Source: Fervidicoccaceae archaeon
GTDB taxonomy: Archaea; Thermoproteota; Thermoprotei_A; Sulfolobales; Fervidicoccaceae
DNA: 64,000 nucleotides
Direction: 5' to 3'
Assembly (NCBI GenBank): GCA_038734945.1
Contig: JAVYOA010000002.1
Location: 124,001-188,000 of the forward strand
Below, piece by piece: positions 1 to 64,000 of the stretch; the first letter of the stretch is position 1; each line of letters opens with the position of its first letter. A program made the position numbers and the translations under genes. The notes beneath the pieces are model-generated. The model was not told the origin of the DNA. It saw only the letters and a program-made list of their open reading frames with translations, and did no database searches.

Positions 1-352
1 AGATGCTATAGTGTGCCAGATCTGTATGAAGCACCTCTCGGATGCCTAGTGCTTCCCTAAAAGTATATAGAGCAAGAATGTTTGATTCTGTCCCTCCACT
101 TGTTATAATTCCCTTCAAATTTTCAGGGAGGCTCAAGAGCCTTCTCGTCTCCTCTATAAGCTTATCTGTAATTTGCTGCAAGCTCTTGAATAGGGTTGGG
201 TCTCCCAGATTTTTCGATATAAAGTGGACAACAACTTTGATAGCTTCAGGAGGAGGGGGTGTAGTCATTGAACCCAAGACTTCGCCGCTTTCATGCCTTG
301 GATCCTCTTGCGACAAGTTGTATATCCATTCTATTATGTTATCTTTATCCAA
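1..352 (-). CDS. mfnA: Group II PLP-dependent decarboxylase, MfnA-like (5' part only, cut by window edge)
   Basis: The first 117 codons are visible; the rest lies beyond the left edge. The translation has the features of the L-tyrosine/L-aspartate decarboxylase family: GEVLGSMTTPP near residues 23-34, NLGDPTLF at 49-55 and the hallmark TSGGTESNILAL at 84-95, where the PLP phosphate is held; the PLP-binding lysine is outside the window. In archaea such enzymes make tyramine for methanofuran or beta-alanine for coenzyme A; in a crenarchaeon the latter is more likely (inference). I chose the TTG at 352 because GGGGTGAT lies 7 bases before it; an in-frame GTG at 364 is the alternative and a stop codon sits five codons further upstream. 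It follows nuoN by about 60 bases in the same direction. Confidence 0.8.
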   Translation of the reverse strand, partial: MDKDNIIEWIYNLSQEDPRHESGEVLGSMTTPPPPEAIKVVVHFISKNLGDPTLFKSLQQITDKLIEETRRLLSLPENLKGIITSGGTESNILALYTFREALGIREVLHTDLAHYSI

Positions 353-411
353 AATTGTTATCACCCCAGTACAGGGCTAGAAGCTTATAGAGATCACAAG
401 TTTAAAAAAGG

Positions 412-1842
412 TTAAATCGGCTTAATCTTGAGATATGGAAATAGAAGCTGTATTATCCCTAGTCCTAGCAGCAAGATAAGTATGGATAAAGCTATGTAGG
501 AAGTTTTCAGTTTCATCTTCTGGTCGGAGCTACTGCCATCAGAGAAAAGCGCTGATATTAGCCTTCCATAATAGAAGCTGGAAATTCCGCTGTTTATTAT
601 TGCAATGAGGACTAATACCAGACTATATGAAATTGCTGATTCGAACAAATACAGCTTTCCCCAAAACCCTATGAGAGGTGGAAGTCCCAGGAGACTTAGG
701 AGAAACAGTGCGAGAGATGCTGTGCTGGAAGAATCGCTCTTGTATAGACCCTTAATTTTTTCATATTGAGCAGCAATCCCCAGCTCTCCAGAAAAAAGAA
801 ATGCTCCTGATTTCGATAGACCATACCCAATCGTTTGAACAGCAATTCCTCCAGAAGCAAGATAAATTAGCTGTTCATCTCCTGTTGAAGCACCGTATAG
901 CATGCCTACTACTCCGACGAGAATGTATCCGATCTGAGCTATGCTGCTGTATGCGAGAATTCTGGGGAATATGTTCGTTGTAAGGGCAGCTATATTCCCA
1001 AAAGTCATGGTGAGAATGCTTATGGCAGCAATGAATAATATTAGTTGGTAGCTTGGGCCTATATAGAACGTATAGTATATCATTCTTGTGAAGCCAAGAA
1101 TTGCTCCCATTTTAGCGACTCCTGTTATGAGTGCTATGGCCTTCCCTTCAGCAGAGGAATAGACGTCTGGCATCCACCATTGAAAGGGAACGATCCCTAG
1201 CTTGAAGCCAACACCTGCTATCAGGAATGCTGATGCTAACAACAGAAGCTTTCCACTGCCATACCAGCTTGCTGAATATATGTTGTCTCCTGGCAAGTAG
1301 ATGCCTGTGCCAAGCCACATAACTATGAAAACTGTAGACATAGCACCCATAAGAGCATACTTTATGGAAGCATCCGATGAAGTCTTTGTTTTACTCGCCG
1401 CTATAGCAGTATAGGATGAAATGCTCAAAAGAAGCCAAGCAGAAATGAAGAGAGCTATGGATGATGATGTGGCGAGCAAAAAGCTACCGAGCATTACCAT
1501 GAAGCTAGATGATGAGAAGATTGCCATCTTCTGAGGACTGGAAAACTCAAGTGCAGTTGATGAGAGAACCAACTGAAGTATGAATGCCCCGAACATCATT
1601 GGGATAACTGCGAAGCCGTCATATACAATTATCCCGTTGAGGGCAGAGGAAAATTGGGATGTGATTGTTAGATAAGATATGTAGGATACGGCTCCTAGCT
1701 CCAGCAGTCCGAAGATCAGGGAGAGCATGACAATTTTCTTCCTGTCTCCATTAAATGCGAATCCCTGGAGTAAAATTAATACGGATGCTATTACGGGAAT
1801 ACCTATGACAGCTAGAGCACCAATATTATTCATGTTCATCAT
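412..1842 (-). CDS. nuoN: NADH-quinone oxidoreductase subunit N (antiporter-like membrane subunit)
   Basis: A 476-residue, strongly hydrophobic protein with about 13-14 membrane helices, matching the NuoN/Mrp antiporter-like family that forms a proton channel in the membrane arm of complex I. The conserved channel region is visible around GIVPFQWWMPDVYSSAEG followed by the lysine-containing helix ALITGVAKMGAILGF. It is the last gene of the nuo operon and starts 10 bases after the nuoL stop. I placed the start at the ATG at 1842, six bases after GAGGTG, instead of a further upstream in-frame codon at 1860 that would overlap nuoL. It could be confused with the related L and M subunits; its length and final position argue for N. 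Confidence 0.9.
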   Translation of the reverse strand: MMNMNNIGALAVIGIPVIASVLILLQGFAFNGDRKKIVMLSLIFGLLELGAVSYISYLTITSQFSSALNGIIVYDGFAVIPMMFGAFILQLVLSSTALEFSSPQKMAIFSSSSFMVMLGSFLLATSSSIALFISAWLLLSISSYTAIAASKTKTSSDASIKYALMGAMSTVFIVMWLGTGIYLPGDNIYSASWYGSGKLLLLASAFLIAGVGFKLGIVPFQWWMPDVYSSAEGKAIALITGVAKMGAILGFTRMIYYTFYIGPSYQLILFIAAISILTMTFGNIAALTTNIFPRILAYSSIAQIGYILVGVVGMLYGASTGDEQLIYLASGGIAVQTIGYGLSKSGAFLFSGELGIAAQYEKIKGLYKSDSSSTASLALFLLSLLGLPPLIGFWGKLYLFESAISYSLVLVLIAIINSGISSFYYGRLISALFSDGSSSDQKMKLKTSYIALSILILLLGLGIIQLLFPYLKIKPI

Positions 1843-1852
1843 GATAACCACC

Positions 1853-3844
1853 TCACACAATCAGTAGCAATATGACCATGATTATCAGTCCAGCAATGAA
1901 GTAGAGAAGGTACGAGTAGAAATCACCGGTTAGAGGCTTTCTAAATCTTCTGCTAATTTCTCCTATTCCCCTTGGAAGCGAGTAATCGATGAGAAGATCC
2001 AAGCCCCTCTCAAAAAATCTATAGGTTCCTTCTCCAATCTTCAAAAATGCCAGACCTATATTGTAATAGAGCACATTGATTATCCATCTGTTCTCCAAAA
2101 ATCCATTCAGAATGGGAAAAGATGAACAGATCTTCTTGGAATCTATTAGTCTGAAAGCATAAGCGGAGATGGAGAGGAGTATTCCAATTATAACAATAAT
2201 TGTAGATAGAAGCACGGCAGAGATTTCTTCGGCTCCTATTACTGAAGTTGAGTGAGTGAAGGACTGCGATAGGAATTCGACCATCTTCTCACCGAAGAGA
2301 GGCCAAGCTACTCCAAGCCCAATCGAAAGCACTGCTAATATTCCATATGTAGATAGCACATATACAGGTGGTTCATGAACTTCCACTTCTTCCTTCCCTG
2401 GAAATCTGTAGCTGTACAAAAGGTATCTGGTTGAATAGAAAGCAGTGAAAAGAACAGTTATAATCAAGAGAGCCGTTGGTATGAATATTCCAGTGGATAT
2501 ATAGCTTTGAACGAGGGAGTCCTTTGTCCAGAACCCCAAGAATGGAGGAAGGCCTGCAAGAGATAGAGTTAACAGCCAATTGAGAGAAGTTGTGGTCCTC
2601 ATCTTCCATAGATTTGGCCAATCATTGATGAACCTGCTCTCTCCAACATGTATGTAGATTCCTGCTCCGAGAAATAGGCCTGCTTTAAATACTGCATGAG
2701 CTATAAGATGAGCTATCACGAATGAAAGGACGAGAGAGGGATATGAAGAGAACATTGAAGCGCCTATTCCAGCAAACATGAAGCCAAGCTGGCTCCCAGT
2801 TGAATATGCCAGTATGAGTTTTGCCTCCCTTGCTACCAAAGCCATTGATGCTAGAGAGAAGGCTGTTAGTGCACCAATGATTAACAGAGCATAGTAGAAA
2901 GCTTGCACCTGTGTGAGCACGTAGCCTCCAAGCAAAGGATCAGTGCTAAAGAGCTCCCTTGCTCCATAGATAAATATTGGAGATATCCTCACCATGTAGT
3001 AGACTCCAGCTTTAACCATGGTTGCTGCATGTATCAAGGCGCTCACTGGGGTAGGACCAGTCATGGCAGTTACAAGCCATTCGTGAAGGGGGAACTGAGC
3101 GCTCTTTGCCAATGCGCCGAGAGATAGAAATATCATGACGGGGGTTAGAATCCCGGCTCTTGCTAGTTCAGCAAGGAGCTCAGATGATCTGGATAGAAGC
3201 TCGCTTATGTTGAATGTCCCCGAAAAAATATAGACTATGAAAATTCCAAACAGCATTAAAATATCTGGAACTCTAGTGAAGAGGAGAGCTCTCAATCCGC
3301 TCATGCTAGGATAGGAGAACATTGGGGTGTTTCCTACGTACTTTCCCTCTTCCCCTATCATTCTTTCTTTCTCATCGTGCCTCCAATGTCCTATGAGAGC
3401 GTAGCTAGCTAGCCCTGTCCCCTCCCATCCGAAGAATAATAGCAATAGATTGTCTGCAGATACGACCAGCATCATGCTGCCGACAAAGAAGGTGAAATAT
3501 GTGAAGTATCTTCCGTATCCCTCGTCTCCATGCATGTAATATATGCTATAAATTCCAATTATCAGCGAAAGGAAAGAGACTAGTGCCATCATTACTGCTG
3601 TGTATGAATCGGTAAGGAAAGATATGGATAGGCCTATTTGAGGGAAGTTCCATAAATACAAAGGTCCACCGATCACTCCTATTATTGCGTAATAAAGAAC
3701 AAGAGCTGAAGATATTGCTGAAACAGCTAGAGAAGCTATGCTAAGATATCCTGGAAGCTTCTTTCCTGAGCTCAGAGCGGCAATTATAGCTGAAAATATG
3801 AATGGCTGAATAACGGCCAGGACGTATAGGTACTCGGCTATCAC
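1853..3844 (-). CDS. nuoL: NADH-quinone oxidoreductase subunit L (antiporter-like membrane subunit)
   Basis: At 663 residues this is the longest antiporter-like subunit, as expected for NuoL. It has the family signature GWEGTGLASYALIGHW (about residues 139-154), the half-channel segment KSAQFPLHEWLVTAMTGPTPVSALIHAATMV (given here by its ends: residues about 247-277), and a C-terminal extension of amphipathic and membrane helices consistent with the long lateral helix that ties the membrane arm together. The GTG start at 3844 lies 7 bases after GGGAGGTG and overlaps the nuoM stop (GTGA). It pumps protons or sodium at the distal end of the membrane arm (known for the family). Confidence 0.93.
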   Translation of the reverse strand: MIAEYLYVLAVIQPFIFSAIIAALSSGKKLPGYLSIASLAVSAISSALVLYYAIIGVIGGPLYLWNFPQIGLSISFLTDSYTAVMMALVSFLSLIIGIYSIYYMHGDEGYGRYFTYFTFFVGSMMLVVSADNLLLLFFGWEGTGLASYALIGHWRHDEKERMIGEEGKYVGNTPMFSYPSMSGLRALLFTRVPDILMLFGIFIVYIFSGTFNISELLSRSSELLAELARAGILTPVMIFLSLGALAKSAQFPLHEWLVTAMTGPTPVSALIHAATMVKAGVYYMVRISPIFIYGARELFSTDPLLGGYVLTQVQAFYYALLIIGALTAFSLASMALVAREAKLILAYSTGSQLGFMFAGIGASMFSSYPSLVLSFVIAHLIAHAVFKAGLFLGAGIYIHVGESRFINDWPNLWKMRTTTSLNWLLTLSLAGLPPFLGFWTKDSLVQSYISTGIFIPTALLIITVLFTAFYSTRYLLYSYRFPGKEEVEVHEPPVYVLSTYGILAVLSIGLGVAWPLFGEKMVEFLSQSFTHSTSVIGAEEISAVLLSTIIVIIGILLSISAYAFRLIDSKKICSSFPILNGFLENRWIINVLYYNIGLAFLKIGEGTYRFFERGLDLLIDYSLPRGIGEISRRFRKPLTGDFYSYLLYFIAGLIIMVILLLIV

Positions 3845-5370
3845 CCATACACACCTCCCACGGAAGCATAATAGCTTTTCAGATATCCCACAAGAGCGTT
3901 AGCATATGCCGGGGCAATTACAAAAAGAATTACTGATGCTATGGAGAGGGCTATAAGAGTTCCAACTATAAGATGATTTTCTTTCGTCTTCTCAAACTTG
4001 GGTGGACCCTGGAATATTCTTTTGTAGTTATAGAAAGAATACGATATTGATATGGAAAATCCTATGAAGAGCAGAAATAGCACAAGCCAGCCCACATTTC
4101 CTGCTGCTGAAAAAGCATCAACCGATCCTCTTACTATGAAGAGCTCGCTCCAAAATCCAACAGTTGGAGGCATCCCGGTTATTGTGAAGAATCCTATGAG
4201 TGCCGAGTTCCCAGTAAGAGGTAGAGCCCTGAGCATTCCCCCCATATTTCTTATATCCCTGAGCTCGTTCTCATGATAAATAATAGATCCAGCGGACCCG
4301 AAGAGAACGGCCTTTCCAAAGGCATGTGCTATGTAGTGAAGTATGAGGCCAGCATATCCGAAAATATTTCCACTTGCAGCTGCTACTATTAAATATCCCA
4401 TTTGTGATATGCTGCTGTAAGCTAGGAATCTCTTGAAATCTCTCTCATAGAGTGCGTTTAGCCCACCATAGATAATGGTTATTGTTCCCCATATTGCTAG
4501 GATAACCCTCACACTGTTGAATTGTTCTGGAAATAATGGAATGAGGAAGCGAAGGATCACGTACGGGCCAATTCCTATTAGAAGGGGAGAGAGGAGAGCA
4601 CTTATGGGGGTAGGAGCTTCGGCATGGGCGTATGGGAGCCAAAGATGAAATCCAAAAGCTGCTGCCTTAACAAGAAGACCTATGAGCATTAGGGCAAAAA
4701 TCAATTTCGCAACTTCATAGGATATACCGTTTAGAGAAATTATTTTCCCATTCGACAGAAATACGTTGAAGCTTCCTTCATAATATCCAAAAGCAAGAGA
4801 ACCTACGAGAAATAGAACTGCTCCAATGTGGGTCCAAACAAGATATAGTAGAGCTATTTTTCTCCTATCTCCATATCCATAGTTATTAATCAGGATGAAG
4901 CTTGATATCAGTCCTACCTCTAGGAAGAGATAAAATTCAACCAAGTTAGTGGAGATAACGCTAGCGTACATGGATATGGCAAATATATAGTACAGAAGAT
5001 AGAACAGCTTCAGGCCTGAAAGAACCTCCTCTCCCTCTTCTTTCAGCTTTCTACTCATATATGGATATGCGTAAATTGCAATGATCATGGACACTACAAG
5101 CACTGTAATTGAAATAGGGCCGGAAATATAGTCTAAGAGGAAATTGAATTCTCCAAGAAAGCTTCCGCTGAGAAATGCTCCATCGAGATAGCCGCTTCTT
5201 CCTCCAATGAATAATTGAATTGATGTGACCAGAATTAGGGGGAGAAACATGAATGATGCTGTTATGCTCACACTTCTCTCTCTCTTTGCTAGCATTGAAG
5301 CTACTACAACAATGAGAAGCGAGAGTGCGAGAGTGGATGATATTAGATAGTGAACTTGGGATGCATCCAT
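3841..5370 (-). CDS. nuoM: NADH-quinone oxidoreductase subunit M-like (antiporter-like membrane subunit)
   Basis: A 509-residue polytopic membrane protein of the NuoM/NuoN/MrpD family. It carries the conserved glutamate helix (EFYLFLEVGLISSF, about residue 145-158), the channel segment KAAAFGFHLWLPYAHAEAPT and a lysine/histidine-bearing helix beyond it. It lies between nuoK and nuoL, where M-type subunits occur in archaeal operons. I prefer the ATG at 5370, preceded at six bases by GAGGTGA; a GTG at 5379 overlapping the nuoK stop is possible. L, M and N subunits are homologous, so the letter is assigned from length and position. Confidence 0.88.
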   Translation of the reverse strand: MDASQVHYLISSTLALSLLIVVVASMLAKRERSVSITASFMFLPLILVTSIQLFIGGRSGYLDGAFLSGSFLGEFNFLLDYISGPISITVLVVSMIIAIYAYPYMSRKLKEEGEEVLSGLKLFYLLYYIFAISMYASVISTNLVEFYLFLEVGLISSFILINNYGYGDRRKIALLYLVWTHIGAVLFLVGSLAFGYYEGSFNVFLSNGKIISLNGISYEVAKLIFALMLIGLLVKAAAFGFHLWLPYAHAEAPTPISALLSPLLIGIGPYVILRFLIPLFPEQFNSVRVILAIWGTITIIYGGLNALYERDFKRFLAYSSISQMGYLIVAAASGNIFGYAGLILHYIAHAFGKAVLFGSAGSIIYHENELRDIRNMGGMLRALPLTGNSALIGFFTITGMPPTVGFWSELFIVRGSVDAFSAAGNVGWLVLFLLFIGFSISISYSFYNYKRIFQGPPKFEKTKENHLIVGTLIALSIASVILFVIAPAYANALVGYLKSYYASVGGVYG

Positions 5371-5375
5371 GCTCT

Positions 5376-5684
5376 TCACCTCGCCTCCTCTGGAATTTCT
5401 CCTCTTGCTTCAGCTTCTCCATGAGTTCTGAAATAGAGAATAACAATTGATACGGCAATGAGAAGTTCTGCAGAAGCAATTAGGATAGATAGAAGGGAAA
5501 ATATTGCTGATGCATAAGGGTAGATCGTCCCTATTAGAATTAAATAGAGGAGCGAGCCATTGAACATGACTTCGATGCCGAGCATCATCTTTACCAATGA
5601 CCTCGATGAGAAAACCACTCCAAGTCCTAATGCTAGAAGAAGTGAGGCTGCTATTTTATAGAGTTCAATTAGAAGCTCGCTCAT
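5376..5684 (-). CDS. nuoK: NADH-quinone oxidoreductase subunit K
   Basis: A 102-residue protein with three membrane helices, the normal size and layout of NuoK. The second helix contains the conserved glutamate (MMLGIEVMFNGSLLYL, near residue 37) and the third carries a further glutamate (SAELLIAVSIVILYF), both part of the proton path known from complex I structures. The ATG at 5684 overlaps the nuoJ stop as ATGA and is preceded by AGGTGAT. The tail is charged (HGEAEARGEIPEEAR) and its last codons form the ribosome binding site of nuoM. Confidence 0.92.
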   Translation of the reverse strand: MSELLIELYKIAASLLLALGLGVVFSSRSLVKMMLGIEVMFNGSLLYLILIGTIYPYASAIFSLLSILIASAELLIAVSIVILYFRTHGEAEARGEIPEEAR

Positions 5685-6196
5685 TCACTATCACCTTTCC
5701 TCTTTGCTATGTAGATTGCAGAAATGGCCGTGAACAGAAATGCGGCAGATATAATGAAAAGTTGAAAAGTGAAGTCTTCTGCTAGGAAAGCAGACAGAGT
5801 TGCAGCAGTAATCACAGTTGGTCCAACCTCGTAGCCTAACTGCTCCATAACCGTTGTGAGCAGGAAGTAGAACACTATAAATGCAATAACTGAAATGATT
5901 AGAGGCTTATAGATAGATTCTGACTTCACTCTCTGATCTCCCATCATTGAGAGCGAAACTATGAAGAACATGACAGATGCTCCAACATATACTATGAGCT
6001 GTGCTGCCGCAATTACTTGATATCCAAGAAAAGCTATAAGAGCTGAAACTGAGATGCCTATTCCTGCGAGCATGAAGGCATTATAAACGAGAGATTTTTC
6101 CTTTATCATGAGGGCTGCCAGAGCCCCGGATACAAATACTATTGAAGCTATGCTGAAATATATGCTCAGGGTAGGTATGCTACCTAATAGGCTCAT
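5681..6196 (-). CDS. nuoJ: NADH-quinone oxidoreductase subunit J
   Basis: A 171-residue membrane protein with about five helices. It has the NuoJ pattern of an alanine-rich third helix followed by QLIVYVGASVMFFIVSLSMM (about residues 66-85), the segment that contains the pi-bulge in solved complex I structures. It overlaps the end of nuoI by 17 bases; the ATG at 6196 has GGGGAT six bases upstream inside nuoI. Partner of NuoA, H and K at the junction between the peripheral and membrane arms. Confidence 0.9.
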   Translation of the reverse strand: MSLLGSIPTLSIYFSIASIVFVSGALAALMIKEKSLVYNAFMLAGIGISVSALIAFLGYQVIAAAQLIVYVGASVMFFIVSLSMMGDQRVKSESIYKPLIISVIAFIVFYFLLTTVMEQLGYEVGPTVITAATLSAFLAEDFTFQLFIISAAFLFTAISAIYIAKRKGDSE

Positions 6197-6695
6197 AGAT
6201 TAATCCCCTCTTGTCATCAACTTTTACTCTATACATCCTAACATTTCCTGTGAGCAATTGGGTATCAGGATCAACTGTGAACTTCTCTCCTATGTAGAGC
6301 ATGCTTTCTCCGCTTTCGAAAACCACATCGTGAGTTCTGGCATGCTTCAGGGCATTTTCAGGACATATGTCTACGCAATATCCGCAGAAAACACATCTCT
6401 CATAGTTTATCGCCGGCCTGAGCTTTTTTTCCTGCGGTTGAAACATCTTCATTGCTGATGCCGGACATATTCTGGCACAGAGGGAGCATCCTATGCACTT
6501 CTGGTCATCAAGTACAATGAAGCCTCTATATCCCTCCTGTGGAATTTCCTTAACTATTGGATATCTATAGGTTATTCTTATCGGCCTTATGAACAGCTTC
6601 GCCCCAAGCATTATTGCCTTTAAGTGATTTCTGGCCTTGCTCAACAAAGAGAGATTTCTAGTAGAAACACTCTTCTCAACGTATTTTCCTCCCAT
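6180..6695 (-). CDS. nuoI: NADH-quinone oxidoreductase subunit I, 2x[4Fe-4S] ferredoxin-like
   Basis: A 171-residue iron-sulfur protein with two complete [4Fe-4S] motifs: CIGCSLCARICP (cysteines 67, 70, 73 and 77) and CVFCGYCVDICP (101, 104, 107 and 111). These correspond to clusters N6a and N6b, which pass electrons to NuoB. Because NuoE, F and G are absent, NuoI is the most exposed electron entry point of this complex, as proposed for other 11-subunit archaeal enzymes. The ATG at 6695 follows AGGTGAT at 4-5 bases. The roughly 40-residue basic N-terminus before the clusters resembles the amphipathic membrane anchor of the family. Confidence 0.95.
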   Translation of the reverse strand: MGGKYVEKSVSTRNLSLLSKARNHLKAIMLGAKLFIRPIRITYRYPIVKEIPQEGYRGFIVLDDQKCIGCSLCARICPASAMKMFQPQEKKLRPAINYERCVFCGYCVDICPENALKHARTHDVVFESGESMLYIGEKFTVDPDTQLLTGNVRMYRVKVDDKRGLIYEPIR

Positions 6696-7730
6696 CTAAA
6701 TCACCTGCTGAATTGCTACAAATGCTGATCCCCAAATCAGTCCTGCTACAGCAACGAAAAACCAGAACTTCCATGCTCCTCCAAGTGCTTGATCTATTCT
6801 AAGCCTCCCGTATATTGCTCTAGTGAACACCATTGTGAGGGATACAACTATTGTCTTCAAAACAACTATTGTTCCAGGTAAAATGACATTCGAAATGAAT
6901 GCATGACCAGGCAAGGCAATTAGCGGATACCATCCTCCGAGGAAAAGAAGTGTGAATATCAAGTTATAGACGAACATTCTTGTATAGGAAATGCCCATGC
7001 TCAACCCATAGAGCAAACCGCTGTATTCAGTATAAGCACCCATAACTATTTCGGCCTCTGCCTCAGCTATGTCAAAGGGAAATCTTCCAGTCGCCATCAG
7101 AACAGCTACATAGAACGCAACAGCTGCAATGGGATTTATAATTATCCCCCAGATCTTTTGCTGCGCTGAAACTGCTTCTATAAAATTGGATGTTCCGTAG
7201 ATAATGACTGCTCCAACTGCTGAGAGGATTATTATGAGCTCATAAGCTGCGATCAGAAAGCTTTCCCTTGCTCCGCCTATTAGCGAGAACTTGTTATTGC
7301 TGGCCCACGCCGCCAATATGCTGAAAATTGGAGCCAGTGTGGTAATTGCAAGAGCTACAAAAATTGAGTTGTTCATTGGTGATGGAAGATATATTGGAGA
7401 AATGGGTATAGAGGCCACTGGAAGTAGGGAAATGACAAATCCTGCTATTGGTGCTATTAGATATGGAAGTGTATCGGCTGTTCTTGGAATGATTATCTCC
7501 TGGAATGTATATCTCATGAGATCGGCAAGCAGCTGGATTGCTCCTCCTATTTTTGGGGAGATTTCCAGCGGACCATATCTCATCTGGATCCTTCCAGCAA
7601 TTTTTCTCTCAGCCCAAATGAGAATGATTAGAGCTATGAGAATCGTTATGAGGCCTGGGGCTATGAGTAAATAGAAAATTGGAGGCCATAGAATTAGATT
7701 TTTCAGAAAGATGATCACACCTTCAAGCAT
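6696..7730 (-). CDS. nuoH: NADH-quinone oxidoreductase subunit H
   Basis: A 344-residue membrane protein with about eight helices. It has the conserved NuoH loops WAERKIAGRIQMRYGPLE and FDIAEAEAEIVMGAYTEYSG, which line the quinone tunnel and carry acidic residues needed for coupling. It lies between nuoD and nuoI as in most complex I operons. The nuoD stop overlaps the start as TGATG; a GTG one codon upstream (7733) is an equal alternative, with GGAGG in the last nuoD codons as ribosome binding site. Confidence 0.94.
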   Translation of the reverse strand: MLEGVIIFLKNLILWPPIFYLLIAPGLITILIALIILIWAERKIAGRIQMRYGPLEISPKIGGAIQLLADLMRYTFQEIIIPRTADTLPYLIAPIAGFVISLLPVASIPISPIYLPSPMNNSIFVALAITTLAPIFSILAAWASNNKFSLIGGARESFLIAAYELIIILSAVGAVIIYGTSNFIEAVSAQQKIWGIIINPIAAVAFYVAVLMATGRFPFDIAEAEAEIVMGAYTEYSGLLYGLSMGISYTRMFVYNLIFTLLFLGGWYPLIALPGHAFISNVILPGTIVVLKTIVVSLTMVFTRAIYGRLRIDQALGGAWKFWFFVAVAGLIWGSAFVAIQQVI

Positions 7731-8938
7731 CACCTATCAGCCTCCGGCGGAAAATAGTCTATGCTTCCATAAATGGCAGGCAAATCTGCCAACCTCTCGC
7801 CCACTGGAAGATACTTGAACAAGATTGAGTTCCTGAAGGATGGAGTGACAACTCTGACTCTGTATGGCCTGGGATCTCCAGTGCTCTCAATGTAAAAGAA
7901 TATCTCTCCTCTTCCCTCCTCAACTCTCCCATATGATCTACCTGGAGGAGGTCTCAAGTTGGCGAAGAGAGATGGAAGCTTGACTCTTCTCTCTGCATTT
8001 AATACATCTTTCATTTTACTGGTGAACAGCTTTAGATACTTTTCATTGAGTACAGGACCTTCTGGAATTGACTTCATGAGCTGTCTAAGTATTGATATGC
8101 TTTGCCTTATCTCATCGAATCTCTGGAAAGTTCGAGCAAGAGCATCTCCCTCTCTGTAAACAGGAACCTCGAAATCAACAAAGGAATAAGCCCCATAAGG
8201 CTCTTCGACCCTGACATCATAGCTCACTCCGCTCGCTCGTAGGTTTGGACCAGTTACTCCGAGCTCTATGGCTCTCTCCTTGCTCAGGACACCCACATTC
8301 TCAAGCCTGCTCCTTATTATTGGATTGTTGACGAACATTACCTCATAGTCCTTCAGCCTTCTCTCAATATAATTTAATCCTCTTTCCAGCTCCTCGAAGA
8401 AAGCTGGAGAAACATCCCTCCTAACGCCTCCAGGAATGTGATAGCTATGTGTCAATCTCGATCCAGTTATTCTCTCCGCAAGCTGTACCATTATTTCTCT
8501 ATCTCCAAAGAACCACATATATCCAGTTGAAGATCCTATCATTATGGCAAATATCCCCATCCCATAGAGATGACTGGATATTCTGTTTATCTCGCTGAGG
8601 ATGGTTCTAAGATATAAAGCTCTTGGAGGAACTTCTATACCGAGAAGCTTCTCCAGGGCAATGATATATGCCTGCGTTACGTTGCCAGCATCCAGAATAG
8701 CCAGCCTCTCAAAGAGAACTGAATTCTTTATCCATTCCTTGCTTTCACTTAGCTTCTCCATAGTCCTGTGAACGTAGCCTAGGTCTGGATCGCTCTCAAC
8801 AATTATGTCTCCGTCCAGCTTCACAATTATTCTCATATGTCCGCTGCTGGGATGCTGAGGACCGAAGAATAGGATCATCGTCCTATCGTCTATTCTTTTG
8901 CTTAGAATTCCTCCTCCTATTTCACTTGCTTGGCCCAC
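7730..8938 (-). CDS. nuoD: NADH-quinone oxidoreductase subunit D (49 kDa-type)
   Basis: A 402-residue peripheral-arm subunit forming the quinone site with NuoB. The N-terminal loop FFGPQHPSSGHMR with its quinone-proximal histidine is present near residue 27, followed by DPDLGYVHRTMEKL. The cysteine pairs that bind nickel-iron in related hydrogenases are replaced (ERLAILDAGN near the N-terminal site and STGDPRPY near the C-terminal site), so this is a respiratory-type subunit and not a hydrogenase. The GTG at 8938 follows GGAGGT at five bases and overlaps nuoC by 17 bases. NuoC and NuoD are separate genes here, not fused as in many bacteria. Confidence 0.95.
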   Translation of the reverse strand: MGQASEIGGGILSKRIDDRTMILFFGPQHPSSGHMRIIVKLDGDIIVESDPDLGYVHRTMEKLSESKEWIKNSVLFERLAILDAGNVTQAYIIALEKLLGIEVPPRALYLRTILSEINRISSHLYGMGIFAIMIGSSTGYMWFFGDREIMVQLAERITGSRLTHSYHIPGGVRRDVSPAFFEELERGLNYIERRLKDYEVMFVNNPIIRSRLENVGVLSKERAIELGVTGPNLRASGVSYDVRVEEPYGAYSFVDFEVPVYREGDALARTFQRFDEIRQSISILRQLMKSIPEGPVLNEKYLKLFTSKMKDVLNAERRVKLPSLFANLRPPPGRSYGRVEEGRGEIFFYIESTGDPRPYRVRVVTPSFRNSILFKYLPVGERLADLPAIYGSIDYFPPEADR

Positions 8939-9407
8939 TCTTTACCTCCTCCCTTCTCCTCAACATGATGTCCTCTTCTGGAACCTTGAAGTCCTTGAGA
9001 AGAGGATGTACTCCTGCAAAGTCTTCAGGATCAAGGAGAATGTTCCTCAGATCTGGATGCCCTTCAAAATTTATTCCAAACATCTCAAAAGCCTCTCTCT
9101 CCTGGAACTCAACAGAGGGCCAAATCTTTATGAGAGAAGGCATTCTAGGTTCCTTTCTATCGAGCCTCACTCTTATTTCCAGAACCTTTGGTTGAAGATC
9201 CTTGACGCTGTAGCTGGAAACGTGTATTATAACATGTATTTCATTGGTCTTCGGGTAGTCAACTGCGCTTAGAGATATCACATGATCGTATCCCTTTTCC
9301 CTGAGAGAGCGCGCGATTGAGAGAATTTCTTGAGGATTTTCAACGAAGATCTGTGCTTCTTTAGCTTGGCTTGATTCCTTTGCTTGACCAACAGATTCGC
9401 CTGACAT
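8922..9407 (-). CDS. nuoC: NADH-quinone oxidoreductase subunit C (30 kDa-type)
   Basis: A 161-residue soluble subunit with the NuoC signature WPSVEFQEREAFEMFGINFEGHPDLRNILL (given by its ends, about residues 99-128), the surface that contacts NuoD. It sits between nuoB and nuoD. The ATG at 9407 has GAGGTG six bases upstream; a GTG at 9416 is in frame but would consume the ribosome binding site. The first 15 residues are polar and poorly conserved. Confidence 0.92.
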   Translation of the reverse strand: MSGESVGQAKESSQAKEAQIFVENPQEILSIARSLREKGYDHVISLSAVDYPKTNEIHVIIHVSSYSVKDLQPKVLEIRVRLDRKEPRMPSLIKIWPSVEFQEREAFEMFGINFEGHPDLRNILLDPEDFAGVHPLLKDFKVPEEDIMLRRREEVKSGPSK

Positions 9408-9418
9408 TATCTGCACCT

Positions 9419-9925
9419 CTAATCTTGAAGTACCTGCTTAGTAGCGAGTCTCAAGCTTGTCATTCTTTTCTGCAGTGTGCTCACTGCATTCGTAACAGCC
9501 TCAGGTCTTGGAGGACAGCCGGGAATGTAGACTTCAATGGGCAAGATCTCCCTAGGTCTAACAATGTTATAGCTATTGAAAAATATTCCCCCATCAATGG
9601 CACAAGCTCCCATGGCAACAACGAACTTTGGAGAAGGCATTTGTTCATAAACTACCTTCAAAGCTTTTGCCATTTTTCTGGTAATAGTTCCCTCTATAAT
9701 GATAGAATTAGTGTTTCTCACATGAGTAAATGGCAGCGAGCCTAGCCTCTCAGTATCTAGCCTTGGGCCGTAACTGGCAGCGAACTCGCAGCCGCAGCAT
9801 GATGTAGTGAAGTGAACAGGCCATATGCTGTATTTTGTTGCCCACTCTATAATCGGAGAGGCAGGCTTCAACAGAGGCTTTGTTATTCTTTTTATTGTTC
9901 TTTCCAGCGATGATAGGAGAGCCAT
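9419..9925 (-). CDS. nuoB: NADH-quinone oxidoreductase subunit B, cluster N2 carrier
   Basis: About 168 residues of the NuoB family, which holds the terminal [4Fe-4S] cluster N2. All ligands are visible: the adjacent pair in SCCGCEFAA (about residues 43-46), the cysteine of MGACAIDGG and that of PGCPPRPEA. It transfers electrons from NuoI to quinone. The start is uncertain: I took the ATG at 9925 preceded by GGGAT at five bases; GTG 9943 and ATG 9937, overlapping the nuoA stop, are also in frame. Confidence 0.93.
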   Translation of the reverse strand: MALLSSLERTIKRITKPLLKPASPIIEWATKYSIWPVHFTTSCCGCEFAASYGPRLDTERLGSLPFTHVRNTNSIIIEGTITRKMAKALKVVYEQMPSPKFVVAMGACAIDGGIFFNSYNIVRPREILPIEVYIPGCPPRPEAVTNAVSTLQKRMTSLRLATKQVLQD

Positions 9926-9927
9926 TT

Positions 9928-10299
9928 TCAATCCCATAACCACTCATCGATTTTTTCAGACAGCTTGAGAGAGAAGAACAGAAAAGGTATAGATAGAACT
10001 ACAACTGCCAGCAGAAAAGAGAGGAAATTCCAGGCATATAGCTTTGCTGCCGGAGATAAAAGCAGAAGTATCAAGACTATTGGCTCAAAGGATGCAAAAA
10101 TTATGAAGAATCCAAGATATTGGAGGCCAAGCTTGACACGGGCATCATATTTTGGAATGTTTCCAGCATCGAATCTCGAAGTCTTTATTTCTCCTCCATT
10201 CTTCTTCAAAGCAAAGTAGAAGATACCTATAACTACAAGAAGGAGAAGCGTGATGAAAGCAGGAACTATGCCGAACGAGTATGCTGAGGTTATATTCAA
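9928..10299 (-). CDS. nuoA: NADH-quinone oxidoreductase subunit A
   Basis: First gene of the complex I operon. It encodes 123 residues with three membrane helices and the NuoA loop RFDAGNIPKYDARVKLGLQY between helices one and two (about residues 42-61); in most homologues a cysteine or similar small residue sits in this loop, here a plain KY/AR stretch. The TTG at 10299 follows GGGTG at six bases. A TATA box about 40 bases upstream (10339-10346) gives a short leader. Confidence 0.88.
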   Translation of the reverse strand: MNITSAYSFGIVPAFITLLLLVVIGIFYFALKKNGGEIKTSRFDAGNIPKYDARVKLGLQYLGFFIIFASFEPIVLILLLLSPAAKLYAWNFLSFLLAVVVLSIPFLFFSLKLSEKIDEWLWD

Positions 10300-10338
10300 A
10301 CCTCACACCCAACGGCTGAATTATGATTAAAAAAGGCG

Positions 10339-10346
10339 TATATAAG
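10339..10346 (-). promoter_or_regulatory. TATA box of the nuo operon
   Basis: CTTATATA on the minus strand, in an AT-rich gap of about 120 bases between EF-2 and nuoA. Transcription would start roughly 26 bases downstream, near 10313, leaving a leader of about 15 bases that contains the GGGTG ribosome binding site. No other good TATA element was seen inside the operon, so the 11 nuo genes are probably one transcript. Confidence 0.6.
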
Positions 10347-10417
10347 TATTTTTAATATCGAAATCTATTTATAATTAAAAATTTAAAAAATTATTTCTTT
10401 AATTTATCAAATAGTTT

Positions 10418-12628
10418 TTATGGAGAGAGGAAATCAGAGACCTTTGGAGGCTCTGGTGGGAGACCCTTCCTCTCTCTTATCTTTCTGACAATATCTGACA
10501 ATATGGAATCTGGAACTGGCGCCCATCTGCTGAATTCTAGTCCCCAAAATGCCTTTCCTACTGTAGCGCTTCTCAGCTCACTTGCCAAATCAAACGATTC
10601 AGCTACTGGAATTTCTGCTATTAGTCTTGTTAGATCCCCTGCTTCAGTGACGTTCAATATCTTGCCCCTCTTTTTCGTCAAGATCGCAGTTACATTGCCC
10701 AAATAGCTCATCGGCATTCTGATGTCTAGCTTCTGAATGGGCTCCAGTATGGTTGGCCTTGCTGAGAGCATTCCTGCAAATATGGCGTTTCTCACGGCAG
10801 GATATATTTGTGCTGGGCCTCTGTGAGCTGGATCTTCATGGATGACTGCATCATGAAGAACAACCTTCACTCCTCTAACAGGCTCTGCTGCCAGAGGTCC
10901 TTCCTTCATTGCTAGTCGGAAAGCTTGAAGAATTGTGTCCTTCACTTCTCTCAAGTACTGCAGACCAGTCGTCTTGTCTACAAATATGTTTATATTTTCA
11001 TCAACCAGCCAGATTCTCCTTGCTTCATCATAGTCCCATGATGCCTTGTCCCTCAATATCTTTGCTCTGTCTCTGAAATCCTGATCGTTTGTTACCTGTC
11101 CCTCCTGTATCAGCTTTATTGTTTCATCGTTCAGAGGCTCCACGCCTATGTAGAATTTGTTGTGCTTGTTTGGGCTCTTCCCTTCGAATACGTCACTAAC
11201 GCTCCTTATGCTCTCTCTATATACTATGACCGGTGGGGAAGTGGTTACTTCCACTCCGTAGTTGTCCTTGAGAAAGGTCAGAGCTATTTCCAGATGAAGG
11301 GGACCCATTCCAGAAAGCAGGTACTCTCCTGTTTCTTCATTTATCTTGACAACGAGGTTTGGATCCTCTATGCTTAACCTATGTAGGCTTTCGATGAGCT
11401 TTGGTAGATCCTTGGTGTTCTTCGGCTCTACAGCTACAGTCACAACAGGCTCACTAACGTAATGGAGTCTCTCAAATGGGGCCATCTCATCTTTAAATGC
11501 TATATCCACAACAGTTTCTCCTGCCCTTGCCTTATCTAGACCAAGGACGGCTAGAATGTTCCCAGCGCTTATGACATCGGCTACTTCTCGTGTTGGACCC
11601 ATGTACAGGCTAACCTGCAGAACTCTCTGCGGAATTTTAGAGTTCACGAGCCATACTTCTTTCCCGCTCTCCATTTTGCCAGAGAAAAGCCTTCCAGTTG
11701 CCACGAGCCCAGCATGGGGATCCACCCTCATATCGCTGATCAGCATAACTGTTGGGCCATTGACATCCGCTTCCAACATAGCTTTGCCCAGAGGAGAGCT
11801 CACATCCCCCTTCCAGATCTTTGGAATTCTGTACCTCTGCGCCTCCCTGGGATTTGGAACGAATTTTATAACCATATCCAACAAGGCCTCAGCTACGGGA
11901 ACTCTTCTGGAAAGCTCCTCTATTGCCTCCTTGCCTCTATTGTAAGCATCAATCACATCTGATAGCTTTAGGCCGGTTTTCATTGAAACGGGAATGGTGA
12001 ATCCCCATTTTTCCTTGGCAGAACCAAATGCCACCTGTCCCTTTGCTGGATCAAGGAGCCATTTGTCTCTGAATTCAGGCTCAGCTTGACTCATTATCAG
12101 CTTGTTTACCTCTCTAATTATTTCTACGAATCTCTGCTGAATCTGGTTTGGCGTGTATTTGAGTTCTTTTATCAGTCTATCAACCTTGTTGATGAACAGA
12201 AGAGGCCTAACCCTTTCCTCGAGAGCCTGTCTGAGAACTGTTTCTGTTTGCGTCATTATCCCCTCAACAGCATCCACTACTACTATTGCTCCATCGAGAA
12301 CTCTCAGGCTCCTGGTGACCTTCCCAGTAAAGTCAACGTGCCCTGGTGTATCTATAAGGTTTATGACATATGGTTTTCCATCCATCTCATGATACAAACT
12401 GACGTTTGCTGCCTTCACAGTTATGCCTCTTTTCTGCTCAACCTCAAGATAGTCTGTAGCAAGTGCCTCTCCTGCAACTTTCTGCGATATTATTCCAGCA
12501 GCTGCCAGCAAGGTATCAGAAGTTGTTGTCTTCCCATGATCCACATGTGCTATAATACCAATGTTCCTTACCTGCTCAAGATTTGACATCATCTTGAGTA
12601 TATCGGGCACCATTTTGTATTTTACCAT
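10418..12628 (-). CDS. fusA: Translation elongation factor 2 (aEF-2)
   Basis: A 736-residue GTPase that moves tRNA and mRNA through the ribosome after peptide bond formation. The G domain starts with [11 protein letters not shown] (about residues 24-34), followed by the DTPGHVDF and NKVDR motifs. The C-terminal loop [17 protein letters not shown] contains the histidine modified to diphthamide in archaea and eukaryotes. The ATG at 12628 gives the usual archaeal beginning (MVKYK...) and has GGGTGAT seven bases upstream; a GTG at 12640 is upstream in frame but lacks a site. It lies alone between two operons. Confidence 0.97.
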
Positions 12629-12791
12629 TGTCTTTATCACCCATGCTCAATTGGGCTCAGCAAACTCTCATGAGCTATTTATTTAGCTCAATGCTAAGCA
12701 TTTATTTTAAAAAGATTATAAAGTATTTTTTCAAAGCTAATTCTTGAACTTATCAAAGAATTGCCTCGGCCCAAATTTATTGGATATTGGA

Positions 12792-13847
12792 TCAATGAGA
12801 TTTCTCCGAAGCACGCTTGGAAAGAGATTTGCGAATCTCGGAAATAAGCTTCTGGGCTTCATTTTTGCTCAATCCTTTCTCCAGCGCAAATATTAGGAAG
12901 TCCCTGTGACCCGCTCTCCTTGTTTTCACTATATCCTCAACAACGCTTGCAATCAATTCTTTCGATATATCATCCAGACTGCTTCTAAATTTCAAGATTA
13001 TTCTTGTTTCTTCTTTCTTTGGTGAAACTACTATGGAGACATCGCTTCCAATTCTAAGAAGAAGATCTGCTACTTCTTTCTCATAGCTGCTGACAAAGGT
13101 CATAGAAATAATGAGATGATCTAGATCAGCAAGTGTTGTTCTCTGAAGAGCCTTGAGTCTGGCTATCCTGAGCGACCTATCCTCAATCCCTTTTCCCATG
13201 CAATTTCTTACCCTCTCATAATCTATTAGTGAAGAAATTTTTCCTGCCAATTCGAATGTCTTAGAAGTAGCTCTGAAAAATCTCGAAGTATCTGCCAATA
13301 TTCCCATAAGGAGGAGAACAAGCGTCTTATGATTCCAAGCATTGGTTGGGAGGATCTGGGCGACTATTTCCGATGTTGATGTAGAGATTGAATCCCAATA
13401 GTAGCTGTTGACTAGTTGCTTGAGAGTGTTTGAAGAATGGTGATCTATTAGAAATGTATCCTCATTTTTCATGATGGCCTCCACTACTTCCTTTGGCAGC
13501 TGCGACTCGGATGCTGTATCTACAATAATAATTGAGGAGCTCTTCAAGAGGGATGCTTCCATCTCTATTCGATAGTTTTCTTCATTCAAATTAACTTGAC
13601 ATTTCTCTAGTGAATTAGAAGCATCGCTTGAAATGCCCATTGGAAAAAAGAGTAAAATTTCCTCACTGCTTTTCAAACCATTCATTTTAAAAAAACTCTT
13701 CAGAGCAATAGAAGATGCTATGGCGTCAAGATCAGCGCTTTTGTGAGTCAATATCACCAGGTTTCTGTTTCTCGTCGCCAAATCCTTCAGTTCTTTCTCC
13801 AGTACTGAGTTTATCTGAGAGCACCTCCAGTAATTTTTTTGCCTCAT
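12792..13847 (-). CDS. DHH-family phosphoesterase (RecJ/NrnA-like)
   Basis: A 351-residue protein with the N-terminal DHH fold: HKSADLDAIAS (H35, D39, D41), IVDTAS (108-113) and the DHH triad at 135-137. These residues bind the metal pair that hydrolyses phosphodiester bonds in nano-RNases, RecJ-type exonucleases and pyrophosphatases. The C-terminal third resembles a DHHA1-like substrate domain but lacks an obvious GGGH signature, so the substrate cannot be named. As annotated from the ATG at 13847 it overlaps the upstream DUF3194 gene by 116 bases, which is long; a strong GGAGGTG lies seven bases before an in-frame ATA at 13814, so the true start is uncertain. Last gene of the exosome/prefoldin cluster. 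Confidence 0.82.
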   Translation of the reverse strand: MRQKNYWRCSQINSVLEKELKDLATRNRNLVILTHKSADLDAIASSIALKSFFKMNGLKSSEEILLFFPMGISSDASNSLEKCQVNLNEENYRIEMEASLLKSSSIIIVDTASESQLPKEVVEAIMKNEDTFLIDHHSSNTLKQLVNSYYWDSISTSTSEIVAQILPTNAWNHKTLVLLLMGILADTSRFFRATSKTFELAGKISSLIDYERVRNCMGKGIEDRSLRIARLKALQRTTLADLDHLIISMTFVSSYEKEVADLLLRIGSDVSIVVSPKKEETRIILKFRSSLDDISKELIASVVEDIVKTRRAGHRDFLIFALEKGLSKNEAQKLISEIRKSLSKRASEKSH

Positions 13848-14058
13848 CCATTAAACCAGCAATTCTTTCCTCAGCAATAACGGATGGCTGTCTTTCCCTT
13901 ACATCTACTTCAATTTCCGCTTTTATTTCTCCCCTCAGTTCATCTATATCGAGGGAAAAAATTAAAGAGAGGTCCCCTCCCCTTCTTTTTTTCCTCTCCA
14001 GAGCTCTTCCATATTCATCAAGCGCTTTTTCAACTATTTCAGATGTTTTCTCTTTCAA
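13732..14058 (-). CDS. DUF3194 family protein next to prefoldin beta
   Basis: A 108-residue charged protein (KALDEYGRALERKKRRGG, then DIDELRGEIKAEIEVDV) resembling the archaeal DUF3194 family, whose genes commonly sit beside the prefoldin beta gene as here (20 bases downstream). No enzymatic motif is visible; the first half is helical and basic, the middle beta-rich. The TTG start at 14058 is supported only by a short GGT upstream. The last 25 residues are polar and overlap the DHH gene. Function unknown; a chaperone-related role is suggested only by position. Confidence 0.7.
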   Translation of the reverse strand: MKEKTSEIVEKALDEYGRALERKKRRGGDLSLIFSLDIDELRGEIKAEIEVDVRERQPSVIAEERIAGLMDEAKKLLEVLSDKLSTGERTEGFGDEKQKPGDIDSQKR

Positions 14059-14078
14059 GGTTCAATACCAGTGGGGAA

Positions 14079-14477
14079 TTATGAGCTGGAAGGACCAGCT
14101 CCTCTGCTCGTAGCTGTAGCAGCTCTCTGATAGTATTTTGTGAGTAATCCCTTCAATCTTTCCTGAAGAGCCCCTATTTGTTTCTTCAATTCTTCTTCAT
14201 CTTTCTTGTATTTCTCAACAATTAGCTCATCCGTGCTCTTTCTGTCCTCAAGCTCTTTGACCAGCTTTTCTCTGTCTTCCTCAAAAAGGATATTCCCCAC
14301 ATTTCTATAGACTTTTGAGCCCTGTGGTAGAGATTGAAGAGCTTCGAGAACTCTAGATATCTCCTTGACCTCATTCTCTAGCAATACCCTCTGATTTGTC
14401 AAAAGCGTGTATTTCTCCTGCAGTTCATCCAACTGTTGAGCTATCTGCTCAATTTCCGGGGGAACCTTCTCTGCCAT
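14079..14477 (-). CDS. pfdB: Prefoldin subunit beta
   Basis: A 132-residue protein of two long coiled coils joined by a beta hairpin, the classic beta-class prefoldin layout. The N-terminal coil spans about residues 8-45 (EIEQIAQQLDELQEKYTLL), the hairpin core is KVYRNVGNILFEEDREKL, and the second coil runs to about 115 before a flexible GAGPSSS tail. Four beta and two alpha subunits form a jellyfish-shaped complex that hands unfolded proteins to the thermosome. GGAGGT lies nine bases before the ATG. Confidence 0.95.
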   Translation of the reverse strand: MAEKVPPEIEQIAQQLDELQEKYTLLTNQRVLLENEVKEISRVLEALQSLPQGSKVYRNVGNILFEEDREKLVKELEDRKSTDELIVEKYKKDEEELKKQIGALQERLKGLLTKYYQRAATATSRGAGPSSS

Positions 14478-14585
14478 GATCCATAAACCTCCTTTCTAAA
14501 GCTCCTTCATGCCTTTTTCCCGGGAACTTAATATATCTTAGCATATTCTCTCTGTCTTCAACTTAGAAAATTTCCTTTTAGTTTC

Positions 14586-15422
14586 TCATTTGCTTTGTTC
14601 GTTGCTGTCTGGCCACTCTCCCTCTTCTTCTCTATTGAAGCCCTTTATCCCTTTTTCCTTCGATTCTATCATTTTTTTGGCTAATTCCGGATTGAGCCTG
14701 AAGTCCTCAGCCTTTTTCCCGGTAGAAGGGCCAAGAATCATGCCTTCTCCAGGCTTTATGTAAATTTCATGGGAGGATAGGTCGTGATTCGTCTGTCTCA
14801 TCTTCTCTATTAGAACAAACCTTCTTAGCAATCCCTTCGAGAGTATCTTTTTGAACCTTATAATTCCATCTGCTATGTGTTCCAATCCAAAGCCATAGGC
14901 AAGGTCTGTAGTTACAGCATATTGGGAAATCAAATAAGCAGTGACATCCCATTTGTTCAGTACTCTCTTCACATAGTAGCTCATTTTCCTAGCCATTGCT
15001 GGCCTATCGATCCAAAATGCGCTCATGCTATCGACAACTAGCCTCGTTCTCCCATAACCTAGTTTCTTCTTTGCCTCAATAACTTTGCTGATTAGCTCCT
15101 CAATATTCACTTCATTGAGGGTCCACTCGTCCTCCTTTGACTTCATTAGAGCATCAATTATTATTAATTTAGAGTCTTCTATTCCCTTCTTGAAATCCAT
15201 GTGAAATTGCCTTGCTTGAGCTATAATGCTCTCTCTGCTCTCCTCAGTTGTCACATATATGACTCTATCATTGCTCCTTATCCCTTCCCAAGCGAAGTGA
15301 AGGGAGAATATAGTCTTCCCAGTGCCTGGCTCACCTACAATTGAAATGAAAAAGCCTCTTGGAATGCCTCCCTCTATTAGCTCATCAAAGGATTTTATTC
15401 CTGTGCTTAGCCTCTCAATCAT
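14586..15422 (-). CDS. KaiC-like RecA-superfamily ATPase (single domain)
   Basis: A 278-residue protein with one KaiC/RadA-type ATPase domain: the lead-in LSTGIKSFDELIEGGIPRG, Walker A GEPGTGKT (residues 30-37), the catalytic-type glutamates after VIYVTTEESRESI, and Walker B LVVDSMSAFW. It lacks the helix-hairpin-helix and ssDNA motifs of RadA, so it is not the recombinase. Such archaeal KaiC-like proteins are thought to act in signalling or motility regulation, but the role of this one is unknown. The C-terminal tail of about 35 residues is highly charged. It lies between Pcc1 and prefoldin beta with gaps near 100 bases on each side, so it may have its own promoter. Confidence 0.85.
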   Translation of the reverse strand: MIERLSTGIKSFDELIEGGIPRGFFISIVGEPGTGKTIFSLHFAWEGIRSNDRVIYVTTEESRESIIAQARQFHMDFKKGIEDSKLIIIDALMKSKEDEWTLNEVNIEELISKVIEAKKKLGYGRTRLVVDSMSAFWIDRPAMARKMSYYVKRVLNKWDVTAYLISQYAVTTDLAYGFGLEHIADGIIRFKKILSKGLLRRFVLIEKMRQTNHDLSSHEIYIKPGEGMILGPSTGKKAEDFRLNPELAKKMIESKEKGIKGFNREEEGEWPDSNEQSK

Positions 15423-15519
15423 CTTTCTTCATGTCCCTTCTATGAGCTCCTTTAATTTTTTATTAAAATTTAAATTGTTGACCTAGATATTTTTGATGCC
15501 AAATGTGATTTTTCTTAGA

Positions 15520-15780
15520 TCATTCAGATATAGCCGTGGAGTCCAGAGAGACCTTGAGAAGGTACAGATATGAATTAATCAAGGCTCTGAATCCGCTATC
15601 TGTTGTGCTTTCTATTGTTAGCTCCAATGCATTTTCTCCGCTCTGGCTGATTATAACCTTTCCCCTCTTTTCATCGGCCTGTGATGCCTCTTCTGGCTTC
15701 AAGGACAAAAAGAGGCTGTGTATGAGCTTCGAATTGCTTGAATGAATTGTTAGATTAAGTACGTATTTATTTACTTTCAA
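15520..15780 (-). CDS. pcc1: KEOPS complex subunit Pcc1
   Basis: An 86-residue protein matching the Pcc1 family: two beta-rich halves and the C-terminal helix GFRALINSYLYLLKVS that mediates dimerisation. Pcc1 dimers hold two KEOPS complexes (Kae1, Bud32, Cgi121) together for synthesis of t6A37 in tRNA. Kae1 and Bud32 are encoded on the other strand at 20522-22170. I chose the TTG at 15780 because GGTGA lies five bases upstream; a GTG at 15789 would use that site as coding. It overlaps the end of the Brix gene. Confidence 0.85.
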   Translation of the reverse strand: MKVNKYVLNLTIHSSNSKLIHSLFLSLKPEEASQADEKRGKVIISQSGENALELTIESTTDSGFRALINSYLYLLKVSLDSTAISE

Positions 15781-16366
15781 TTTCTTCACCGAGCTCTAAT
15801 GTTCTTCTTGGAGAAGTTATTTTGTGATATTTTATTATGGGACCCATGTTTAAGTTTCCAGGTAACTGCTTGAACTTTATGATCTTCAGGGAGGAATTTA
15901 TGCTAATTTTTATATATTTTCCTTCAGGGGGAAGTGTTAACCCTGTTTGGAAAAGCTGATGAAGTGCAAGAATGAGTGCCCTAGTTTCCTCACTTGCTTC
16001 AGGTATTGAATCAACTATTATTTCCCTAATTTTCTCAGCCTCGATGCCGTGATGCCCTGCCTCGCGAGAAAGAGCGACTCCTTTCAGGAAAATTGTGTAT
16101 GTGTGAAGAATTTTTTTCGAAGCCGATGCTTGAGAAAGATCATAGAGCCTTATTATTGATGGATTTCCCCTCATTTCTCCAATTACAGCCAAGGTCTCAG
16201 AATTTTCTGCTAGTGCTTCCTCAACAAGCTCCTGAAAAGTCATCTTACCCCTATTAAGCCTCACAAGCCATGGAGCCAATGAAGTTAAGTCCTTCACAAA
16301 GCTACGCGTTCTGGGAGATGGCTCTCTGGAAGTAGTTATGAGTACCTTTTTCTTCACTTTCATCAT
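15767..16366 (-). CDS. Brix-domain ribosome biogenesis protein (Imp4-like)
   Basis: A 199-residue single-domain Brix protein. The N-terminus KKVLITTSREPSPRTRSFVKDL (given by its ends) and the following GKMTFQEL pattern are characteristic of archaeal Imp4-like proteins, which bind rRNA during ribosome assembly. The C-terminal part (TSPRRTLELGEEIESK) runs into the Pcc1 start. It lies in the exosome operon between eL43 and Pcc1, a common archaeal arrangement. No clear ribosome binding site was seen before the ATG pair at 16366. Confidence 0.88.
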   Translation of the reverse strand: MMKVKKKVLITTSREPSPRTRSFVKDLTSLAPWLVRLNRGKMTFQELVEEALAENSETLAVIGEMRGNPSIIRLYDLSQASASKKILHTYTIFLKGVALSREAGHHGIEAEKIREIIVDSIPEASEETRALILALHQLFQTGLTLPPEGKYIKISINSSLKIIKFKQLPGNLNMGPIIKYHKITSPRRTLELGEEIESK

Positions 16367-16406
16367 CTGTTGATAAAATCTGCTTGATTTTAGAAGTTGG
16401 GTTGTG

Positions 16407-16670
16407 CTAGCTTACTCTCTGCACTGTTTTTGGGAAGAGCTTGTTCAGACCGCTTCTTGGAACGTATGACCCCCCGGCCCATACCGAACCGCACTTCTTG
16501 CACTTCCATATTCCAACACTTATCCTCACAACCTTACCAGTAATCCCGCAGAAGGGGCATGTGTGTTCAGCATATCTCTTTTCCATAATTTCTTTGTACT
16601 GCTTCCTTAGAGTTGAACCGTATCTAGGACCAAATTTTCCCGCAATGCCAACCAATTTAGTTCTGCCCAT
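16407..16670 (-). CDS. rpl37ae: Ribosomal protein eL43 (L37Ae)
   Basis: An 87-residue zinc-ribbon ribosomal protein. The N-terminus MGRTKLVGIAGKFGPRYG is typical, and two CxxC pairs (cysteines 38, 41, 57 and 60; CPFC and CKKC) bind zinc. It contacts 23S rRNA in the large subunit. The ATG at 16670 follows GGTG at six bases; a GTG three codons upstream is in frame but would extend past the conserved N-terminus. It follows rrp42 in the exosome operon. Confidence 0.96.
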   Translation of the reverse strand: MGRTKLVGIAGKFGPRYGSTLRKQYKEIMEKRYAEHTCPFCGITGKVVRISVGIWKCKKCGSVWAGGSYVPRSGLNKLFPKTVQRVS

Positions 16671-16744
16671 CTCATACACCGTTCTCTGATTATTCTAATC
16701 CACCATCCATTAAACGAGTTAAAAACTGGGTTTATTAAGCTGAT

Positions 16745-17632
16745 CTATGCTGATTCTCTTTGAAGTGTGTCCTCAATGCTTTCTTTTCTTTCATCTTGAG
16801 GTTTTTTGTCTGACAGAGCTCTTTCTATTTCCTGTAAATATTTCTGTGCTACTTTCCAAGCTAGATCAATCATAGCATCAATATCTCTCTCATCTAGGGA
16901 ACCTGTTCCCATTTTCTGCATTCCTGCTATTACTCCTTCTTCCGTAAAGGATACGGAGAGCCTGGCATCTGATACGTATTCTTCCTCCTCAGTTGGATCA
17001 GCTACATAGTAGCTTCCAATTTTAGCAATTGTAGCAGTTATCACTTTTTTTGTTAGTTTCAGGTTGCCTCTATATCCTTCCTTTTTTGTCAAAAAGCCCA
17101 AATCGCCTATCTCATAGTTTGGTATCTTTGCTCTGGATAGAGCCACCAGAGTAGCTATTGCTGAGGCATCTATCAAGTTTCCCGAATGATTCAGGACATA
17201 TATGTCATTCCAGACAACAAGCACTTTCTGTCCTGGCAATATTGCAAGGTCCTTGAGATCAATCGCCTTTGTCTCTCTGTAAGATCTGTCTATTATCCTT
17301 GCCAGCTCATAAGCGTTTTCATCAGGCGGCCCTGGCTCAAAGAGGGGGGAGGCAAGAGGGACAAATTCTGCATTTATCATAAGAACTCCCTCATCTGGCT
17401 GATCCGGATAAGGACTTCCGGGCTCCATTTTTATGCCAACAAGAACAACGGTATCTCCGAGATTGACGAGAGCTGAACCATCGCTTTTTTCTATATAGTC
17501 TGGAACTATGGAAATTCTTCTTATGTCATCCAATCCTCTTCCATCAGCTCGTTTCCCAACTTCCAGCAGCGAGAGTATTGTTTCTTTCTGTATCTTTGGT
17601 ACTAGAGGATATGTGCTAGGAGTAACGCTCAT
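16745..17632 (-). CDS. rrp42: Exosome complex subunit Rrp42
   Basis: A 295-residue RNase PH-fold protein, the structural partner of Rrp41. It begins with the Rrp42 pattern [16 protein letters not shown] and has [20 protein letters not shown] in the middle, but lacks the catalytic aspartate motif that Rrp41 carries. Three Rrp41-Rrp42 dimers form the ring of the archaeal exosome, which degrades RNA from the 3' end with phosphate and also adds A-rich tails. ATGA overlap with rrp41. The C-terminal 25 residues are acidic and basic and probably disordered. Confidence 0.96.
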
Positions 17633-18363
17633 GCGCTTTCAGCCTCCTTCTCTTCTTCAGTCATTCTAGCATAATTATCTCTGAGAGTCTGTTTTTGAAT
17701 GAGGTATATTTCCCTAATTGCCTTCGTAGCCATTCTCAAGGCTTCCTTGAACTCATCTCTCGTGAGAGAGCCGTTCAGCTGCAAAAGCACTATCTTTCCT
17801 AAATTGGGCATCATGGCTACAGGCATATCAGCCTCCCCTCCACTATCTTCAGCTTCATTTATATCCAGCACAAGTTTTCCATTCACTTTACCTACAGCGA
17901 CGCCTGCTATCAGATCCCTCATTGGTATTCCAGCATCAGCCAATGCTAAGCTAGCAGCAGTCAGACTAGTAGTCCTGGTCCCTCCATCAGCCTGTAGAAC
18001 CTCTATGAAGATATCGATTGTGGTCCTTGGATAGAGTTCGGTGAATATTGATGATTCTAGCGATTCCCTAATAACCTTTGATAGCTCAACCTCTCTCCTC
18101 GTGGGAGCAGGTGACTTCCTCTCTGTTGTGCTGAATGGAGCCATGTGATATCTTACCCTCAAAATAGCCCTGTCTGGAAGGGTCATGTGTCTGGGAAGAG
18201 CTTCTCTTGGACCGTATACAGCTGCTATGACTGTTGTCTTTCCATAGGATACAAGAGCTGAGCCCTGAGCATTCTTGAGAACTCCAACGCTCATTGAAAT
18301 TGGTCTCATTTGATCTGGTCTCCTTCCGTCGATTCTCAACCCGTCTTCATTTATTAGCTTCAT
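17629..18363 (-). CDS. rrp41: Exosome complex subunit Rrp41 (catalytic)
   Basis: A 244-residue RNase PH-fold protein carrying the active site of the archaeal exosome. Visible motifs are [16 protein letters not shown] at the start, the phosphate-binding region [21 protein letters not shown], and the acidic catalytic segment [20 protein letters not shown]. It phosphorolytically shortens RNA. It begins 11 bases after rrp4 and overlaps rrp42. A SBDS-rrp4-rrp41-rrp42 order is widely conserved in archaea. Confidence 0.97.
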
Positions 18364-18374
18364 ATTTCCCTTAA

Positions 18375-19100
18375 CTATTTCCTATCACCTCTTCTTGCTT
18401 TTTCCTCACGTATGAATTCCAAGATATTAGAGATGCCGATCACAGATATGTCAGAAGAATCGATCTTTTTCAACGCTAATATAGCTATGTCCTCCAGAAT
18501 GGGATCTTTTCCATACAGCCAAATTCTGCCGTTGTTTCCAACGAAGATGCTGGTTTCGGTTTCTTTAGCGATCAATTCTACAAGGGTTCTTTTTCTAAAT
18601 AGGAGTAAATTTGCTACTCTAGACGAGAGCTCAATGACCTTTCCTTGGGTAATTTTGCCGAGTCCCTTTCCTCTCATTGTGAGGACGGGATCTCTTAGTC
18701 TGTCAAAAGCAAGAACTCTTAGGAGAACGTGATCCCCTATGCTTAGGAACTTTCTCAATGTATCCACTGTTGCTTGAGTCTGCCTGAGAAGGGTCTCACC
18801 AACTGGAAGCTGCCCCTCATAGGGGCTATTTATGTCCACAGTCCAATATGTGGGACCAACATCGGTTATCAGTCCTACTACCATGTCATTCGGCTTCGGA
18901 ATGTAAGCATGTTCCATGGGAATTAAGTAAACTTTGTCTTCCTTTATCTCTGCCAAGCCAATAATGCTTGAATAGTATTTGTTTCCTTCCTTGTATAGAT
19001 AAACGCTGTTAGTTTCTATTTTTCCCTCAGCTATTAAATCTCCGGGAAGCACGATATCCCTCTGTTGTATGTAAAACACTGGCCTCGGAATTTCACTCAA
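18375..19100 (-). CDS. rrp4: Exosome complex RNA-binding subunit Rrp4
   Basis: A 241-residue cap subunit with an N-terminal beta domain ([15 protein letters not shown]), an S1 RNA-binding domain ([26 protein letters not shown], given by its ends) and a C-terminal KH-like domain with [13 protein letters not shown] in place of a GxxG loop. It sits on top of the Rrp41-Rrp42 ring and recruits RNA. The TTG at 19100 overlaps the SBDS stop; GGTG seven bases upstream in the SBDS coding region supports it. Confidence 0.95.
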
Positions 19101-19791
19101 CTTTCAACACCTTTACGCTAACTTCTCCTTTTGTGAGTTTATTTAGCTTGTCTATAACCTCCTCCTGTAGTCCAGCTGGAATTTCCAGCTCGATCAGTAC
19201 ACTGCCGTCATTTTTCCAATCGACCTTGTGAGTTATTCCCAGGCTCTTTGCTTCACTGAATGCTCTGCTGGAATGCTCGGGGGGTATCGTAATCTCGAGA
19301 ATGGCCCTTGCCATTTTTATTGGCATGAGCCTCGAGATCGCTTTAACAACAGCTATGGCCTGCTCTTCAACGGATTTGTAGATATCTATTCCAATTCTTG
19401 CTTCCTCCATTGCCTTCTCAATTCTCTGCGGCGGAATGGGGAGCTTTGTTTTTGGATCGATGGCATTTCTGGATATGTAAGTTACTATTAGTTTCTTCTT
19501 CGATTCAAGCATTTTCCTTCTCTGCTCGGTAGTAAGCTGGAGCTCTCCTTCCTTCAATATCTTCTCTGCTACAGTCTTGAAATCCTCTGTGCCAAAAACT
19601 GATTTTATGTCCTCAGGAGAGGCTTTTAGACCCTTCCTAACGTCCTTATAGATGAATTCGCTCTTGACTACTTCCTCAATGCCTGGTTTTCCGCTCTCTC
19701 TATATTGGAAAGCGAGATTGGGGTCGACTAATATTTCGAAGTGCTTTCCCTTGTGATCATATTTTGCTACAATATATTCTTTTGAGGACAT
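19093..19791 (-). CDS. sdo1: Ribosome maturation protein SBDS homologue
   Basis: A 232-residue protein with the three SBDS domains: the N-terminal FYSH domain ([19 protein letters not shown]), a central three-helix domain ([20 protein letters not shown]) and a C-terminal ferredoxin-like domain ([24 protein letters not shown], given by its ends). With elongation-factor-like GTPases it releases the anti-association factor IF6 from new 50S subunits. It is the first gene of the exosome operon and diverges from eS24; the start is close to a GGAG with very short spacing. Confidence 0.95.
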
Positions 19792-19931
19792 CTCCTTTCA
19801 CTTCAGCTCTTTTTCTAGGTTATTTATTACTAATATCTTTGCTTGTTTCACGTACATTATGAATTTCAATTTTTTCCTTTTAAAGAAATTTAGAGAGAAG
19901 TTCCAACTTACAGCACAAACAAAAAGAAAGA

Positions 19932-19938
19932 TTATAAA
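19932..19938 (+). promoter_or_regulatory. TATA box upstream of eS24
   Basis: TTATAAA about 50 bases before the eS24 start, in the 196-base divergent gap between SBDS (minus) and eS24 (plus). Transcription would begin near 19960, leaving a leader of about 25 bases with GAGAGG just before the ATG. The minus-strand half of this gap is AT-rich but no single TATA box stands out for SBDS. Confidence 0.45.
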
Positions 19939-19987
19939 CTGTTGAGTTTGTAGAATATAGCAGGTTCAGAATGAGGCTGAGAGGGCA

Positions 19988-20350
19988 ATGTCTTCAATTG
20001 CTCGAAGTGGCAAGCTAATAGATCTAGAAGACGGTATTACGCTTGAAGTGCTGGAGGAAAGGGAAAATTTCTTGATAGGAAGGAAAGAAATAGAGGGGAT
20101 TGTTTATCATGGAGGCAAGGGAACCCCAGCTATTCCTTCACTCAGGGAGAAGATTTCCAAGAAGCTCGGCGTAGATTTGAAACAAACATACATACGATCA
20201 CTTAAAACAGAGTATGGTGCTGCTAGGAGTAGGATCCTCCTTCATATTTACAAAGCACCCAAGCTTGCCAGCGAATATGAGCCAAAACACATAATTGAGA
20301 GGAATAAAACACTCCAGGAGGAAATAGAAGAAGCGGAAAAGAGGGGATAA
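19988..20350 (+). CDS. rps24e: Ribosomal protein eS24
   Basis: A 120-residue small-subunit protein. The core LEERENFLIGRKEIEGIVYHGGKGTPAIPSLREKISK (given by its ends, about residues 22-58) and the KTEYGAARSRILLHIY segment are typical of eS24. It is followed after four bases by eS31, then kae1 and bud32, an order shared with many archaea. The C-terminal tail is a charged helix. Confidence 0.96.
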   Translation: MSSIARSGKLIDLEDGITLEVLEERENFLIGRKEIEGIVYHGGKGTPAIPSLREKISKKLGVDLKQTYIRSLKTEYGAARSRILLHIYKAPKLASEYEPKHIIERNKTLQEEIEEAEKRG

Positions 20351-20354
20351 TTTC

Positions 20355-20525
20355 TTGGCCGAGATTCACAATCTCTATGAATTCGACTACAAAACTGGAA
20401 AAATTAGGCTGAAAAACAGGAAATGTCCAAGATGTGGAGGCATAATGGCTTTCCACAGGGAGCCAGTCCAAAGGTGGTATTGTGGAGCATGTGGCTACAC
20501 GGAATTCTCAACGGGAGAAAGGTGA
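20355..20525 (+). CDS. rps27ae: Ribosomal protein eS31 (S27Ae), short zinc-ribbon protein
   Basis: A 56-residue protein starting at a TTG four bases after the eS24 stop, with GAGGGGAT in the last eS24 codons as ribosome binding site. Two zinc-binding pairs are present (NRKCPRCGG with cysteines 24 and 27, WYCGACGYTEF with 43 and 46), the standard eS31 layout; the eukaryotic protein is fused to ubiquitin, the archaeal one is not. Its TGA overlaps the GTG start of kae1. Easily missed because of its size. Confidence 0.92.
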   Translation: MAEIHNLYEFDYKTGKIRLKNRKCPRCGGIMAFHREPVQRWYCGACGYTEFSTGER

Positions 20526-21526
20526 GGGTTTTAGGAATAGAGTCAACAGCACATACTCTTGGAATCGGAATTGCGCAGAATTACCCTCCATATATTTTGT
20601 CAAATGAAAAAAGCAAATATGAACCTGTCTTAGGAGGAATTCATCCCAGAGAAGCTTCAAGAAATCATGCTGAAAAGATAGGTGAAGTTCTAAAGAGCGC
20701 CCTCAATAAGGCAAATCTAACGATAAAAGACATTGATGCAATAGCGGTTGCCCTGGGGCCAGGAATGGGGCCATGCTTGAGAGTTGGTGCTACAGCAGCG
20801 CGAGCCCTAGCTTCCTATTATGATAAAAAGCTGGTTCCTGTGAACCATAGTATAGCACATATAGAGATTGGCAATCTTTTATCCGGATTCGAAGACCCAT
20901 TAATCATCTATGTTTCTGGGGGAAACACGAGCATAGTAGCTTACGGACAGAAGAGATATAGAGTTTTTGGAGAGACGCAGGATATAGCTCTTGGAAATCT
21001 AAGAGATGTATTTGCAAGAGAAGCGGGAATTGCTCCACCTTACATAGTAAATGGATGGCATGCTCTCGATCTCTGTGCAAGAAGGTCTCAAACCAAGGAG
21101 ATACTAGATCTGCCCTACATAGTAAAGGGGCAGGATGTATCCTATGCAGGTCTATTGACTTCCGCTCTGAAGAAACTAAGGGAGGGCTATAAGCTGGAAG
21201 ATATCTGCTATTCTGTTGTTGAAATAAGCTTTTCAATGATTACGGAAGTTGCGGAGAGGGGCCTCGCACATACCAGGAAACAGGAAGTGCTTCTGACTGG
21301 AGGTGTATCGGCAAGCCAAATACTGGATGAAAAGGTCAAGCTCATGGCTGAAAGTCACGGTGCAAGGTACTATAACGTACCACCAGCTTATGCTGGAGAC
21401 AATGGAGCAATGATAGCTTGGACAGGAGTTCTTGCATATCTCAGCGGAGTTTCAATAGATCCGCGAGAAGCAACTATCGATCAGCGATGGAGAATAGAAG
21501 AGGTAGAGATTCCTTGGAGAAACTGA
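20522..21526 (+). CDS. kae1: tRNA N6-threonylcarbamoyladenosine synthase Kae1 (KEOPS catalytic subunit)
   Basis: A 334-residue ASKHA-fold enzyme that transfers the threonylcarbamoyl group to A37 of ANN-decoding tRNAs. Motifs are GIESTAHTLGIG at the N-terminus, HPREASRNHAEKIGEVL with the metal-binding histidine region, NHSIAHIEIG, SGGNTSIVAYG and LLTGGVSASQ near the end. I set the start at the GTG at 20522, overlapping the eS31 stop, because the family begins with VLGIEST; longer readings extend into eS31. Its partner Bud32 follows with a 13-base overlap. Confidence 0.96.
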   Translation: MRVLGIESTAHTLGIGIAQNYPPYILSNEKSKYEPVLGGIHPREASRNHAEKIGEVLKSALNKANLTIKDIDAIAVALGPGMGPCLRVGATAARALASYYDKKLVPVNHSIAHIEIGNLLSGFEDPLIIYVSGGNTSIVAYGQKRYRVFGETQDIALGNLRDVFAREAGIAPPYIVNGWHALDLCARRSQTKEILDLPYIVKGQDVSYAGLLTSALKKLREGYKLEDICYSVVEISFSMITEVAERGLAHTRKQEVLLTGGVSASQILDEKVKLMAESHGARYYNVPPAYAGDNGAMIAWTGVLAYLSGVSIDPREATIDQRWRIEEVEIPWRN

Positions 21527-22170
21527 AGATTGCCCCCCTATCATGGGGAGCAGAATCCAACTTATACCTGGGACATTATTTAGGAAGAAAGGTTGTGGTG
21601 AAGGAGAGAATCAGGAAACCCTACATGCCACCAAAGCTATCAGAAAGGTTAGTTAGAGAGAGAACAATTTCCGAGGCCAGAATATTATGGGAGGCAAATT
21701 TGATAGGTGTAAAGGCTCCTCTTCCTCTAAAGGTGGAACCTGAAGCCGGAGTAATAATAATGAGCTACATAGAGGGGAAACTGCTGAGAGATATGATTTT
21801 CGCTGGAGAAAACGAACAGCTAATCAGGGAAATAATGAGAATTGTAGGAGAATATGTTGCGAAGCTCCACAATTTTCATATAATACATGGCGATCTCACA
21901 ACTTCAAACATCATCTATAAGACTGAAGCAGGTCCATTCATAATTGACTTCGGGCTAAGCTTCCGTTCAAAACGAGTTGAAGATAAGGCAATGGATTTAA
22001 GAGTTTTGGAGAGAGCCGTTGAGAGCACCCATCCTGAGCATAAAGATGAGCTAATGCCCCTTTTCTATGAGAAATATTTTTCGGAAGTAAATGAGAGTGA
22101 ATTGATTGGGAAAAGCTTGGAAGAAATTAGACTTAGAGGAAGATATATAAAGGAGAGGCAGAAGCAATGA
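21514..22170 (+). CDS. bud32: KEOPS complex kinase/ATPase Bud32
   Basis: A 218-residue atypical small kinase. The glycine-poor ATP loop and invariant lysine (KVVVKERIRKPY), the catalytic loop IIHGDLTTSNII and the DFG motif in IIDFGLSF are visible. Bud32 supports Kae1 by ATP hydrolysis in the t6A pathway. The TTG at 21514 has AGGTAGAG five bases upstream and gives the usual length; an ATG at 21487 would enlarge the overlap with kae1. In several archaea kae1 and bud32 are one fused gene; here they overlap but are separate frames. Confidence 0.93.
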   Translation: MEKLKIAPLSWGAESNLYLGHYLGRKVVVKERIRKPYMPPKLSERLVRERTISEARILWEANLIGVKAPLPLKVEPEAGVIIMSYIEGKLLRDMIFAGENEQLIREIMRIVGEYVAKLHNFHIIHGDLTTSNIIYKTEAGPFIIDFGLSFRSKRVEDKAMDLRVLERAVESTHPEHKDELMPLFYEKYFSEVNESELIGKSLEEIRLRGRYIKERQKQ

Positions 22171-22724
22171 GGCTGTTTATCCTAACACACAACGATTCGA
22201 AATTCTCCGAGATCGCTGAGGTTCTACTAGAATATGGAATTGAAGCTATTCAGCTTAGAAAGAAAAAGTTCGAGATTCAGGCAGATGAAGTTTCTGAAAT
22301 AGCTTTCAGAGCAGCAGAGCACGAGTGCAGAGAGCTCAACACTCCCATAGCTGTAGATGATACAGCACTATATATAGAGGCTTTGAGGGGATTTCCTGGG
22401 CCCTATGCAGAATATGTTTTTAGAACAATAGGTATTTCAGGTATCTTGAAGCTGATGGAAGGGAAAAATAATAGAAAAGCACGCTTCGTTACTGCTGTAG
22501 CATATTGCAATGGAAGATCTGTGAGGGTTTTTGAGGGGATCCTTGAAGGAACTATATCTGATGAAGCTAGAGGTGAGTTTGGTTTTGGATTCGATCCAAT
22601 TTTTATCCCCGAAGGTAGTTTAAAGACTCTTGCAGAAATGACCATAGCGGAAAAAAACATGATCAGTCATAGGGCTGTAGCTTTTAGAAAGCTTGCTGAA
22701 TGGCTAAATAATAATAAAGAATAA
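22167..22724 (+). CDS. rdgB: XTP/dITP diphosphatase (Ham1/RdgB family)
   Basis: A 185-residue house-cleaning pyrophosphatase that removes ITP and XTP from the nucleotide pool. Motifs are LTHNDSKFSEIAEVL at the start (family form T.N..K..E), AVDDTALYIEALRGFPGPYAEYV, GFGFDPIFIP and ISHRAVAFRKL. The second motif has DDTAL where most homologues have DDSGL, a common archaeal variant. ATGA overlap with bud32. Last gene of the plus-strand group. Confidence 0.94.
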   Translation: MRLFILTHNDSKFSEIAEVLLEYGIEAIQLRKKKFEIQADEVSEIAFRAAEHECRELNTPIAVDDTALYIEALRGFPGPYAEYVFRTIGISGILKLMEGKNNRKARFVTAVAYCNGRSVRVFEGILEGTISDEARGEFGFGFDPIFIPEGSLKTLAEMTIAEKNMISHRAVAFRKLAEWLNNNKE

Positions 22725-22742
22725 AATTCTCAGTTTTTCTTG

Positions 22743-22805
22743 AGCAATGATGATGGAAACCTCTTGACCGACATTAGGAATGACGAGGGTCTTGAGTTCT
22801 GAGCT
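22743..22805 (+). ncRNA. C/D box small guide RNA
   Basis: The 79-base gap between rdgB and the convergent transporter contains every element of an archaeal C/D box sRNA on the plus strand: box C ATGATGA (22747-22753), box D' CCGA (22768-22771), box C' ATGACGA (22780-22786) and box D CTGA (22799-22802). AGC before box C pairs with GCT after box D, closing the kink-turn. The guides are about 14 bases (22754-22767) and 12 bases (22787-22798). By the N+5 rule they would direct 2'-O-methylation of the fifth target base, Gm in UCAAG and Cm in AACUC contexts; I cannot place the targets. Box D' is non-canonical by one base. The 3' end overlaps, antisense, the stop codon of the transporter gene. Confidence 0.75.
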
Positions 22806-24210
22806 ACTTGTGGGGCATAAGCCCCATCTGCATGTATAGTAGGAAGAAAGCTATGAAGAACGTGATTGCTGATATTGGTATCCCCAGTTTTATCCATTTT
22901 ATCATGCTTAGCTCCCCTATATGTTCTCCTCTCTTTTTCATTTTTTCCAGATATCCGGCCATAACTATGTTGGCAGTTGAGCCAATTATAGTTGCATTCC
23001 CCCAATATGTTCCAGAAATCAAGGAGATCCACCATATAGGAAAAGTATTCAAGGTGCCAACCATCGAATTGACTATTGGTATTGCAATGGATACAGCAAG
23101 GACGTTGTCCATTACAGAAGTTATTCCTCCAACAATTGCGCTTATTAAAAGCATTAGGTATATTATGTTTCCCTGAGTGACCTGCTCAACTTTTTCAACA
23201 ATTATATTGGAAATACCTGTGTATTGGATTGTCCCCACGCTGGCAAATAGAAGCAGGAAATAGACCAGCGTCCACCAGTCAACTCTTCTCTCGACTAGAT
23301 CTACGGCCTTCTCATGCTCAATGAACAGCGCTACTCCTGCTCCAAGCATAGCAACAGCAAGGAGAAGAGAGTTCTTCGGAAGATTGAAGTAGGCTTCTAG
23401 ATGGTGATGAAGAATAAGACCAATGAGAACAGCAAGAAATAATGCGGTAGGAGTGTTTAGTTCTTTCTTATATTTTGCTAGCTCTTCAAGACCTCGCAGT
23501 TCTTCTTCATCGTGCTTCTTCTTTTTTGCAAGTTCCTTTTCCTCTCTGAAGTAGAATTCACCTATCAAAACAACCACAGCTACACTCACAAGGGCAATTG
23601 GAAAGGACCATCTTATGAAATCAAAAAATGTCAGTCCAGCTCTGAAGGCGATCAGCACACCAATTGGATTGCCTACAACAGTTGCGCTGCTGCCTATATT
23701 CGTTGTGAAGACTTCGAATATTGATATTGGCAGAGGATCTATGTTGTAATACTTGCAGACTCTTATGGTCAAAGCCAAAGTTATCAGAATGCTAGTTACT
23801 TCATCTACCAGCGCAGCAAGTATGAACGAGGATAGCAAAATTGAGGCAAAAACAAAACTAGGCCTATTAATCAGAGAGTATATCATTTTAGCTGTTATCC
23901 AGTCGAAGAATTTTCTTTCCTCCAGAAATCCGACAATTATCATCATTGAAATCAGGAATATAATCACATCAATATTGGAGAATTGAATTACATGGGGAAT
24001 ATCTATAACATCTGTAAAGAGGAGAAGAGAAACGCCTGCAAATGCGAAGGCTACTCTGAAGCTCCAGAAAGTGAATGATCCTCCTATGAACATTGCTAAT
24101 GCTGTGAGGCTGACAACTTGCTTCAAATTCAGACCTGAAACCAGCGCGAGTAGGAAGACTAGTAGAATAACGGCAACTAGACCTATCACTTTAGTTCTAG
24201 TCGACGGCAT
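22804..24210 (-). CDS. Ion transporter of the ArsB/NhaD/SLC13-type superfamily
   Basis: A 468-residue membrane protein with about 11-12 helices. The pattern of two inverted halves with TTNIGSSATVVGNPIGVLIA in the first and GTYWGNATIIGSTANIVMAG in the second (both asparagine/glycine-rich re-entrant loops) is typical of the ion transporter superfamily containing arsenite permease ArsB, the sodium/proton antiporter NhaD and the P protein. The substrate cannot be settled; sodium/proton exchange is plausible. A basic loop between the halves (EEKELAKKKKHDEEEL) faces the cytoplasm. The ATG at 24210 is preceded by a partial GAGTTGAT. Confidence 0.8.
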   Translation of the reverse strand: MPSTRTKVIGLVAVILLVFLLALVSGLNLKQVVSLTALAMFIGGSFTFWSFRVAFAFAGVSLLLFTDVIDIPHVIQFSNIDVIIFLISMMIIVGFLEERKFFDWITAKMIYSLINRPSFVFASILLSSFILAALVDEVTSILITLALTIRVCKYYNIDPLPISIFEVFTTNIGSSATVVGNPIGVLIAFRAGLTFFDFIRWSFPIALVSVAVVVLIGEFYFREEKELAKKKKHDEEELRGLEELAKYKKELNTPTALFLAVLIGLILHHHLEAYFNLPKNSLLLAVAMLGAGVALFIEHEKAVDLVERRVDWWTLVYFLLLFASVGTIQYTGISNIIVEKVEQVTQGNIIYLMLLISAIVGGITSVMDNVLAVSIAIPIVNSMVGTLNTFPIWWISLISGTYWGNATIIGSTANIVMAGYLEKMKKRGEHIGELSMIKWIKLGIPISAITFFIAFFLLYMQMGLMPHK

Positions 24211-24327
24211 CGAAATCAACTCGCATTAAAAAAAAGAAATTGTAATCTTTTATATATGTTTTTTCATAATAAAGGTTTAATCATAAAAAATAATAAATAA
24301 TAAAACTAAAATTTTACAATTCGAAGG

Positions 24328-24402
24328 TGGGCCCGCGGGGATTCGAACCCCGGACCTCCCGGTTATCAGCCGGGCGCTCCAACCAGGCTGAGCTACGGGC
24401 CC
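24328..24402 (-). tRNA. tRNA-Ile (anticodon GAT)
   Basis: A 75-base cloverleaf on the minus strand. The acceptor stem GGGCCCG pairs with CGGGCCC, the D stem is GCTC/GAGC, the anticodon stem CCCGG/CCGGG encloses CTGATAA with anticodon GAT (complement at 24365-24367), and the T arm CGGGG-TTCGAAT-CCCCG is perfect. There is no intron, and CCA is not encoded after the discriminator A. GC-rich stems fit a hyperthermophile. As an ANN-decoding tRNA it is a substrate of the KEOPS t6A pathway encoded nearby. Confidence 0.97.
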
Positions 24403-24430
24403 GCATCAGGAATTATTGACTGAATTTTAA

Positions 24431-24440
24431 GTTTTAAAGC
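24431..24440 (-). promoter_or_regulatory. Likely TATA box of tRNA-Ile
   Basis: GCTTTAAAAC on the minus strand about 30 bases before the 5' end of the tRNA, at the spacing expected for an archaeal TATA box with a very short leader. The surrounding sequence is AT-rich, so the exact element is approximate. Confidence 0.45.
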
Positions 24441-24582
24441 TTTTTCATTAAACAGTTCTTTTATAGTTTTTCGATTTCATTGATTGTCATGATAATAAGC
24501 ATGGTTATTTGGAGGAAAGTTCCTAAATGTGTTAACCTTTTTAATTTCTGTTTTTATTGTTATGATTTAAAGGGTGTTGAAA

Positions 24583-24849
24583 ATGAGCGCTCAGGGAAAT
24601 GAGGAGAAAATAAAAAGTGCAATAATGATGCTCACTAAAATAGTCAACGATGCTAGTGTCCCAAGGAACATTAGGAGAGTCGCCACTGAGGCGATCAATC
24701 AGTTGAGTGTGAAGAACCTAAGTGCTGGAGTAAGAGCAGCCAACGCCATACATGTGCTAGATGAGATCAGCCAGGATCCGAACATGCCCGTGCATACGAG
24801 AATAGCTATTTGGAATATTGTTAGCTTGCTAGAAAACGTTAGAGATTGA
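24583..24849 (+). CDS. UPF0147 family protein
   Basis: An 88-residue, all-helical protein of the archaeal UPF0147 family ([30 protein letters not shown]... layout, about residues 9-40, then [25 protein letters not shown]). Function unknown; the repeated helix pairs resemble small HEAT-like bundles. The ATG at 24583 follows GGGTG at six bases. It is transcribed alone, diverging from the tRNA gene and converging with etfA. Confidence 0.88.
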
Positions 24850-24882
24850 TAAAAGAGTTTTCAAGATATATGCAGTTCTACC

Positions 24883-25875
24883 TCACTGTTTCTGTTCCTT
24901 TAGCTTTCTGATTTCACTGATCAGCCTGGGAACTATTTCATACAAATCTCCAACTATTAGATAATCGCTGTACTCACCTATTGGAGCAGAAGGATCTATG
25001 TTAATTGAAATCACTGTTCCGCTATCCTTCATTCCAACAACATGCTGAGGACTTCCCGAGATACCTATAGCAATATAGACTTTGGGCTTGACAATGTTTC
25101 CACTGAAGCCAACTTGATGATCCCTGGAAATCCAGTCATCATCTACCAGTGGTCTCGATGCTCCCACAGTCGCTCCAAGCAAGGAAGCAAGCTCGTATAT
25201 CATTTGTAGATCTTCCTTCTTCTTAACACCTCTACCAACAGAGACTATTAGCTCTGCCTCTGAAATGTTGACCTTTTCTCTTTCAAGCTTCTTTAGTACT
25301 TTATATCCTGTCTCTTCAAAGTTGTCGAGATATAATTCAAAGATTTTTCCCATTCTTCCGGGATCACTTTCAAGCGGCTTGAATGTTCTATATCTTACCG
25401 TGCTCATAACAGGCTTTGTTCTTGTGATTATGTAAGCGAATATGTTCCCAGAGAAGGCTGGCCTGACTTGAACTATGTTTCCCTTTTCGTCAACGAAGAG
25501 ATCGGTGCAGTCAGCCGTAAGACCAGTTCTCAGATATGATGACACTCTCGGCGCCAAAGTTCTTCCGCTGTTAGTAGCACCGAACAGAACTGCTTCAGGT
25601 TTTGCTGTTTCAATGATTTTTATTAGGGCATTTCTGTGGGCGATCACGTCAAAGTCTTTTAGTCTCTCATCATCTATCAAATATACGATGTCTGCTCCTC
25701 TGTGTATTAGCTCGTTGGCCTTTTCTTTCACATTCCAGCCCGCGAGGGCTGCCGAAACCAATGTCCCCTTCTTCTCTGCGAGCTCTCTAGCTTTCGCCAA
25801 AAGCTCAAACGTCACAGGGTGTATGACTCCAGCGTGATTTTCAGCATACACCATTATCCCTTTATATTCATCCAT
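24883..25875 (-). CDS. fixB: Electron transfer flavoprotein alpha subunit (EtfA/FixB)
   Basis: A 330-residue protein with the ETF alpha layout: an N-terminal nucleotide-binding-like domain (MVYAENHAGVIHPVTFELLAKA, given by its ends) and a C-terminal FAD domain with SVGRGVKKKEDL, GASRPLVDDDWI, QVGFSGNIVKPKVYIAIGISGSPQH and ISINIDPSAPIGEYSDY. It pairs with EtfB, whose stop is 10 bases upstream; AGGTGAT precedes the ATG. With FixC and FixX encoded divergently, this is most likely the bifurcating type found in FixABCX and not a beta-oxidation ETF. Confidence 0.93.
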   Translation of the reverse strand: MDEYKGIMVYAENHAGVIHPVTFELLAKARELAEKKGTLVSAALAGWNVKEKANELIHRGADIVYLIDDERLKDFDVIAHRNALIKIIETAKPEAVLFGATNSGRTLAPRVSSYLRTGLTADCTDLFVDEKGNIVQVRPAFSGNIFAYIITRTKPVMSTVRYRTFKPLESDPGRMGKIFELYLDNFEETGYKVLKKLEREKVNISEAELIVSVGRGVKKKEDLQMIYELASLLGATVGASRPLVDDDWISRDHQVGFSGNIVKPKVYIAIGISGSPQHVVGMKDSGTVISINIDPSAPIGEYSDYLIVGDLYEIVPRLISEIRKLKEQKQ

Positions 25876-25885
25876 GAGCTATCAC

Positions 25886-26680
25886 CTACAGCATGCCCTC
25901 CTTCTTAAGGATCTCGATTATTTTCTGTATCCCTTCCTCAGGATTCAGAACTTGCTTATTCCTTGTTTTGGGCTTTGGAACTATTATCTTTGAAACAATC
26001 GTTGGAGAACCGCTGAAACCGAACTGTTTTATATCAGCAACGTCGGAAAGATAGTCAGCATTCCAAATTTCTATGTTGGCTTTTTTTGCCCTCAGCTTAT
26101 CCTTCAGCAGTGGAACTCTGGGCTTTGCTGCCTCCTTAGTTACTTGAAGCAGTGTTGGAAAGAATAGCTCGATCTCGTACGGCGATTCCTGTTCTGTTAT
26201 TACTCTAATCTTTTTCTCCTCAACTTCAAGAATCTTGCTGACATAGCTAGCATGGGGGATCCCGAGAAACTCTGCGACCTCGGGAGGAACCTGTGCCGTG
26301 TCTCCATCAACGCTCTTTTCCCCTGATATTATGAGATCGAAGGTACCAAGTTTCTTAATGGCACTGGCCAGCGCATAGGCTGTAGCCAATGTATCTGCTC
26401 CAGCAAATCTCCTATCGGAAAGAAGGATCGCTCTGTCGCACCCTCTTGAAAGGGCCTCTCTCAATGCATCCTGTGCATGAAGCGGGGCCATGCTGATAAC
26501 TGTGACTTGCCCTCCAACTTTCTCCTTGATTTGCACAGCAGCTTCAATTGCGTGAAGATCAAATGGATTTATCTGAAGTTCACTGGATTCTCTCACGATT
26601 GTTCCTTTTTCAACGTCGAACTTTACTTTGTCCATGTCGGGAACGGGCTTCATAAGGACAACTATTTGCAGGGGACGCAA
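25886..26680 (-). CDS. fixA: Electron transfer flavoprotein beta subunit (EtfB/FixA)
   Basis: A 264-residue ETF beta-type protein. It starts VVLMKPVPDMDKVKFDVEKG and has INPFDLHAIEAAVQIKE, DRRFAGADTLATAYALA and SGEKSVDGDTAQVPPEVAEFLGIP, the segments that hold the second flavin in bifurcating ETFs (AMP in simple ETFs). The D/G-rich SVDGDTAQV loop is typical of the bifurcating group, an assignment that needs alignment. The TTG at 26680 has GGTG seven bases upstream and a TATA box near 26714-26722. First gene of the etfBA pair. Confidence 0.93.
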   Translation of the reverse strand: MRPLQIVVLMKPVPDMDKVKFDVEKGTIVRESSELQINPFDLHAIEAAVQIKEKVGGQVTVISMAPLHAQDALREALSRGCDRAILLSDRRFAGADTLATAYALASAIKKLGTFDLIISGEKSVDGDTAQVPPEVAEFLGIPHASYVSKILEVEEKKIRVITEQESPYEIELFFPTLLQVTKEAAKPRVPLLKDKLRAKKANIEIWNADYLSDVADIKQFGFSGSPTIVSKIIVPKPKTRNKQVLNPEEGIQKIIEILKKEGML

Positions 26681-26713
26681 GCTTTAACACCTTTTAAATA
26701 ATTTGAAACTGAC

Positions 26714-26722
26714 TATATAAAA
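26714..26722 (-). promoter_or_regulatory. TATA box of etfBA
   Basis: TTTTATATA-type element on the minus strand (plus strand TATATAAAA), about 35 bases before the etfB TTG. Transcription would start near 26690, just upstream of the GGTG ribosome binding site. It lies in the 280-base divergent regulatory region shared with fixC. Confidence 0.6.
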
Positions 26723-26915
26723 AAGATTATTTTGTTTATCTATTTTTTCAGCAAAAAGTATTTTTTTAGGTTTTTAAAAAACGAGTTCTTCAATTTAGAT
26801 ATTTTTAATTTAACCTTAAAAGTTCTGGTGAAGATTAAATCAGAAAATGGACTTCATTCATGAGGTTACTTTACAGCAAATGAAAGCCTGCCCATTTAGG
26901 ACAAGAAAGAAATCA

Positions 26916-26925
26916 GATATATAAT
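26916..26925 (+). promoter_or_regulatory. TATA box of fixCX
   Basis: GATATATAAT about 36-45 bases before the fixC ATG. Transcription would begin close to 26946-26950. Together with the etfBA element it defines a two-way promoter region; about 190 bases lie between the two TATA boxes, ample for a shared regulator. I saw no clear dyad operator. Confidence 0.6.
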
Positions 26926-26960
26926 GGAATTGTTTTCTAAAAATAGTGTGGGATCTATTA

Positions 26961-28226
26961 ATGAGTGTAGGCAAGTTTGATGCAGCAATAGTAGGAGGAG
27001 GACCTGCTGGAACCTCAGCAGCTTACTTTCTAGCAAAAAAGGGGTACCAGGTTATTTTGCTAGAAAGAGGAAAGACCCTTGGAAGCAAGAATGTCTATGG
27101 AGGAAGGATATACAGCAAAATAATAAAGGATCTCTTTCCCGATTTCGAGAAGGATGCGCCTATACATAGGTGGGTAAATAGAGAATTGTTTTCCATTGTT
27201 CAAGGAGGAGATTCTGTAACTCTCTCATATAACTCCAAAGATTCAAAATCTTTCACAGCTAACCTAACTGAATTCTGCTCATGGCTTGGAAAAAAGGCGG
27301 AGGAGGTTGGAGCGAATGTCTTCACCGAAGCAAAGGTCACAGCCCTCAGTAGAGATGGAGAAAAGGTTAATGGTATATATGTTGGTGAAGAGAAGGTTGA
27401 TGCAGATGTTGTAGTAATAGCTGAAGGAGCAAACAGGCTCCTCTCAGAGAAAAGTGGTCTTGCTCCAACCCCCCCTCTTTCCTCTCTGGCCTTAGGAATT
27501 AAGGAGAGCATTAGGCTTGGAAAGGAGAATATTGAAAATAGATTATCTCTACAGGAGGGGGAGGGTGTTTCGTGGATGTTTCTAGGAGATTTCACAGAAG
27601 GTATTCCTGATGGTGGCTTTCTGTACACCTTCAGGGATTACTTGAGTCTTGGAGTAGTTGTTAGTCTTGGAGAAGCAGTTAGCGGAATAAAGGAACAGGC
27701 TTATTTATTCCTTGAGAAGCTCAGGAATCATCCCATGCTTGCAAATATTTTAAGAGGGGGGGAAACAATCGAGTACTCAGCCCACTTGACGATCGTCGAG
27801 CCTACAAGATACATGCCTAAGAAGCTATCTGGAAATGGGTATGCAATAATTGGCGATTCTGCTGGATTGCTTGGAAACCTTGGTTATACTTTCAGAGGAG
27901 TTGACTTTGCTGTTTTCTCCGGATATGCACTTGCTGAATCGTTTGAAAAAATTAGAAATGGGGATTGGGAGAGCTATGAGGAGTTTCTAAAGAGCTCATG
28001 GGTCTATAAGGAAATTCTCAGGTTTTCGAGGGCGCATGATTTAATGAAGGAGAAGAGGATGCTTGAATCCTATCCTTTGCTGCTGAACAAAATAATGAAG
28101 AGCATATTCGATTTGGAGGGACCGGCACCAAAACTGATGGAGGCTGTGCTGGACAACATAAAGAAGTCAAATTTGAGCCCTCTGCTCCTCCTAAGAGATA
28201 TGATTAAGGCTGCGAGGGATCTCTGA
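26961..28226 (+). CDS. fixC: FixC/ETF-quinone oxidoreductase-type flavoprotein
   Basis: A 421-residue FAD protein. The dinucleotide-binding motif AAIVGGGPAGTSAAYFLAKKG is at the N-terminus, followed by an NVYGGRIYSK segment typical of FixC and, near residue 300, GYAIIGDSAGLLGNLGYTFRGVDFA. FixC accepts electrons from the ETF and passes them to quinone with FixX. I chose the ATG at 26961; a GTG at 26946 is in frame but lies at or before the predicted transcription start. The TGATG junction couples it to fixX. Confidence 0.93.
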   Translation: MSVGKFDAAIVGGGPAGTSAAYFLAKKGYQVILLERGKTLGSKNVYGGRIYSKIIKDLFPDFEKDAPIHRWVNRELFSIVQGGDSVTLSYNSKDSKSFTANLTEFCSWLGKKAEEVGANVFTEAKVTALSRDGEKVNGIYVGEEKVDADVVVIAEGANRLLSEKSGLAPTPPLSSLALGIKESIRLGKENIENRLSLQEGEGVSWMFLGDFTEGIPDGGFLYTFRDYLSLGVVVSLGEAVSGIKEQAYLFLEKLRNHPMLANILRGGETIEYSAHLTIVEPTRYMPKKLSGNGYAIIGDSAGLLGNLGYTFRGVDFAVFSGYALAESFEKIRNGDWESYEEFLKSSWVYKEILRFSRAHDLMKEKRMLESYPLLLNKIMKSIFDLEGPAPKLMEAVLDNIKKSNLSPLLLLRDMIKAARDL

Positions 28227-28522
28227 TGCAGGTGGAAACTAAAAAAATCAGAACTATAGATGAAATAATGAAGAACAACAAGTGGATCGTGGATGAAAAA
28301 CCACACATAATAGTTGATTATGAGAAGTGCGGCAAATGCGACAAAAAGCTGTGTGTCGATCTATGTCCAGCAGGATGCTACACATTGCTGGCAGATGGAA
28401 GATTGAGCTTCAGCTATGAGGGCTGCCTTGAGTGCGGAACTTGCAGGCTGATATGCCCTAATGAGGCTATAAGCTGGAACTATCCAGAAGGAGGAAAAGG
28501 GATCCAGTATAGATATGGATAG
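28226..28522 (+). CDS. fixX: FixX-type ferredoxin-like protein
   Basis: A 98-residue protein with two [4Fe-4S] motifs: C35, C38, C43 and C47 (KCGKCDKKLCVDLCPAG, wider third spacing) and C67, C70, C73 and C77 (CLECGTCRLICP, standard). The C-terminal PEGGKGIQYRYG is the usual FixX ending. It forms the electron exit to quinone with FixC in FixABCX complexes. Its ATG overlaps the fixC stop; the next gene, priL, begins within ten bases and is unrelated in function. Confidence 0.93.
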   Translation: MQVETKKIRTIDEIMKNNKWIVDEKPHIIVDYEKCGKCDKKLCVDLCPAGCYTLLADGRLSFSYEGCLECGTCRLICPNEAISWNYPEGGKGIQYRYG

Positions 28523-28531
28523 GTGCTTCTT

Positions 28532-29671
28532 TTGAGCTCATATGCAAGGAAAGGGCTTAGACTGCTCAGATATCCTTTCTTAATAGATGATATCATGGAT
28601 TATCTGAAAAAGAGGAACTATCTCCCCTCATCTGTGAATATAGCTGAAGCAGTGTCCCTTCTTGGAGCAGGAAGCAGAACAAAGGAAATAGTTGAGGACT
28701 CTATTAAGTTCAATCATTACAGAATTGAGGATGAGGAGACTAAGCTCCCCATGGAGGCGCTGGCTTTTCATGTTGCTCTTTTGCTAATGGTCAGAATAGG
28801 AGGAAAGTGGCTGGCAAATAGGTTAGCTGTCTCAGTGTCAAAGGCCTATAGGGGGGAGCTCCAGCAATTAGATAGAAGAGAGCTCGAAATTTTAGCTGAA
28901 CTTCTGGGCATAAAATCAAAATACCATGAATATGCAGAATCGGTCAAGCTGAAGTCGAAAATTCTGAGAGGATCCTTTGTCGAACAAAGCTTTCCGATAT
29001 CTCTCAGCTATACTGAATATTTGAGAGCGGCCCACAGATTAATGGGAGATGCTCGATGGAAACTATCCAATCAAATGCTAGTAGGGGGAAAAGTTTACCT
29101 AGACAGGAGAAGGTTTGAAAGGATCCTCGAGGAAAGAATTGCTGAAAAAATTTCCTATATTGCTGAGAAGTATTTGGAGCTCACAAAGGTACCTGAGCTT
29201 CCAAGCCCACTAAGGGAAATAGAATCCAGCTTGAAGGAATCATTGGGGAAAATAATAGAAAGTAAAGAAAAGTCTTCTTTAAACAATGTGGGAAAGCTCC
29301 CAATTTCATACGAATCCTTCCCTCCATGTATAAAGAAAATATATGAGAGAGCAACCTCAGGTGAGAACCTGAGTCATGCTGAGAGATTTTCCCTTGCAAC
29401 ATTCATGCTTTCGCTGGGCGTAAACGAAGAAGCTCTTCTTGAGATATTTAAGCATTCTCCAGATTACAATGAAAAGATAGCGAGGTACCAAGTGGAGCAC
29501 TTAATGGGAAAAAGAGGCAGCAAAACGAAATACAAGCCATATAGCTGTGCGAAAATGAGGACGCTCTCGCTCTGCGTGGCCGATTGTGGGACAAAAACGC
29601 CTATGCAGAAGTATTACATCAATTTGAAGGGAGGAAGGAAAAGCATTGAAAATAAGGGTAGTCCTGTTTGA
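28532..29671 (+). CDS. priL: DNA primase large subunit PriL
   Basis: About 379 residues. The N-terminal helical domain is followed by the conserved iron-sulfur domain: PPCIKKIYERA (cysteine about 266), then YSCAKMRTLSLCVADCG (339, 348 and 352) and the closing TPMQKYY. PriL binds PriS and regulates primer start and length. The TTG at 28532 has AGGTG five bases upstream; a GTG at 28523 immediately after the fixX stop is the alternative. Cotranscription with fixCX is likely from the spacing but has no obvious meaning. Confidence 0.93.
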   Translation: MSSYARKGLRLLRYPFLIDDIMDYLKKRNYLPSSVNIAEAVSLLGAGSRTKEIVEDSIKFNHYRIEDEETKLPMEALAFHVALLLMVRIGGKWLANRLAVSVSKAYRGELQQLDRRELEILAELLGIKSKYHEYAESVKLKSKILRGSFVEQSFPISLSYTEYLRAAHRLMGDARWKLSNQMLVGGKVYLDRRRFERILEERIAEKISYIAEKYLELTKVPELPSPLREIESSLKESLGKIIESKEKSSLNNVGKLPISYESFPPCIKKIYERATSGENLSHAERFSLATFMLSLGVNEEALLEIFKHSPDYNEKIARYQVEHLMGKRGSKTKYKPYSCAKMRTLSLCVADCGTKTPMQKYYINLKGGRKSIENKGSPV

Positions 29672-30254
29672 TTTCGATGGAACAGTAATAGATACTATGG
29701 GAGAATATGCAGAATCTGCCAGTAATATATTAAGTGAGGAAACTGGAATCGATAAGGAAAGGGCAAAAGAACTGTACTTGAGAACTGCTGGAAGGGATTT
29801 TTTCACTCAGTTAAGGCTGATTGGATTTGAAGGAGGGGTTGCCCAGAGAGCATACATGAGATTTATTGAGGAAAAGAGAAAAATTTTAAGGAAAAAAGCT
29901 ATTTCATCCTATGCCATCGAACTCATCAATGATATCAAGAAGATGGGAATAATAGCTGCTCTTTCCACGAACAACGAGTGCAGCTTAATTTACGAAATTC
30001 CTGGTATCCATGCTTTCAGCGAAATCCTCTGTTTCGACGGCTTGGATTTCAGAAAAGGATACCCCCATCTGAAGAAGCTTCAGGAGAAATATTCTGTTAG
30101 AGAGGAGGAAATTCTTTTCATTGGAGACAGCGATTATGATATTGATACGTACAGCCAGCTTGGCTTGAAAAGCCTGAAAACGAAAGGTATTTTTGATGAG
30201 CATGAGGCTAAAAGATTATTGGAGGAAATCAAGAGGATTGCAGATGGTTTGTAG
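29646..30254 (+). CDS. HAD-superfamily hydrolase
   Basis: A 202-residue phosphatase-like protein with the four HAD motifs: VLFDFDGTVIDTM (nucleophile D), ALSTNNE (motif II Thr), the lysine in FRKGYPHLKKLQ (motif III) and FIGDSDYDIDTYSQLG (motif IV). The helical cap of about 75 residues after motif I places it with phosphoglycolate phosphatase or beta-phosphoglucomutase-like subfamily I; substrate unknown. It starts at a TTG inside the last 26 bases of priL, so translation is probably coupled. Confidence 0.88.
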   Translation: MKIRVVLFDFDGTVIDTMGEYAESASNILSEETGIDKERAKELYLRTAGRDFFTQLRLIGFEGGVAQRAYMRFIEEKRKILRKKAISSYAIELINDIKKMGIIAALSTNNECSLIYEIPGIHAFSEILCFDGLDFRKGYPHLKKLQEKYSVREEEILFIGDSDYDIDTYSQLGLKSLKTKGIFDEHEAKRLLEEIKRIADGL

Positions 30255-30756
30255 GAAAAATAGAGGCAGGGCCGTTTCGGAAATTGTAGGTATTCTCTTG
30301 GCTACCTTAGTAGTTATATCTATAGGGACAGTGTTTATCCTTAGACTAAAAGATGTTCAAGCTTCCTGGTCCTCAGTAATACAGAATCTTATTGGAAATG
30401 CCAACTATATAAAGACCGAGCCGAATTTTGGAATTGTCTATTCATATTTGAATATAACGAGTAACTCCTTAGATGTATTTCTCAACATTGCTCCTGGAAC
30501 TTTGACGATATCTTCAATATACATCAATGGATATAGGATAAACCAGCCCCAGGTTACAATTCTCGTTGATGGACAGCCTGTAGCAATTAGCCAAAGCGGT
30601 GAGTTCTCTCTCCTAGGGGGAGATGCTCATAGGATAACAATACTCTTGAGTCAATCTCAAATCAATCAGATATCTTCACAGGGAACGAATTTATTGATAA
30701 AAATAGTGAGTAAAGCTGGGATAGAGCAAAGCTCCACATTGGTAGTTCTGTCTTAG
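30244..30756 (+). CDS. Type IV pilin-like / archaellin-like secreted protein
   Basis: A 170-residue protein with a short basic N-terminus (MVCRKNRGRAVSEIVGILL) and one strongly hydrophobic helix, the pattern of archaeal class III signal peptides cleaved by PibD-type peptidase before the hydrophobic segment. The rest is beta-rich with many N, S, T and Q residues, as in surface pilin globular domains. The ATG at 30244 overlaps the HAD gene by 11 bases and follows GAGG at seven bases. No partner ATPase or membrane platform gene lies nearby, so it may be an orphan pilin or a membrane-anchored surface protein. Confidence 0.72.
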   Translation: MVCRKNRGRAVSEIVGILLATLVVISIGTVFILRLKDVQASWSSVIQNLIGNANYIKTEPNFGIVYSYLNITSNSLDVFLNIAPGTLTISSIYINGYRINQPQVTILVDGQPVAISQSGEFSLLGGDAHRITILLSQSQINQISSQGTNLLIKIVSKAGIEQSSTLVVLS

Positions 30757-30810
30757 AGCGCAGAGCAACCCAAACATACTTTTATAATTACGCTATAATT
30801 CCATTTTAAT

Positions 30811-31236
30811 TTAGAATGAATGACAGCAACTCGCTATAGTTTCATATAGATAATCCTTTAGGTTTGAATCAACCCTGCTTGCTAGTTTCCTCACTTTTCT
30901 CGCATTAACAAGCTTACCATGTGGTCTGAGACCTCCTCTCTGTGAGCGAGGTATGTGGAGCAATTCGTGAACTGCTATCTCTGCCAGTTCATTGGATCCC
31001 AGACCATCTACCCTCTCACACAGAAACTCTATGGTATACATTGGGGGAACAGAATGGGCAATCTGTATGGGAATGGGAAGACCAAATATCCTTGCATAGG
31101 CTTTTGCTCTAGCTCCACGGCTTACAACCACGCCTATTTTCGCTTTCATATCAATGCCTATTTCTCTTGCTATTTGAATCATTACGCTTCCTGCTATGTC
31201 ACATGTTTTATACCTAATTCTCAGCAACGATATCAT
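30811..31236 (-). CDS. Putative metallopeptidase-like protein with HELLH motif
   Basis: A 141-residue protein resembling the small archaeal predicted metallopeptidases (COG4900-like). It has HELLH at residues 90-94 inside AEIAVHELLHIPRSQRG and a further histidine in GLRPHGKLV (about 106), a possible third zinc ligand. Two cysteines precede the C-terminus. No signal peptide, so probably cytoplasmic. A proteolytic activity is unproven. A palindromic CTTATATAAG near 31342 could be its promoter, about 105 bases upstream of the ATG. Confidence 0.65.
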   Translation of the reverse strand: MISLLRIRYKTCDIAGSVMIQIAREIGIDMKAKIGVVVSRGARAKAYARIFGLPIPIQIAHSVPPMYTIEFLCERVDGLGSNELAEIAVHELLHIPRSQRGGLRPHGKLVNARKVRKLASRVDSNLKDYLYETIASCCHSF

Positions 31237-31355
31237 CTCTTCGGGATTTCATTATACTTACTTTGAAAGAAAAAGGTTTTTCAATGAATAAAGTGCTCTC
31301 ATCCTTTTGAATTCCATATCTATGTTTGAAAGGCCATTCTTATATAAGGAGAAAA

Positions 31356-32423
31356 CTAGATACCTAATGTTCTGAGTAAGTCGAAGAAGAACCCGCTTTT
31401 TCCCAAGGCTCTTCTCAGAGCTTCTTGGGTAAAATCTCCCAGTCCAAATTTCACTAGCCATTCTTTTGGAACGCTCTTCATGAGCTTCCTCCTGAGCTCT
31501 CTAGGCATCTTTCTCAGGCTTCTGAGAACTCTTGCTTGAAGCCGATTTGCAAAATAGAGATGGGATCCTTCCATTAATTTCCTGTAGTTGATGTTGTTGT
31601 TTATTGATTCATATAGAATTCTTGAGCTCATCATAGATGTTCTTATTCCTTCCCCCGTCAGGGGGAAAACAGAGCCTATCGACTCACCTACTGCGAACAC
31701 CCTTTCTACTGGATTGGTTTTTTCTAGCTCTATGCCTCCAGAGATTATCTGTGCCCCTCTAATTCTTTTCACTATGTTGGAATTCAGAGCACCCTTCAAT
31801 CGAGGGTCACTTCCAATAAATGCAGTTAGTCTATCTATTAGGGAATAGAAGTTTTCCTGCCCTCCAACCCCCACATTTATTCCTTTTTCTCCCCAAGGAA
31901 AGATCCAATAATATCCAAGCAATGAAGTATCAAAATGGATCTCGATCATATCCTCTTCAAAATTTGTGTTTGTTTTTTCAAGTGTGACCTCAACAGCATT
32001 GATTCTGTCCCTGCTTGCCAGGCTCCAATATATTCCGTTGGATATTACCACATAAGCATTATTCAAGCTTTTCAGCTTTGAAGGATAATCCTCATACTTC
32101 TTCTTCACGACATCTATTCCTTCAAGAAGATAAGAAATTAGTCCCTCCTTATCTACTGTCCATCCCCACAGCTCTCCTCTATTTTCTGCTTTAAGCTCAC
32201 CATCTATGAATGCTCTATAGCCTCTGATTTTGCTCAAAACAAATTCATCGGGTATATTTAGTAGAGATTCAATTTGCTTTGGAACTCCCATTCCACATGG
32301 TTTTGTTGAATACCTTGGCATACTTTCGTAAACGCTTACTTTATATCCAGAATCGCTGAGTAATCGGGCAAGAAAGGCTCCTGAAGGTCCTCCTCCAATT
32401 ACAATGAAATTATCTTCTCCCAA
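31356..32423 (-). CDS. Geranylgeranyl reductase family FAD-dependent oxidoreductase
   Basis: A 355-residue flavoprotein with the FAD motif VIGGGPSGAFLARLLSDSGY at the N-terminus, the PCGMGVPKQ segment (CG motif near residue 43) and GEGIRTSMMSSRILYESI near residue 265. Members of this family saturate the geranylgeranyl chains of archaeal lipids or related isoprenoids. It overlaps the upstream prenyl synthase by 25 bases, which supports a lipid or isoprenoid role. The TTG at 32423 is preceded by GGGGGT at five bases. Confidence 0.88.
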   Translation of the reverse strand: MGEDNFIVIGGGPSGAFLARLLSDSGYKVSVYESMPRYSTKPCGMGVPKQIESLLNIPDEFVLSKIRGYRAFIDGELKAENRGELWGWTVDKEGLISYLLEGIDVVKKKYEDYPSKLKSLNNAYVVISNGIYWSLASRDRINAVEVTLEKTNTNFEEDMIEIHFDTSLLGYYWIFPWGEKGINVGVGGQENFYSLIDRLTAFIGSDPRLKGALNSNIVKRIRGAQIISGGIELEKTNPVERVFAVGESIGSVFPLTGEGIRTSMMSSRILYESINNNINYRKLMEGSHLYFANRLQARVLRSLRKMPRELRRKLMKSVPKEWLVKFGLGDFTQEALRRALGKSGFFFDLLRTLGI

Positions 32424-33301
32424 CTTAGACCCCCTTCCTCAAGGATCTTATTAGCAACGAACAAAGGCAGTTTTTCCATGACTTCGGATAGCTTTGCTTC
32501 TCCAGCATGACTAGCAATTTCTCTTGTTCTGTTAAGAAAAGAACTCAGCCACGGCTTGGCCTTTTCAATAAGTGTATTCCAATCGGACTTCTCTCCTTCG
32601 ATTTTAAGCCAGCTCATCATTTTATCAGCAAATGGAGGTTTCGCCCGAGACTTCTCAAAATACTCTCTTATATCGAGAATATCATCACTTATCTGATATA
32701 TGTAGCCTAAATACAAGCCGTAGTCTCTGAAGGTTATCAATAAATCCTTCCTCCCGGAAGCAATAGCAGACAGCATCAGGCTGAGTTGGAACAAGCTAGA
32801 TGTCTTCAAAGCAATTATTTCCAAGTACGTTCTCTTTGTTTCAAAAACATCTGCTATTTCTCCTCTTGTAACTTTTAGCCAAGTATCTACAACAAGCTTG
32901 ACAGCATCAAAGCCAAGATATTCGACGCCTTTTATTGCAAGAGGGATAAGTAAATTGCTAACAAGAACAGTCTTTGAGAGACCTTTCGCTATCCAAGCTG
33001 ATGGTCTTCCTCTCCTCATAACATCTTCATCAATTATGTCATCAATTGCTAAGCTGCACGAATGAACTAGCTCCAATGATGCAGCAGCAGGGATACCGTA
33101 TTCGTAATCTCCTTTCAGCAACTTCAGGAAATAAAGCATCAGCAATCCTCTTATTCTCTTTCCACCCTCGGATATGTATTTGGATACCTCAATGGCCTCT
33201 GTATCCACATCCCTCTCAAGTAGTGAGTTCAAAAATTCATCTAATACCGGCCTGTTCATCTCGAAAAAATCCTCAATCTCGTTTGATAGCACTCTGCTCA
33301 T
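32399..33301 (-). CDS. Polyprenyl diphosphate synthase (geranylgeranyl diphosphate synthase-like)
   Basis: A 300-residue trans-isoprenyl diphosphate synthase. Both aspartate-rich motifs are present: DDIID in SLAIDDIIDEDVMRRGRPS and DDILD in YQISDDILDIREYF. The residues before the first motif are small, consistent with a long-chain product such as C20, used for ether lipids. The conserved basic region GGKRIRG is near residue 47. I used the ATG at 33301; a TTG at 33325 is in frame without a site. Overlaps the reductase gene. Confidence 0.9.
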   Translation of the reverse strand: MSRVLSNEIEDFFEMNRPVLDEFLNSLLERDVDTEAIEVSKYISEGGKRIRGLLMLYFLKLLKGDYEYGIPAAASLELVHSCSLAIDDIIDEDVMRRGRPSAWIAKGLSKTVLVSNLLIPLAIKGVEYLGFDAVKLVVDTWLKVTRGEIADVFETKRTYLEIIALKTSSLFQLSLMLSAIASGRKDLLITFRDYGLYLGYIYQISDDILDIREYFEKSRAKPPFADKMMSWLKIEGEKSDWNTLIEKAKPWLSSFLNRTREIASHAGEAKLSEVMEKLPLFVANKILEEGGLSWEKIISL

Positions 33302-33575
33302 CCTGCTCCACTCAGATATATTCAAAAAGGTTCTGAAAAAATTAATGTATAAATGGCTTTTTTTAATGTTTGTTTAGTTCCAGATTCTAAAATAGCAATA
33401 GACTGGTTTTAAAGCTTCGGATCGTTCTTTTTCTTTTATTCAAATAAGATGTAAAAGAGTTAGTTAAATTTCTTGAGATGTCAAGTGATTTTTCATTCTC
33501 AGTGAGAGAGCTCATAATCATAGGCAGATTTACTGCCTCATCCGGTTTGCTTATCATCATTGCTCTCAAGATATC

Positions 33576-34688
33576 TCACTGAATGGGAGTAAAGGTAATT
33601 GATGAGAGTATCAGGAGAAGTGTGAAGATCTGTACAAAGAAGTTCAGCGTTTTTGCAGTATTCCCGCTGAACTTCCAAGCTATTATATCATTCACAAGCT
33701 TTCCTCCATCTGTTATGAAAATTGGTGCTGCGTTTATTATAGCGAGGCTTATGTTTATGATGTATAAGTAGAAAAGCAGATTGGTTAGAGGGAAGTAAAG
33801 AAAGTCTGGAATAGGAGATGGGGCTCTTGCCTGCTCCACTGTAATTCCTATTCTTGAGAAATTTGATGGCTTGTAGACCAATTTCCAAAAAGTCGTATTG
33901 GTCTTCGGATCATATACAGTTATATTAAACGTTGCTGAAACATTAGCATATTTTGATATAATTGGAGATATGTCTCCAGGAGTTGCTATTTGAGTTCCAT
34001 TTATAGCCAATATTACAAGTCCTGGGTTCAAGCCAGCTTGCTGGGCTGGATATCCATCATCTGTGGAAACAATCGAGGCGCCTGGAATGGCTACAGATAT
34101 TTGTGAGAGAACAAGAAGAAAAATGAGTCCGGCTATAAAATTAGAAGCTGGTCCAGCAGAGAGAACCTGAGCCCTTTTCAGTCTTCCAGCTGAATTGAAT
34201 TTCTCCTCGTCGGGCTCAACAAAGGCTGCTGGTATGAATATCGATAATATGAAACCAACAGACTTTATTGGAATCCCTACAGCTCTTGAAGCGATAGCAT
34301 GGGCTAGCTCATGAATTGTTGCTGATATTCCTATAGAGAAAAGAACGTATATTATTGCCGTTCCAGTTATGGTAATCCCAGGTATTATTGGGACTAGGCC
34401 GCCGGTGGCCTGTGTTGATATAAATCGGCTTGCTACAACACCTAGTATTGTATAGTAAAAGAGGAAGAGAGAGAGAAAAGTCAGGAGAATTCCTGCATAT
34501 AGAAAGGGCCTCAGCCATTTCTTTCCTGCTATCCTCTCGAGGAAGGATAGAGTTGTTTCCTTTTTATAAATAATCATAATGGGATTAACTTGTAGATCTT
34601 TCATTCTCTTTTTAAGAAAATTGAATATTAGAAGGATGGTTCCCCAGTATAAAGCTATTGCCCCTACTATTTCTAAAGTTGTTGCCAT
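33576..34688 (-). CDS. Site-2 protease family membrane metalloprotease with PDZ-like domain
   Basis: A 370-residue M50 protease. The zinc motif HELAH is at residues 126-130 in a membrane helix, the second site NAAPIFITDGGKL near 318-330 corresponds to the LDG motif, and a PDZ-like segment (DDGYPAQQAGLNPGLVILAINGTQI, given by its ends) lies between. Such proteases cut membrane-spanning regulators to release signals. About seven helices. It follows the disulfide oxidoreductase gene after 27 bases. Confidence 0.88.
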   Translation of the reverse strand: MATTLEIVGAIALYWGTILLIFNFLKKRMKDLQVNPIMIIYKKETTLSFLERIAGKKWLRPFLYAGILLTFLSLFLFYYTILGVVASRFISTQATGGLVPIIPGITITGTAIIYVLFSIGISATIHELAHAIASRAVGIPIKSVGFILSIFIPAAFVEPDEEKFNSAGRLKRAQVLSAGPASNFIAGLIFLLVLSQISVAIPGASIVSTDDGYPAQQAGLNPGLVILAINGTQIATPGDISPIISKYANVSATFNITVYDPKTNTTFWKLVYKPSNFSRIGITVEQARAPSPIPDFLYFPLTNLLFYLYIINISLAIINAAPIFITDGGKLVNDIIAWKFSGNTAKTLNFFVQIFTLLLILSSITFTPIQ

Positions 34689-34715
34689 GAGCTATCCGCA
34701 TATTAATTCTCGCTT

Positions 34716-35432
34716 TCACTCTTTTATAATTTCGACTATTCTTCTCAACAGATCCTCCTCATATGGCAATCCAACAAATGCGGGCTCTCCATTTATTGCT
34801 ATTGCAGGTACACTCATCACGTTGTATTTGTCCGCTATATCTGGGTTCTCATATGCCTCCACTGTGTCAGCTCTTATGCTGCTACCCCCCTGCTTAAATG
34901 ACTCAAATGCGAACATATTAGCCAGCAGTGCAGCATAGGGGCAGTATGGACAGCTGGGGGTTATTACCACTTCTATGTGAACTGGCTTCCCTAGCTTTGC
35001 TATCTCCTTTTTCGTTTTTTCCTCCAATCCTGATTCATTCTCGCTTATTCTTATTATCGTTTCAACAAGGCTCCTTATTTCTTCTCCAGAAGGTATGCCC
35101 AGATACCTAATTCTCCCATCGAGAAACGCCACTGTAGGAGTTCTATCAACTTTGTATTTTTGAAACTCCTGAGGATTTGCATCCTTATCGTATACCTCAT
35201 AGCTTAGCAGTTTCTTTCCATTAACAGTAGGAGCAGCCTTGACGAAGTTCTCAATGAGCTTAATAGTTTCCCTGCAGTAGTAACAGTTTTTCCTTACAAA
35301 TATCTTTACATTGACCTCAGATTTCATATCTCTTAGCGCTTCCCCCAGAGCTTCCATAGTCTCTTCGTCTAGATCTCCTCCAGGAACCATTGGGTTTTCC
35401 GTATCAAGTTCTGTTATCTCATTGGATTCCAT
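34716..35432 (-). CDS. pdo: Protein disulfide oxidoreductase (two thioredoxin-fold units)
   Basis: A 238-residue protein with two thioredoxin-fold units and two CxxC sites: CYYC (cysteines 50 and 53) and CPYC (161 and 164). This is the thermophile-specific PDO, which forms and shuffles disulfides in the cytoplasm of hyperthermophiles. The ATG at 35432 has GGTG six bases upstream; a start six codons further upstream is less likely. The first 35 residues are acidic and probably extended beyond the usual family start. Confidence 0.92.
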   Translation of the reverse strand: MESNEITELDTENPMVPGGDLDEETMEALGEALRDMKSEVNVKIFVRKNCYYCRETIKLIENFVKAAPTVNGKKLLSYEVYDKDANPQEFQKYKVDRTPTVAFLDGRIRYLGIPSGEEIRSLVETIIRISENESGLEEKTKKEIAKLGKPVHIEVVITPSCPYCPYAALLANMFAFESFKQGGSSIRADTVEAYENPDIADKYNVMSVPAIAINGEPAFVGLPYEEDLLRRIVEIIKE

Positions 35433-35597
35433 TGCCAACACCGCGAACAATCTTTTTTAAAAATAAGAAGATTTTAAGCTTTAAGTATTGTTTTTTTAAC
35501 ACTCAATCGCTTTATAAAAATGAGATGCACAATAGAGTTCTCAGTATATACAAGAAGTTTAATTTAATAAAATAGACTTTAAACTGGGAATTGAAAT

Positions 35598-35933
35598 ATG
35601 CTGTTGACATGTAACAGCAAAAAAATAGCTCTAGTCCATTCATCAATTAGATCTTGCTTAGCGGAAATTCTGTTAAGTAGAGGGTTATCTGCTAGTAAGG
35701 CTGGTAGGCTTCTCAGGATCTCTGGCTCAGCTGTTATGTATTACAGAAAGGGGAGTCGGGGTGGACTTCTAAAGAAAAGCATAATGGAAAATCCGAAATA
35801 TAGAAAAGCGCTGGAGGAAATAGCAGATCTGCTTATAGAGGATGACGAGAAGGGGGTTCTCTATCCATTAATAGAGGAAAGCATTTGCAGGCTATGTAAA
35901 GATGTAAGAAAAAACGTGCTTGTTGAAGATTGA
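35598..35933 (+). CDS. Predicted transcriptional regulator, helix-turn-helix (COG2522-like)
   Basis: A 111-residue protein with an N-terminal helix-turn-helix (SCLAEILLSRGLSASKAGRLL, then RISGSAVMYYRKGSRGG, about residues 18-54) of the type in archaeal COG2522 regulators. The C-terminal half is helical and ends with a CRLCKDVRK stretch that might bind metal. It diverges from the PDO gene. An AT-rich element at about 35562-35572 could place transcription close to the ATG, giving a leaderless mRNA. Confidence 0.78.
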   Translation: MLLTCNSKKIALVHSSIRSCLAEILLSRGLSASKAGRLLRISGSAVMYYRKGSRGGLLKKSIMENPKYRKALEEIADLLIEDDEKGVLYPLIEESICRLCKDVRKNVLVED

Positions 35934-35949
35934 AATATAGGTACCTAGC

Positions 35950-36726
35950 TTAGATATTGGATTCGAACTCATTCATCTCTGAGATGATCCCCTGTATTCT
36001 CCCGAAGAGCTCCTCCAGCCCCTCTTCGCTTGTGCTTGAAACTGGAACAAAGTCGAATCCCACATCAAGAAGAAGATTGGCAAAGCTCTCAATTAGCTCT
36101 CTGGTTGATGCTCTTTCCAGTTCCGAAACTCTCTCAATTATTATAGTTGGATCATCTCTTAGTTCATATAGCTCATCTAGGTGCTCTCTATCCAAAGTAT
36201 CTACCTTTGTAATCGCATTTATCTGTGGAAAGCTGTGTCTGAGACTGACACTATAGGAGAGCAAAAGCATGGAGATTAAGCTATCAATCCTTGTCGCAAA
36301 AACAGCATCCACTAGAAAAACCACTACTGTCCTGTTTTTTGGGGCAATTCTCTCTATAAGCAAGTTTCCAGTTGGTCTATATGCAAAGAGCTCCATCTGA
36401 CCTGGAGTATCCAGCAGGTTATATTCACTCTCTACCCGTTCTATTTCTTTGTGCACTTCCCCTATTTTTGTGAACAAGTAATCCATGCTCACTAGAAGGG
36501 CGCCGTTCGGACCCAGTCCTCTGCTTATAGCTATATCTCGCGCATTAACAAAGGTCCTAACATCAACATCAGGGCTATACGGAATGCTCTCAATTGCTGG
36601 ATCTAGGTTTATCCTTGACACGCCTATTCCATTGAACTCTAGCCAGTCTCCCAAGGATTGAGTTAGTGTTGTTTTTCCTGAACCAGCAGGTCCTATGAAG
36701 ACTATATACTTACCTCTTCCCTCCAC
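35950..36726 (-). CDS. GPN-loop GTPase
   Basis: A 258-residue GTPase of the GPN family (XAB1/Npa3-like). It has the P-loop GPAGSGKTT at the N-terminus, the defining Gly-Pro-Asn loop in GLGPNGALL near residue 73, and LLDTPGQMELFAY (G3). Eukaryotic members assist RNA polymerase II assembly; the archaeal role is unsettled. The GTG at 36726 overlaps amrS by 17 bases and is preceded by GAGGAG. Confidence 0.93.
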   Translation of the reverse strand: MEGRGKYIVFIGPAGSGKTTLTQSLGDWLEFNGIGVSRINLDPAIESIPYSPDVDVRTFVNARDIAISRGLGPNGALLVSMDYLFTKIGEVHKEIERVESEYNLLDTPGQMELFAYRPTGNLLIERIAPKNRTVVVFLVDAVFATRIDSLISMLLLSYSVSLRHSFPQINAITKVDTLDREHLDELYELRDDPTIIIERVSELERASTRELIESFANLLLDVGFDFVPVSSTSEEGLEELFGRIQGIISEMNEFESNI

Positions 36727-37768
36727 TTCTCCTCACCACCACGTTCAATTTATATCCGCAATATGGACATCTTCCCTCTTCATCCAGAACATTTCTTTTG
36801 ACAAAGAAGCCCTCCCTCTCTATAACAACATTTCCACATTTAGGACACCGAGTGCTCTCTAGTGGATGTCCCCATACATTACCTATATAAACATGCTTGA
36901 GGCCAGCATTTCTTGCTTCAACAGAAAGCTCTTCGAGCTTTTCAATCTCCGTAGGGGGTAGCGAAGTTAGTTTATAGCTGGGATAAAATCTGAGAAGATG
37001 GAACGGAACCTCCTCGCTTAGCTCTGAGGCTATCCAGCTCGCAAGCTTTCCCAAATCACCCTTGTTATCCCCAATTCTTGGGACTATCAAGTTTGTTATC
37101 TCTATGAAGATGCGCTTTTCCTTCAGTATCTTGAGGAATTCATAGATAGGTGATGGATCGGGAACGCTCATATATTTTCTATAAAAATCAGGATTTCCGC
37201 TGGCCTTGAAATCGACCGTGGCTGCATTTAAATATGGATAGAACTCCTCTATGGCTTCTGGGCTCATGTACCCATTTGTTACTATGGTGGTAAAAAGACC
37301 CTCTTTTACTGCTAATTTTGCTACATCGTACATATACTCATAGAAAATTGTAGGTTCATTGTATGTGAAGGATATACCGTCGGCCTTGTACCTTTTAGCA
37401 ATCTCCACAATTTCTTCAGGTTCTCTGAACTCACCATATAGCCCTCTCTCCAATCTCGATTGACTGATTTCCCAATTTTGACAGAACGAACAGAAAAAGT
37501 TACAGCCTACTGTTGATATGGATAGTACCCTTGAGGAGGGCATGTAGTGCATCAGAGGCTTTTTCTCTATGGGATCCATTGCTATTGCTGTGAGGAGCCC
37601 ATAAACATATGTATAGAGAGTGCCTCCCTCGTTCTTTCTAACTCCACATACTCCAAATTTTCCTGGAGCTATTATGCAGTATCTGCTGCACAAATTGCAT
37701 TTGACATATCCCTTTGAATTGTATCGGATCCAATGCTCTGCTACTCTCTTGTTCTTGCTTATTGCCAT
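36710..37768 (-). CDS. amrS: AmmeMemoRadiSam system radical SAM enzyme
   Basis: A 352-residue enzyme with the radical SAM motif CNFFCSFC (cysteines 89, 93 and 96). The N-terminus carries the family-specific cysteines in CNLCSRYC...GVCGVR (24, 27, 31, 41), and the C-terminus a zinc-ribbon-like pair of CxxC (308, 311, 334, 337). The EKKPLMHYMP stretch is typical of AmrS. Partners MEMO and AMMECR1 are not in this window. The reaction is unknown in archaea. It overlaps the GPN GTPase downstream and a degenerate paralogue upstream, so all are one operon. Confidence 0.93.
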   Translation of the reverse strand: MAISKNKRVAEHWIRYNSKGYVKCNLCSRYCIIAPGKFGVCGVRKNEGGTLYTYVYGLLTAIAMDPIEKKPLMHYMPSSRVLSISTVGCNFFCSFCQNWEISQSRLERGLYGEFREPEEIVEIAKRYKADGISFTYNEPTIFYEYMYDVAKLAVKEGLFTTIVTNGYMSPEAIEEFYPYLNAATVDFKASGNPDFYRKYMSVPDPSPIYEFLKILKEKRIFIEITNLIVPRIGDNKGDLGKLASWIASELSEEVPFHLLRFYPSYKLTSLPPTEIEKLEELSVEARNAGLKHVYIGNVWGHPLESTRCPKCGNVVIEREGFFVKRNVLDEEGRCPYCGYKLNVVVRRSGGKR

Positions 37769-38589
37769 TCTTGCTCCTCCCTCCTCAATAGTTCAATTCC
37801 TTTCATCAGAAGATTTTTATTGACCCATTTTTTATCAGGCTCTCTGAGGAAAACCTTCTTTTGGCATCTTGGACATTTTGTAGAATCAGAAAATTGACTC
37901 ACTGAAGAAAAGAAATTTTTGAATGAAATTAAGGGAAATCCACAGCTTAGGCATCTAGTTGAGGCAGAATCGGAGGAACCAAACCAAAAATCGTGGATAT
38001 AGATGTTTAGATTTTTTGAACTTATGAAGCTGCTAACACCAATTGGTTTTAGAACAAAAATGTGTATTGGAATGCTAGAAATGTTAAGATAGAGTTTCAA
38101 AGTGTTTGTTAGCTCTTCTCTGCTGTTAACTCCAATATGCACTTCGATCATTGGTAAATCCTCCAAGGTCCTGCCCTTAAAGTGCGATAAGAAAGAGGCA
38201 TTCCTTTCAGCTTCTCCTTTTAAATATAGAACAAAGTACTCAACATAGTTTTCAACAAAGCTGAAATCATTCAATGAAGCTGGTGCTGCTATGCCAAGAT
38301 CTATGGATTTCTCTTCGGCTATCCCCCTCATAAAAGAAAGCTCCTCTTCTGTGGGATGGGAGCATTCTATTAGATGAAGCATGGAAGGTGAGTATTTGTC
38401 TATGAATTCTTCCAAGGAGTGCACATTGAATTCTATTTCTTTCAAACTTCCCAAGATGTACCATGGAGGGACCTCCGACTGTAAACAGGATGCTGAGAAC
38501 AGTACTAAGATTTTCCTAAAAGCTGAATAGTGAAACATATATAATCTTTCATTGAGAGTGAGAAATGCCCCACTAAATAGCATTTTCAT
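37759..38589 (-). CDS. Degenerate AmrS paralogue lacking the radical SAM cysteines
   Basis: A 276-residue protein without a recognised family name. Its C-terminus copies that of AmrS: STRC and CP.C with the second pair 23 residues after the first (cysteines 213, 216, 239 and 242), the same 23-residue spacing as in AmrS (311 to 334), and IHDFWFGSSDSASTRC aligns with YIGNVWGHPLESTRC. The middle part can be aligned weakly. No CxxxCxxC is present; only one cysteine (35) remains near the expected position, so no radical SAM cluster can form. It may be a structural partner or regulator of AmrS. It overlaps amrS by 10 bases and DUF504 by one base. The ATG at 38589 or a Met three codons later may start it. 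Confidence 0.65.
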   Translation of the reverse strand: MKMLFSGAFLTLNERLYMFHYSAFRKILVLFSASCLQSEVPPWYILGSLKEIEFNVHSLEEFIDKYSPSMLHLIECSHPTEEELSFMRGIAEEKSIDLGIAAPASLNDFSFVENYVEYFVLYLKGEAERNASFLSHFKGRTLEDLPMIEVHIGVNSREELTNTLKLYLNISSIPIHIFVLKPIGVSSFISSKNLNIYIHDFWFGSSDSASTRCLSCGFPLISFKNFFSSVSQFSDSTKCPRCQKKVFLREPDKKWVNKNLLMKGIELLRREEQEWQ

Positions 38590-38843
38590 CACTGCTCTTC
38601 AGCAGTTTTTCTATCTATAATTACTCTATTACCAATTTCAATTTTGATTATTCGATGAATTGGAATTACTGAGCCTTCCTTCAGAATTATCTGGTCAAAT
38701 TGGGTTATTTCATCTATCTGATCCCCCGTTATAACTCTGGTTCCCCCCTCCACAAGCCTATCCCTAATGAATATCTTGTATTTCTCCTTAAACGTAGAGC
38801 CGCGAATTTCCTTGAGAACTCCCAAAATAGTCCTTCTAGTCAT
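38589..38843 (-). CDS. DUF504 / UPF0248 family protein
   Basis: An 84-residue protein with the DUF504 layout: RRTILGVLKEIRG at the start, GTRVITGDQIDEI in the middle and VIPIHRIIKIEIGNRVI near the end. Related archaeal proteins are small, basic and often near RNA-processing genes; a role is unproven. The ATG at 38843 gives the usual length; a longer frame to 38885 would run through a strong hairpin. First gene of the amrS-GPN operon. Confidence 0.8.
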   Translation of the reverse strand: MTRRTILGVLKEIRGSTFKEKYKIFIRDRLVEGGTRVITGDQIDEITQFDQIILKEGSVIPIHRIIKIEIGNRVIIDRKTAEEQ

Positions 38844-38857
38844 AAGAAGATTCCTCT

Positions 38858-38875
38858 CCCCGCTGTTCAGCGGGG
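38858..38875. repeat. Perfect inverted repeat in the leader of the DUF504 gene
   Basis: CCCCGCTG and CAGCGGGG separated by two bases form an 18-base perfect palindrome, 15-32 bases upstream of the DUF504 ATG. On the transcript it would fold into a stable GC-rich hairpin whose 3' arm abuts the GGAGAGGA that may serve as ribosome binding site. It stands out in an AT-rich region. It could be a regulatory hairpin, a protein operator or a remnant of a small mobile element; nothing else of an element is present. Confidence 0.55.
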
Positions 38876-39145
38876 AAATATGCATTATTTGTTTCTCATT
38901 ACTTCCTAATAAGCTGTTTCTTCTATCTCGTAGCTGTTCTTTTTCTTTGAAAATGGAGGAGTTTCTGAGAAGTTTAGAGCTGCATTCCAGGCTGGAGCTT
39001 GTTTAAGCTATGAGCACGTCTTGAAAGCTTTGCTCCCTCTTTATACAGCATATAGTTCTGGGATATGCTAATTTCCATAGCTCCTACGCGCTATCTCTTT
39101 AATAAAGAGGGGTGTTTTTTAAAGTGCCAACTAAATTCAGAGTGC
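38876..39145. other. Non-coding gap between the unknown gene and the amrS operon
   Basis: With the hairpin this gap is about 300 bases. I find no convincing gene, tRNA or C/D box RNA on either strand. It holds a short palindrome CTCTTTAATAAAGAG at 39095-39109, 37 bases after the stop of the minus-strand gene at 39146, followed on that strand by A/T-rich sequence, which could mark transcript termination. The half nearest DUF504 presumably carries the promoter of the four-gene operon, but no TATA box stands out. Confidence 0.5.
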
Positions 39146-40513
39146 TCACCCCAAGAAGTATATATTGCTGTGGCTTCCTCTCCTTTTCTGAAGCAAATTT
39201 TTCAAGTGAAGCGTGTTGAGCAGATTTTCAGCTAAGCCTTCACCGAGAATGCTTGAGATGTCTCCCGCTTCAATGCAGCCATTGAGTCTCAGAGAAATGC
39301 TGATCTTTTCTGAAACAATCTTGGAAAGCTCTCCTTTGAGAAGCGGAAAGAAGCTCCTGATATATCCATCTATGACTGAAGCACTAACTTCCGCTGGGCG
39401 ACAAATTGAATATATTCTATCGTTCTCTACATATCTCGATAGAAGCCTGAGTTTTTGAGGTAATGAATCCAGAGATATTATGATTCTAGTTTTTCTCTGA
39501 GATGGATTGCTCTGAATCATTTCTCTTAGTTCCTCCAACATTGCTCTCGAAAAGGCTCTGAGTCTGTAGTTCTGTACTTCATTGGTCAGCGCTTCTGCCT
39601 CCTCAATGTTTGCTGAAGCTATTACAGCGTCATTTTTCCAACTCGAAAAGGTTGCATGCTCCTTTAGGGCAAAGGAAAGGCTGTATGTCAAGGAAGTCAT
39701 GTACTTCAGTATGAATAGAGAGACGAAGCGATCGAGCGGAAATATTCTTCCTGTTCCTATCTTCTTGAGCTCCTTTTCTGCAGCATCTAGATAGCTTAAT
39801 ATGCCTCCGAAGGGCTTTTCTCTGCTTCGTCTATGAATTGTTCGCAGAGGGCAAACAATTCCCCTATTAAATGGACACCTGGAGCTTCCCATGTATCTCG
39901 GGCATTCTAGCTTCTCTCCCTTAAAGATGCATGTTGGACCGAATTTAGGAACCAATTCGACCGAATATGTGAGCTTCCTATATGCCTTGATTATATGAAA
40001 TGAATATGCTGCTGTGAAGGGTATCAGTGAGGAGATTTCTTCGTAGGGAAGAAGAAAGCTCCCATTGTTCTTTATTCCATGAATCTTAGATACAATAACA
40101 GTATCTTCTTTCACAAGAACTCCTAGATGAACACCTCCTTCCAAAGAAACAAGATCTATTTTCTTCCCAATATCTTCACCTAGCTTTTGAAATACTTCTT
40201 TGGAACTAAGGGATTCTTGGAGGAGGAGGTATCCTTTCTTAGCTGCTGCAGGCTCCAAATTACTTCCGAAAATTTCCGAAAGGAGAAAAGAAAATTTTTC
40301 AGGACTTGAATAAACTATTTTTCTGTTTTTTCCCCCAACAAGAGTGAAGCCCTTGGAGCATTTTCCCTGATCCAGGCAATCTGCTATCCTGCGCAAATAT
40401 CTTGAGAGGCTGAGCTCAGGCAATATATTCTCATTGAAGCCCCCGCATATCCTCAGATAGCCTATCTCTCTGCATTCCTCTCCATCTATATCTTCAGCTG
40501 ACAAGTGACTCAA
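39146..40513 (-). CDS. Unknown protein with a four-cysteine cluster
   Basis: A 455-residue protein I do not recognise. The centre has four cysteines, C195, C204, C213 and C221 (spacings x8, x8, x7), in a basic, proline-containing context (CPRYMGSSRCPF), which could bind zinc or an iron-sulfur cluster. The N-terminal 180 residues look like a mixed alpha/beta domain, the rest is mostly helical with many serines and basic residues; no membrane segment or Walker motif. Other cysteines (14, 23, 46, 52) are scattered in the N-terminal part. It starts at a TTG at 40513 without a clear site and diverges from the lipoate ligase genes by about 100 bases. It is a single gene with normal codon use. Confidence 0.6.
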   Translation of the reverse strand: MSHLSAEDIDGEECREIGYLRICGGFNENILPELSLSRYLRRIADCLDQGKCSKGFTLVGGKNRKIVYSSPEKFSFLLSEIFGSNLEPAAAKKGYLLLQESLSSKEVFQKLGEDIGKKIDLVSLEGGVHLGVLVKEDTVIVSKIHGIKNNGSFLLPYEEISSLIPFTAAYSFHIIKAYRKLTYSVELVPKFGPTCIFKGEKLECPRYMGSSRCPFNRGIVCPLRTIHRRSREKPFGGILSYLDAAEKELKKIGTGRIFPLDRFVSLFILKYMTSLTYSLSFALKEHATFSSWKNDAVIASANIEEAEALTNEVQNYRLRAFSRAMLEELREMIQSNPSQRKTRIIISLDSLPQKLRLLSRYVENDRIYSICRPAEVSASVIDGYIRSFFPLLKGELSKIVSEKISISLRLNGCIEAGDISSILGEGLAENLLNTLHLKNLLQKRRGSHSNIYFLG

Positions 40514-40610
40514 TCCTGCCTGATACTCGAATAAGCATATCGAAAGTATTTTTTGCCAGAAGGATCTAAATTTTTTTCCACTGTTTTTTCAATGGAACTG
40601 GGTGTAGCAA

Positions 40611-40895
40611 TTGAAAATACTAAGAGGAGAAAAGAAGCTGAAGAAAGGTCTGGTAAGGGTGAAAATGGAGATTGATGATAATGGAAGAATTGAGAGTATT
40701 ACCATAACAGGGGATTTCTTCATGATTCCCGAGGATTCTCTATGGAAGCTGGAAGAAGAGCTGATTGGAGCAAAGCTTGAAAGAGAGGAGATTTTGAAAA
40801 TTATTAAAAAAGTATTCGAGGAAACAAGAGCAACACTTGTTGGCTCTTCACCAGAGGAACTTACTGAAGCTATCTTGGAGGTTGAGGAAATTTGA
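40611..40895 (+). CDS. lplB: Lipoate-protein ligase accessory subunit (C-terminal domain, LplB type)
   Basis: A 94-residue protein matching the C-terminal domain of bacterial LplA, which in archaea such as Thermoplasma is a separate subunit. It begins KILRGEKKLKKGLVRVKMEIDDNGRIESI (given by its ends), with the GDFFMIPEDSLWKLEEELIG region typical of this domain. Needed for the adenylation step of lipoate attachment. The TTG at 40611 follows GGGTG at six bases, and it overlaps lplA by four bases. Confidence 0.87.
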   Translation: MKILRGEKKLKKGLVRVKMEIDDNGRIESITITGDFFMIPEDSLWKLEEELIGAKLEREEILKIIKKVFEETRATLVGSSPEELTEAILEVEEI

Positions 40896-41665
40896 GCGGT
40901 GAGCTTAGAGTAGTTCTCACAGAATACCCGGAAAATTCCTATATGAACATGTCCTATGAGGAGGCCTTCTTTCTGAGCAGATGCAATGATTGGTCCAATG
41001 ATATTCTAAGGATATGGAGAAATGAGAATGCTGTAGTTATTGGAATCTTTCAGAGGGCAGATGAAGAGGTGGATCTGGATTTTGCCAGAGAAAAAAACAT
41101 TCAGGTTGTCAGGAGATTCACAGGTGGAGGAGCTGTGTATCATGATCTGGGAAATATCAACTTTGCTCTCTCCACGAAGATCCCTTCCAGCATGCCAAGA
41201 GGGGTTGACTTTCTCTATGAAAATCTAATAAATGGAGCGCTGGAAGCCTTAAGGCGTTTAGGATTCTCGCCAGCAAAGGAAAACATCAATGATATTGTGA
41301 TAGAGGGAAAAAAGGTGATCGGGGTAGCTGGAAGCCTGAGAGGAGATTGTGCGTTTCTGCATGGAGCTATGCTCTTCTCAACAAACCTGAGCACTCTTTC
41401 GAGAGTTCTAAAGGTTCCCCTAAAAAAACTCCAGGATAAAAAGATTGAATCTGTGAAGTACAGAGTATCAACAATTTCTCATTTGAAGCCGGAGCTTAGG
41501 TCAAAAGATGTGATCTCTGCTCTTATAGATGGATTTTCTGAGACCCTCGATTCTAGAGGTTATTATTTTGACATGCCCTTTGAAAAGGAGATAGAGTTGG
41601 CCAGAAAGCTCTATGCAGAGAAATACTCGACAAGCGCTTGGAACATGGAAAGAAGAAGGCCTTAA
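40892..41665 (+). CDS. lplA: Lipoate-protein ligase A, catalytic subunit
   Basis: A 257-residue BPL/LplA-fold enzyme. Motifs are AVVIGIFQRADEEVD, the RRFTGGGAVYHDLGNINFAL loop (about residues 71-90), and DIVIEGKKVIGVAGSLRG with the catalytic-type lysine. It attaches lipoate to proteins such as glycine cleavage H or 2-oxoacid dehydrogenase E2; none is encoded in this window. It starts at a TTG inside the last codons of lplB, with GAGG upstream, so the two subunits are coupled. Confidence 0.92.
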   Translation: MSGELRVVLTEYPENSYMNMSYEEAFFLSRCNDWSNDILRIWRNENAVVIGIFQRADEEVDLDFAREKNIQVVRRFTGGGAVYHDLGNINFALSTKIPSSMPRGVDFLYENLINGALEALRRLGFSPAKENINDIVIEGKKVIGVAGSLRGDCAFLHGAMLFSTNLSTLSRVLKVPLKKLQDKKIESVKYRVSTISHLKPELRSKDVISALIDGFSETLDSRGYYFDMPFEKEIELARKLYAEKYSTSAWNMERRRP

Positions 41666-41712
41666 TACCCTTCGAATAATCAGGTTAAATTGTCAGGAGG
41701 TAGGGTATCATA

Positions 41713-43332
41713 ATGGTTCACTGGATTTACGAAATAGCAGATAGTGTTGAGAAAAGGGCCAGAGAGAGGGGGATCAAGGAAATCACACTCAACGGTGGGC
41801 TATCAGTTTCAGGTCTTCAACATATAGGAAGGCTTAGAGGAGAAGTGCTGATTGGAGAAGCTGTTAGGAGGATCTTGGAAAAAAGAGGATATAGAGTTAA
41901 GCAGCTCATTGTTCTCTATACACAGGATGCTTGGAAGGGAAAAGAAGGGCAGCTGAAACAATTTGAAAGAAACGAAGGAGAAAAGTACATTGGACACCCT
42001 CTAATTAGAGTTCCTGATCCGCACGGATGCCACGGCAACTGGGTAGAACACTACTGGGAAGATTTTGGTGGAGTGCTAGATAAGTTCTCAGATGGGAAAA
42101 TAGAAATTGTAAAAACAACTGATCTGTATTCTAGAGAACTGAAAGATGTGGCCAAGGAATTCATTGAAAAAAAGGAGCTTACTAGATCTGTTGTGAACAA
42201 ATACAGAGGGAGAAATCCCTATCCAGAAGATTGGATACCAATAGAGCCAATATGCGAAAAATGTGGGAGGATAGATACTACAAAAGCTGTCAAAATAGAC
42301 GGAGAGTTTGTGGAGTACAAATGCAGAAACTGTGGATATCAAGGACGGACAAAAATTGATAATGGTAAGCTGAACTGGAGGCTGGAATGGTCGGGGATCT
42401 GGAAGGCTCTCAGAATTGATTTTGAACCATTCGGAAAAGACCATGCCACCCCCGGAGGAAGCAGAGATAGCTGTGTGGAATTAGCTCGAACCGTTTTGAA
42501 CATTGAGCCTCCGATAGGGCTTCCCTATGAATGGGTTGCTATAAGGAAAGATGGAAAGGAAATGGACATGGGCTCAAGTGATTTTATTGGAATTACGCCC
42601 AGAGATTGGCTCTCTATCGCCCATCCGGAGGTTCTCAGGTATATATACTACTTCACTCCTCCCAGAAAAAGAATTGTCATTGATCTCGAAGAAATTCCGC
42701 AGTACTATGAGCTCTTCTATAGAGGAGAGAGGTCGTACTTTGCTTTGAAAGAAGGAAGGGAAATGGGGGATGAAGATAGATATGCTGCTGAGAATTATGA
42801 ACTATCATTGCTAGGCGAGCCTCCAGAAAAGCTTCCATTCCAGTTATCATACTACACAGCAGCTCTTCTGGTTCAATCACTTCCAAAGGACAACTTCACT
42901 GAAGCGGCAATGAAGAGGCTCAGATCCTCTAAGATTATTCCAGAGGAGCTATCAGAGTTCGAAAAGAAGAGGATATCAGAAATATTGACGAAGGCTCTAG
43001 TTTGGGTGGAAAGAATTGCTCCTGAACAGATAAAGTACAGCATATCCCCGGCTATCCCATCTGAAGTTAGGAGTGCACTGAAGTTCAGAGATTCGCTGAT
43101 TGAATTAGGAAAGAGAATAATTTCGCTTGAAAATTGGAGCGAGGATGCTATAAAAGAAGCAATGATTAACCATACATCGAACATGTCAGTAGATGAGAGA
43201 AAGGAGTTCTATAGGGAATTTTATATTGTCATGCTTGGAAAGGAGAGCGGGCCTAGAGCTGCGCCGCTGCTCTCAGCTCTTGGAAAGGAAATAGTGAAGA
43301 AGAAGCTTTTGGAAGAGCTCGAGAGTAATTGA
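41713..43332 (+). CDS. lysS: Lysyl-tRNA synthetase, class I
   Basis: A 539-residue class I LysRS, the form found in most archaea and unrelated to the class II enzyme. The HIGH-type motif is SGLQHIGRLRGE near residue 34, the KMSKS-type motif is KEMDMGSSD near residue 279, and a zinc ribbon (CEKCGR and CRNCGY) lies between. The C-terminal helical domain binds the anticodon. GGAGGT is 11 bases before the ATG, longer than usual. It converges with the ATPase genes, leaving 22 bases. Confidence 0.95.
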   Translation: MVHWIYEIADSVEKRARERGIKEITLNGGLSVSGLQHIGRLRGEVLIGEAVRRILEKRGYRVKQLIVLYTQDAWKGKEGQLKQFERNEGEKYIGHPLIRVPDPHGCHGNWVEHYWEDFGGVLDKFSDGKIEIVKTTDLYSRELKDVAKEFIEKKELTRSVVNKYRGRNPYPEDWIPIEPICEKCGRIDTTKAVKIDGEFVEYKCRNCGYQGRTKIDNGKLNWRLEWSGIWKALRIDFEPFGKDHATPGGSRDSCVELARTVLNIEPPIGLPYEWVAIRKDGKEMDMGSSDFIGITPRDWLSIAHPEVLRYIYYFTPPRKRIVIDLEEIPQYYELFYRGERSYFALKEGREMGDEDRYAAENYELSLLGEPPEKLPFQLSYYTAALLVQSLPKDNFTEAAMKRLRSSKIIPEELSEFEKKRISEILTKALVWVERIAPEQIKYSISPAIPSEVRSALKFRDSLIELGKRIISLENWSEDAIKEAMINHTSNMSVDERKEFYREFYIVMLGKESGPRAAPLLSALGKEIVKKKLLEELESN

Positions 43333-43354
43333 GCTTGTAACTGCATCAAGTTCG

Positions 43355-44389
43355 CTAAATTGAAGCTTTTTCGACTGCTTCAATGCAGGATATGCCGGAG
43401 CCTAACTCCATCAATAGCTTCATTATTTCGCTTTTTTCTGTCTCTATATTGAGGACCACTGCCAGAGGCAGCGCCGGAGTGAAAGGATAAGAAGCATATC
43501 TAAGTGATGCCGTTCTTCGCGCTTGCCTTCTCAATGATCTGACTATCTGGAGCTCAGGACTTTCACCTTTCTCGACAGTACCACCATATTGAGTGATTAT
43601 TTTGGAAAATAGCTGAGCTATCCCCTCACTCTGAATAGATTCCAGTATTTCCTTGCCTCTCACTCTGCATCCTCTTGCTTTCTCTATTATCGAGGTCGTT
43701 ACGCGATTGCTTCCATCAATTCTCACGGCATTAACTGAAAGAAATAGAATCTTCTCATCTATATAATAGCAGAGAGTATCTAAAATCTCCTGCTTCCTAA
43801 TTTGATTAAGCTCAGATACTTTCCTATTAAGTAATTCTATTATATTCAAAAAGAGAGAGAGCTGAAATGTGCTGATTCCTCCTCCTTCTTCTAGAGATTT
43901 CAGAGATTGGAGAAGTGCTTCCCTAATTTCTTTTTTGCTAACTATTTTTTGAATCACAGTTTTTATTTGAGGCGGTGAGCTTCCAAGGGTAAAGGCAGTT
44001 TGCTCCACCAGGTTTCTAAGCAATTCCCCTTCATTTTTTGGCATTGCTGAAATAGCTCTTGAGAGATCTCCCGTGGACTCGAATATTTTTATTCCCAATA
44101 GAACTGAAGAAATTTTCTCCCACGATAGAATTATTTCTATTATTTCTTCTGCTTCTGTTGGAGCTAGCTCTAATATCTTCTCCACCCTTTTTTCTGCTGC
44201 CAATTCCAGCTGAGCAGAGAGCTCCATGAGGTTTCTTATCCCTGCTGGTATGTCATAGCCATGATCTCTTAGAATCTGCGCAATTTTTTCTGGTGCTTCT
44301 CCTTCACATATTTCTCTAAGTGACTGCTGTGTGAAGAACTTTTCCTTCTGTGCATAAAGCTTTGGAAGAAGATATTGGTAAGTCTTCAA
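43355..44389 (-). CDS. atpC: A-type ATP synthase subunit C
   Basis: A 344-residue helical protein matching subunit C (d in eukaryotic V-ATPase), the central-stalk socket that couples the rotor ring to the A1 head. Typical features are the repeated YxxLLPKLYA-like start, DEKILFLSVNAVRIDG and a C-terminal stretch YPFTPALPLAVVLNIE, which recalls the usual PF.I...Y.. region. The TTG at 44389 follows GGGGGT and overlaps subunit H by four bases. Other ATP synthase subunits are not in the window. Confidence 0.85.
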   Translation of the reverse strand: MKTYQYLLPKLYAQKEKFFTQQSLREICEGEAPEKIAQILRDHGYDIPAGIRNLMELSAQLELAAEKRVEKILELAPTEAEEIIEIILSWEKISSVLLGIKIFESTGDLSRAISAMPKNEGELLRNLVEQTAFTLGSSPPQIKTVIQKIVSKKEIREALLQSLKSLEEGGGISTFQLSLFLNIIELLNRKVSELNQIRKQEILDTLCYYIDEKILFLSVNAVRIDGSNRVTTSIIEKARGCRVRGKEILESIQSEGIAQLFSKIITQYGGTVEKGESPELQIVRSLRRQARRTASLRYASYPFTPALPLAVVLNIETEKSEIMKLLMELGSGISCIEAVEKASI

Positions 44390-44712
44390 CCATAACCCCC
44401 CAGAAACCTTTCCACGACTTTTTCAACAGCAGCTTCCATTTTTTCCTTGGCTTTCCTCTCTAAATCGTCAAGCACTTCTTTCTCTCTTTTTCCATATTTT
44501 TCCTTTAATTCAGCTGTTTTTCTTTCCTTCTCTCTTTCTAGCTCACTTTTAGCATCCTCGATTATTGACCTTGAAAGCTGTTCGAGGCTTTCCAAGGTCG
44601 ATTCAGCTAGGGAAATTAGCTCTTCTCCCTTTTTCTTATATGTTTCCACTTCCTCCGTGACGCTATTCTCAAAATTTACAAATGCCTTGATTACCTGGGA
44701 AGCTCTTTTCAT
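44386..44712 (-). CDS. atpH: A-type ATP synthase subunit H (peripheral stalk)
   Basis: A 108-residue, almost fully helical and highly charged protein with heptad repeats from about residue 20 to 100, fitting subunit H (G in eukaryotes), which forms the peripheral stalks with subunit E. It ends ERFLGGYG. The assignment rests on composition and its position directly before subunit C; coiled coils give weak sequence identity. The ATG overlaps the trmI stop as ATGA, preceded by GGTGA. Confidence 0.72.
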   Translation of the reverse strand: MKRASQVIKAFVNFENSVTEEVETYKKKGEELISLAESTLESLEQLSRSIIEDAKSELEREKERKTAELKEKYGKREKEVLDDLERKAKEKMEAAVEKVVERFLGGYG

Positions 44713-45503
44713 GTTTTCTCACCTGAGGTTTTTCTCAGGAAGACCATGATGTAACCACTGAAGACCTTCTGAAAAAAAGCTGGTCTGATCGCACCTCCTT
44801 CTCTCTCATATTCTCTGCTCATGATCTCCAGCACTTTGTAGGGGTAATATCTTTCTATTACTCTTGGATCATTTAAGGTCTTTAATATTTGGTTTACGCT
44901 TGGAACAAATACAATAACTCTTGCAGAGGAGCTAAGAGATGAATATATGGAAGTCATTGCCTCCCATGGATCGGGAATGTCGAGAAAAAAGGCATCGAAC
45001 CCCTTTTCGTCAATGCCCTTTCTTATGTCTTTTACAAATATTCTATCTCTAACATCATAGCCAAGTAGCTTCAAATTTTCAATTGCCGTTGTGGCCATAT
45101 CATCCCTAATTTCATAACCGTAATATTCTTCCTTATTTCTGATAGCTTTTAGAATGTGGGCTGTAAGGAATCCTGAGCCCACTCCTGATTCCCCTACCAT
45201 GCTTCCGGGACCTATTCCTGAAAGAGAGATCATTATCGCAGCATCCTTCTCATAAATGACCTGACTTTTTCTCCTGAACAAGTTATAGACTACTTCCAGA
45301 TATGATGGTTTCTGAAACATAACCTTGAAACCGGTTGAAGTTTCTATAGATTCTCCCCAATTCCTATTCAAAATGTCATTGTGCCTCAGAATTCCGTACT
45401 TAGTCTGAACAACCTTGTTCCGCTCAAGAATGATCACTCTTTCCTCTCCATTTGGAAAGATGATGAGAGCTGCTTCACCCTCAGCTGGACTCTCTGGAAT
45501 CAT
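44709..45503 (-). CDS. trmI: tRNA (adenine-N1)-methyltransferase TrmI
   Basis: A 264-residue SAM-dependent methyltransferase that makes m1A at positions 57/58 of tRNA. Visible are the N-terminal beta domain (RVIILERNKVVQTKYGILRHNDIL, given by its ends), the SAM loop VGESGVGSGFLTAHIL near residue 101 and FFLDIPDPWEAM with the catalytic aspartate motif. The ATG at 45503 has GGTGA five bases upstream and gives the normal length; a longer frame to 45554 would overlap tmcA by 74 bases. Translation is coupled to tmcA. Confidence 0.93.
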   Translation of the reverse strand: MIPESPAEGEAALIIFPNGEERVIILERNKVVQTKYGILRHNDILNRNWGESIETSTGFKVMFQKPSYLEVVYNLFRRKSQVIYEKDAAIMISLSGIGPGSMVGESGVGSGFLTAHILKAIRNKEEYYGYEIRDDMATTAIENLKLLGYDVRDRIFVKDIRKGIDEKGFDAFFLDIPDPWEAMTSIYSSLSSSARVIVFVPSVNQILKTLNDPRVIERYYPYKVLEIMSREYEREGGAIRPAFFQKVFSGYIMVFLRKTSGEKT

Positions 45504-47994
45504 GCTTCTCACCAGCGATGTGAATGCCAACGGGAGAGGTGGAATCTTTTCCATAATATCCTTTCAATAGCTCCCTAGCAGCATCCTTCAGGTACTGCAT
45601 CACATCTATATCTCTCAAGTGAAGAGATCTTGATATTTCTTCCCATGACCTCCCTTGAAGGACTTTCTGGAGAAGTATGATCTCCTCCCTCTCTCCAAGC
45701 CTTATGATTTCCCCCATATCGCTTTCGAAGTAGAATCTAGCCAGTTCCCACATGATATCGCTGACAGCTTCATATGTCATTGGCCCGTAAACATATATCC
45801 ATAGCCTATCAATATCCATTTCGCTCATTTTTGGTGGCTGAGATTTTACCTTATTAGTGCTTCTGATAATAGAAATTGCCACATCGCTCTCTAGATCTTT
45901 GTAAACATCCCTTAGGCTTTTGACTAATTTCCTCTTCATGTACAGTCTTCCTAATTCCACTATTTCCTTAGCCACACTGCTCAATCCTTTGAGCACAATA
46001 ACCGTGTATTCCCCACTGATCGGATTTCTATCTGGACTCATGTGGATTGGCGTGAATCCGTTCTTAATCCAGAAAGACAGCAGCTTGTTATTTACTCCGA
46101 AGCCACTGCCAACCCAATCCATACCCATAGCTGTTGCTTCCTCTACTAGCTTCTTGAGAGCAAAAGATCCTATCCCTTTGCTCTGGACCCTTGGATGCGT
46201 GGCAATTCTCACAATTCTAATTCCTCTCAGAAATCCCATTTCCCAAATTCTGATATGTTTTAAAACTCTATCTGGAATTATGTTTCCTGGTATTTTGTTT
46301 CCTCTCAGTAGTGTGTCAACAGTTTGTTCATCCAGCCCCCCTTCCACTGCAAGCTGCAGTGAGCATAGAACCTTCCTGCTGTTCTTAGTCATAACTGCTC
46401 TTATGAGGTGGTGAGGTGCATCCGCAAGCATCGCCAGATCGTCAGGCTGGTTTCTATAGTGAGCCAGAACGTATATGCCGAAGATAGACCTAAGCAATTT
46501 TTCTTTTTCTTCAGTAAACAGCTCTTCGGGTCTGATTGAAACGTACTCCAGATCCCCTCTCTCTATATCTTGAATGTCGTTCTCATCCAGCTCATCCGGC
46601 TCAGCATCCAGCAGAAGTGTTCTATAGAGCCACTTCTCCACTGGATCCTCTTCCCCGTATCTTATCGGAGTTTTCAGCTCGCATGATGAAATTTCGATGT
46701 TCTTCATATTTTTCAGCTCTCCCAGAAATCTCACCGAGAAGCCCCTTCCTCCTCCCTCATAGCCATGCAATGTAGCAGAAAAGGCTATTCTGTCATGGGA
46801 TTTTAGAATATTCATCAGAAGAGGAACATGAATGCCTGAGGCCTCATCTACGGCCACGATATCGCCCTTGATCTTCGGAACGCTCAGAGGAGACCAGTAT
46901 TCTATTGAGAAAAACGGCCCTTGGAGCTCAATTATGTTTCCTCCTCTCTGAACGGCATTGACTTTATATCCAAGCGCTTCTGCTGCCTTTTTCGCCAGAA
47001 GAAAGAGAGACTGGACATTTTGAGGCTCAGGAGATGTAACTATTATTCTAACCTTGTGCTTGAACTCCTTCATTGATTCTGCTATTCCAATCAATCCAAT
47101 TCCAAGCGCACATGATTTCCCTCTTCCTCTATCAGCAGTTATTAGAACTACCTTTTTCCAACCTTTCCTTGGTTTGTCTATGAGCGTCTCCAGCGTAACT
47201 GCCGCCATAACCTGGTCTGTGGTTAGGGCAAGTTCGTAAAGCTTCCTGGGAAATTTTGTTTTCTCTGGAATGGATTCTTCTATGTTCTGCTCCTTCTGAG
47301 GCCTTTCAAGTTTTACCTTCGCATTCTTAACAATTCTGTCGCTCCCCAAATCATATATATAAGTCCCTTCAGCTTTCATGAGAGTCCGTATGAACCATGA
47401 TATGAAGACATGTCTGGGCTCGGAATAGCCGGGTACTAGCAATCTCTGCTTGAATATTGTCAGCTTATTTCCCCAACTATTGAGGTCAGGAGCTATGAAG
47501 ATTACTATTCCTCCTCCTCTCACTGTCTCCACCAGTCTACCAACATCATTAGGCCTCAAGTCATCTGATAGATCGAGCACCAATGCGTCGAATGTGGTTC
47601 CCAAATATTTGTCGCTCTTTTCATAGATGTCTATTCTTCTCTCTTCCCCACTTTCCTTTCCCTTTTTCCTCATTTTCAAGAACTGTCTGAATACTTCCTT
47701 TCTTATTCTGGATTCTTCGAGCTCATCGTGATATATATATAGAACTCTGGCCTTCCTGCCAGTTAGCTTTCGAAGCTCAAGAGAGTATTGGTGGATTATA
47801 TAGGCTGCATAAAATCCCTGTTTACCTGGATCGCCTCCAGATAGAACTATGAGCCTTCTGTGCCTGCTCTCAAGATATCTTTTAGTGTTTCTCCTTATTT
47901 TACCTGAAAGTTTCTTTAGAGATGGAGAAAGGCTCTTGAGCAGTTCCGCTATTTTCTCTCTGGAGATCTCCTCGATCTCCCTTCGTCCAAGCAA
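45481..47994 (-). CDS. tmcA: tRNA(Met) cytidine acetyltransferase TmcA
   Basis: An 837-residue enzyme that makes N4-acetylcytidine in RNA; in hyperthermophilic archaea the homologue modifies many rRNA and tRNA sites. Domains in order: N-terminal DUF1726-type (residues 1-200), RecD-like ATPase with Walker A TADRGRGKSCALG (about 287-299) and VAVDEASGIHVP, GNAT acetyltransferase with ATHPRVQSKGIGSFALKKL (about 598-616), and a helical tRNA-binding tail. GGAGGT is nine bases before the TTG at 47994. First gene of the operon tmcA-trmI-atpH-atpC. Confidence 0.95.
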   Translation of the reverse strand: MLGRREIEEISREKIAELLKSLSPSLKKLSGKIRRNTKRYLESRHRRLIVLSGGDPGKQGFYAAYIIHQYSLELRKLTGRKARVLYIYHDELEESRIRKEVFRQFLKMRKKGKESGEERRIDIYEKSDKYLGTTFDALVLDLSDDLRPNDVGRLVETVRGGGIVIFIAPDLNSWGNKLTIFKQRLLVPGYSEPRHVFISWFIRTLMKAEGTYIYDLGSDRIVKNAKVKLERPQKEQNIEESIPEKTKFPRKLYELALTTDQVMAAVTLETLIDKPRKGWKKVVLITADRGRGKSCALGIGLIGIAESMKEFKHKVRIIVTSPEPQNVQSLFLLAKKAAEALGYKVNAVQRGGNIIELQGPFFSIEYWSPLSVPKIKGDIVAVDEASGIHVPLLMNILKSHDRIAFSATLHGYEGGGRGFSVRFLGELKNMKNIEISSCELKTPIRYGEEDPVEKWLYRTLLLDAEPDELDENDIQDIERGDLEYVSIRPEELFTEEKEKLLRSIFGIYVLAHYRNQPDDLAMLADAPHHLIRAVMTKNSRKVLCSLQLAVEGGLDEQTVDTLLRGNKIPGNIIPDRVLKHIRIWEMGFLRGIRIVRIATHPRVQSKGIGSFALKKLVEEATAMGMDWVGSGFGVNNKLLSFWIKNGFTPIHMSPDRNPISGEYTVIVLKGLSSVAKEIVELGRLYMKRKLVKSLRDVYKDLESDVAISIIRSTNKVKSQPPKMSEMDIDRLWIYVYGPMTYEAVSDIMWELARFYFESDMGEIIRLGEREEIILLQKVLQGRSWEEISRSLHLRDIDVMQYLKDAARELLKGYYGKDSTSPVGIHIAGEKHDSRESS

Positions 47995-48017
47995 AAATCT
48001 TTTACCTCCAGAAAAAA

Positions 48018-50207
48018 TTAGAGAGTTAGCCTCTTAAGCTGCTTGGCCAATCTCTCATATTTTTCAATGTCTTCTTTCGTTAGCGAGGGCTGAACCTGCT
48101 CCATTGCCTTCAGGAAGTACTTCATATCTATTGCTCTAGCCTCCAGTTTTTCCCTTAGAGCAAGCATAACTGCCTCTCTAACGAGAGCTTCGAGATCAGC
48201 TCCAGTATATCCTTCAGTCATCTCTGCCAGTTTCTCCAAATCTACGTTTTGTGCTAGTGGAACTCTCTTTGTGTGAATCTTCAGTATGCTCAATCTAGAT
48301 TCCTTGTTGGGTGGAGGAATGTATATGAGTCTATCAAATCTTCCAGGCCTGAGAAGAGCTGGATCTATGATGTCCGGTCTGTTGGTAGCAGCTATTACTA
48401 CAACGTTTGTCAGAGGCTGAATTCCGTCCATTTCAGTCAATATCTGGTTTACGATTCTGTCCGTAACGCCACTACTATCATATCTAAGTCCCCTAGCTGA
48501 GGCAATAGAGTCGATTTCATCGAAGAATATTATGGTAGGAGCAACCTGCCTTGCCCTCCTGAATATCTCCCTTATTGCCTTCTCGCTCTCTCCAACCCAC
48601 TTGCTCAATATTTCTGGACCTCTAACTGCTATGAAGTTGGCCTCACTCTCAGTTGCTGCTGCCTTGGCAAGCATTGTCTTCCCAGTTCCAGGAGGACCGA
48701 ACAGGAGGATCCCCTTCGGCGGCCTGATTCCCATGGAATCGTAGATGTTTGGATATTTGAGGGGCCACTCAACTGCCTCCCTAAGCTGCTGCTTCGCTTC
48801 CTCCAGCCCTCCTATATCGCTCCATCTCACGTTTGGCACTTCAACATAGACCTCTCTTATCAGCGATGGGCCTACATCCTTCATTGCAGATAGGAAATCG
48901 TTCCAACTCACCTTTAGCTCCTTGAGAATTTCGGGCCTTATTGGCCTATTTACATCGATTTTCTTCTCTTCAATGAACCTCCTTATAGCGTTCATAGCAG
49001 CTTCCTTAACCAGTGCTGCTATATCTGCTCCTGTGAAACCGTGGGTCATTGAGGCTATTTTCTCCAAATCTACGTCATCAGCCAAGGGCACGTTCCTGGT
49101 ATGAACGAGGAGAATTTCCTTCCTTGCTTTAACATCTGGTGGGCCAATCTCTATTTCTCTGTCAAATCTTCCTGGCCTTCTGAGAGCAGGATCAACTGCA
49201 TTTGGCCTATTTGTAGCACCAATAACAACAACTCTTCCCCTCTCTTTCAATCCATCCATAAGGGTGAGGAGCTGGGCAACTACCCTTCTCTCAACCTCTC
49301 CTGTGACCTCCTCTCTCTTTGGAGCAATGCTATCAATCTCATCAATGAATATTATTGAGGGGGCATTCTCCTGGGCCTGCTGGAATATTTCCCTAAGCCT
49401 CTGCTCGCTCTCTCCATAGAACTTGCTCATTATCTCTGGACCGCTTATAGCTATGAAGTAAGCTCCAATCTCATTTGCGAGCGCCTTGGCAAGCAGGGTT
49501 TTTCCTGTACCTGGAGGACCATAGAGAAGCACTCCTTTTGGAGGCTCAATTCCAAGATGCCTGAAAAGCTCAGGCTGCCTCATAGGCAGCTCAACGATCT
49601 CCCTTAGCTTCCTCTTTGCTTCCTCAAGGTCTCCTATATCCTCCCAGGTTACTCTCGGTACCTCTCCAGCCTCCACTATGCCCTTTTCCGGCTCTTCTTT
49701 CAATATAAGCTCGGTAGATGGAGTTACATACACATTTGCCGTTGGTTGAGTAGAGGTTACAACCATTGTGAGTTCTTCACCGAAAGGAGAGAGGGGGATC
49801 TGAATTGTCTCCCCTCTCCTTAGGGGTTTACCTTCCAGCTCCTCTTTCAAATATGATGCAAGGTACTCTAGGTCAATTGGGAATAATCTTATGTTTTCCA
49901 CTGGAGCAAGAGTTACTTTTGTAGCTGGAGAGGCCTCGGCTTTCCTAACAGTTACGGTCTCTCCAACACTGACTCCAATTGCCTTTCTTAGAAAGCCATC
50001 TATTCTAACAATATCTTTGTCCTCATCCTCGGGATAGGCTGGCCATGCCTGTGCAAGAACATTTCCCTTGCTTCCTTCAAGCTCTATGAAATCTCCGGTA
50101 TTCAGACCAAGCTTCTCCATAATCTTCGTGCTTATCCTGGCTCTTTTTCTTCCTACATCTCTCGACCTTGCTTCACCAACAGTGAGCTTTATTTCCTTCT
50201 CCAACAA
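48018..50207 (-). CDS. cdc48: CDC48/VCP-type AAA+ ATPase
   Basis: A 729-residue hexameric unfoldase with the p97 layout: an N domain with double-psi beta barrel (residues 1-180) and two AAA modules. Both Walker A motifs ([11 protein letters not shown] and [11 protein letters not shown]), both Walker B sequences with [10 protein letters not shown] and [10 protein letters not shown], and arginine fingers in RRPGRFDRE and LRPGRFDRL are intact. It extracts and unfolds proteins and can feed the proteasome. The C-terminus KQLKRLTL lacks a hydrophobic-Tyr-X tail. The TTG at 50207 follows GGGTGA. Confidence 0.97.
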
Positions 50208-50277
50208 GAATTCACCCTACTTAATATTATTATGAATTAATAATAATTTTAACAAGCCTTTATTTTTTGATTTCACT

Positions 50278-51648
50278 TTATTCCTGCTTTTCCTTTTCCT
50301 CAATGGGCTCAACTATTAGAACTGGTCCCTCCTTTGAAAGTACTATGACGCTTTCTCCAGGCTTTATATATCCTTTTTTGCTCTTTGCTTTCCAATATTC
50401 TCCCTGTACTTTGACATACCCTTCCTCTTCCGGAGATATAGGATCTATTGCTGTTCCCTTGAGCCCCTCGAACTTCCACTCGAATGGTTTTTTCCTCCTA
50501 ACCTTTACGATTTTATATACGACGAACGCAGTGAAAGAACCGAATGCGATGCCTATTCCATATGCAGCATAAAGGAATGACATGGCATACTGCTGCCCGA
50601 ATGAATAACCCGTTCCTGTTGGCAAAAGAGCTATCCCAAGGACTAGCATTACTATGCCTGTCCCACCGACTATTCCAAAGCCAGGAAGAACGGCATGCTC
50701 AATGAATATGAGAAGCAGGCCGAGCAGTATTAGAAGGACTGAAGTTGCGCTTATGCTGTAACCACTTCCGAGAAAGCCTAAAAGCATCAAGAGAAGCCCT
50801 ATTGGTGTTACAGCAAGGTGTCCTGATATAATGCTGAAAAGGAGTATCATCATCCCCAAGGAAAGCAGTAGGGTTGATATCGTTGGATCTGAAAGCGCAT
50901 GTACTAGGTAGTGTCTCAAGCTCATGCTAACATATTCAACGCTTGCTCCATAGGTGTTCAATGTATAGTTTCTATTCAATGCTGGAACATAGACCGTTGT
51001 TCCGTTCATCTGCTGGAGAAGCGAATCAAGAGTTGGTGCCACATAATTTATTACTCCATTGCGAAGCGCAGAGTCCGCCCCCAAGTTGAGGTTCTCTGTA
51101 ACAAACAGATGAATAGCTGTCAAGTTCCTTCCCTTGTTTCCAGCATGCTCATCAAGAAAAGTCAGTATTGGATTGATAATTTTGGATTCATTGGTGGGAG
51201 TATATTCTCCAGTTGTTGGATTATATTCAATCGGCTGCATAGATCCTATGATGGTTCCCGGCTGCATGGCAGCTATGTGACATGAGACTAAAATCATTGT
51301 TCCAGCGCTTTCAGCCCATCTATCTACCACATAGCCAACAACCGGAATCGTTGAACTATCTATGGAGGTTACTATATTCATTGCTGAATCGAGCAGACCT
51401 CCTGGAGTATTGAGCATTATTACTAAGATTGCATTCTGAGATTCGGCATACGAGATTGCCATTGATACGTAGTCTTCAACTGCAGTATCGATAACTCCAG
51501 TTACCTTTATGACCACTACTTTTTGCCCTATAGTTGGGTTCTCTTGAGCAAGTGCAGGATGCTGCAGCGCATTGCTTGCAAAGAAAAATAGAAAAATGAC
51601 AAGGAGAACCGTTATGCTCCTTGAAAAATTGTATTTCAAATCAATCAT
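50278..51648 (-). CDS. nfeD: Membrane-bound ClpP-class serine protease, NfeD type
   Basis: A 456-residue membrane protein. It starts with a signal peptide (ITVLLVIFLFFFASNALQHP), followed by a ClpP-fold protease domain with NTPGGLLDSAMNIV and AESAGTMILVSCHIAAM (Ser catalytic region near residue 115), and a lysine in NESKIINPIL that matches the catalytic lysine of the Pyrococcus 1510-N protease. Four membrane helices and an OB-like NfeD domain (EEEGYVKVQGEYWKAKSKKGY, about residues 410-430) end the protein. It cuts the hydrophobic end of its stomatin partner, encoded upstream 15 bases away. Confidence 0.92.
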   Translation of the reverse strand: MIDLKYNFSRSITVLLVIFLFFFASNALQHPALAQENPTIGQKVVVIKVTGVIDTAVEDYVSMAISYAESQNAILVIMLNTPGGLLDSAMNIVTSIDSSTIPVVGYVVDRWAESAGTMILVSCHIAAMQPGTIIGSMQPIEYNPTTGEYTPTNESKIINPILTFLDEHAGNKGRNLTAIHLFVTENLNLGADSALRNGVINYVAPTLDSLLQQMNGTTVYVPALNRNYTLNTYGASVEYVSMSLRHYLVHALSDPTISTLLLSLGMMILLFSIISGHLAVTPIGLLLMLLGFLGSGYSISATSVLLILLGLLLIFIEHAVLPGFGIVGGTGIVMLVLGIALLPTGTGYSFGQQYAMSFLYAAYGIGIAFGSFTAFVVYKIVKVRRKKPFEWKFEGLKGTAIDPISPEEEGYVKVQGEYWKAKSKKGYIKPGESVIVLSKEGPVLIVEPIEEKEKQE

Positions 51649-51663
51649 CTTTGCTATTTCCCT

Positions 51664-52464
51664 TCACTCCTCTTTTTTGCTTGGAAGCTGCCTGGTCAAT
51701 CCTATAAGAGTTCCCAAATTCTCGCTTCTGGACTCAGGGGTTACAACTATCAGATTCTTTTCCCTAGCTATTTCAATTAGAGTTTGTAGCTCTCTCAATC
51801 TCATTGCCATTGGATGAGTCTCGTAGAATGTTGCTGCCTCAGACATGATGCTTGCGCTCTGTCTCTCTCCCTCGGCCTCAATTATTCTAGCTCTCCTGAA
51901 TCTCTCGGCCTCGGCCTGCTTAGCTAAAGCTCTGAGCATGGTTTCAGGCAGCTTTACTTCCTTCAGTGTTACTGCAGTGACCTTTATTCCCCAAGGATCT
52001 GTGAGCTCGTCGAGTATTGCCTGTATTCTCTTGTTTAGCTCGTCTCTTTTTGATAGAAGATCATCTAGCTCCACCTGGCCTATTATATCTCTCAATGTCG
52101 TCTGTGAGAGCATTAGAACAGCATATGAATAGTTTTCGACTGTGACTATTGCCTTGACCGGATCAATTACTTTGTAGTAGATAACAGCATCAACACCCAC
52201 TGAAACGTTGTCTCTAGTAACGCTCTTCTGCTCGGGCACATCTACAGCTACTATTCTCAAATCAACTTTTATCAGTCTATCCACAAAGGGAATGATGAGG
52301 AATAAACCGGGACCCTTTGCCCCCATCAGTCTTCCCAATCTGAATATGACCGCTCTCTCGTATTCCCTCACTACCTTTACTGACATGGAAAGCAATATGA
52401 TTACGAATATGAAGACTAGAAGGATAGCTGACAAATTGCTTATTAAAACCGATGAAATGTCCAT
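51664..52464 (-). CDS. Stomatin/prohibitin-family SPFH protein
   Basis: A 266-residue SPFH protein: one N-terminal membrane helix (about residues 5-25), the band-7 domain starting VREYERAVIFRLGRLMGAKGPGLFLIIPFVD (given by its ends, about 33-63), and a helical C-terminus with AEAERFRRARIIEAEGERQSA that oligomerises. It is the partner of the NfeD protease downstream. TATA-like ATATATATAC at 52496-52505 would start transcription about ten bases before the ATG at 52464, with AGGGAT as ribosome binding site. Confidence 0.94.
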   Translation of the reverse strand: MDISSVLISNLSAILLVFIFVIILLSMSVKVVREYERAVIFRLGRLMGAKGPGLFLIIPFVDRLIKVDLRIVAVDVPEQKSVTRDNVSVGVDAVIYYKVIDPVKAIVTVENYSYAVLMLSQTTLRDIIGQVELDDLLSKRDELNKRIQAILDELTDPWGIKVTAVTLKEVKLPETMLRALAKQAEAERFRRARIIEAEGERQSASIMSEAATFYETHPMAMRLRELQTLIEIAREKNLIVVTPESRSENLGTLIGLTRQLPSKKEE

Positions 52465-52495
52465 TTTTATATCCCTTTTATAATTTGCCTGTTCG

Positions 52496-52505
52496 TATAT
52501 ATATC
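52496..52505 (-). promoter_or_regulatory. TATA box of the SPFH-NfeD operon
   Basis: A run of alternating A and T (GATATATATAC on the minus strand) at about -32 to -41 from the SPFH start. Transcription would begin near 52474. It lies in the 211-base divergent gap to the small gene at 52676, which is very AT-rich and otherwise featureless. Confidence 0.5.
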
Positions 52506-52675
52506 TTTGTAGATTAAGTTTTTCCTTATTTTTTTAATTAGAAAAAAACTTAATTTGATTTTTTCCATTGTTTTCAAACAATTTTATTTTTAAAAATACA
52601 GCCTGTTCCTGCTTCAGCAAATTCCGTGAAAAGTTTTAATTAACAGGAATCTTAAAAAAAATTGAGGAATGTAGC

Positions 52676-52954
52676 TTGCTAAACGAAGAAATGGAAAGAA
52701 TGAAAAATGAAATAATAAGCTTAATTGATGAGAATGCAAGCAATTGGATAAAAGCAGCATTCTTTTCAGACGAAGTTATTGAAGTTATAATGGAAGGTCT
52801 ATATTCAAAATGGGAAGGAAACAATGAAGAAGGCAGGCCAATTGATTATGCTACAGCAGATCAGCTGAAGATTATGCTGAAAAAAGCCCGACACTATGCT
52901 TCAATGAGCCCAGAGGAAGCAATGAGATTGGTGCTAAAAAGAATGGAAGAGTGA
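52676..52954 (+). CDS. Small conserved-type hypothetical protein
   Basis: A 92-residue helical, acidic and basic protein (MLNEEMERMKNEIISLIDEN, then SNWIKAAFFSDEVIEVIMEGLYSKWEGN). I do not recognise it. The TTG at 52676 follows GAGGA at seven bases, and codon use is like the neighbours, so it is probably real. The C-terminal SPEEAMRLVLKRMEE is a further helix. No cysteines, membrane segments or known motifs. Confidence 0.6.
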   Translation: MLNEEMERMKNEIISLIDENASNWIKAAFFSDEVIEVIMEGLYSKWEGNNEEGRPIDYATADQLKIMLKKARHYASMSPEEAMRLVLKRMEE

Positions 52955-53038
52955 CTTTTTCATAATGATTGAAACTGCTTTTTAAAGCATTTCTAGCATC
53001 TTTTCTAGGTCCAAAAAGGTGCAGTTTTTAAATTGGAG

Positions 53039-53701
53039 TTATAGCTGAAGAGCTGCCTTTACCCTTTCTCCGATTTTTTCCGGAGATATTACAAACACAA
53101 ACTTTATGTCGTCTGCGAGCTTTCTTGGAATGGATTTCTCCAGATCAGCATTATCAGTTATTAGTATTCCTTTCCTCTCACTGTCTATTAGCATGAGTAT
53201 GAAGTTGAGAAGCTCAATATTGCTTTCAAATCCTCTCTTTCCTATTATGAATTTCACCAAGTAGCCTTCGCCCTTCACATCTGCTATAGCATCGGGGAGG
53301 TACTGCATCCCGGTTTTTCCCAGAATGGTCTTGCCTGTATATACCTGTAGACCTGCCTTAGATAGCTCTCCAACATACCACGAAAGCTGCTCCGCGTACT
53401 GTCTTGTACCTGCAGACATGGCAAGCATGTTGCTTAGGGACTGTAGAGCAGAATATGCTAGGACTCCGGTTGAAGTAAGCTTAACGAGCTTTTGCTTACC
53501 GATTGAGACTTCTGTGATTAGTCCTCCTCTTTCAAGAATATTGAGGTATTTCTGTAGCATCTTCGAGTTCATGTTGGTCTTGTACATAAGATGGGTTTTT
53601 TTGATACCTTGTTCCCCTCCCGATACAATTACGCTCATCATTTCATTCAAGATTTCTGTATCTGTTCTATATTTCCTTTCGTCCTTTGCCAGACCGCTTA
53701 T
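53039..53701 (-). CDS. Winged-helix DNA-binding regulator with an apparent ATA (or CTG) start
   Basis: About 220 residues. The N-terminal winged helix has the pattern RTDTEILNEMMSVIVSGGEQ, GIKKTHLMYKTNMNSKMLQKYLNILERGGLI (given by its ends), typical of archaeal PF14947-like regulators that begin with a basic R/K-rich helix. The rest is a 130-residue alpha/beta domain, perhaps for ligand binding. The first standard start (TTG at 53650) would cut into the first helix and has no ribosome binding site. The frame is open to 53704; GAGGTTGGTGA lies just before an ATA at 53701, with a CTG at 53692, and the TATA box at 53734-53743 puts transcription near 53715. I annotate from the ATA. Confidence 0.7.
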   Translation of the reverse strand: MSGLAKDERKYRTDTEILNEMMSVIVSGGEQGIKKTHLMYKTNMNSKMLQKYLNILERGGLITEVSIGKQKLVKLTSTGVLAYSALQSLSNMLAMSAGTRQYAEQLSWYVGELSKAGLQVYTGKTILGKTGMQYLPDAIADVKGEGYLVKFIIGKRGFESNIELLNFILMLIDSERKGILITDNADLEKSIPRKLADDIKFVFVISPEKIGERVKAALQL

Positions 53702-53733
53702 GGCTCACCAACCTCTCAAATTTTTATTACTTT

Positions 53734-53743
53734 TTTATATATC
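53734..53743 (-). promoter_or_regulatory. TATA box of the winged-helix regulator gene
   Basis: GATATATAAA on the minus strand, about 25-30 bases before GAGGTTGGTGA. It predicts an mRNA starting near 53710-53718, which leaves no room for any start upstream of the ATA at 53701 and makes the leader to the TTG at 53650 unusually long (about 65 bases). Confidence 0.55.
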
Positions 53744-53846
53744 ATATTAGAACATAATATATATTTCTCTTTGTTGAACGTTCCTATTTTATGTTTTGAA
53801 AAGAACCCTTTCAACGCTCCTCTGAATTTGAGAAACTCATTCTACT

Positions 53847-55019
53847 TCAGAGCTGAACCTGCTTCAGCTGTTCTACAACATAGCTCTTCAGCTCCTCAAG
53901 AGACCTCTGGGGAGCTATTATCTTTCCTTCTTCCATCTGCTTGATCATAAGAGGTGTGGGTCTTCTTCCATCTTTGCACAAAGGTGGTGATGATGTCCAG
54001 GGAACAACATAGTGCTCTGTTGGTGAACATGCATAGAGCTGCTTCGCCCCGGGAAGCTTTCCTCTCTTGCTCCTTGGAATCCATCTTCCTTCTTCCTCAA
54101 CTTCAACTATGTCCATGCTTATGTCTATGCTTGGGGGAAAAGCAATTGACGTGCCAACTCCAAATCCATCCGCAATATCTCTCAGCTCAATCAGATCGCT
54201 CTCATCTAACCCACCGCTGACAATAATCTTCACATCTTTGAACCCTTCTATGTCAAGTGCCCATCTAACCTCCTCGACAATTTTTTTCATGTCCCCCCTC
54301 CTGGAGCTGGGAGTATCGAGCCTAACTCCCTGTAATCTCTTTCCCAAGGTTCTCGCTGCTAACAATGCCTCCGCCCTCTCATCCCAAAATGTGTCAACAA
54401 GCATAATGCGTGGAACCTTAGGATCCATGTATTTATCAAAGCTCAGCCATGCCTTTGACTGATCATTGAAAACAATAATTAGGCTATGAGGCATTGTTCC
54501 CGTAGGCTCCAAATTATTGTACTTCTTTGAGAGCACACCGCTAACAGCATCCACTCCTCCTATATATGCTGCCCTATCAGCCATTGGGGCTAGAGCTGGA
54601 TGAAGGCTTCTTATCCCAAAGAACAGGAGAGTTTTGTTTCCCGCTGCTAACCTCATTCTAGCAGCCCTAGTTGTTATGGACGAGTAGTGCCTCAGTATGC
54701 CAAGAACTATTGACTCCATTTCAGCGAAGTCGTAATATTTCCCCTCAATTAGCATTATTGGCTCTCTCTCGTAGAAAATAGTTCCCTCCGGCAGAGAATA
54801 GATATCTACAGCTCTTCCCTTCATAACATAGAGAGCTTCCTCCAGACCACTGAATACAGCCCACCTGTAGCCCTCTGGGAGCCCATATACGTGAAATTCA
54901 GCCCTTACTTTTATGTCCTTCAACCCTTCCTTCTCAAGAATTGTTTTTACTCTTGTGAAATAAACATCCGTTGCCTCTCCATCAATGATCTCCTTTTCAT
55001 TTGCTATATATAGCCCCAT
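53847..55019 (-). CDS. pncB: Nicotinate phosphoribosyltransferase
   Basis: A 390-residue enzyme making nicotinate mononucleotide in NAD salvage. Motifs include the N-terminal [38 protein letters not shown], the [11 protein letters not shown] loop (about residues 177-187) with the phosphoribosylated-histidine region, [23 protein letters not shown] and [11 protein letters not shown]. The C-terminus contains two cysteines (ACSPTEH and [11 protein letters not shown]) that may stabilise a zinc or disulfide, as in related archaeal enzymes. GAGAGGGGA precedes the ATG, with a TATA-like TTATAAA about 60 bases upstream. Confidence 0.94.
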
Positions 55020-55192
55020 TCTATTCCCCTCTCTACGCTCAAAAACACATCCAACAAGTTAAAAATTAAAGAGAAGGTGTTTATAAGATATGCATTAGTA
55101 GCTGCTGGTAAATTTCAGTTTTTAAAAAGTTTTCTGCAGATGAGAATTTTGAATGAGAAAGACGAAAATCTGTCAAATCCTTTTGAATTTGT

Positions 55193-55549
55193 TTATTTTC
55201 TGCCCTTTTTTCTGATGTAGAACCATGGCCCCTCTATTCTTTCAGAATTGCATTTTGGACATTTCGATGGCCTCTTCACCTTTTCCCTATCCCTGAATGT
55301 ATAGCCACATGTCAGGCATCTTGCTGGGATCATTTCGACTATTTCTGAGTTCCCGCTCCTCTTCCTCACGCTCCTCATAACATGTTCGAGATCAGTGTGA
55401 ATGCTGTTCACTTCTCTTCCACTAAGTCCGAGTATTTTTGCTATCTCCTCTGCCGTCAGCGGCTTCTCAGCTTCCACGAGTATTCTATAGATTTTTTCCC
55501 TTCTTGTTAGAAAATCCGAACCGATCATGTTTTTTTCCCTGAAATTCAT
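55193..55549 (-). CDS. Predicted regulator: winged helix fused to zinc ribbon (COG3357-like)
   Basis: A 118-residue protein. The N-terminal part is a winged helix (REKIYRILVEAEKPLTAEEIAKILGLSGREV, given by its ends, about 17-47), followed by a zinc ribbon with CLTCG (78 and 81) and CPKC (97 and 100). This combination is known from the archaeal COG3357 predicted transcription regulators. It could act on neighbouring genes or on RNA polymerase. The start is either the ATG at 55549 or at 55528; neither has a strong site. Confidence 0.85.
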   Translation of the reverse strand: MNFREKNMIGSDFLTRREKIYRILVEAEKPLTAEEIAKILGLSGREVNSIHTDLEHVMRSVRKRSGNSEIVEMIPARCLTCGYTFRDREKVKRPSKCPKCNSERIEGPWFYIRKKGRK

Positions 55550-55588
55550 GGAGTCTCTCGGTCCGTGAATTCTTCATCCCATATAAGG

Positions 55589-56020
55589 TCAGCTCGCTGA
55601 ATTCCGATCATCCTCCACTCCCGTTTTTAAATTGAATCTTCGGATGGGCAATTTAAGATGAGAGGCAACATTTTTTACTGCCCAGGCGAATTCAGCGCTT
55701 CCAATGCTTCTCCTGAATTTCAGCTTGTTGTATTTCATTCGTAGAAGAATCCTCCCATTTTCGTCAATTACATCCACGATGCCCTTCACTCTTCCTCTTG
55801 GATTTCTCACGAGCCTGACTTTTACTATAACTTCCCCGGAGCGGGGCGGTTTGGGCTGAATAATGGTAGATTCTCCTTCCTTGTATAGAGGAGGAGCATT
55901 TCTTTTTTTCAGAGGATCTATCTCCCTTACCTCGCTCCTCGAAACATAGAAGGCATTCTCATAGTAAGCATGCTTTCCTGACTTGCTCTTTGATCTCTCC
56001 CTCCTGATCTCAATTGACAA
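55589..56020 (-). CDS. Hypothetical protein downstream of phosphoglycerate mutase
   Basis: A 143-residue basic protein I do not recognise. It starts IEIRRERSKSKSGKHAYYEN, has a proline-rich linker (PPLYKEGESTIIQPKPPRSG) and a beta-rich middle (EVIVKVRLVRNPRGRVKGIVDVI, given by its ends), then a basic helix. The composition suggests nucleic-acid contact, but no family motif is seen. The TTG at 56020 follows GGGAG at five bases, and it starts 10 bases after the gene at 56031-56279, so it is the last gene of the nnr-apgM operon. Confidence 0.6.
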   Translation of the reverse strand: MSIEIRRERSKSKSGKHAYYENAFYVSRSEVREIDPLKKRNAPPLYKEGESTIIQPKPPRSGEVIVKVRLVRNPRGRVKGIVDVIDENGRILLRMKYNKLKFRRSIGSAEFAWAVKNVASHLKLPIRRFNLKTGVEDDRNSAS

Positions 56021-56030
56021 TGTCTCTCCC

Positions 56031-56279
56031 CTATTCTATGAGAAGAACTTCATCTCCAAGTTTTACACTATTCAGTTCCTCAACTACAACAGACATGCTG
56101 TATGATGATATATCAGCTGTAAAAATCACTTTGTTTTTTATTCTGATTTGCTTTATCTCTGATTCCTTTCCAAAAATGCTTCGAGAGAGCAAGTTCCCTC
56201 CCTCGGTAGAATATTCAGAAATCTCCACTATAAAGCTCCCATTCTCGCATTTTATGTTCAGAATTGCTGTCCTTCCCAT
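56031..56279 (-). CDS. Small hypothetical protein in the nnr-apgM operon
   Basis: An 82-residue protein with alternating beta-type hydrophobic stretches (TAILNIKCENGSFIVEISEY, VIFTADISSYSMSVVVEELN), one cysteine, and no known motif. The layout resembles small KEOPS Pcc1-type or ferredoxin-like folds, but I would not assign it. The ATG at 56279 is preceded by GGAGGGTGA, which is the end of apgM, so expression is translationally coupled. It is followed by another unknown gene. Confidence 0.6.
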   Translation of the reverse strand: MGRTAILNIKCENGSFIVEISEYSTEGGNLLSRSIFGKESEIKQIRIKNKVIFTADISSYSMSVVVEELNSVKLGDEVLLIE

Positions 56280-56285
56280 CAAAAT

Positions 56286-57581
56286 TCACCCTCCTTTTTC
56301 AGGACTTTTAATTAGACCTATTTCCTTGAGAATTAAGGGAAGGAGGTCCTTCCCCCTCTCGAGAATTCCGAAGCTTCCACTTCTGCATTCGACTTCATTG
56401 AATGTCAATATTCCGTCTGATTTTATGCCTTGATAGTATAGCAGAAATGGCACAGGAGAATCGCTGTGTGCCCTCAGCTGACAGGGGGTTGCGTGATCCG
56501 ATGTAACCAATATTGCTATTTCTCCATCTTCTAGCTTATTCACTAAGCTTCCGAAGAAATACTTATCAATTTCCCCTATTATGTTTGCTTTTAGCTCGAG
56601 ATTTCCATCATGGCCAGGCTCATCTGGTCCCTTCAAGTGCACATAGACTACATCTGATCTTTCCAGAGCCTCCACTGCCTTGCGTGCTCTGTATTTATAT
56701 TCACCTTCTCTGTTCTTTCCTTCAGGAGGGGGAAGTGTGATAACATTCATTCCTGCTGCTTTTGCGATTCCTATCTCAACTGGCATCTCAACTAGTGCTG
56801 TGAACTGAAGGTTTCCAAATTTTGATGATAGGCTCTGAAGCACTGGAGATTTTCCCCCTCCATCTCTCAAAAGCACAGCATTTGCTGGGGGAAGACCTCT
56901 ATTTATTCTTGAACGGTTAACTGGATGCTTATCTAGAATATCTATTGCTTTCCATGTAAATTCATTGACAAGCTCACAGGTCCTTCTGTTCTCCTCTTTC
57001 CCTAATAGAGGAATGCACTGTGAGATCTTATTTTCAAAGCTGCTTGCCGAAATTGAGATCTTTCCCCTTCTAATATAAGCAGGATCTGTGTTGCCTACTT
57101 CATCTCCCAGGTCAAATTTCTCACTACCTATGACAACAACAACTCTATGTCCCACGCTTGCTCTAACTCTAGCATATCCTCCGTTCAATGTAATCCCATC
57201 GAGAGAATTTGCCAGGCTCTCAGCTTCCTCTCTTGTGAATATTCTTCCGGCTCTTCTGTCCAATATTCTTCCAGTTGAGGGATCAACCGTAGCAAAGTTT
57301 CCTCTGAAAGCCACCTCTCTTCTCTCTGCTAATGAGAGACCAACACCCAAAGCCTCTATAGGTCCTCTCCCTGGATGATCCCTGTCTGGATCGTAGCCCA
57401 GAAGCGATAAGACTGCAGCATCGCTCTCCGGTGGTATTCCCCTTCCGATCGTGAAAAGCATCCCACATTTTCCCTTTCTCGCAAGAAGATCTATGTTGGG
57501 CTTCTCCGATACCATGTACGCAGTTCTCCCAAGAGAGGGATCACCTGCTGCTCCATCAAGTACAACATATAGGAGCTTCAA
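56286..57581 (-). CDS. apgM: 2,3-bisphosphoglycerate-independent phosphoglycerate mutase, archaeal type
   Basis: A 431-residue metal-dependent enzyme of the alkaline phosphatase superfamily interconverting 3- and 2-phosphoglycerate. The metal and nucleophile sites are DGAAGDP near the start, PPESDAAVLSLLGYDP (catalytic serine), HLKGPDEPGHDGNLELK and TSDHATPCQLRAHSDSPVPF. The TTG at 57581 has GGAGGTGA five bases upstream; a TTG five codons earlier would overlap nnr. Central to glycolysis and gluconeogenesis. Confidence 0.95.
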   Translation of the reverse strand: MKLLYVVLDGAAGDPSLGRTAYMVSEKPNIDLLARKGKCGMLFTIGRGIPPESDAAVLSLLGYDPDRDHPGRGPIEALGVGLSLAERREVAFRGNFATVDPSTGRILDRRAGRIFTREEAESLANSLDGITLNGGYARVRASVGHRVVVVIGSEKFDLGDEVGNTDPAYIRRGKISISASSFENKISQCIPLLGKEENRRTCELVNEFTWKAIDILDKHPVNRSRINRGLPPANAVLLRDGGGKSPVLQSLSSKFGNLQFTALVEMPVEIGIAKAAGMNVITLPPPEGKNREGEYKYRARKAVEALERSDVVYVHLKGPDEPGHDGNLELKANIIGEIDKYFFGSLVNKLEDGEIAILVTSDHATPCQLRAHSDSPVPFLLYYQGIKSDGILTFNEVECRSGSFGILERGKDLLPLILKEIGLIKSPEKGG

Positions 57582-57586
57582 GACAT

Positions 57587-59119
57587 TCACCTCCAATCCA
57601 TCATGGATGAGATAGCTCCCGGGATCTCTCTAACCAGCATTTCAGATGTGAAAAATTCTCCATACCTCTCAAATAGTTTGTCTCCTGCATAGCTGTTGAT
57701 AAAGGATGCTATGCAGGCTGCATGAAATGGAGTTGGGGTTCTTTTTGAGAGAGATGCAATGAGTCCTGCTAGGACATCCCCGGTTCCTCCGATGCTCATG
57801 CCAGGATTTCCTCCCCTTTTCTCTCTACATTCGCCTTTGAAGCAAATGTAATCAATCGGACCCTTCGATAAGACAATGGATTTAGAGGATATCGACAGCT
57901 CCGAAGCATTCTTCTTCCTGTCTTCACTTTCGGCTATTCGGTACCCCCTTAGAAGGAGAGATAGCTCCCCTCTATGAGGGGTAATCACAAATCTACTATC
58001 AAGCTCAGGAGCATATTCTGAAATGCATTTGAGAGCATCAGCATCCACAACTATTGCCCTCAAAGACTGCTCCGACCTCATCCTCTCAATTATTTCTTTT
58101 GTGAAAGAGCAAGTTGATTTGTTGTAGCCCATCCCAGGTCCAATAACAGCGGCACTCGATCTGCGAACAAAGTTCATGACAAAATCTGCATTCTCTGGGG
58201 AGAAATAATGCTCTCCCACTCCAACAGCAATAATTGATGGGGAGAAAGAAGCTACTATTTGCTTAATGGAGCTGGGCACAATTGTGAATACAAGGTCAGC
58301 TCCAGAAGCGAGAGCTGCTAGGGAGGCCAGCGAAGGAGCTCCAGAATATTCAATCGATCCCCCTATGACAGAAACTACTCCTCCATCCCCCTTCTTGGCA
58401 TCCTTTGGCTTTCTTGCTAGAAAGTTTCTGACATCTCCTGGTCCTACAATTATCTCTGCTTCATCGGGTATGCCAATATTGCATATTTCGATGTTTCCAC
58501 TATACTCCTTATCCTTGAGTAAGCCTGGCTTTAGAAAATGCATTGTGATTGTATAAGAAGCTCTAACAGCGGTTGGCTTCCCGTCATGGGTAGCAGGAAT
58601 ACCTGTATCTGGGTCTATTCCACTTGGTATATCTATTGAAACTATTGGTAGAGAGGAGGAGTTCATGAGCTCTATTGCTCCAGCAATGGGCTCTCTCAGC
58701 TCACCTCTCACTCCAGTTCCCAAAATAGCATCCACTATGAGCTTTGCATTTTCCCTTGTCAAGCTAGGAAGGTGTTCATAGCTAAGTATGTTCAACTTGT
58801 TTCCTTCAATTTTCCTAAGCAACATGAAATTTCTCTTAGCATCCTCATGGGTGATTTGTTCCTCACTGAATAGTGTTACCAGTGCTACCTTGTATCCCAT
58901 TGAAGCTAGATGCCTAGAAGCTGCAAAACCATCTCCTGCATTTCCCCCCTTTCCAGCAACGACAATGATTTTTTCATTGAACTCACCAAATGTCCTTCGT
59001 ATAAACTCAGCTACGCATTTGCCAGCATTTTCCATCATAAGTATTGTGGGCATTCCAAGCCATTGTGCATTTTCCTCTATTGCCCTTATTCTCCTGCTCT
59101 CATAGACTTTTCCAAACAT
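57587..59119 (-). CDS. nnr: Bifunctional NAD(P)H-hydrate repair enzyme (epimerase and dehydratase)
   Basis: A 510-residue fusion that repairs heat-damaged NADHX and NADPHX. The N-terminal epimerase (YjeF_N, residues 1-215) has VVAGKGGNAGDGFAASRHLA and SIDIPSGIDPDTG; the C-terminal dehydratase (about 230-510) has VVDADALK, VITPHRGELSLLL and GGTGDVLAGLIASL. The fused form is usual in archaea and bacteria. The ATG follows GTGA at four bases. Its tail overlaps the apgM ribosome binding site. Confidence 0.95.
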   Translation of the reverse strand: MFGKVYESRRIRAIEENAQWLGMPTILMMENAGKCVAEFIRRTFGEFNEKIIVVAGKGGNAGDGFAASRHLASMGYKVALVTLFSEEQITHEDAKRNFMLLRKIEGNKLNILSYEHLPSLTRENAKLIVDAILGTGVRGELREPIAGAIELMNSSSLPIVSIDIPSGIDPDTGIPATHDGKPTAVRASYTITMHFLKPGLLKDKEYSGNIEICNIGIPDEAEIIVGPGDVRNFLARKPKDAKKGDGGVVSVIGGSIEYSGAPSLASLAALASGADLVFTIVPSSIKQIVASFSPSIIAVGVGEHYFSPENADFVMNFVRRSSAAVIGPGMGYNKSTCSFTKEIIERMRSEQSLRAIVVDADALKCISEYAPELDSRFVITPHRGELSLLLRGYRIAESEDRKKNASELSISSKSIVLSKGPIDYICFKGECREKRGGNPGMSIGGTGDVLAGLIASLSKRTPTPFHAACIASFINSYAGDKLFERYGEFFTSEMLVREIPGAISSMMDWR

Positions 59120-59123
59120 GCTC

Positions 59124-60692
59124 TCACTTCGTTTCGATTCTGAGATCCAGGCCGAATTTCTGTGCTGCCCTCTTTATTCGCTTCAGCCTCTTGCTCAACA
59201 ATCTTGCTTCCTCCGAGGGCACTCTGAGTATAGCTACACCATTAGATATCTCGACTTCCGCATTAGGAGCCAGGGTCTCAAGCTGTCTCTTTATCCTCAA
59301 ATCCTCTGTTCTCTTTCCTTTCCTTATTGGAACCACAACCGTCTGCTCACCGAAGGTGTATATTTCGTACTCCAGCTCTCCGCTCAGGAAGTCCCTAACT
59401 TCAACTACGGGTCTGGATAGCTCCGCCTCCTTCAACCCTGTAGGGAGCTTGACAGTCATTGATACTTCGTAGACCTTTGATATTTCCCCTTTGTCTATGA
59501 ATATTACCGTGTCTATTATGCTTGGAATTACTCCCAGCTCAACTCTTCCTATGAATCTCTGTATAGCATCTATTGGAGAAGTTGCATGGAGAACCCCAAC
59601 CATTCCTATTCCGGCAAGCCTCAGATCTACATATAGCCTGAAATCCTCATCTCCCCTCAGCTCATCGAAGAATGTATAGTCAGGCCTGCTCAGCAGCATA
59701 ATATCGTGCAGCTCATCCTTTTCAGCAAAGTTCTTGCTGTATTGGACAATTTGTGGAGAGAGCCTCATGTCTCTTGGAGATTCTATCGTGTTTACAACTT
59801 TCCCATCACTTAAATAGAATTCCGCCAGTGCTTGGGCAAATGTTGTTTTTCCCATGCCAGGAGCGCCAGCAATCAATATTCCTTCGGCCTTCTTTCTGAA
59901 CCTCTCTATTAGCTTCTCAGGCGGTCTGTAGTCCTCAAGTTTTAGCTTGACTATTGGTTTCACAGCTGTTATCATCCACTTGCTGCTAAAAGGTGGTCTG
60001 GCTATAACGATTCTATATGAACCAAGCTGAACTATCGTGCTTCCCTTTCTATCGATTTCCACAAAGCTGTCTTCCCTGGACTTTGCTGCTTCGATTATCT
60101 CATCGAAAATGCTCTGCATTTCGCTTCTAGTCAGAATTTGGTTTGAGATCCTCTCATATGCCCAAGCTCCAGGCTTCCCCTTCTTTGCCATTGGATAATT
60201 ATCTTCAACCAAGTGGATGCTCATCGTAGATTCATCGAAGAGCTTCTCTATTTTAAGAGGAGATTCTGTTCTCTCAGAATAGAATAGAACGCTTATCCCG
60301 ATGGAAGAAGCTAGTTCTGCTGCCACACTGCTTCCAGAGACTATTGCACATCCTCTCTGAAGGGCTATCTCCCTTACTAGAGCTGAGAGAGATGCCTGAT
60401 CTTCCTGATAGACCTGGCGCTGTGGGGAAAATAGATCTATGTTGATTATACCAGAAGAGGCAAGATCCTTTAGCTTTCTCAGCTCCTCAAGTCCAGCTAT
60501 GCCTACAGCTTTTCCTTCACTGGCCTCTTTTTCAATGAGGGTAAGAATAGGGGATAAAAGTATGATTGTCGATCCCTTTGGTATTGACCCTGCTTTTACG
60601 AGCCTACTGACTATTCCCTGCACTATTGCCGAATAATCGGCTACATACGCTGTTTCAACATTTCCAGCTGCTGTGAAGAAATTTCGGTACAT
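59124..60692 (-). CDS. PIN-domain plus PilT-type ATPase and KH-domain protein (COG1855)
   Basis: A 522-residue protein of the archaeal PINc/VapC ATPase family. The N-terminal PIN-like domain begins YVADYSAIVQGIVSRLVKAG; the middle is a PilT/VirB11-type ATPase with Walker A GAPGMGKTT (about residue 285) and the FFDELRGDEDF box; the C-terminal 80 residues are a KH-like RNA-binding domain. It is predicted to act on RNA, perhaps as a ribosome-linked nuclease, but the function is not established. I chose the ATG at 60692; an ATG at 60722 is in frame without a site. It precedes nnr by four bases. Confidence 0.88.
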   Translation of the reverse strand: MYRNFFTAAGNVETAYVADYSAIVQGIVSRLVKAGSIPKGSTIILLSPILTLIEKEASEGKAVGIAGLEELRKLKDLASSGIINIDLFSPQRQVYQEDQASLSALVREIALQRGCAIVSGSSVAAELASSIGISVLFYSERTESPLKIEKLFDESTMSIHLVEDNYPMAKKGKPGAWAYERISNQILTRSEMQSIFDEIIEAAKSREDSFVEIDRKGSTIVQLGSYRIVIARPPFSSKWMITAVKPIVKLKLEDYRPPEKLIERFRKKAEGILIAGAPGMGKTTFAQALAEFYLSDGKVVNTIESPRDMRLSPQIVQYSKNFAEKDELHDIMLLSRPDYTFFDELRGDEDFRLYVDLRLAGIGMVGVLHATSPIDAIQRFIGRVELGVIPSIIDTVIFIDKGEISKVYEVSMTVKLPTGLKEAELSRPVVEVRDFLSGELEYEIYTFGEQTVVVPIRKGKRTEDLRIKRQLETLAPNAEVEISNGVAILRVPSEEARLLSKRLKRIKRAAQKFGLDLRIETK

Positions 60693-60787
60693 GTTCCTTC
60701 GAACACCCTTGCTATAAATCATGTTTGAACAGTCAAATAATATGAATTGAGTTATGAAGATTTAATAATTTACTGAATAATAGTTTC

Positions 60788-61471
60788 ATGAGGCTGGACG
60801 GTGTGGAATGGGAAATAGAAGGAGATAGCAGTTTCAGGTATTTGAAGATTATCCTGGGAAGGAATGAAAAAATTGTGGCAGAGCCAGGGGCCTTTCTAAT
60901 GAGCAGGGGAAACTTTCACGTTGAAACAAGCAGTGGAGGTGTTGTGAATGCAATATCCAGATCTCTTTTTGGTGGTGAGTCCTTCTTTCTCAACACTTTT
61001 ACTGCTTTAGAAGATGCCGAAATATTTCTGGCACCATCTCTTCCAGGTGATATTAAGCACATTCCTCTTGATGGAAGGAAAGGAATAATAGTTAAGGATG
61101 GTTCCTTTTTGGCTTCCTATGGTCAAGTAAAACTGTCTACTGCTTGGAAGGGTATCACGGGAGCAGTAGCAGGAAGCGGCTTTATTTGGCTGAAGGCTGA
61201 GGGGATCGGGGGGATCTGGGTATCTTCCTTTGGCTCAATAATTGAAGTCGATACGAAAGAGGGGAAAAAGCTCATTGTAGACAATGACCACATCGTGGCT
61301 TTTGACGATCAGCTAAAGTGGGAAGTGAAAAAGTTCAAGGGGATAAAGTCCTTCTTATTTGGAGGAGAAGGCTTTATAATTGAGCTTTATGGAAATGGAA
61401 AAGTGCTCGTTCAAACAAGAAATTTGAGGGCTTTGGCTTCCGCATTGGTGCCATTTCTCCCAAAGAGGTAG
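60788..61471 (+). CDS. AIM24/TIGR00266 family protein
   Basis: A 227-residue protein with the beta-rich TIGR00266 layout: EKIVAEPGAFLMSRGNFHVET, SLFGGESFFLNTFTA, then TGAVAGSGFIWLKAEGIGGIW. Glycine-rich beta turns dominate, as in the mitochondrial AIM24 relatives. Function unknown; likely a trimeric cytoplasmic or membrane-associated protein. An AT-rich element about 26 bases upstream places transcription close to the ATG, so the mRNA may be leaderless. It precedes the UbiA gene by five bases, which hints at a membrane context. Confidence 0.88.
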   Translation: MRLDGVEWEIEGDSSFRYLKIILGRNEKIVAEPGAFLMSRGNFHVETSSGGVVNAISRSLFGGESFFLNTFTALEDAEIFLAPSLPGDIKHIPLDGRKGIIVKDGSFLASYGQVKLSTAWKGITGAVAGSGFIWLKAEGIGGIWVSSFGSIIEVDTKEGKKLIVDNDHIVAFDDQLKWEVKKFKGIKSFLFGGEGFIIELYGNGKVLVQTRNLRALASALVPFLPKR

Positions 61472-61476
61472 GCCAC

Positions 61477-62328
61477 ATGTCCTCTCTGAGAGCATATGCT
61501 GAGATAATGAGGATCCCAAATTCGCTCATGATGGGTTTAGCTGTAATTGTTGGAATGGTGATCACGGATCCCAAGTCACTAATTATGCCTGGAGCTTTCA
61601 CAAAAGTTATCTTGGGCTTTCTGGTTGGATTTCTGCTAACCTCCTCATCCATGGTTTTCAATGATTATGCAGATAGAGAGATAGATGCTATTAATGAGCC
61701 CTCGAGACCAATACCAAGCGGGAGAGTGGCCCCAGCCGTTGCTCTATTTTACGGGTTCATCCTGGGCTTTTTGGGGCTGCTCCTCTCCGAGATGACTGGG
61801 TCAAGCACTCTGTTTTTGGCCGCGCTAACCTTTGCTGTGGCACTTCTCTATAACTTTAAGCTGAAAAGGTACGGCTTCTTAGGAAATCTATGTGTAGCTT
61901 ATACGGTTGCTGTTCCGCTTTTATACGGATCCCTATTATCCTCTGGAATGAATCTTAAAGTTCTTCTCTATGCATCGATGATTTTTCTTTCAATTGTCGG
62001 TAGGGAGATAACAAAGGGAATAAGCGATGTTGAGGGGGATTCGAGAAAGGGTGTGAGGACTGTTGCTGTTAAATATGGAAGCAGGACCGCCTCATTGCTG
62101 GCTTTTCTCTTTTTCCTGGCAGCTATCTCCCTCTCCCCTCTCCCATTTCTCCTGGGCCTAACAAATTTTCCATATTTGATCTTAGTTTCGATAACTGATG
62201 CCATGCTTTTCTATTTATCTTTGTTGCTTGTGAAGTTTCCTGATAGGAAAACGGCTAAGATGGTGAAAAACAGAGCACTAATAGCCATGGCAGTTGGCCT
62301 CTTGGCTTTCGCTTTGGGCTCAATTTAG
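61477..62328 (+). CDS. UbiA-family prenyltransferase, probable digeranylgeranylglyceryl phosphate synthase
   Basis: A 283-residue membrane protein with about nine helices and both aspartate motifs: NDYADREIDAINEPSRPIPSG (about residues 62-82) and GISDVEGDSRKGVRTVAVKYG (about 187-207). In archaea this enzyme adds the second geranylgeranyl chain to make the lipid core; related UbiA enzymes make quinones or heme, so identity is inferred from the archaeal-type motif context and the other lipid genes in the window. AGAGGT precedes the ATG. Confidence 0.88.
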   Translation: MSSLRAYAEIMRIPNSLMMGLAVIVGMVITDPKSLIMPGAFTKVILGFLVGFLLTSSSMVFNDYADREIDAINEPSRPIPSGRVAPAVALFYGFILGFLGLLLSEMTGSSTLFLAALTFAVALLYNFKLKRYGFLGNLCVAYTVAVPLLYGSLLSSGMNLKVLLYASMIFLSIVGREITKGISDVEGDSRKGVRTVAVKYGSRTASLLAFLFFLAAISLSPLPFLLGLTNFPYLILVSITDAMLFYLSLLLVKFPDRKTAKMVKNRALIAMAVGLLAFALGSI

Positions 62329-62331
62329 AAC

Positions 62332-62763
62332 TTATATCTCAATTTCCACATGTGCTGCCGAGCTCATTGGAGGTTCGCTATCCTTTATCTGGGATATTAT
62401 GAATTCGTTTGGATCACTCATTGCTTCATCCATACCCAGTACTGCTTGAAGAATATCTTCCTCAGATGGAGGTTTCCCGCTAGCAATGAGGCGGCCATTA
62501 ACATAAATTGAGGGAATTTCGGATGTCAGTGGAAATGAGCCTGCACTCAGATTGATGTAAGTGCTTTCCACTTCCACATCAATGAGATAGCTGATTAGGA
62601 GCTTTTTTTTAGCTTCAAGAACAGTCATGAGAGCTTGAGAGCTCGCCTCGCTCCAGTCCATTATAATTGCTATTTTTGGAGAAACCTCGCCTCTAAAGCC
62701 TTCCGATGGAATGGTGTGGCGAGCAGTTTTCAATTGTCCAACCACCTTCTGAGCAAGAAGCAT
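62332..62763 (-). CDS. Thioredoxin-fold-like protein without cysteines
   Basis: A 143-residue protein whose second half reads like the end of a thioredoxin or glutaredoxin domain: a cis-Pro-like EIPSIYVNGRLIASGKPPSEEDI (about residues 81-103) follows a beta strand and helix (KIAIIMDWSEASSQALMTVL) where the active-site CxxC would normally lie. The whole protein contains no cysteine, so it cannot be a redox enzyme; a binding or scaffold role is possible. The C-terminus is a charged tail. It converges with the UbiA gene with three bases between stops. The start ATG lacks a ribosome binding site but has a TATA-like element about 35 bases upstream. Confidence 0.6.
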   Translation of the reverse strand: MLLAQKVVGQLKTARHTIPSEGFRGEVSPKIAIIMDWSEASSQALMTVLEAKKKLLISYLIDVEVESTYINLSAGSFPLTSEIPSIYVNGRLIASGKPPSEEDILQAVLGMDEAMSDPNEFIISQIKDSEPPMSSAAHVEIEI

Positions 62764-62853
62764 AACTTCACTATGAAAGATCTCAGGTTTCTTCTAGTTT
62801 TAAAAGGGAAAAGACACATTTTTTAAAGAAAAATAAAAAAAGGCTTTGTGCTG

Positions 62854-63153
62854 TTAATTTGTTTTATCCGATGAAATGAGCTCCTTAAGCTTCTTGTATT
62901 CCTCAAGAAAGAGCTTACCCTTCTCTGTAATGTAGACCTTGCTGTCAATAATCAAATGTCCTTCCCTTTCAAGTTGCTTGAGATATTTCATCATTATCTT
63001 ATAATCCAGTAGGGCCCTGTTTGCTAGATGTGTCAGTTTTATGCCATCACTCGGTATTGATGAAAGAATGTCATATATTATTTCCAAATAATTACGTTTC
63101 TGTCTGAGCGGTATTTGCGAGCTTTCCACAAAGTTGATCCTTCTTTCCTCCAT
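62854..63153 (-). CDS. Small winged-helix DNA-binding protein
   Basis: A 99-residue winged helix of the type in Sso10a/PF14947 proteins: LEIIYDILSSIPSDGIKLTHLANRALLDYKIMMKYLKQLEREGHL (given by its ends) and the wing VYITEKGKLFLEEYKKLKEL. Such proteins act as regulators or chromatin proteins in Thermoprotei. I took the ATG at 63153, the second of two adjacent ATG codons, since GAGGGGT lies six bases before it. The C-terminal helix is a dimerisation coiled coil. Confidence 0.8.
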   Translation of the reverse strand: MEERRINFVESSQIPLRQKRNYLEIIYDILSSIPSDGIKLTHLANRALLDYKIMMKYLKQLEREGHLIIDSKVYITEKGKLFLEEYKKLKELISSDKTN

Positions 63154-63266
63154 CATGAGACCCCTCATGTTTTTGTAACAGTAGCTCAATTACAGATTGT
63201 GTTCTACATAGATATAAAAAATATCAATGTACATGGTATTTTTCACAATAAGTAAAAGTAATATAT

Positions 63267-63689
63267 TTATATTTTCTCTAGAAAATCAAGCGAATAGGCT
63301 TTCTCCGCATCTTCCCTTGTAACTTTCACTCCTCCACTTTCCATTCTTGTTGCCGAATCTAAAGGTACAAGCCTCCATCCCTGCTTTCTATCGAAATATA
63401 CTGCTATTAATCCAATTGCGTTTGAGCCTGCCCTCTTTACCCATTCCAGAACCTTCTCGACCTGATGCTTTTCTATGTAAACAGCATTACTGCTTCTTCT
63501 CGTTTTCACTTCAATAACGAGGATCCTGTTGTTCTTTGCAGCTATTATGTCAGGCTGATAGGTTTTCTTTGCCTTGGCTCCGCTTGCTGGTGCCCTTATT
63601 GTTGCATAACCCATATCCCAGAGCTTCCTGACCAGATCCCTCTCCTTCTGAAATCCCCTTCTTCTGTTCTTTCTGTGATAGTCGCTCAT
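63267..63689 (-). CDS. hjc: Holliday junction resolvase Hjc
   Basis: A 140-residue nuclease that resolves four-way DNA junctions. The catalytic residues of the archaeal Hjc type are all visible: RRGFQKERDLVRKLWDMGY (first glutamate), RAPASGAKAKKTYQPDIIAA (serine and metal-binding aspartate) and LVIEVKTRR (E-x-K). The remainder is the dimer surface. The ATG at 63689 is three codons after a GTG; a TATA-like TTATTTTATA close to the start suggests a short or leaderless mRNA. Confidence 0.93.
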   Translation of the reverse strand: MSDYHRKNRRRGFQKERDLVRKLWDMGYATIRAPASGAKAKKTYQPDIIAAKNNRILVIEVKTRRSSNAVYIEKHQVEKVLEWVKRAGSNAIGLIAVYFDRKQGWRLVPLDSATRMESGGVKVTREDAEKAYSLDFLEKI

Positions 63690-63717
63690 TTTTTTCACAC
63701 TATAAAATAATTTTATG

Positions 63718-64000
63718 TTATTTTTGTTCCTGTTCTCTCTTTATCATTTCCTCTACTATATCATAGCCATATATAGCTTTAAGCTGCTCTCTTCCTTCCT
63801 TTGTAATCATTCTTGGAGACCATGGAGTTGATAAGTCTAACTCTACCCTAACATCTTTTGCCTCTGGGACTCTGTTCCTTATTTCGTCCTCCACGGCAGA
63901 AGATAAACTAGTCATTAGGGGACAAAAGGCTGTTGTTAGACCTAATCTTATGAAGACGTCTCCCTCGTCGCTTATTTTCAGTTCATAAATCAGGCCAAGA
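63718..64000 (-). CDS. MIP18/DUF59-family protein (5' end cut by window edge)
   Basis: The last 93 codons of a DUF59-type iron-sulfur assembly protein; the frame stays open to the right edge. The fragment begins LGLIYELKISDEGDVFIRLGL, followed by TTAFCPLMTSLSSAVEDEI with the conserved cysteine and DVRVELDLSTPWSPRMITKEG, the typical DLGLIY and W/P-rich signatures. An internal ATG at 63915 is not the true start, because the conserved part precedes it. Such proteins help insert iron-sulfur clusters; the C-terminal KREQEQK tail is basic. Confidence 0.88.
   Translation of the reverse strand, partial: LGLIYELKISDEGDVFIRLGLTTAFCPLMTSLSSAVEDEIRNRVPEAKDVRVELDLSTPWSPRMITKEGREQLKAIYGYDIVEEMIKREQEQK

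Follow-up and report, generated by a model that had tools for sequence, protein, structure and literature searches.

A predicted catalytically dead paralogue of the radical SAM enzyme AmrS, encoded directly upstream of amrS in a Fervidicoccaceae archaeon

The window analysed here is a stretch of 64,000 nucleotides from a Fervidicoccaceae archaeon. It carries the gene for AmrS, the radical SAM enzyme of the AmmeMemoRadiSam system. AmrS is widespread among archaea and bacteria and accompanies Memo and AMMECR1, both of which are also encoded in the window's genome. No paper establishing the function of AmrS was found in the open-licence literature. Directly upstream of amrS lies a second gene, called pseudo-AmrS here, or A2 when its relatives in other genomes are meant as well. 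The genes and sites concerned are:

35950..36726 (-): GPN-loop GTPase (PF03029), downstream of amrS and belonging to the conserved neighbourhood
36710..37768 (-): amrS, 352 aa, AmmeMemoRadiSam system radical SAM enzyme (TIGR04337, E 1.1e-94)
37481..37504 (-): intact catalytic CxxxCxxC (CNFFCSFC) of AmrS, the comparison site
37759..37785 (-): overlap of pseudo-AmrS and amrS, with the GGAGGGAGGAG stretch inside pseudo-AmrS directly before the amrS start, a putative ribosome-binding site
37759..38589 (-): pseudo-AmrS (A2), 276 aa, full-length AmrS paralogue, predicted to be catalytically dead
37864..37953 (-): C-terminal zinc ribbon of pseudo-AmrS, C214, C217, C240 and C243 (277-aa numbering)
38461..38487 (-): remains of the [4Fe-4S]/SAM site, C-L-Q-S-E-V-P-P-W where AmrS has C-N-F-F-C-S-F-C-Q-N-W
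38589..38885 (-): 98-aa protein resembling the MJ1316 domain (PF04457, slightly below the cut-off), overlapping the start of pseudo-AmrS

The reading frame of pseudo-AmrS is open and, as the initial annotation had reported, overlaps amrS by 10 bases. Its start is likely the ATG at 38589, within a TGATG overlap with the upstream gene, which gives 276 aa; the longest-ORF call begins with a GTG at 38592 and gives 277 aa, and this frame is the basis of the numbering of the ribbon cysteines. The neighbouring AmrS scores 317 bits against a TIGR04337 cut-off of 220, and its CxxxCxxC is intact. The gene for the MJ1316-like 98-aa protein also adjoins A2 in genome G001. At 39146-40513 (minus strand) there is a gene for a 455-aa protein with a Cys-rich middle (CIFKGEKLEC...CPFNRGIVCPLRTIHR) and a winged-helix-like end, for which a Pfam search gave no match; a counterpart adjoins pseudo-AmrS in G001 too (L003 46-1176). 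At 40611-41665 (plus strand) a lipoate-protein ligase is encoded as two overlapping genes, the C-terminal domain (PF10437) followed by the catalytic domain (PF21948). A lipoyl ligase adjoins pseudo-AmrS in G043 and G033 (L042, L048), probably by coincidence.

The last ~65 residues of pseudo-AmrS contain STRC..CG and two CxxC pairs in the same register as in AmrS, and in BLASTP the C-termini align over 52 aa at 31%, with E 2e-6 as a single comparison. When the AmrS zinc-ribbon profile is run against the ORFs of the window, pseudo-AmrS ranks second after AmrS with E 1.4e-5, while the best of 5000 shuffled pseudo-AmrS proteins reaches E 3.3, which bears out the earlier claim that the protein ends in the zinc ribbon of AmrS. 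The CxxxCxxC had been described as missing, and both the alignment and a motif table agree, the aligned positions reading C, S and P. At least two of the three ligand cysteines are gone, and the register of the single remaining one is uncertain. The N-terminal four-cysteine segment is absent as well, and the GGE-like segment reads IECSHP. Since the cluster ligands are missing, pseudo-AmrS is predicted neither to bind a [4Fe-4S] cluster nor to cleave SAM.

Searches with the window protein in Pfam, NCBIfam and the PDB sequences placed it in no family, TIGR04337 did not match it up to E 10, and a scan of genome contigs with this protein alone as query gave no match. An intact relative from family f4 reaches 66 bits against TIGR04337 (cut-off 220). 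A profile of the whole A2 family matches AmrS at 99.8% (E 9e-29), a value that is not relied on alone because it includes the zinc ribbon and the members close to AmrS. The barrel was therefore compared with the ribbon removed and each clade taken separately, the window clade consisting of three sequences. In the direct comparison with AmrS, the barrel-only profile of the window clade gives a probability of 0.1, no better than shuffled columns. Each of the other A2 clades individually reaches 95-99.6% against AmrS (shuffles ~1%), and the barrel-only profile of the other A2 as a whole reaches 99.4% (E 1.5e-21). The window clade in turn matches the other A2 at 97.5% (E 6e-12; 20 shuffles reach 0.7% at most), and a profile from which the window clade was left out recovers the window barrel at E 1.2e-9. 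Because the direct comparison failed, the barrel homology of the window lineage rests on intermediates; by way of these clades, and with support from gene order, the whole pseudo-AmrS chain is, judged from sequence, a degenerate AmrS barrel. The initial annotation had suggested a profile comparison with AmrS and had described a duplication that kept the metal site and lost the reaction centre. The comparison leads to AmrS and not to another family, only not directly for the window clade, and the paralogy holds; what does not hold is a copy of the zinc ribbon only, as ~200 other residues appear to be AmrS-derived too.

Structure prediction is consistent with this, and with the partial (beta/alpha)6 barrel of the radical SAM superfamily, at low to modest confidence. 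An AlphaFold model of A2 from four family members, with no AmrS rows, has pLDDT 60 and pTM 0.63; adding AmrS rows raises the pLDDT only to 65 and biases the fold towards AmrS. A Foldseek search with the model found no match at E 0.001. When the top 17 structures were realigned to the low-confidence model (pLDDT 60), all were radical-SAM enzymes, and unrelated barrels stayed at Z < 8; the best matches of the model (pLDDT 60-65) are QueE (Z 12.0) and PFL-activating enzyme (Z 10.5).

In an order-wide survey of 214 genomes, in which A2 and AmrS were told apart by scores and frame lengths, the matches listed place A2 in families f1 (which we take to be Fervidicoccaceae), f3 (presumably relatives of Ignisphaera), f4, f5, f6 (presumably relatives of Acidilobus, Caldisphaera and Aeropyrum), f8 and f10. 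Among the same matches, f2, f7, f9 and f11 have AmrS alone. Outside the order, A2 was not seen among the frames read from 151 genomes sampled across the phylum, where the matches look like AmrS or other AmrS-like proteins. AmrS without A2 is found in many archaea, close relatives included; one of these is G005, a 98% complete genome of the window's own family.

Looking for the same gene beside amrS in other genomes had been proposed at the outset, and of the ~75 A2 loci read, those of 34 genomes from 16 genera and five families (f1, f4, f6, f8 and f10) have A2 immediately upstream of amrS and in the same orientation. The two genes overlap in all but one of these 34 adjacent cases, an upper estimate in which the first possible start codons were used. 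In about half of the A2-bearing genomes A2 is not next to amrS. The GPN GTPase comes after A2-amrS in f1, f4 and f10, and PRPP synthetase and a THUMP methyltransferase lie divergently upstream of A2 in f3, f4, f10 and part of f6. In f3 A2 remains in the GPN/PRPP neighbourhood and amrS has been relocated; in f5 and part of f6 A2 adjoins PRPP synthetase and not amrS; in most of f8 and in the Aeropyrum-like f6 genomes A2 is located elsewhere, away from amrS. These common surroundings, which extend to f3 and f5 where amrS is missing from the spot, point to one ancestral locus at which A2 arose beside amrS. Judged by eye, the loss of CxxxCxxC does not correlate with adjacency to amrS.

In a tree from a quick search with no bootstrap, a single branch with an SH-aLRT of 100 parts A2 from all AmrS, and the A2 of each family form a single group. 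The CxxxCxxC is intact in the A2 of f3 and f4 and lost in five A2 families. The A2 of f5, f8 and f10 and most of those of f6 have the first Cys replaced and the other two retained; the N-terminal four Cys are kept in f4, f10 and most f8 A2, and a GGEP- or AEP-like stretch in f5, f8 and f10. None of the 63 family members compared lacks any of the four zinc-ribbon cysteines. The tree, whose deep branches are poorly resolved, needs no fewer than three switches between an intact and a broken site; as regain of the site is unlikely, this suggests that the reaction centre was lost at least three times. The loss postulated in the initial annotation is thus found in the window lineage, with the amendment that the duplicate appears to have been intact originally, as it still is in f3 and f4, and to have decayed stepwise. 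In f6 A2 (e.g. L029, L013 and L174) the spacing between the two remaining cluster-site cysteines is widened and varies, a hint that they serve another metal or a disulphide.

Between close pairs of relatives among the dead A2, dN/dS is 0.07-0.16 by NG86, a simple method (for example 0.12 for G012-G083, 0.11 for G035-G026 and 0.07 for G068-G066), and for this reason they are taken as genes and not as pseudogenes. They look functional, and purifying selection on proteins that have lost their catalytic residues would make them pseudoenzymes. Between the window gene and its counterpart in G001 synonymous sites are saturated. A2 evolves far faster than AmrS: between the window and G001, identity is ~35-38% for A2 and 75% for AmrS.

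A2 and AmrS (TIGR04337) have one origin in the barrel as well as in the C-terminal zinc ribbon, and they share an E...HY motif before the first strand and, in some A2 families, the N-terminal four Cys. The window protein differs from AmrS in lacking CxxxCxxC and the N-terminal Cys, is ~75 residues shorter, stands far under the TIGR04337 cut-off and is parted from AmrS by the deepest branch of the tree. A2 has no family of its own in Pfam or NCBIfam, and to our knowledge no named family exists for it; no description was found in the open-licence literature, and one may exist outside open-licence papers. Radical-SAM pseudoenzymes as a kind are not new, since TIGR04347, a pseudo-SAM/SPASM protein of haloarchaea, is already so named. 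It is like A2 by name alone, as a radical-SAM-like protein without a catalytic site; it is SPASM-type and of another lineage, and in the NCBIfam search it matched one A2 member weakly and the window protein not at all. The Dph1-Dph2 heterodimer is a radical-SAM enzyme whose two subunits are related but differ in their roles, and archaea use a Dph2 homodimer (PMC11048331). The fold and chemistry of the heterodimer are non-canonical, and both subunits have kept an iron-sulphur cluster; in the window protein the ligands for one are gone. In trypanosomatids, a dead paralogue binds and activates the live enzyme both in AdoMetDC, where it is called prozyme (PMC5201418), and in deoxyhypusine synthase (DHS) (PMC3663545). 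These enzymes are unrelated to A2, and the complexes measured there are inferred for A2.

The reading that we prefer, and to which we give an even chance, is that A2 is a tandem duplicate of amrS turned into a pseudoenzyme partner or regulator of AmrS. Its job would probably be that of a non-catalytic helper, because the reaction centre was lost stepwise while selection persisted. An ancient tandem duplication of amrS would have produced a copy that was at first an intact radical-SAM protein; this copy would then have lost its iron-sulphur ligands stepwise and repeatedly, keeping the zinc ribbon. The dead A2 would retain a partial barrel and the ribbon, be unable to cleave SAM, and serve as the second subunit of a hetero-complex with AmrS or, alternatively, as a docking or regulatory subunit bringing the substrate, or Memo and AMMECR1, to AmrS. 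Contact would be made through the zinc ribbon, which both proteins have. The AmrS origin, decay, ribbon retention, constraint and repeated linkage of A2 can be read from the sequences themselves; for the partnership the argument is operon structure, that is gene order and overlap, and it is a reasonable one because known dead paralogues activate their live relatives (PMC5201418, PMC3663545). That AmrS in several families is an obligate complex with a dead twin, whose centre was lost independently at least three times, we consider rather unlikely. AmrS occurs without A2 in f2, f7, f9 and f11 (among the matches listed) and in G005, and A2 is separated from amrS in about half of the A2-bearing genomes; both points argue against a partnership, an obligatory one included, and their linkage may partly be a relic of the tandem duplication. 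If the obligate complex were real, a homomeric radical-SAM enzyme would have turned heteromeric repeatedly, and the Memo-AMMECR1-AmrS system would have in A2 its first dedicated pseudoenzyme.

The same separation is also a point for a job of A2 independent of AmrS, for example as a small-molecule- or RNA-binding barrel with a zinc ribbon, in which case proximity in some lineages would reflect only history or shared expression. A2 is still under selection where its link to amrS is missing (f3, f5, most f8 genomes and some of f6), it evolves far faster than AmrS, and in several lineages its neighbour is PRPP synthetase. We regard this as a serious competitor, though somewhat less probable than a partnership: five anciently diverged families, one with an intact A2 and several with a dead one, have retained A2 and amrS in overlapping order, and the most conserved feature of A2 is the set of zinc-ribbon cysteines that it has in common with AmrS. 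It is improbable that A2 is instead a divergent enzyme with a new type of metal centre at the old site, built from the remaining Cys and other ligands. Two of three Cys are present in most dead A2, with altered spacing in f6, the GGEP-/AEP-like stretch persists in f5, f8 and f10, and non-canonical Cys arrangements are known in Dph1-Dph2 (PMC11048331), but the window lineage has at most one of the three Cys, none of the four N-terminal ones, and IECSHP at the GGE-like segment. A functionless, decaying pseudogene would explain the fast evolution, the lost catalytic residues and the absence from some close relatives; open frames in ~75 genomes, the dN/dS of the dead pairs and the invariant ribbon Cys have already largely refuted it, and we give it hardly any weight.

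As a partner of AmrS, A2 would offer a co-purification handle on the AmrS system. The A2 series, from intact enzyme to bare scaffold, would show which parts of AmrS matter beyond catalysis, the zinc ribbon foremost, and the family is an unusually graded natural record of the passage from radical-SAM enzyme to pseudoenzyme.

Several other AmrS-like genes were seen in the survey. In f3 (L180-L194) an A2 with intact CxxxCxxC sits between PRPP synthetase and the GPN GTPase, with no amrS on the spot; going by its motif, it is a second AmrS-like enzyme, possibly an active one. Genome G099 (L145, L189) has two A2 members, one beside amrS and the other near amrS on the opposite strand; the second copy belongs to a long-branched clade, and the bin may be mixed. 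Genomes of f2, f3 and f5 (L036 2334-3395, L039 2081-3163 and L043 1304-2332) contain a second AmrS-like subfamily, which has sites of the GYGCNFYCPWCQN type and is separated from AmrS by a deep split on the tree.
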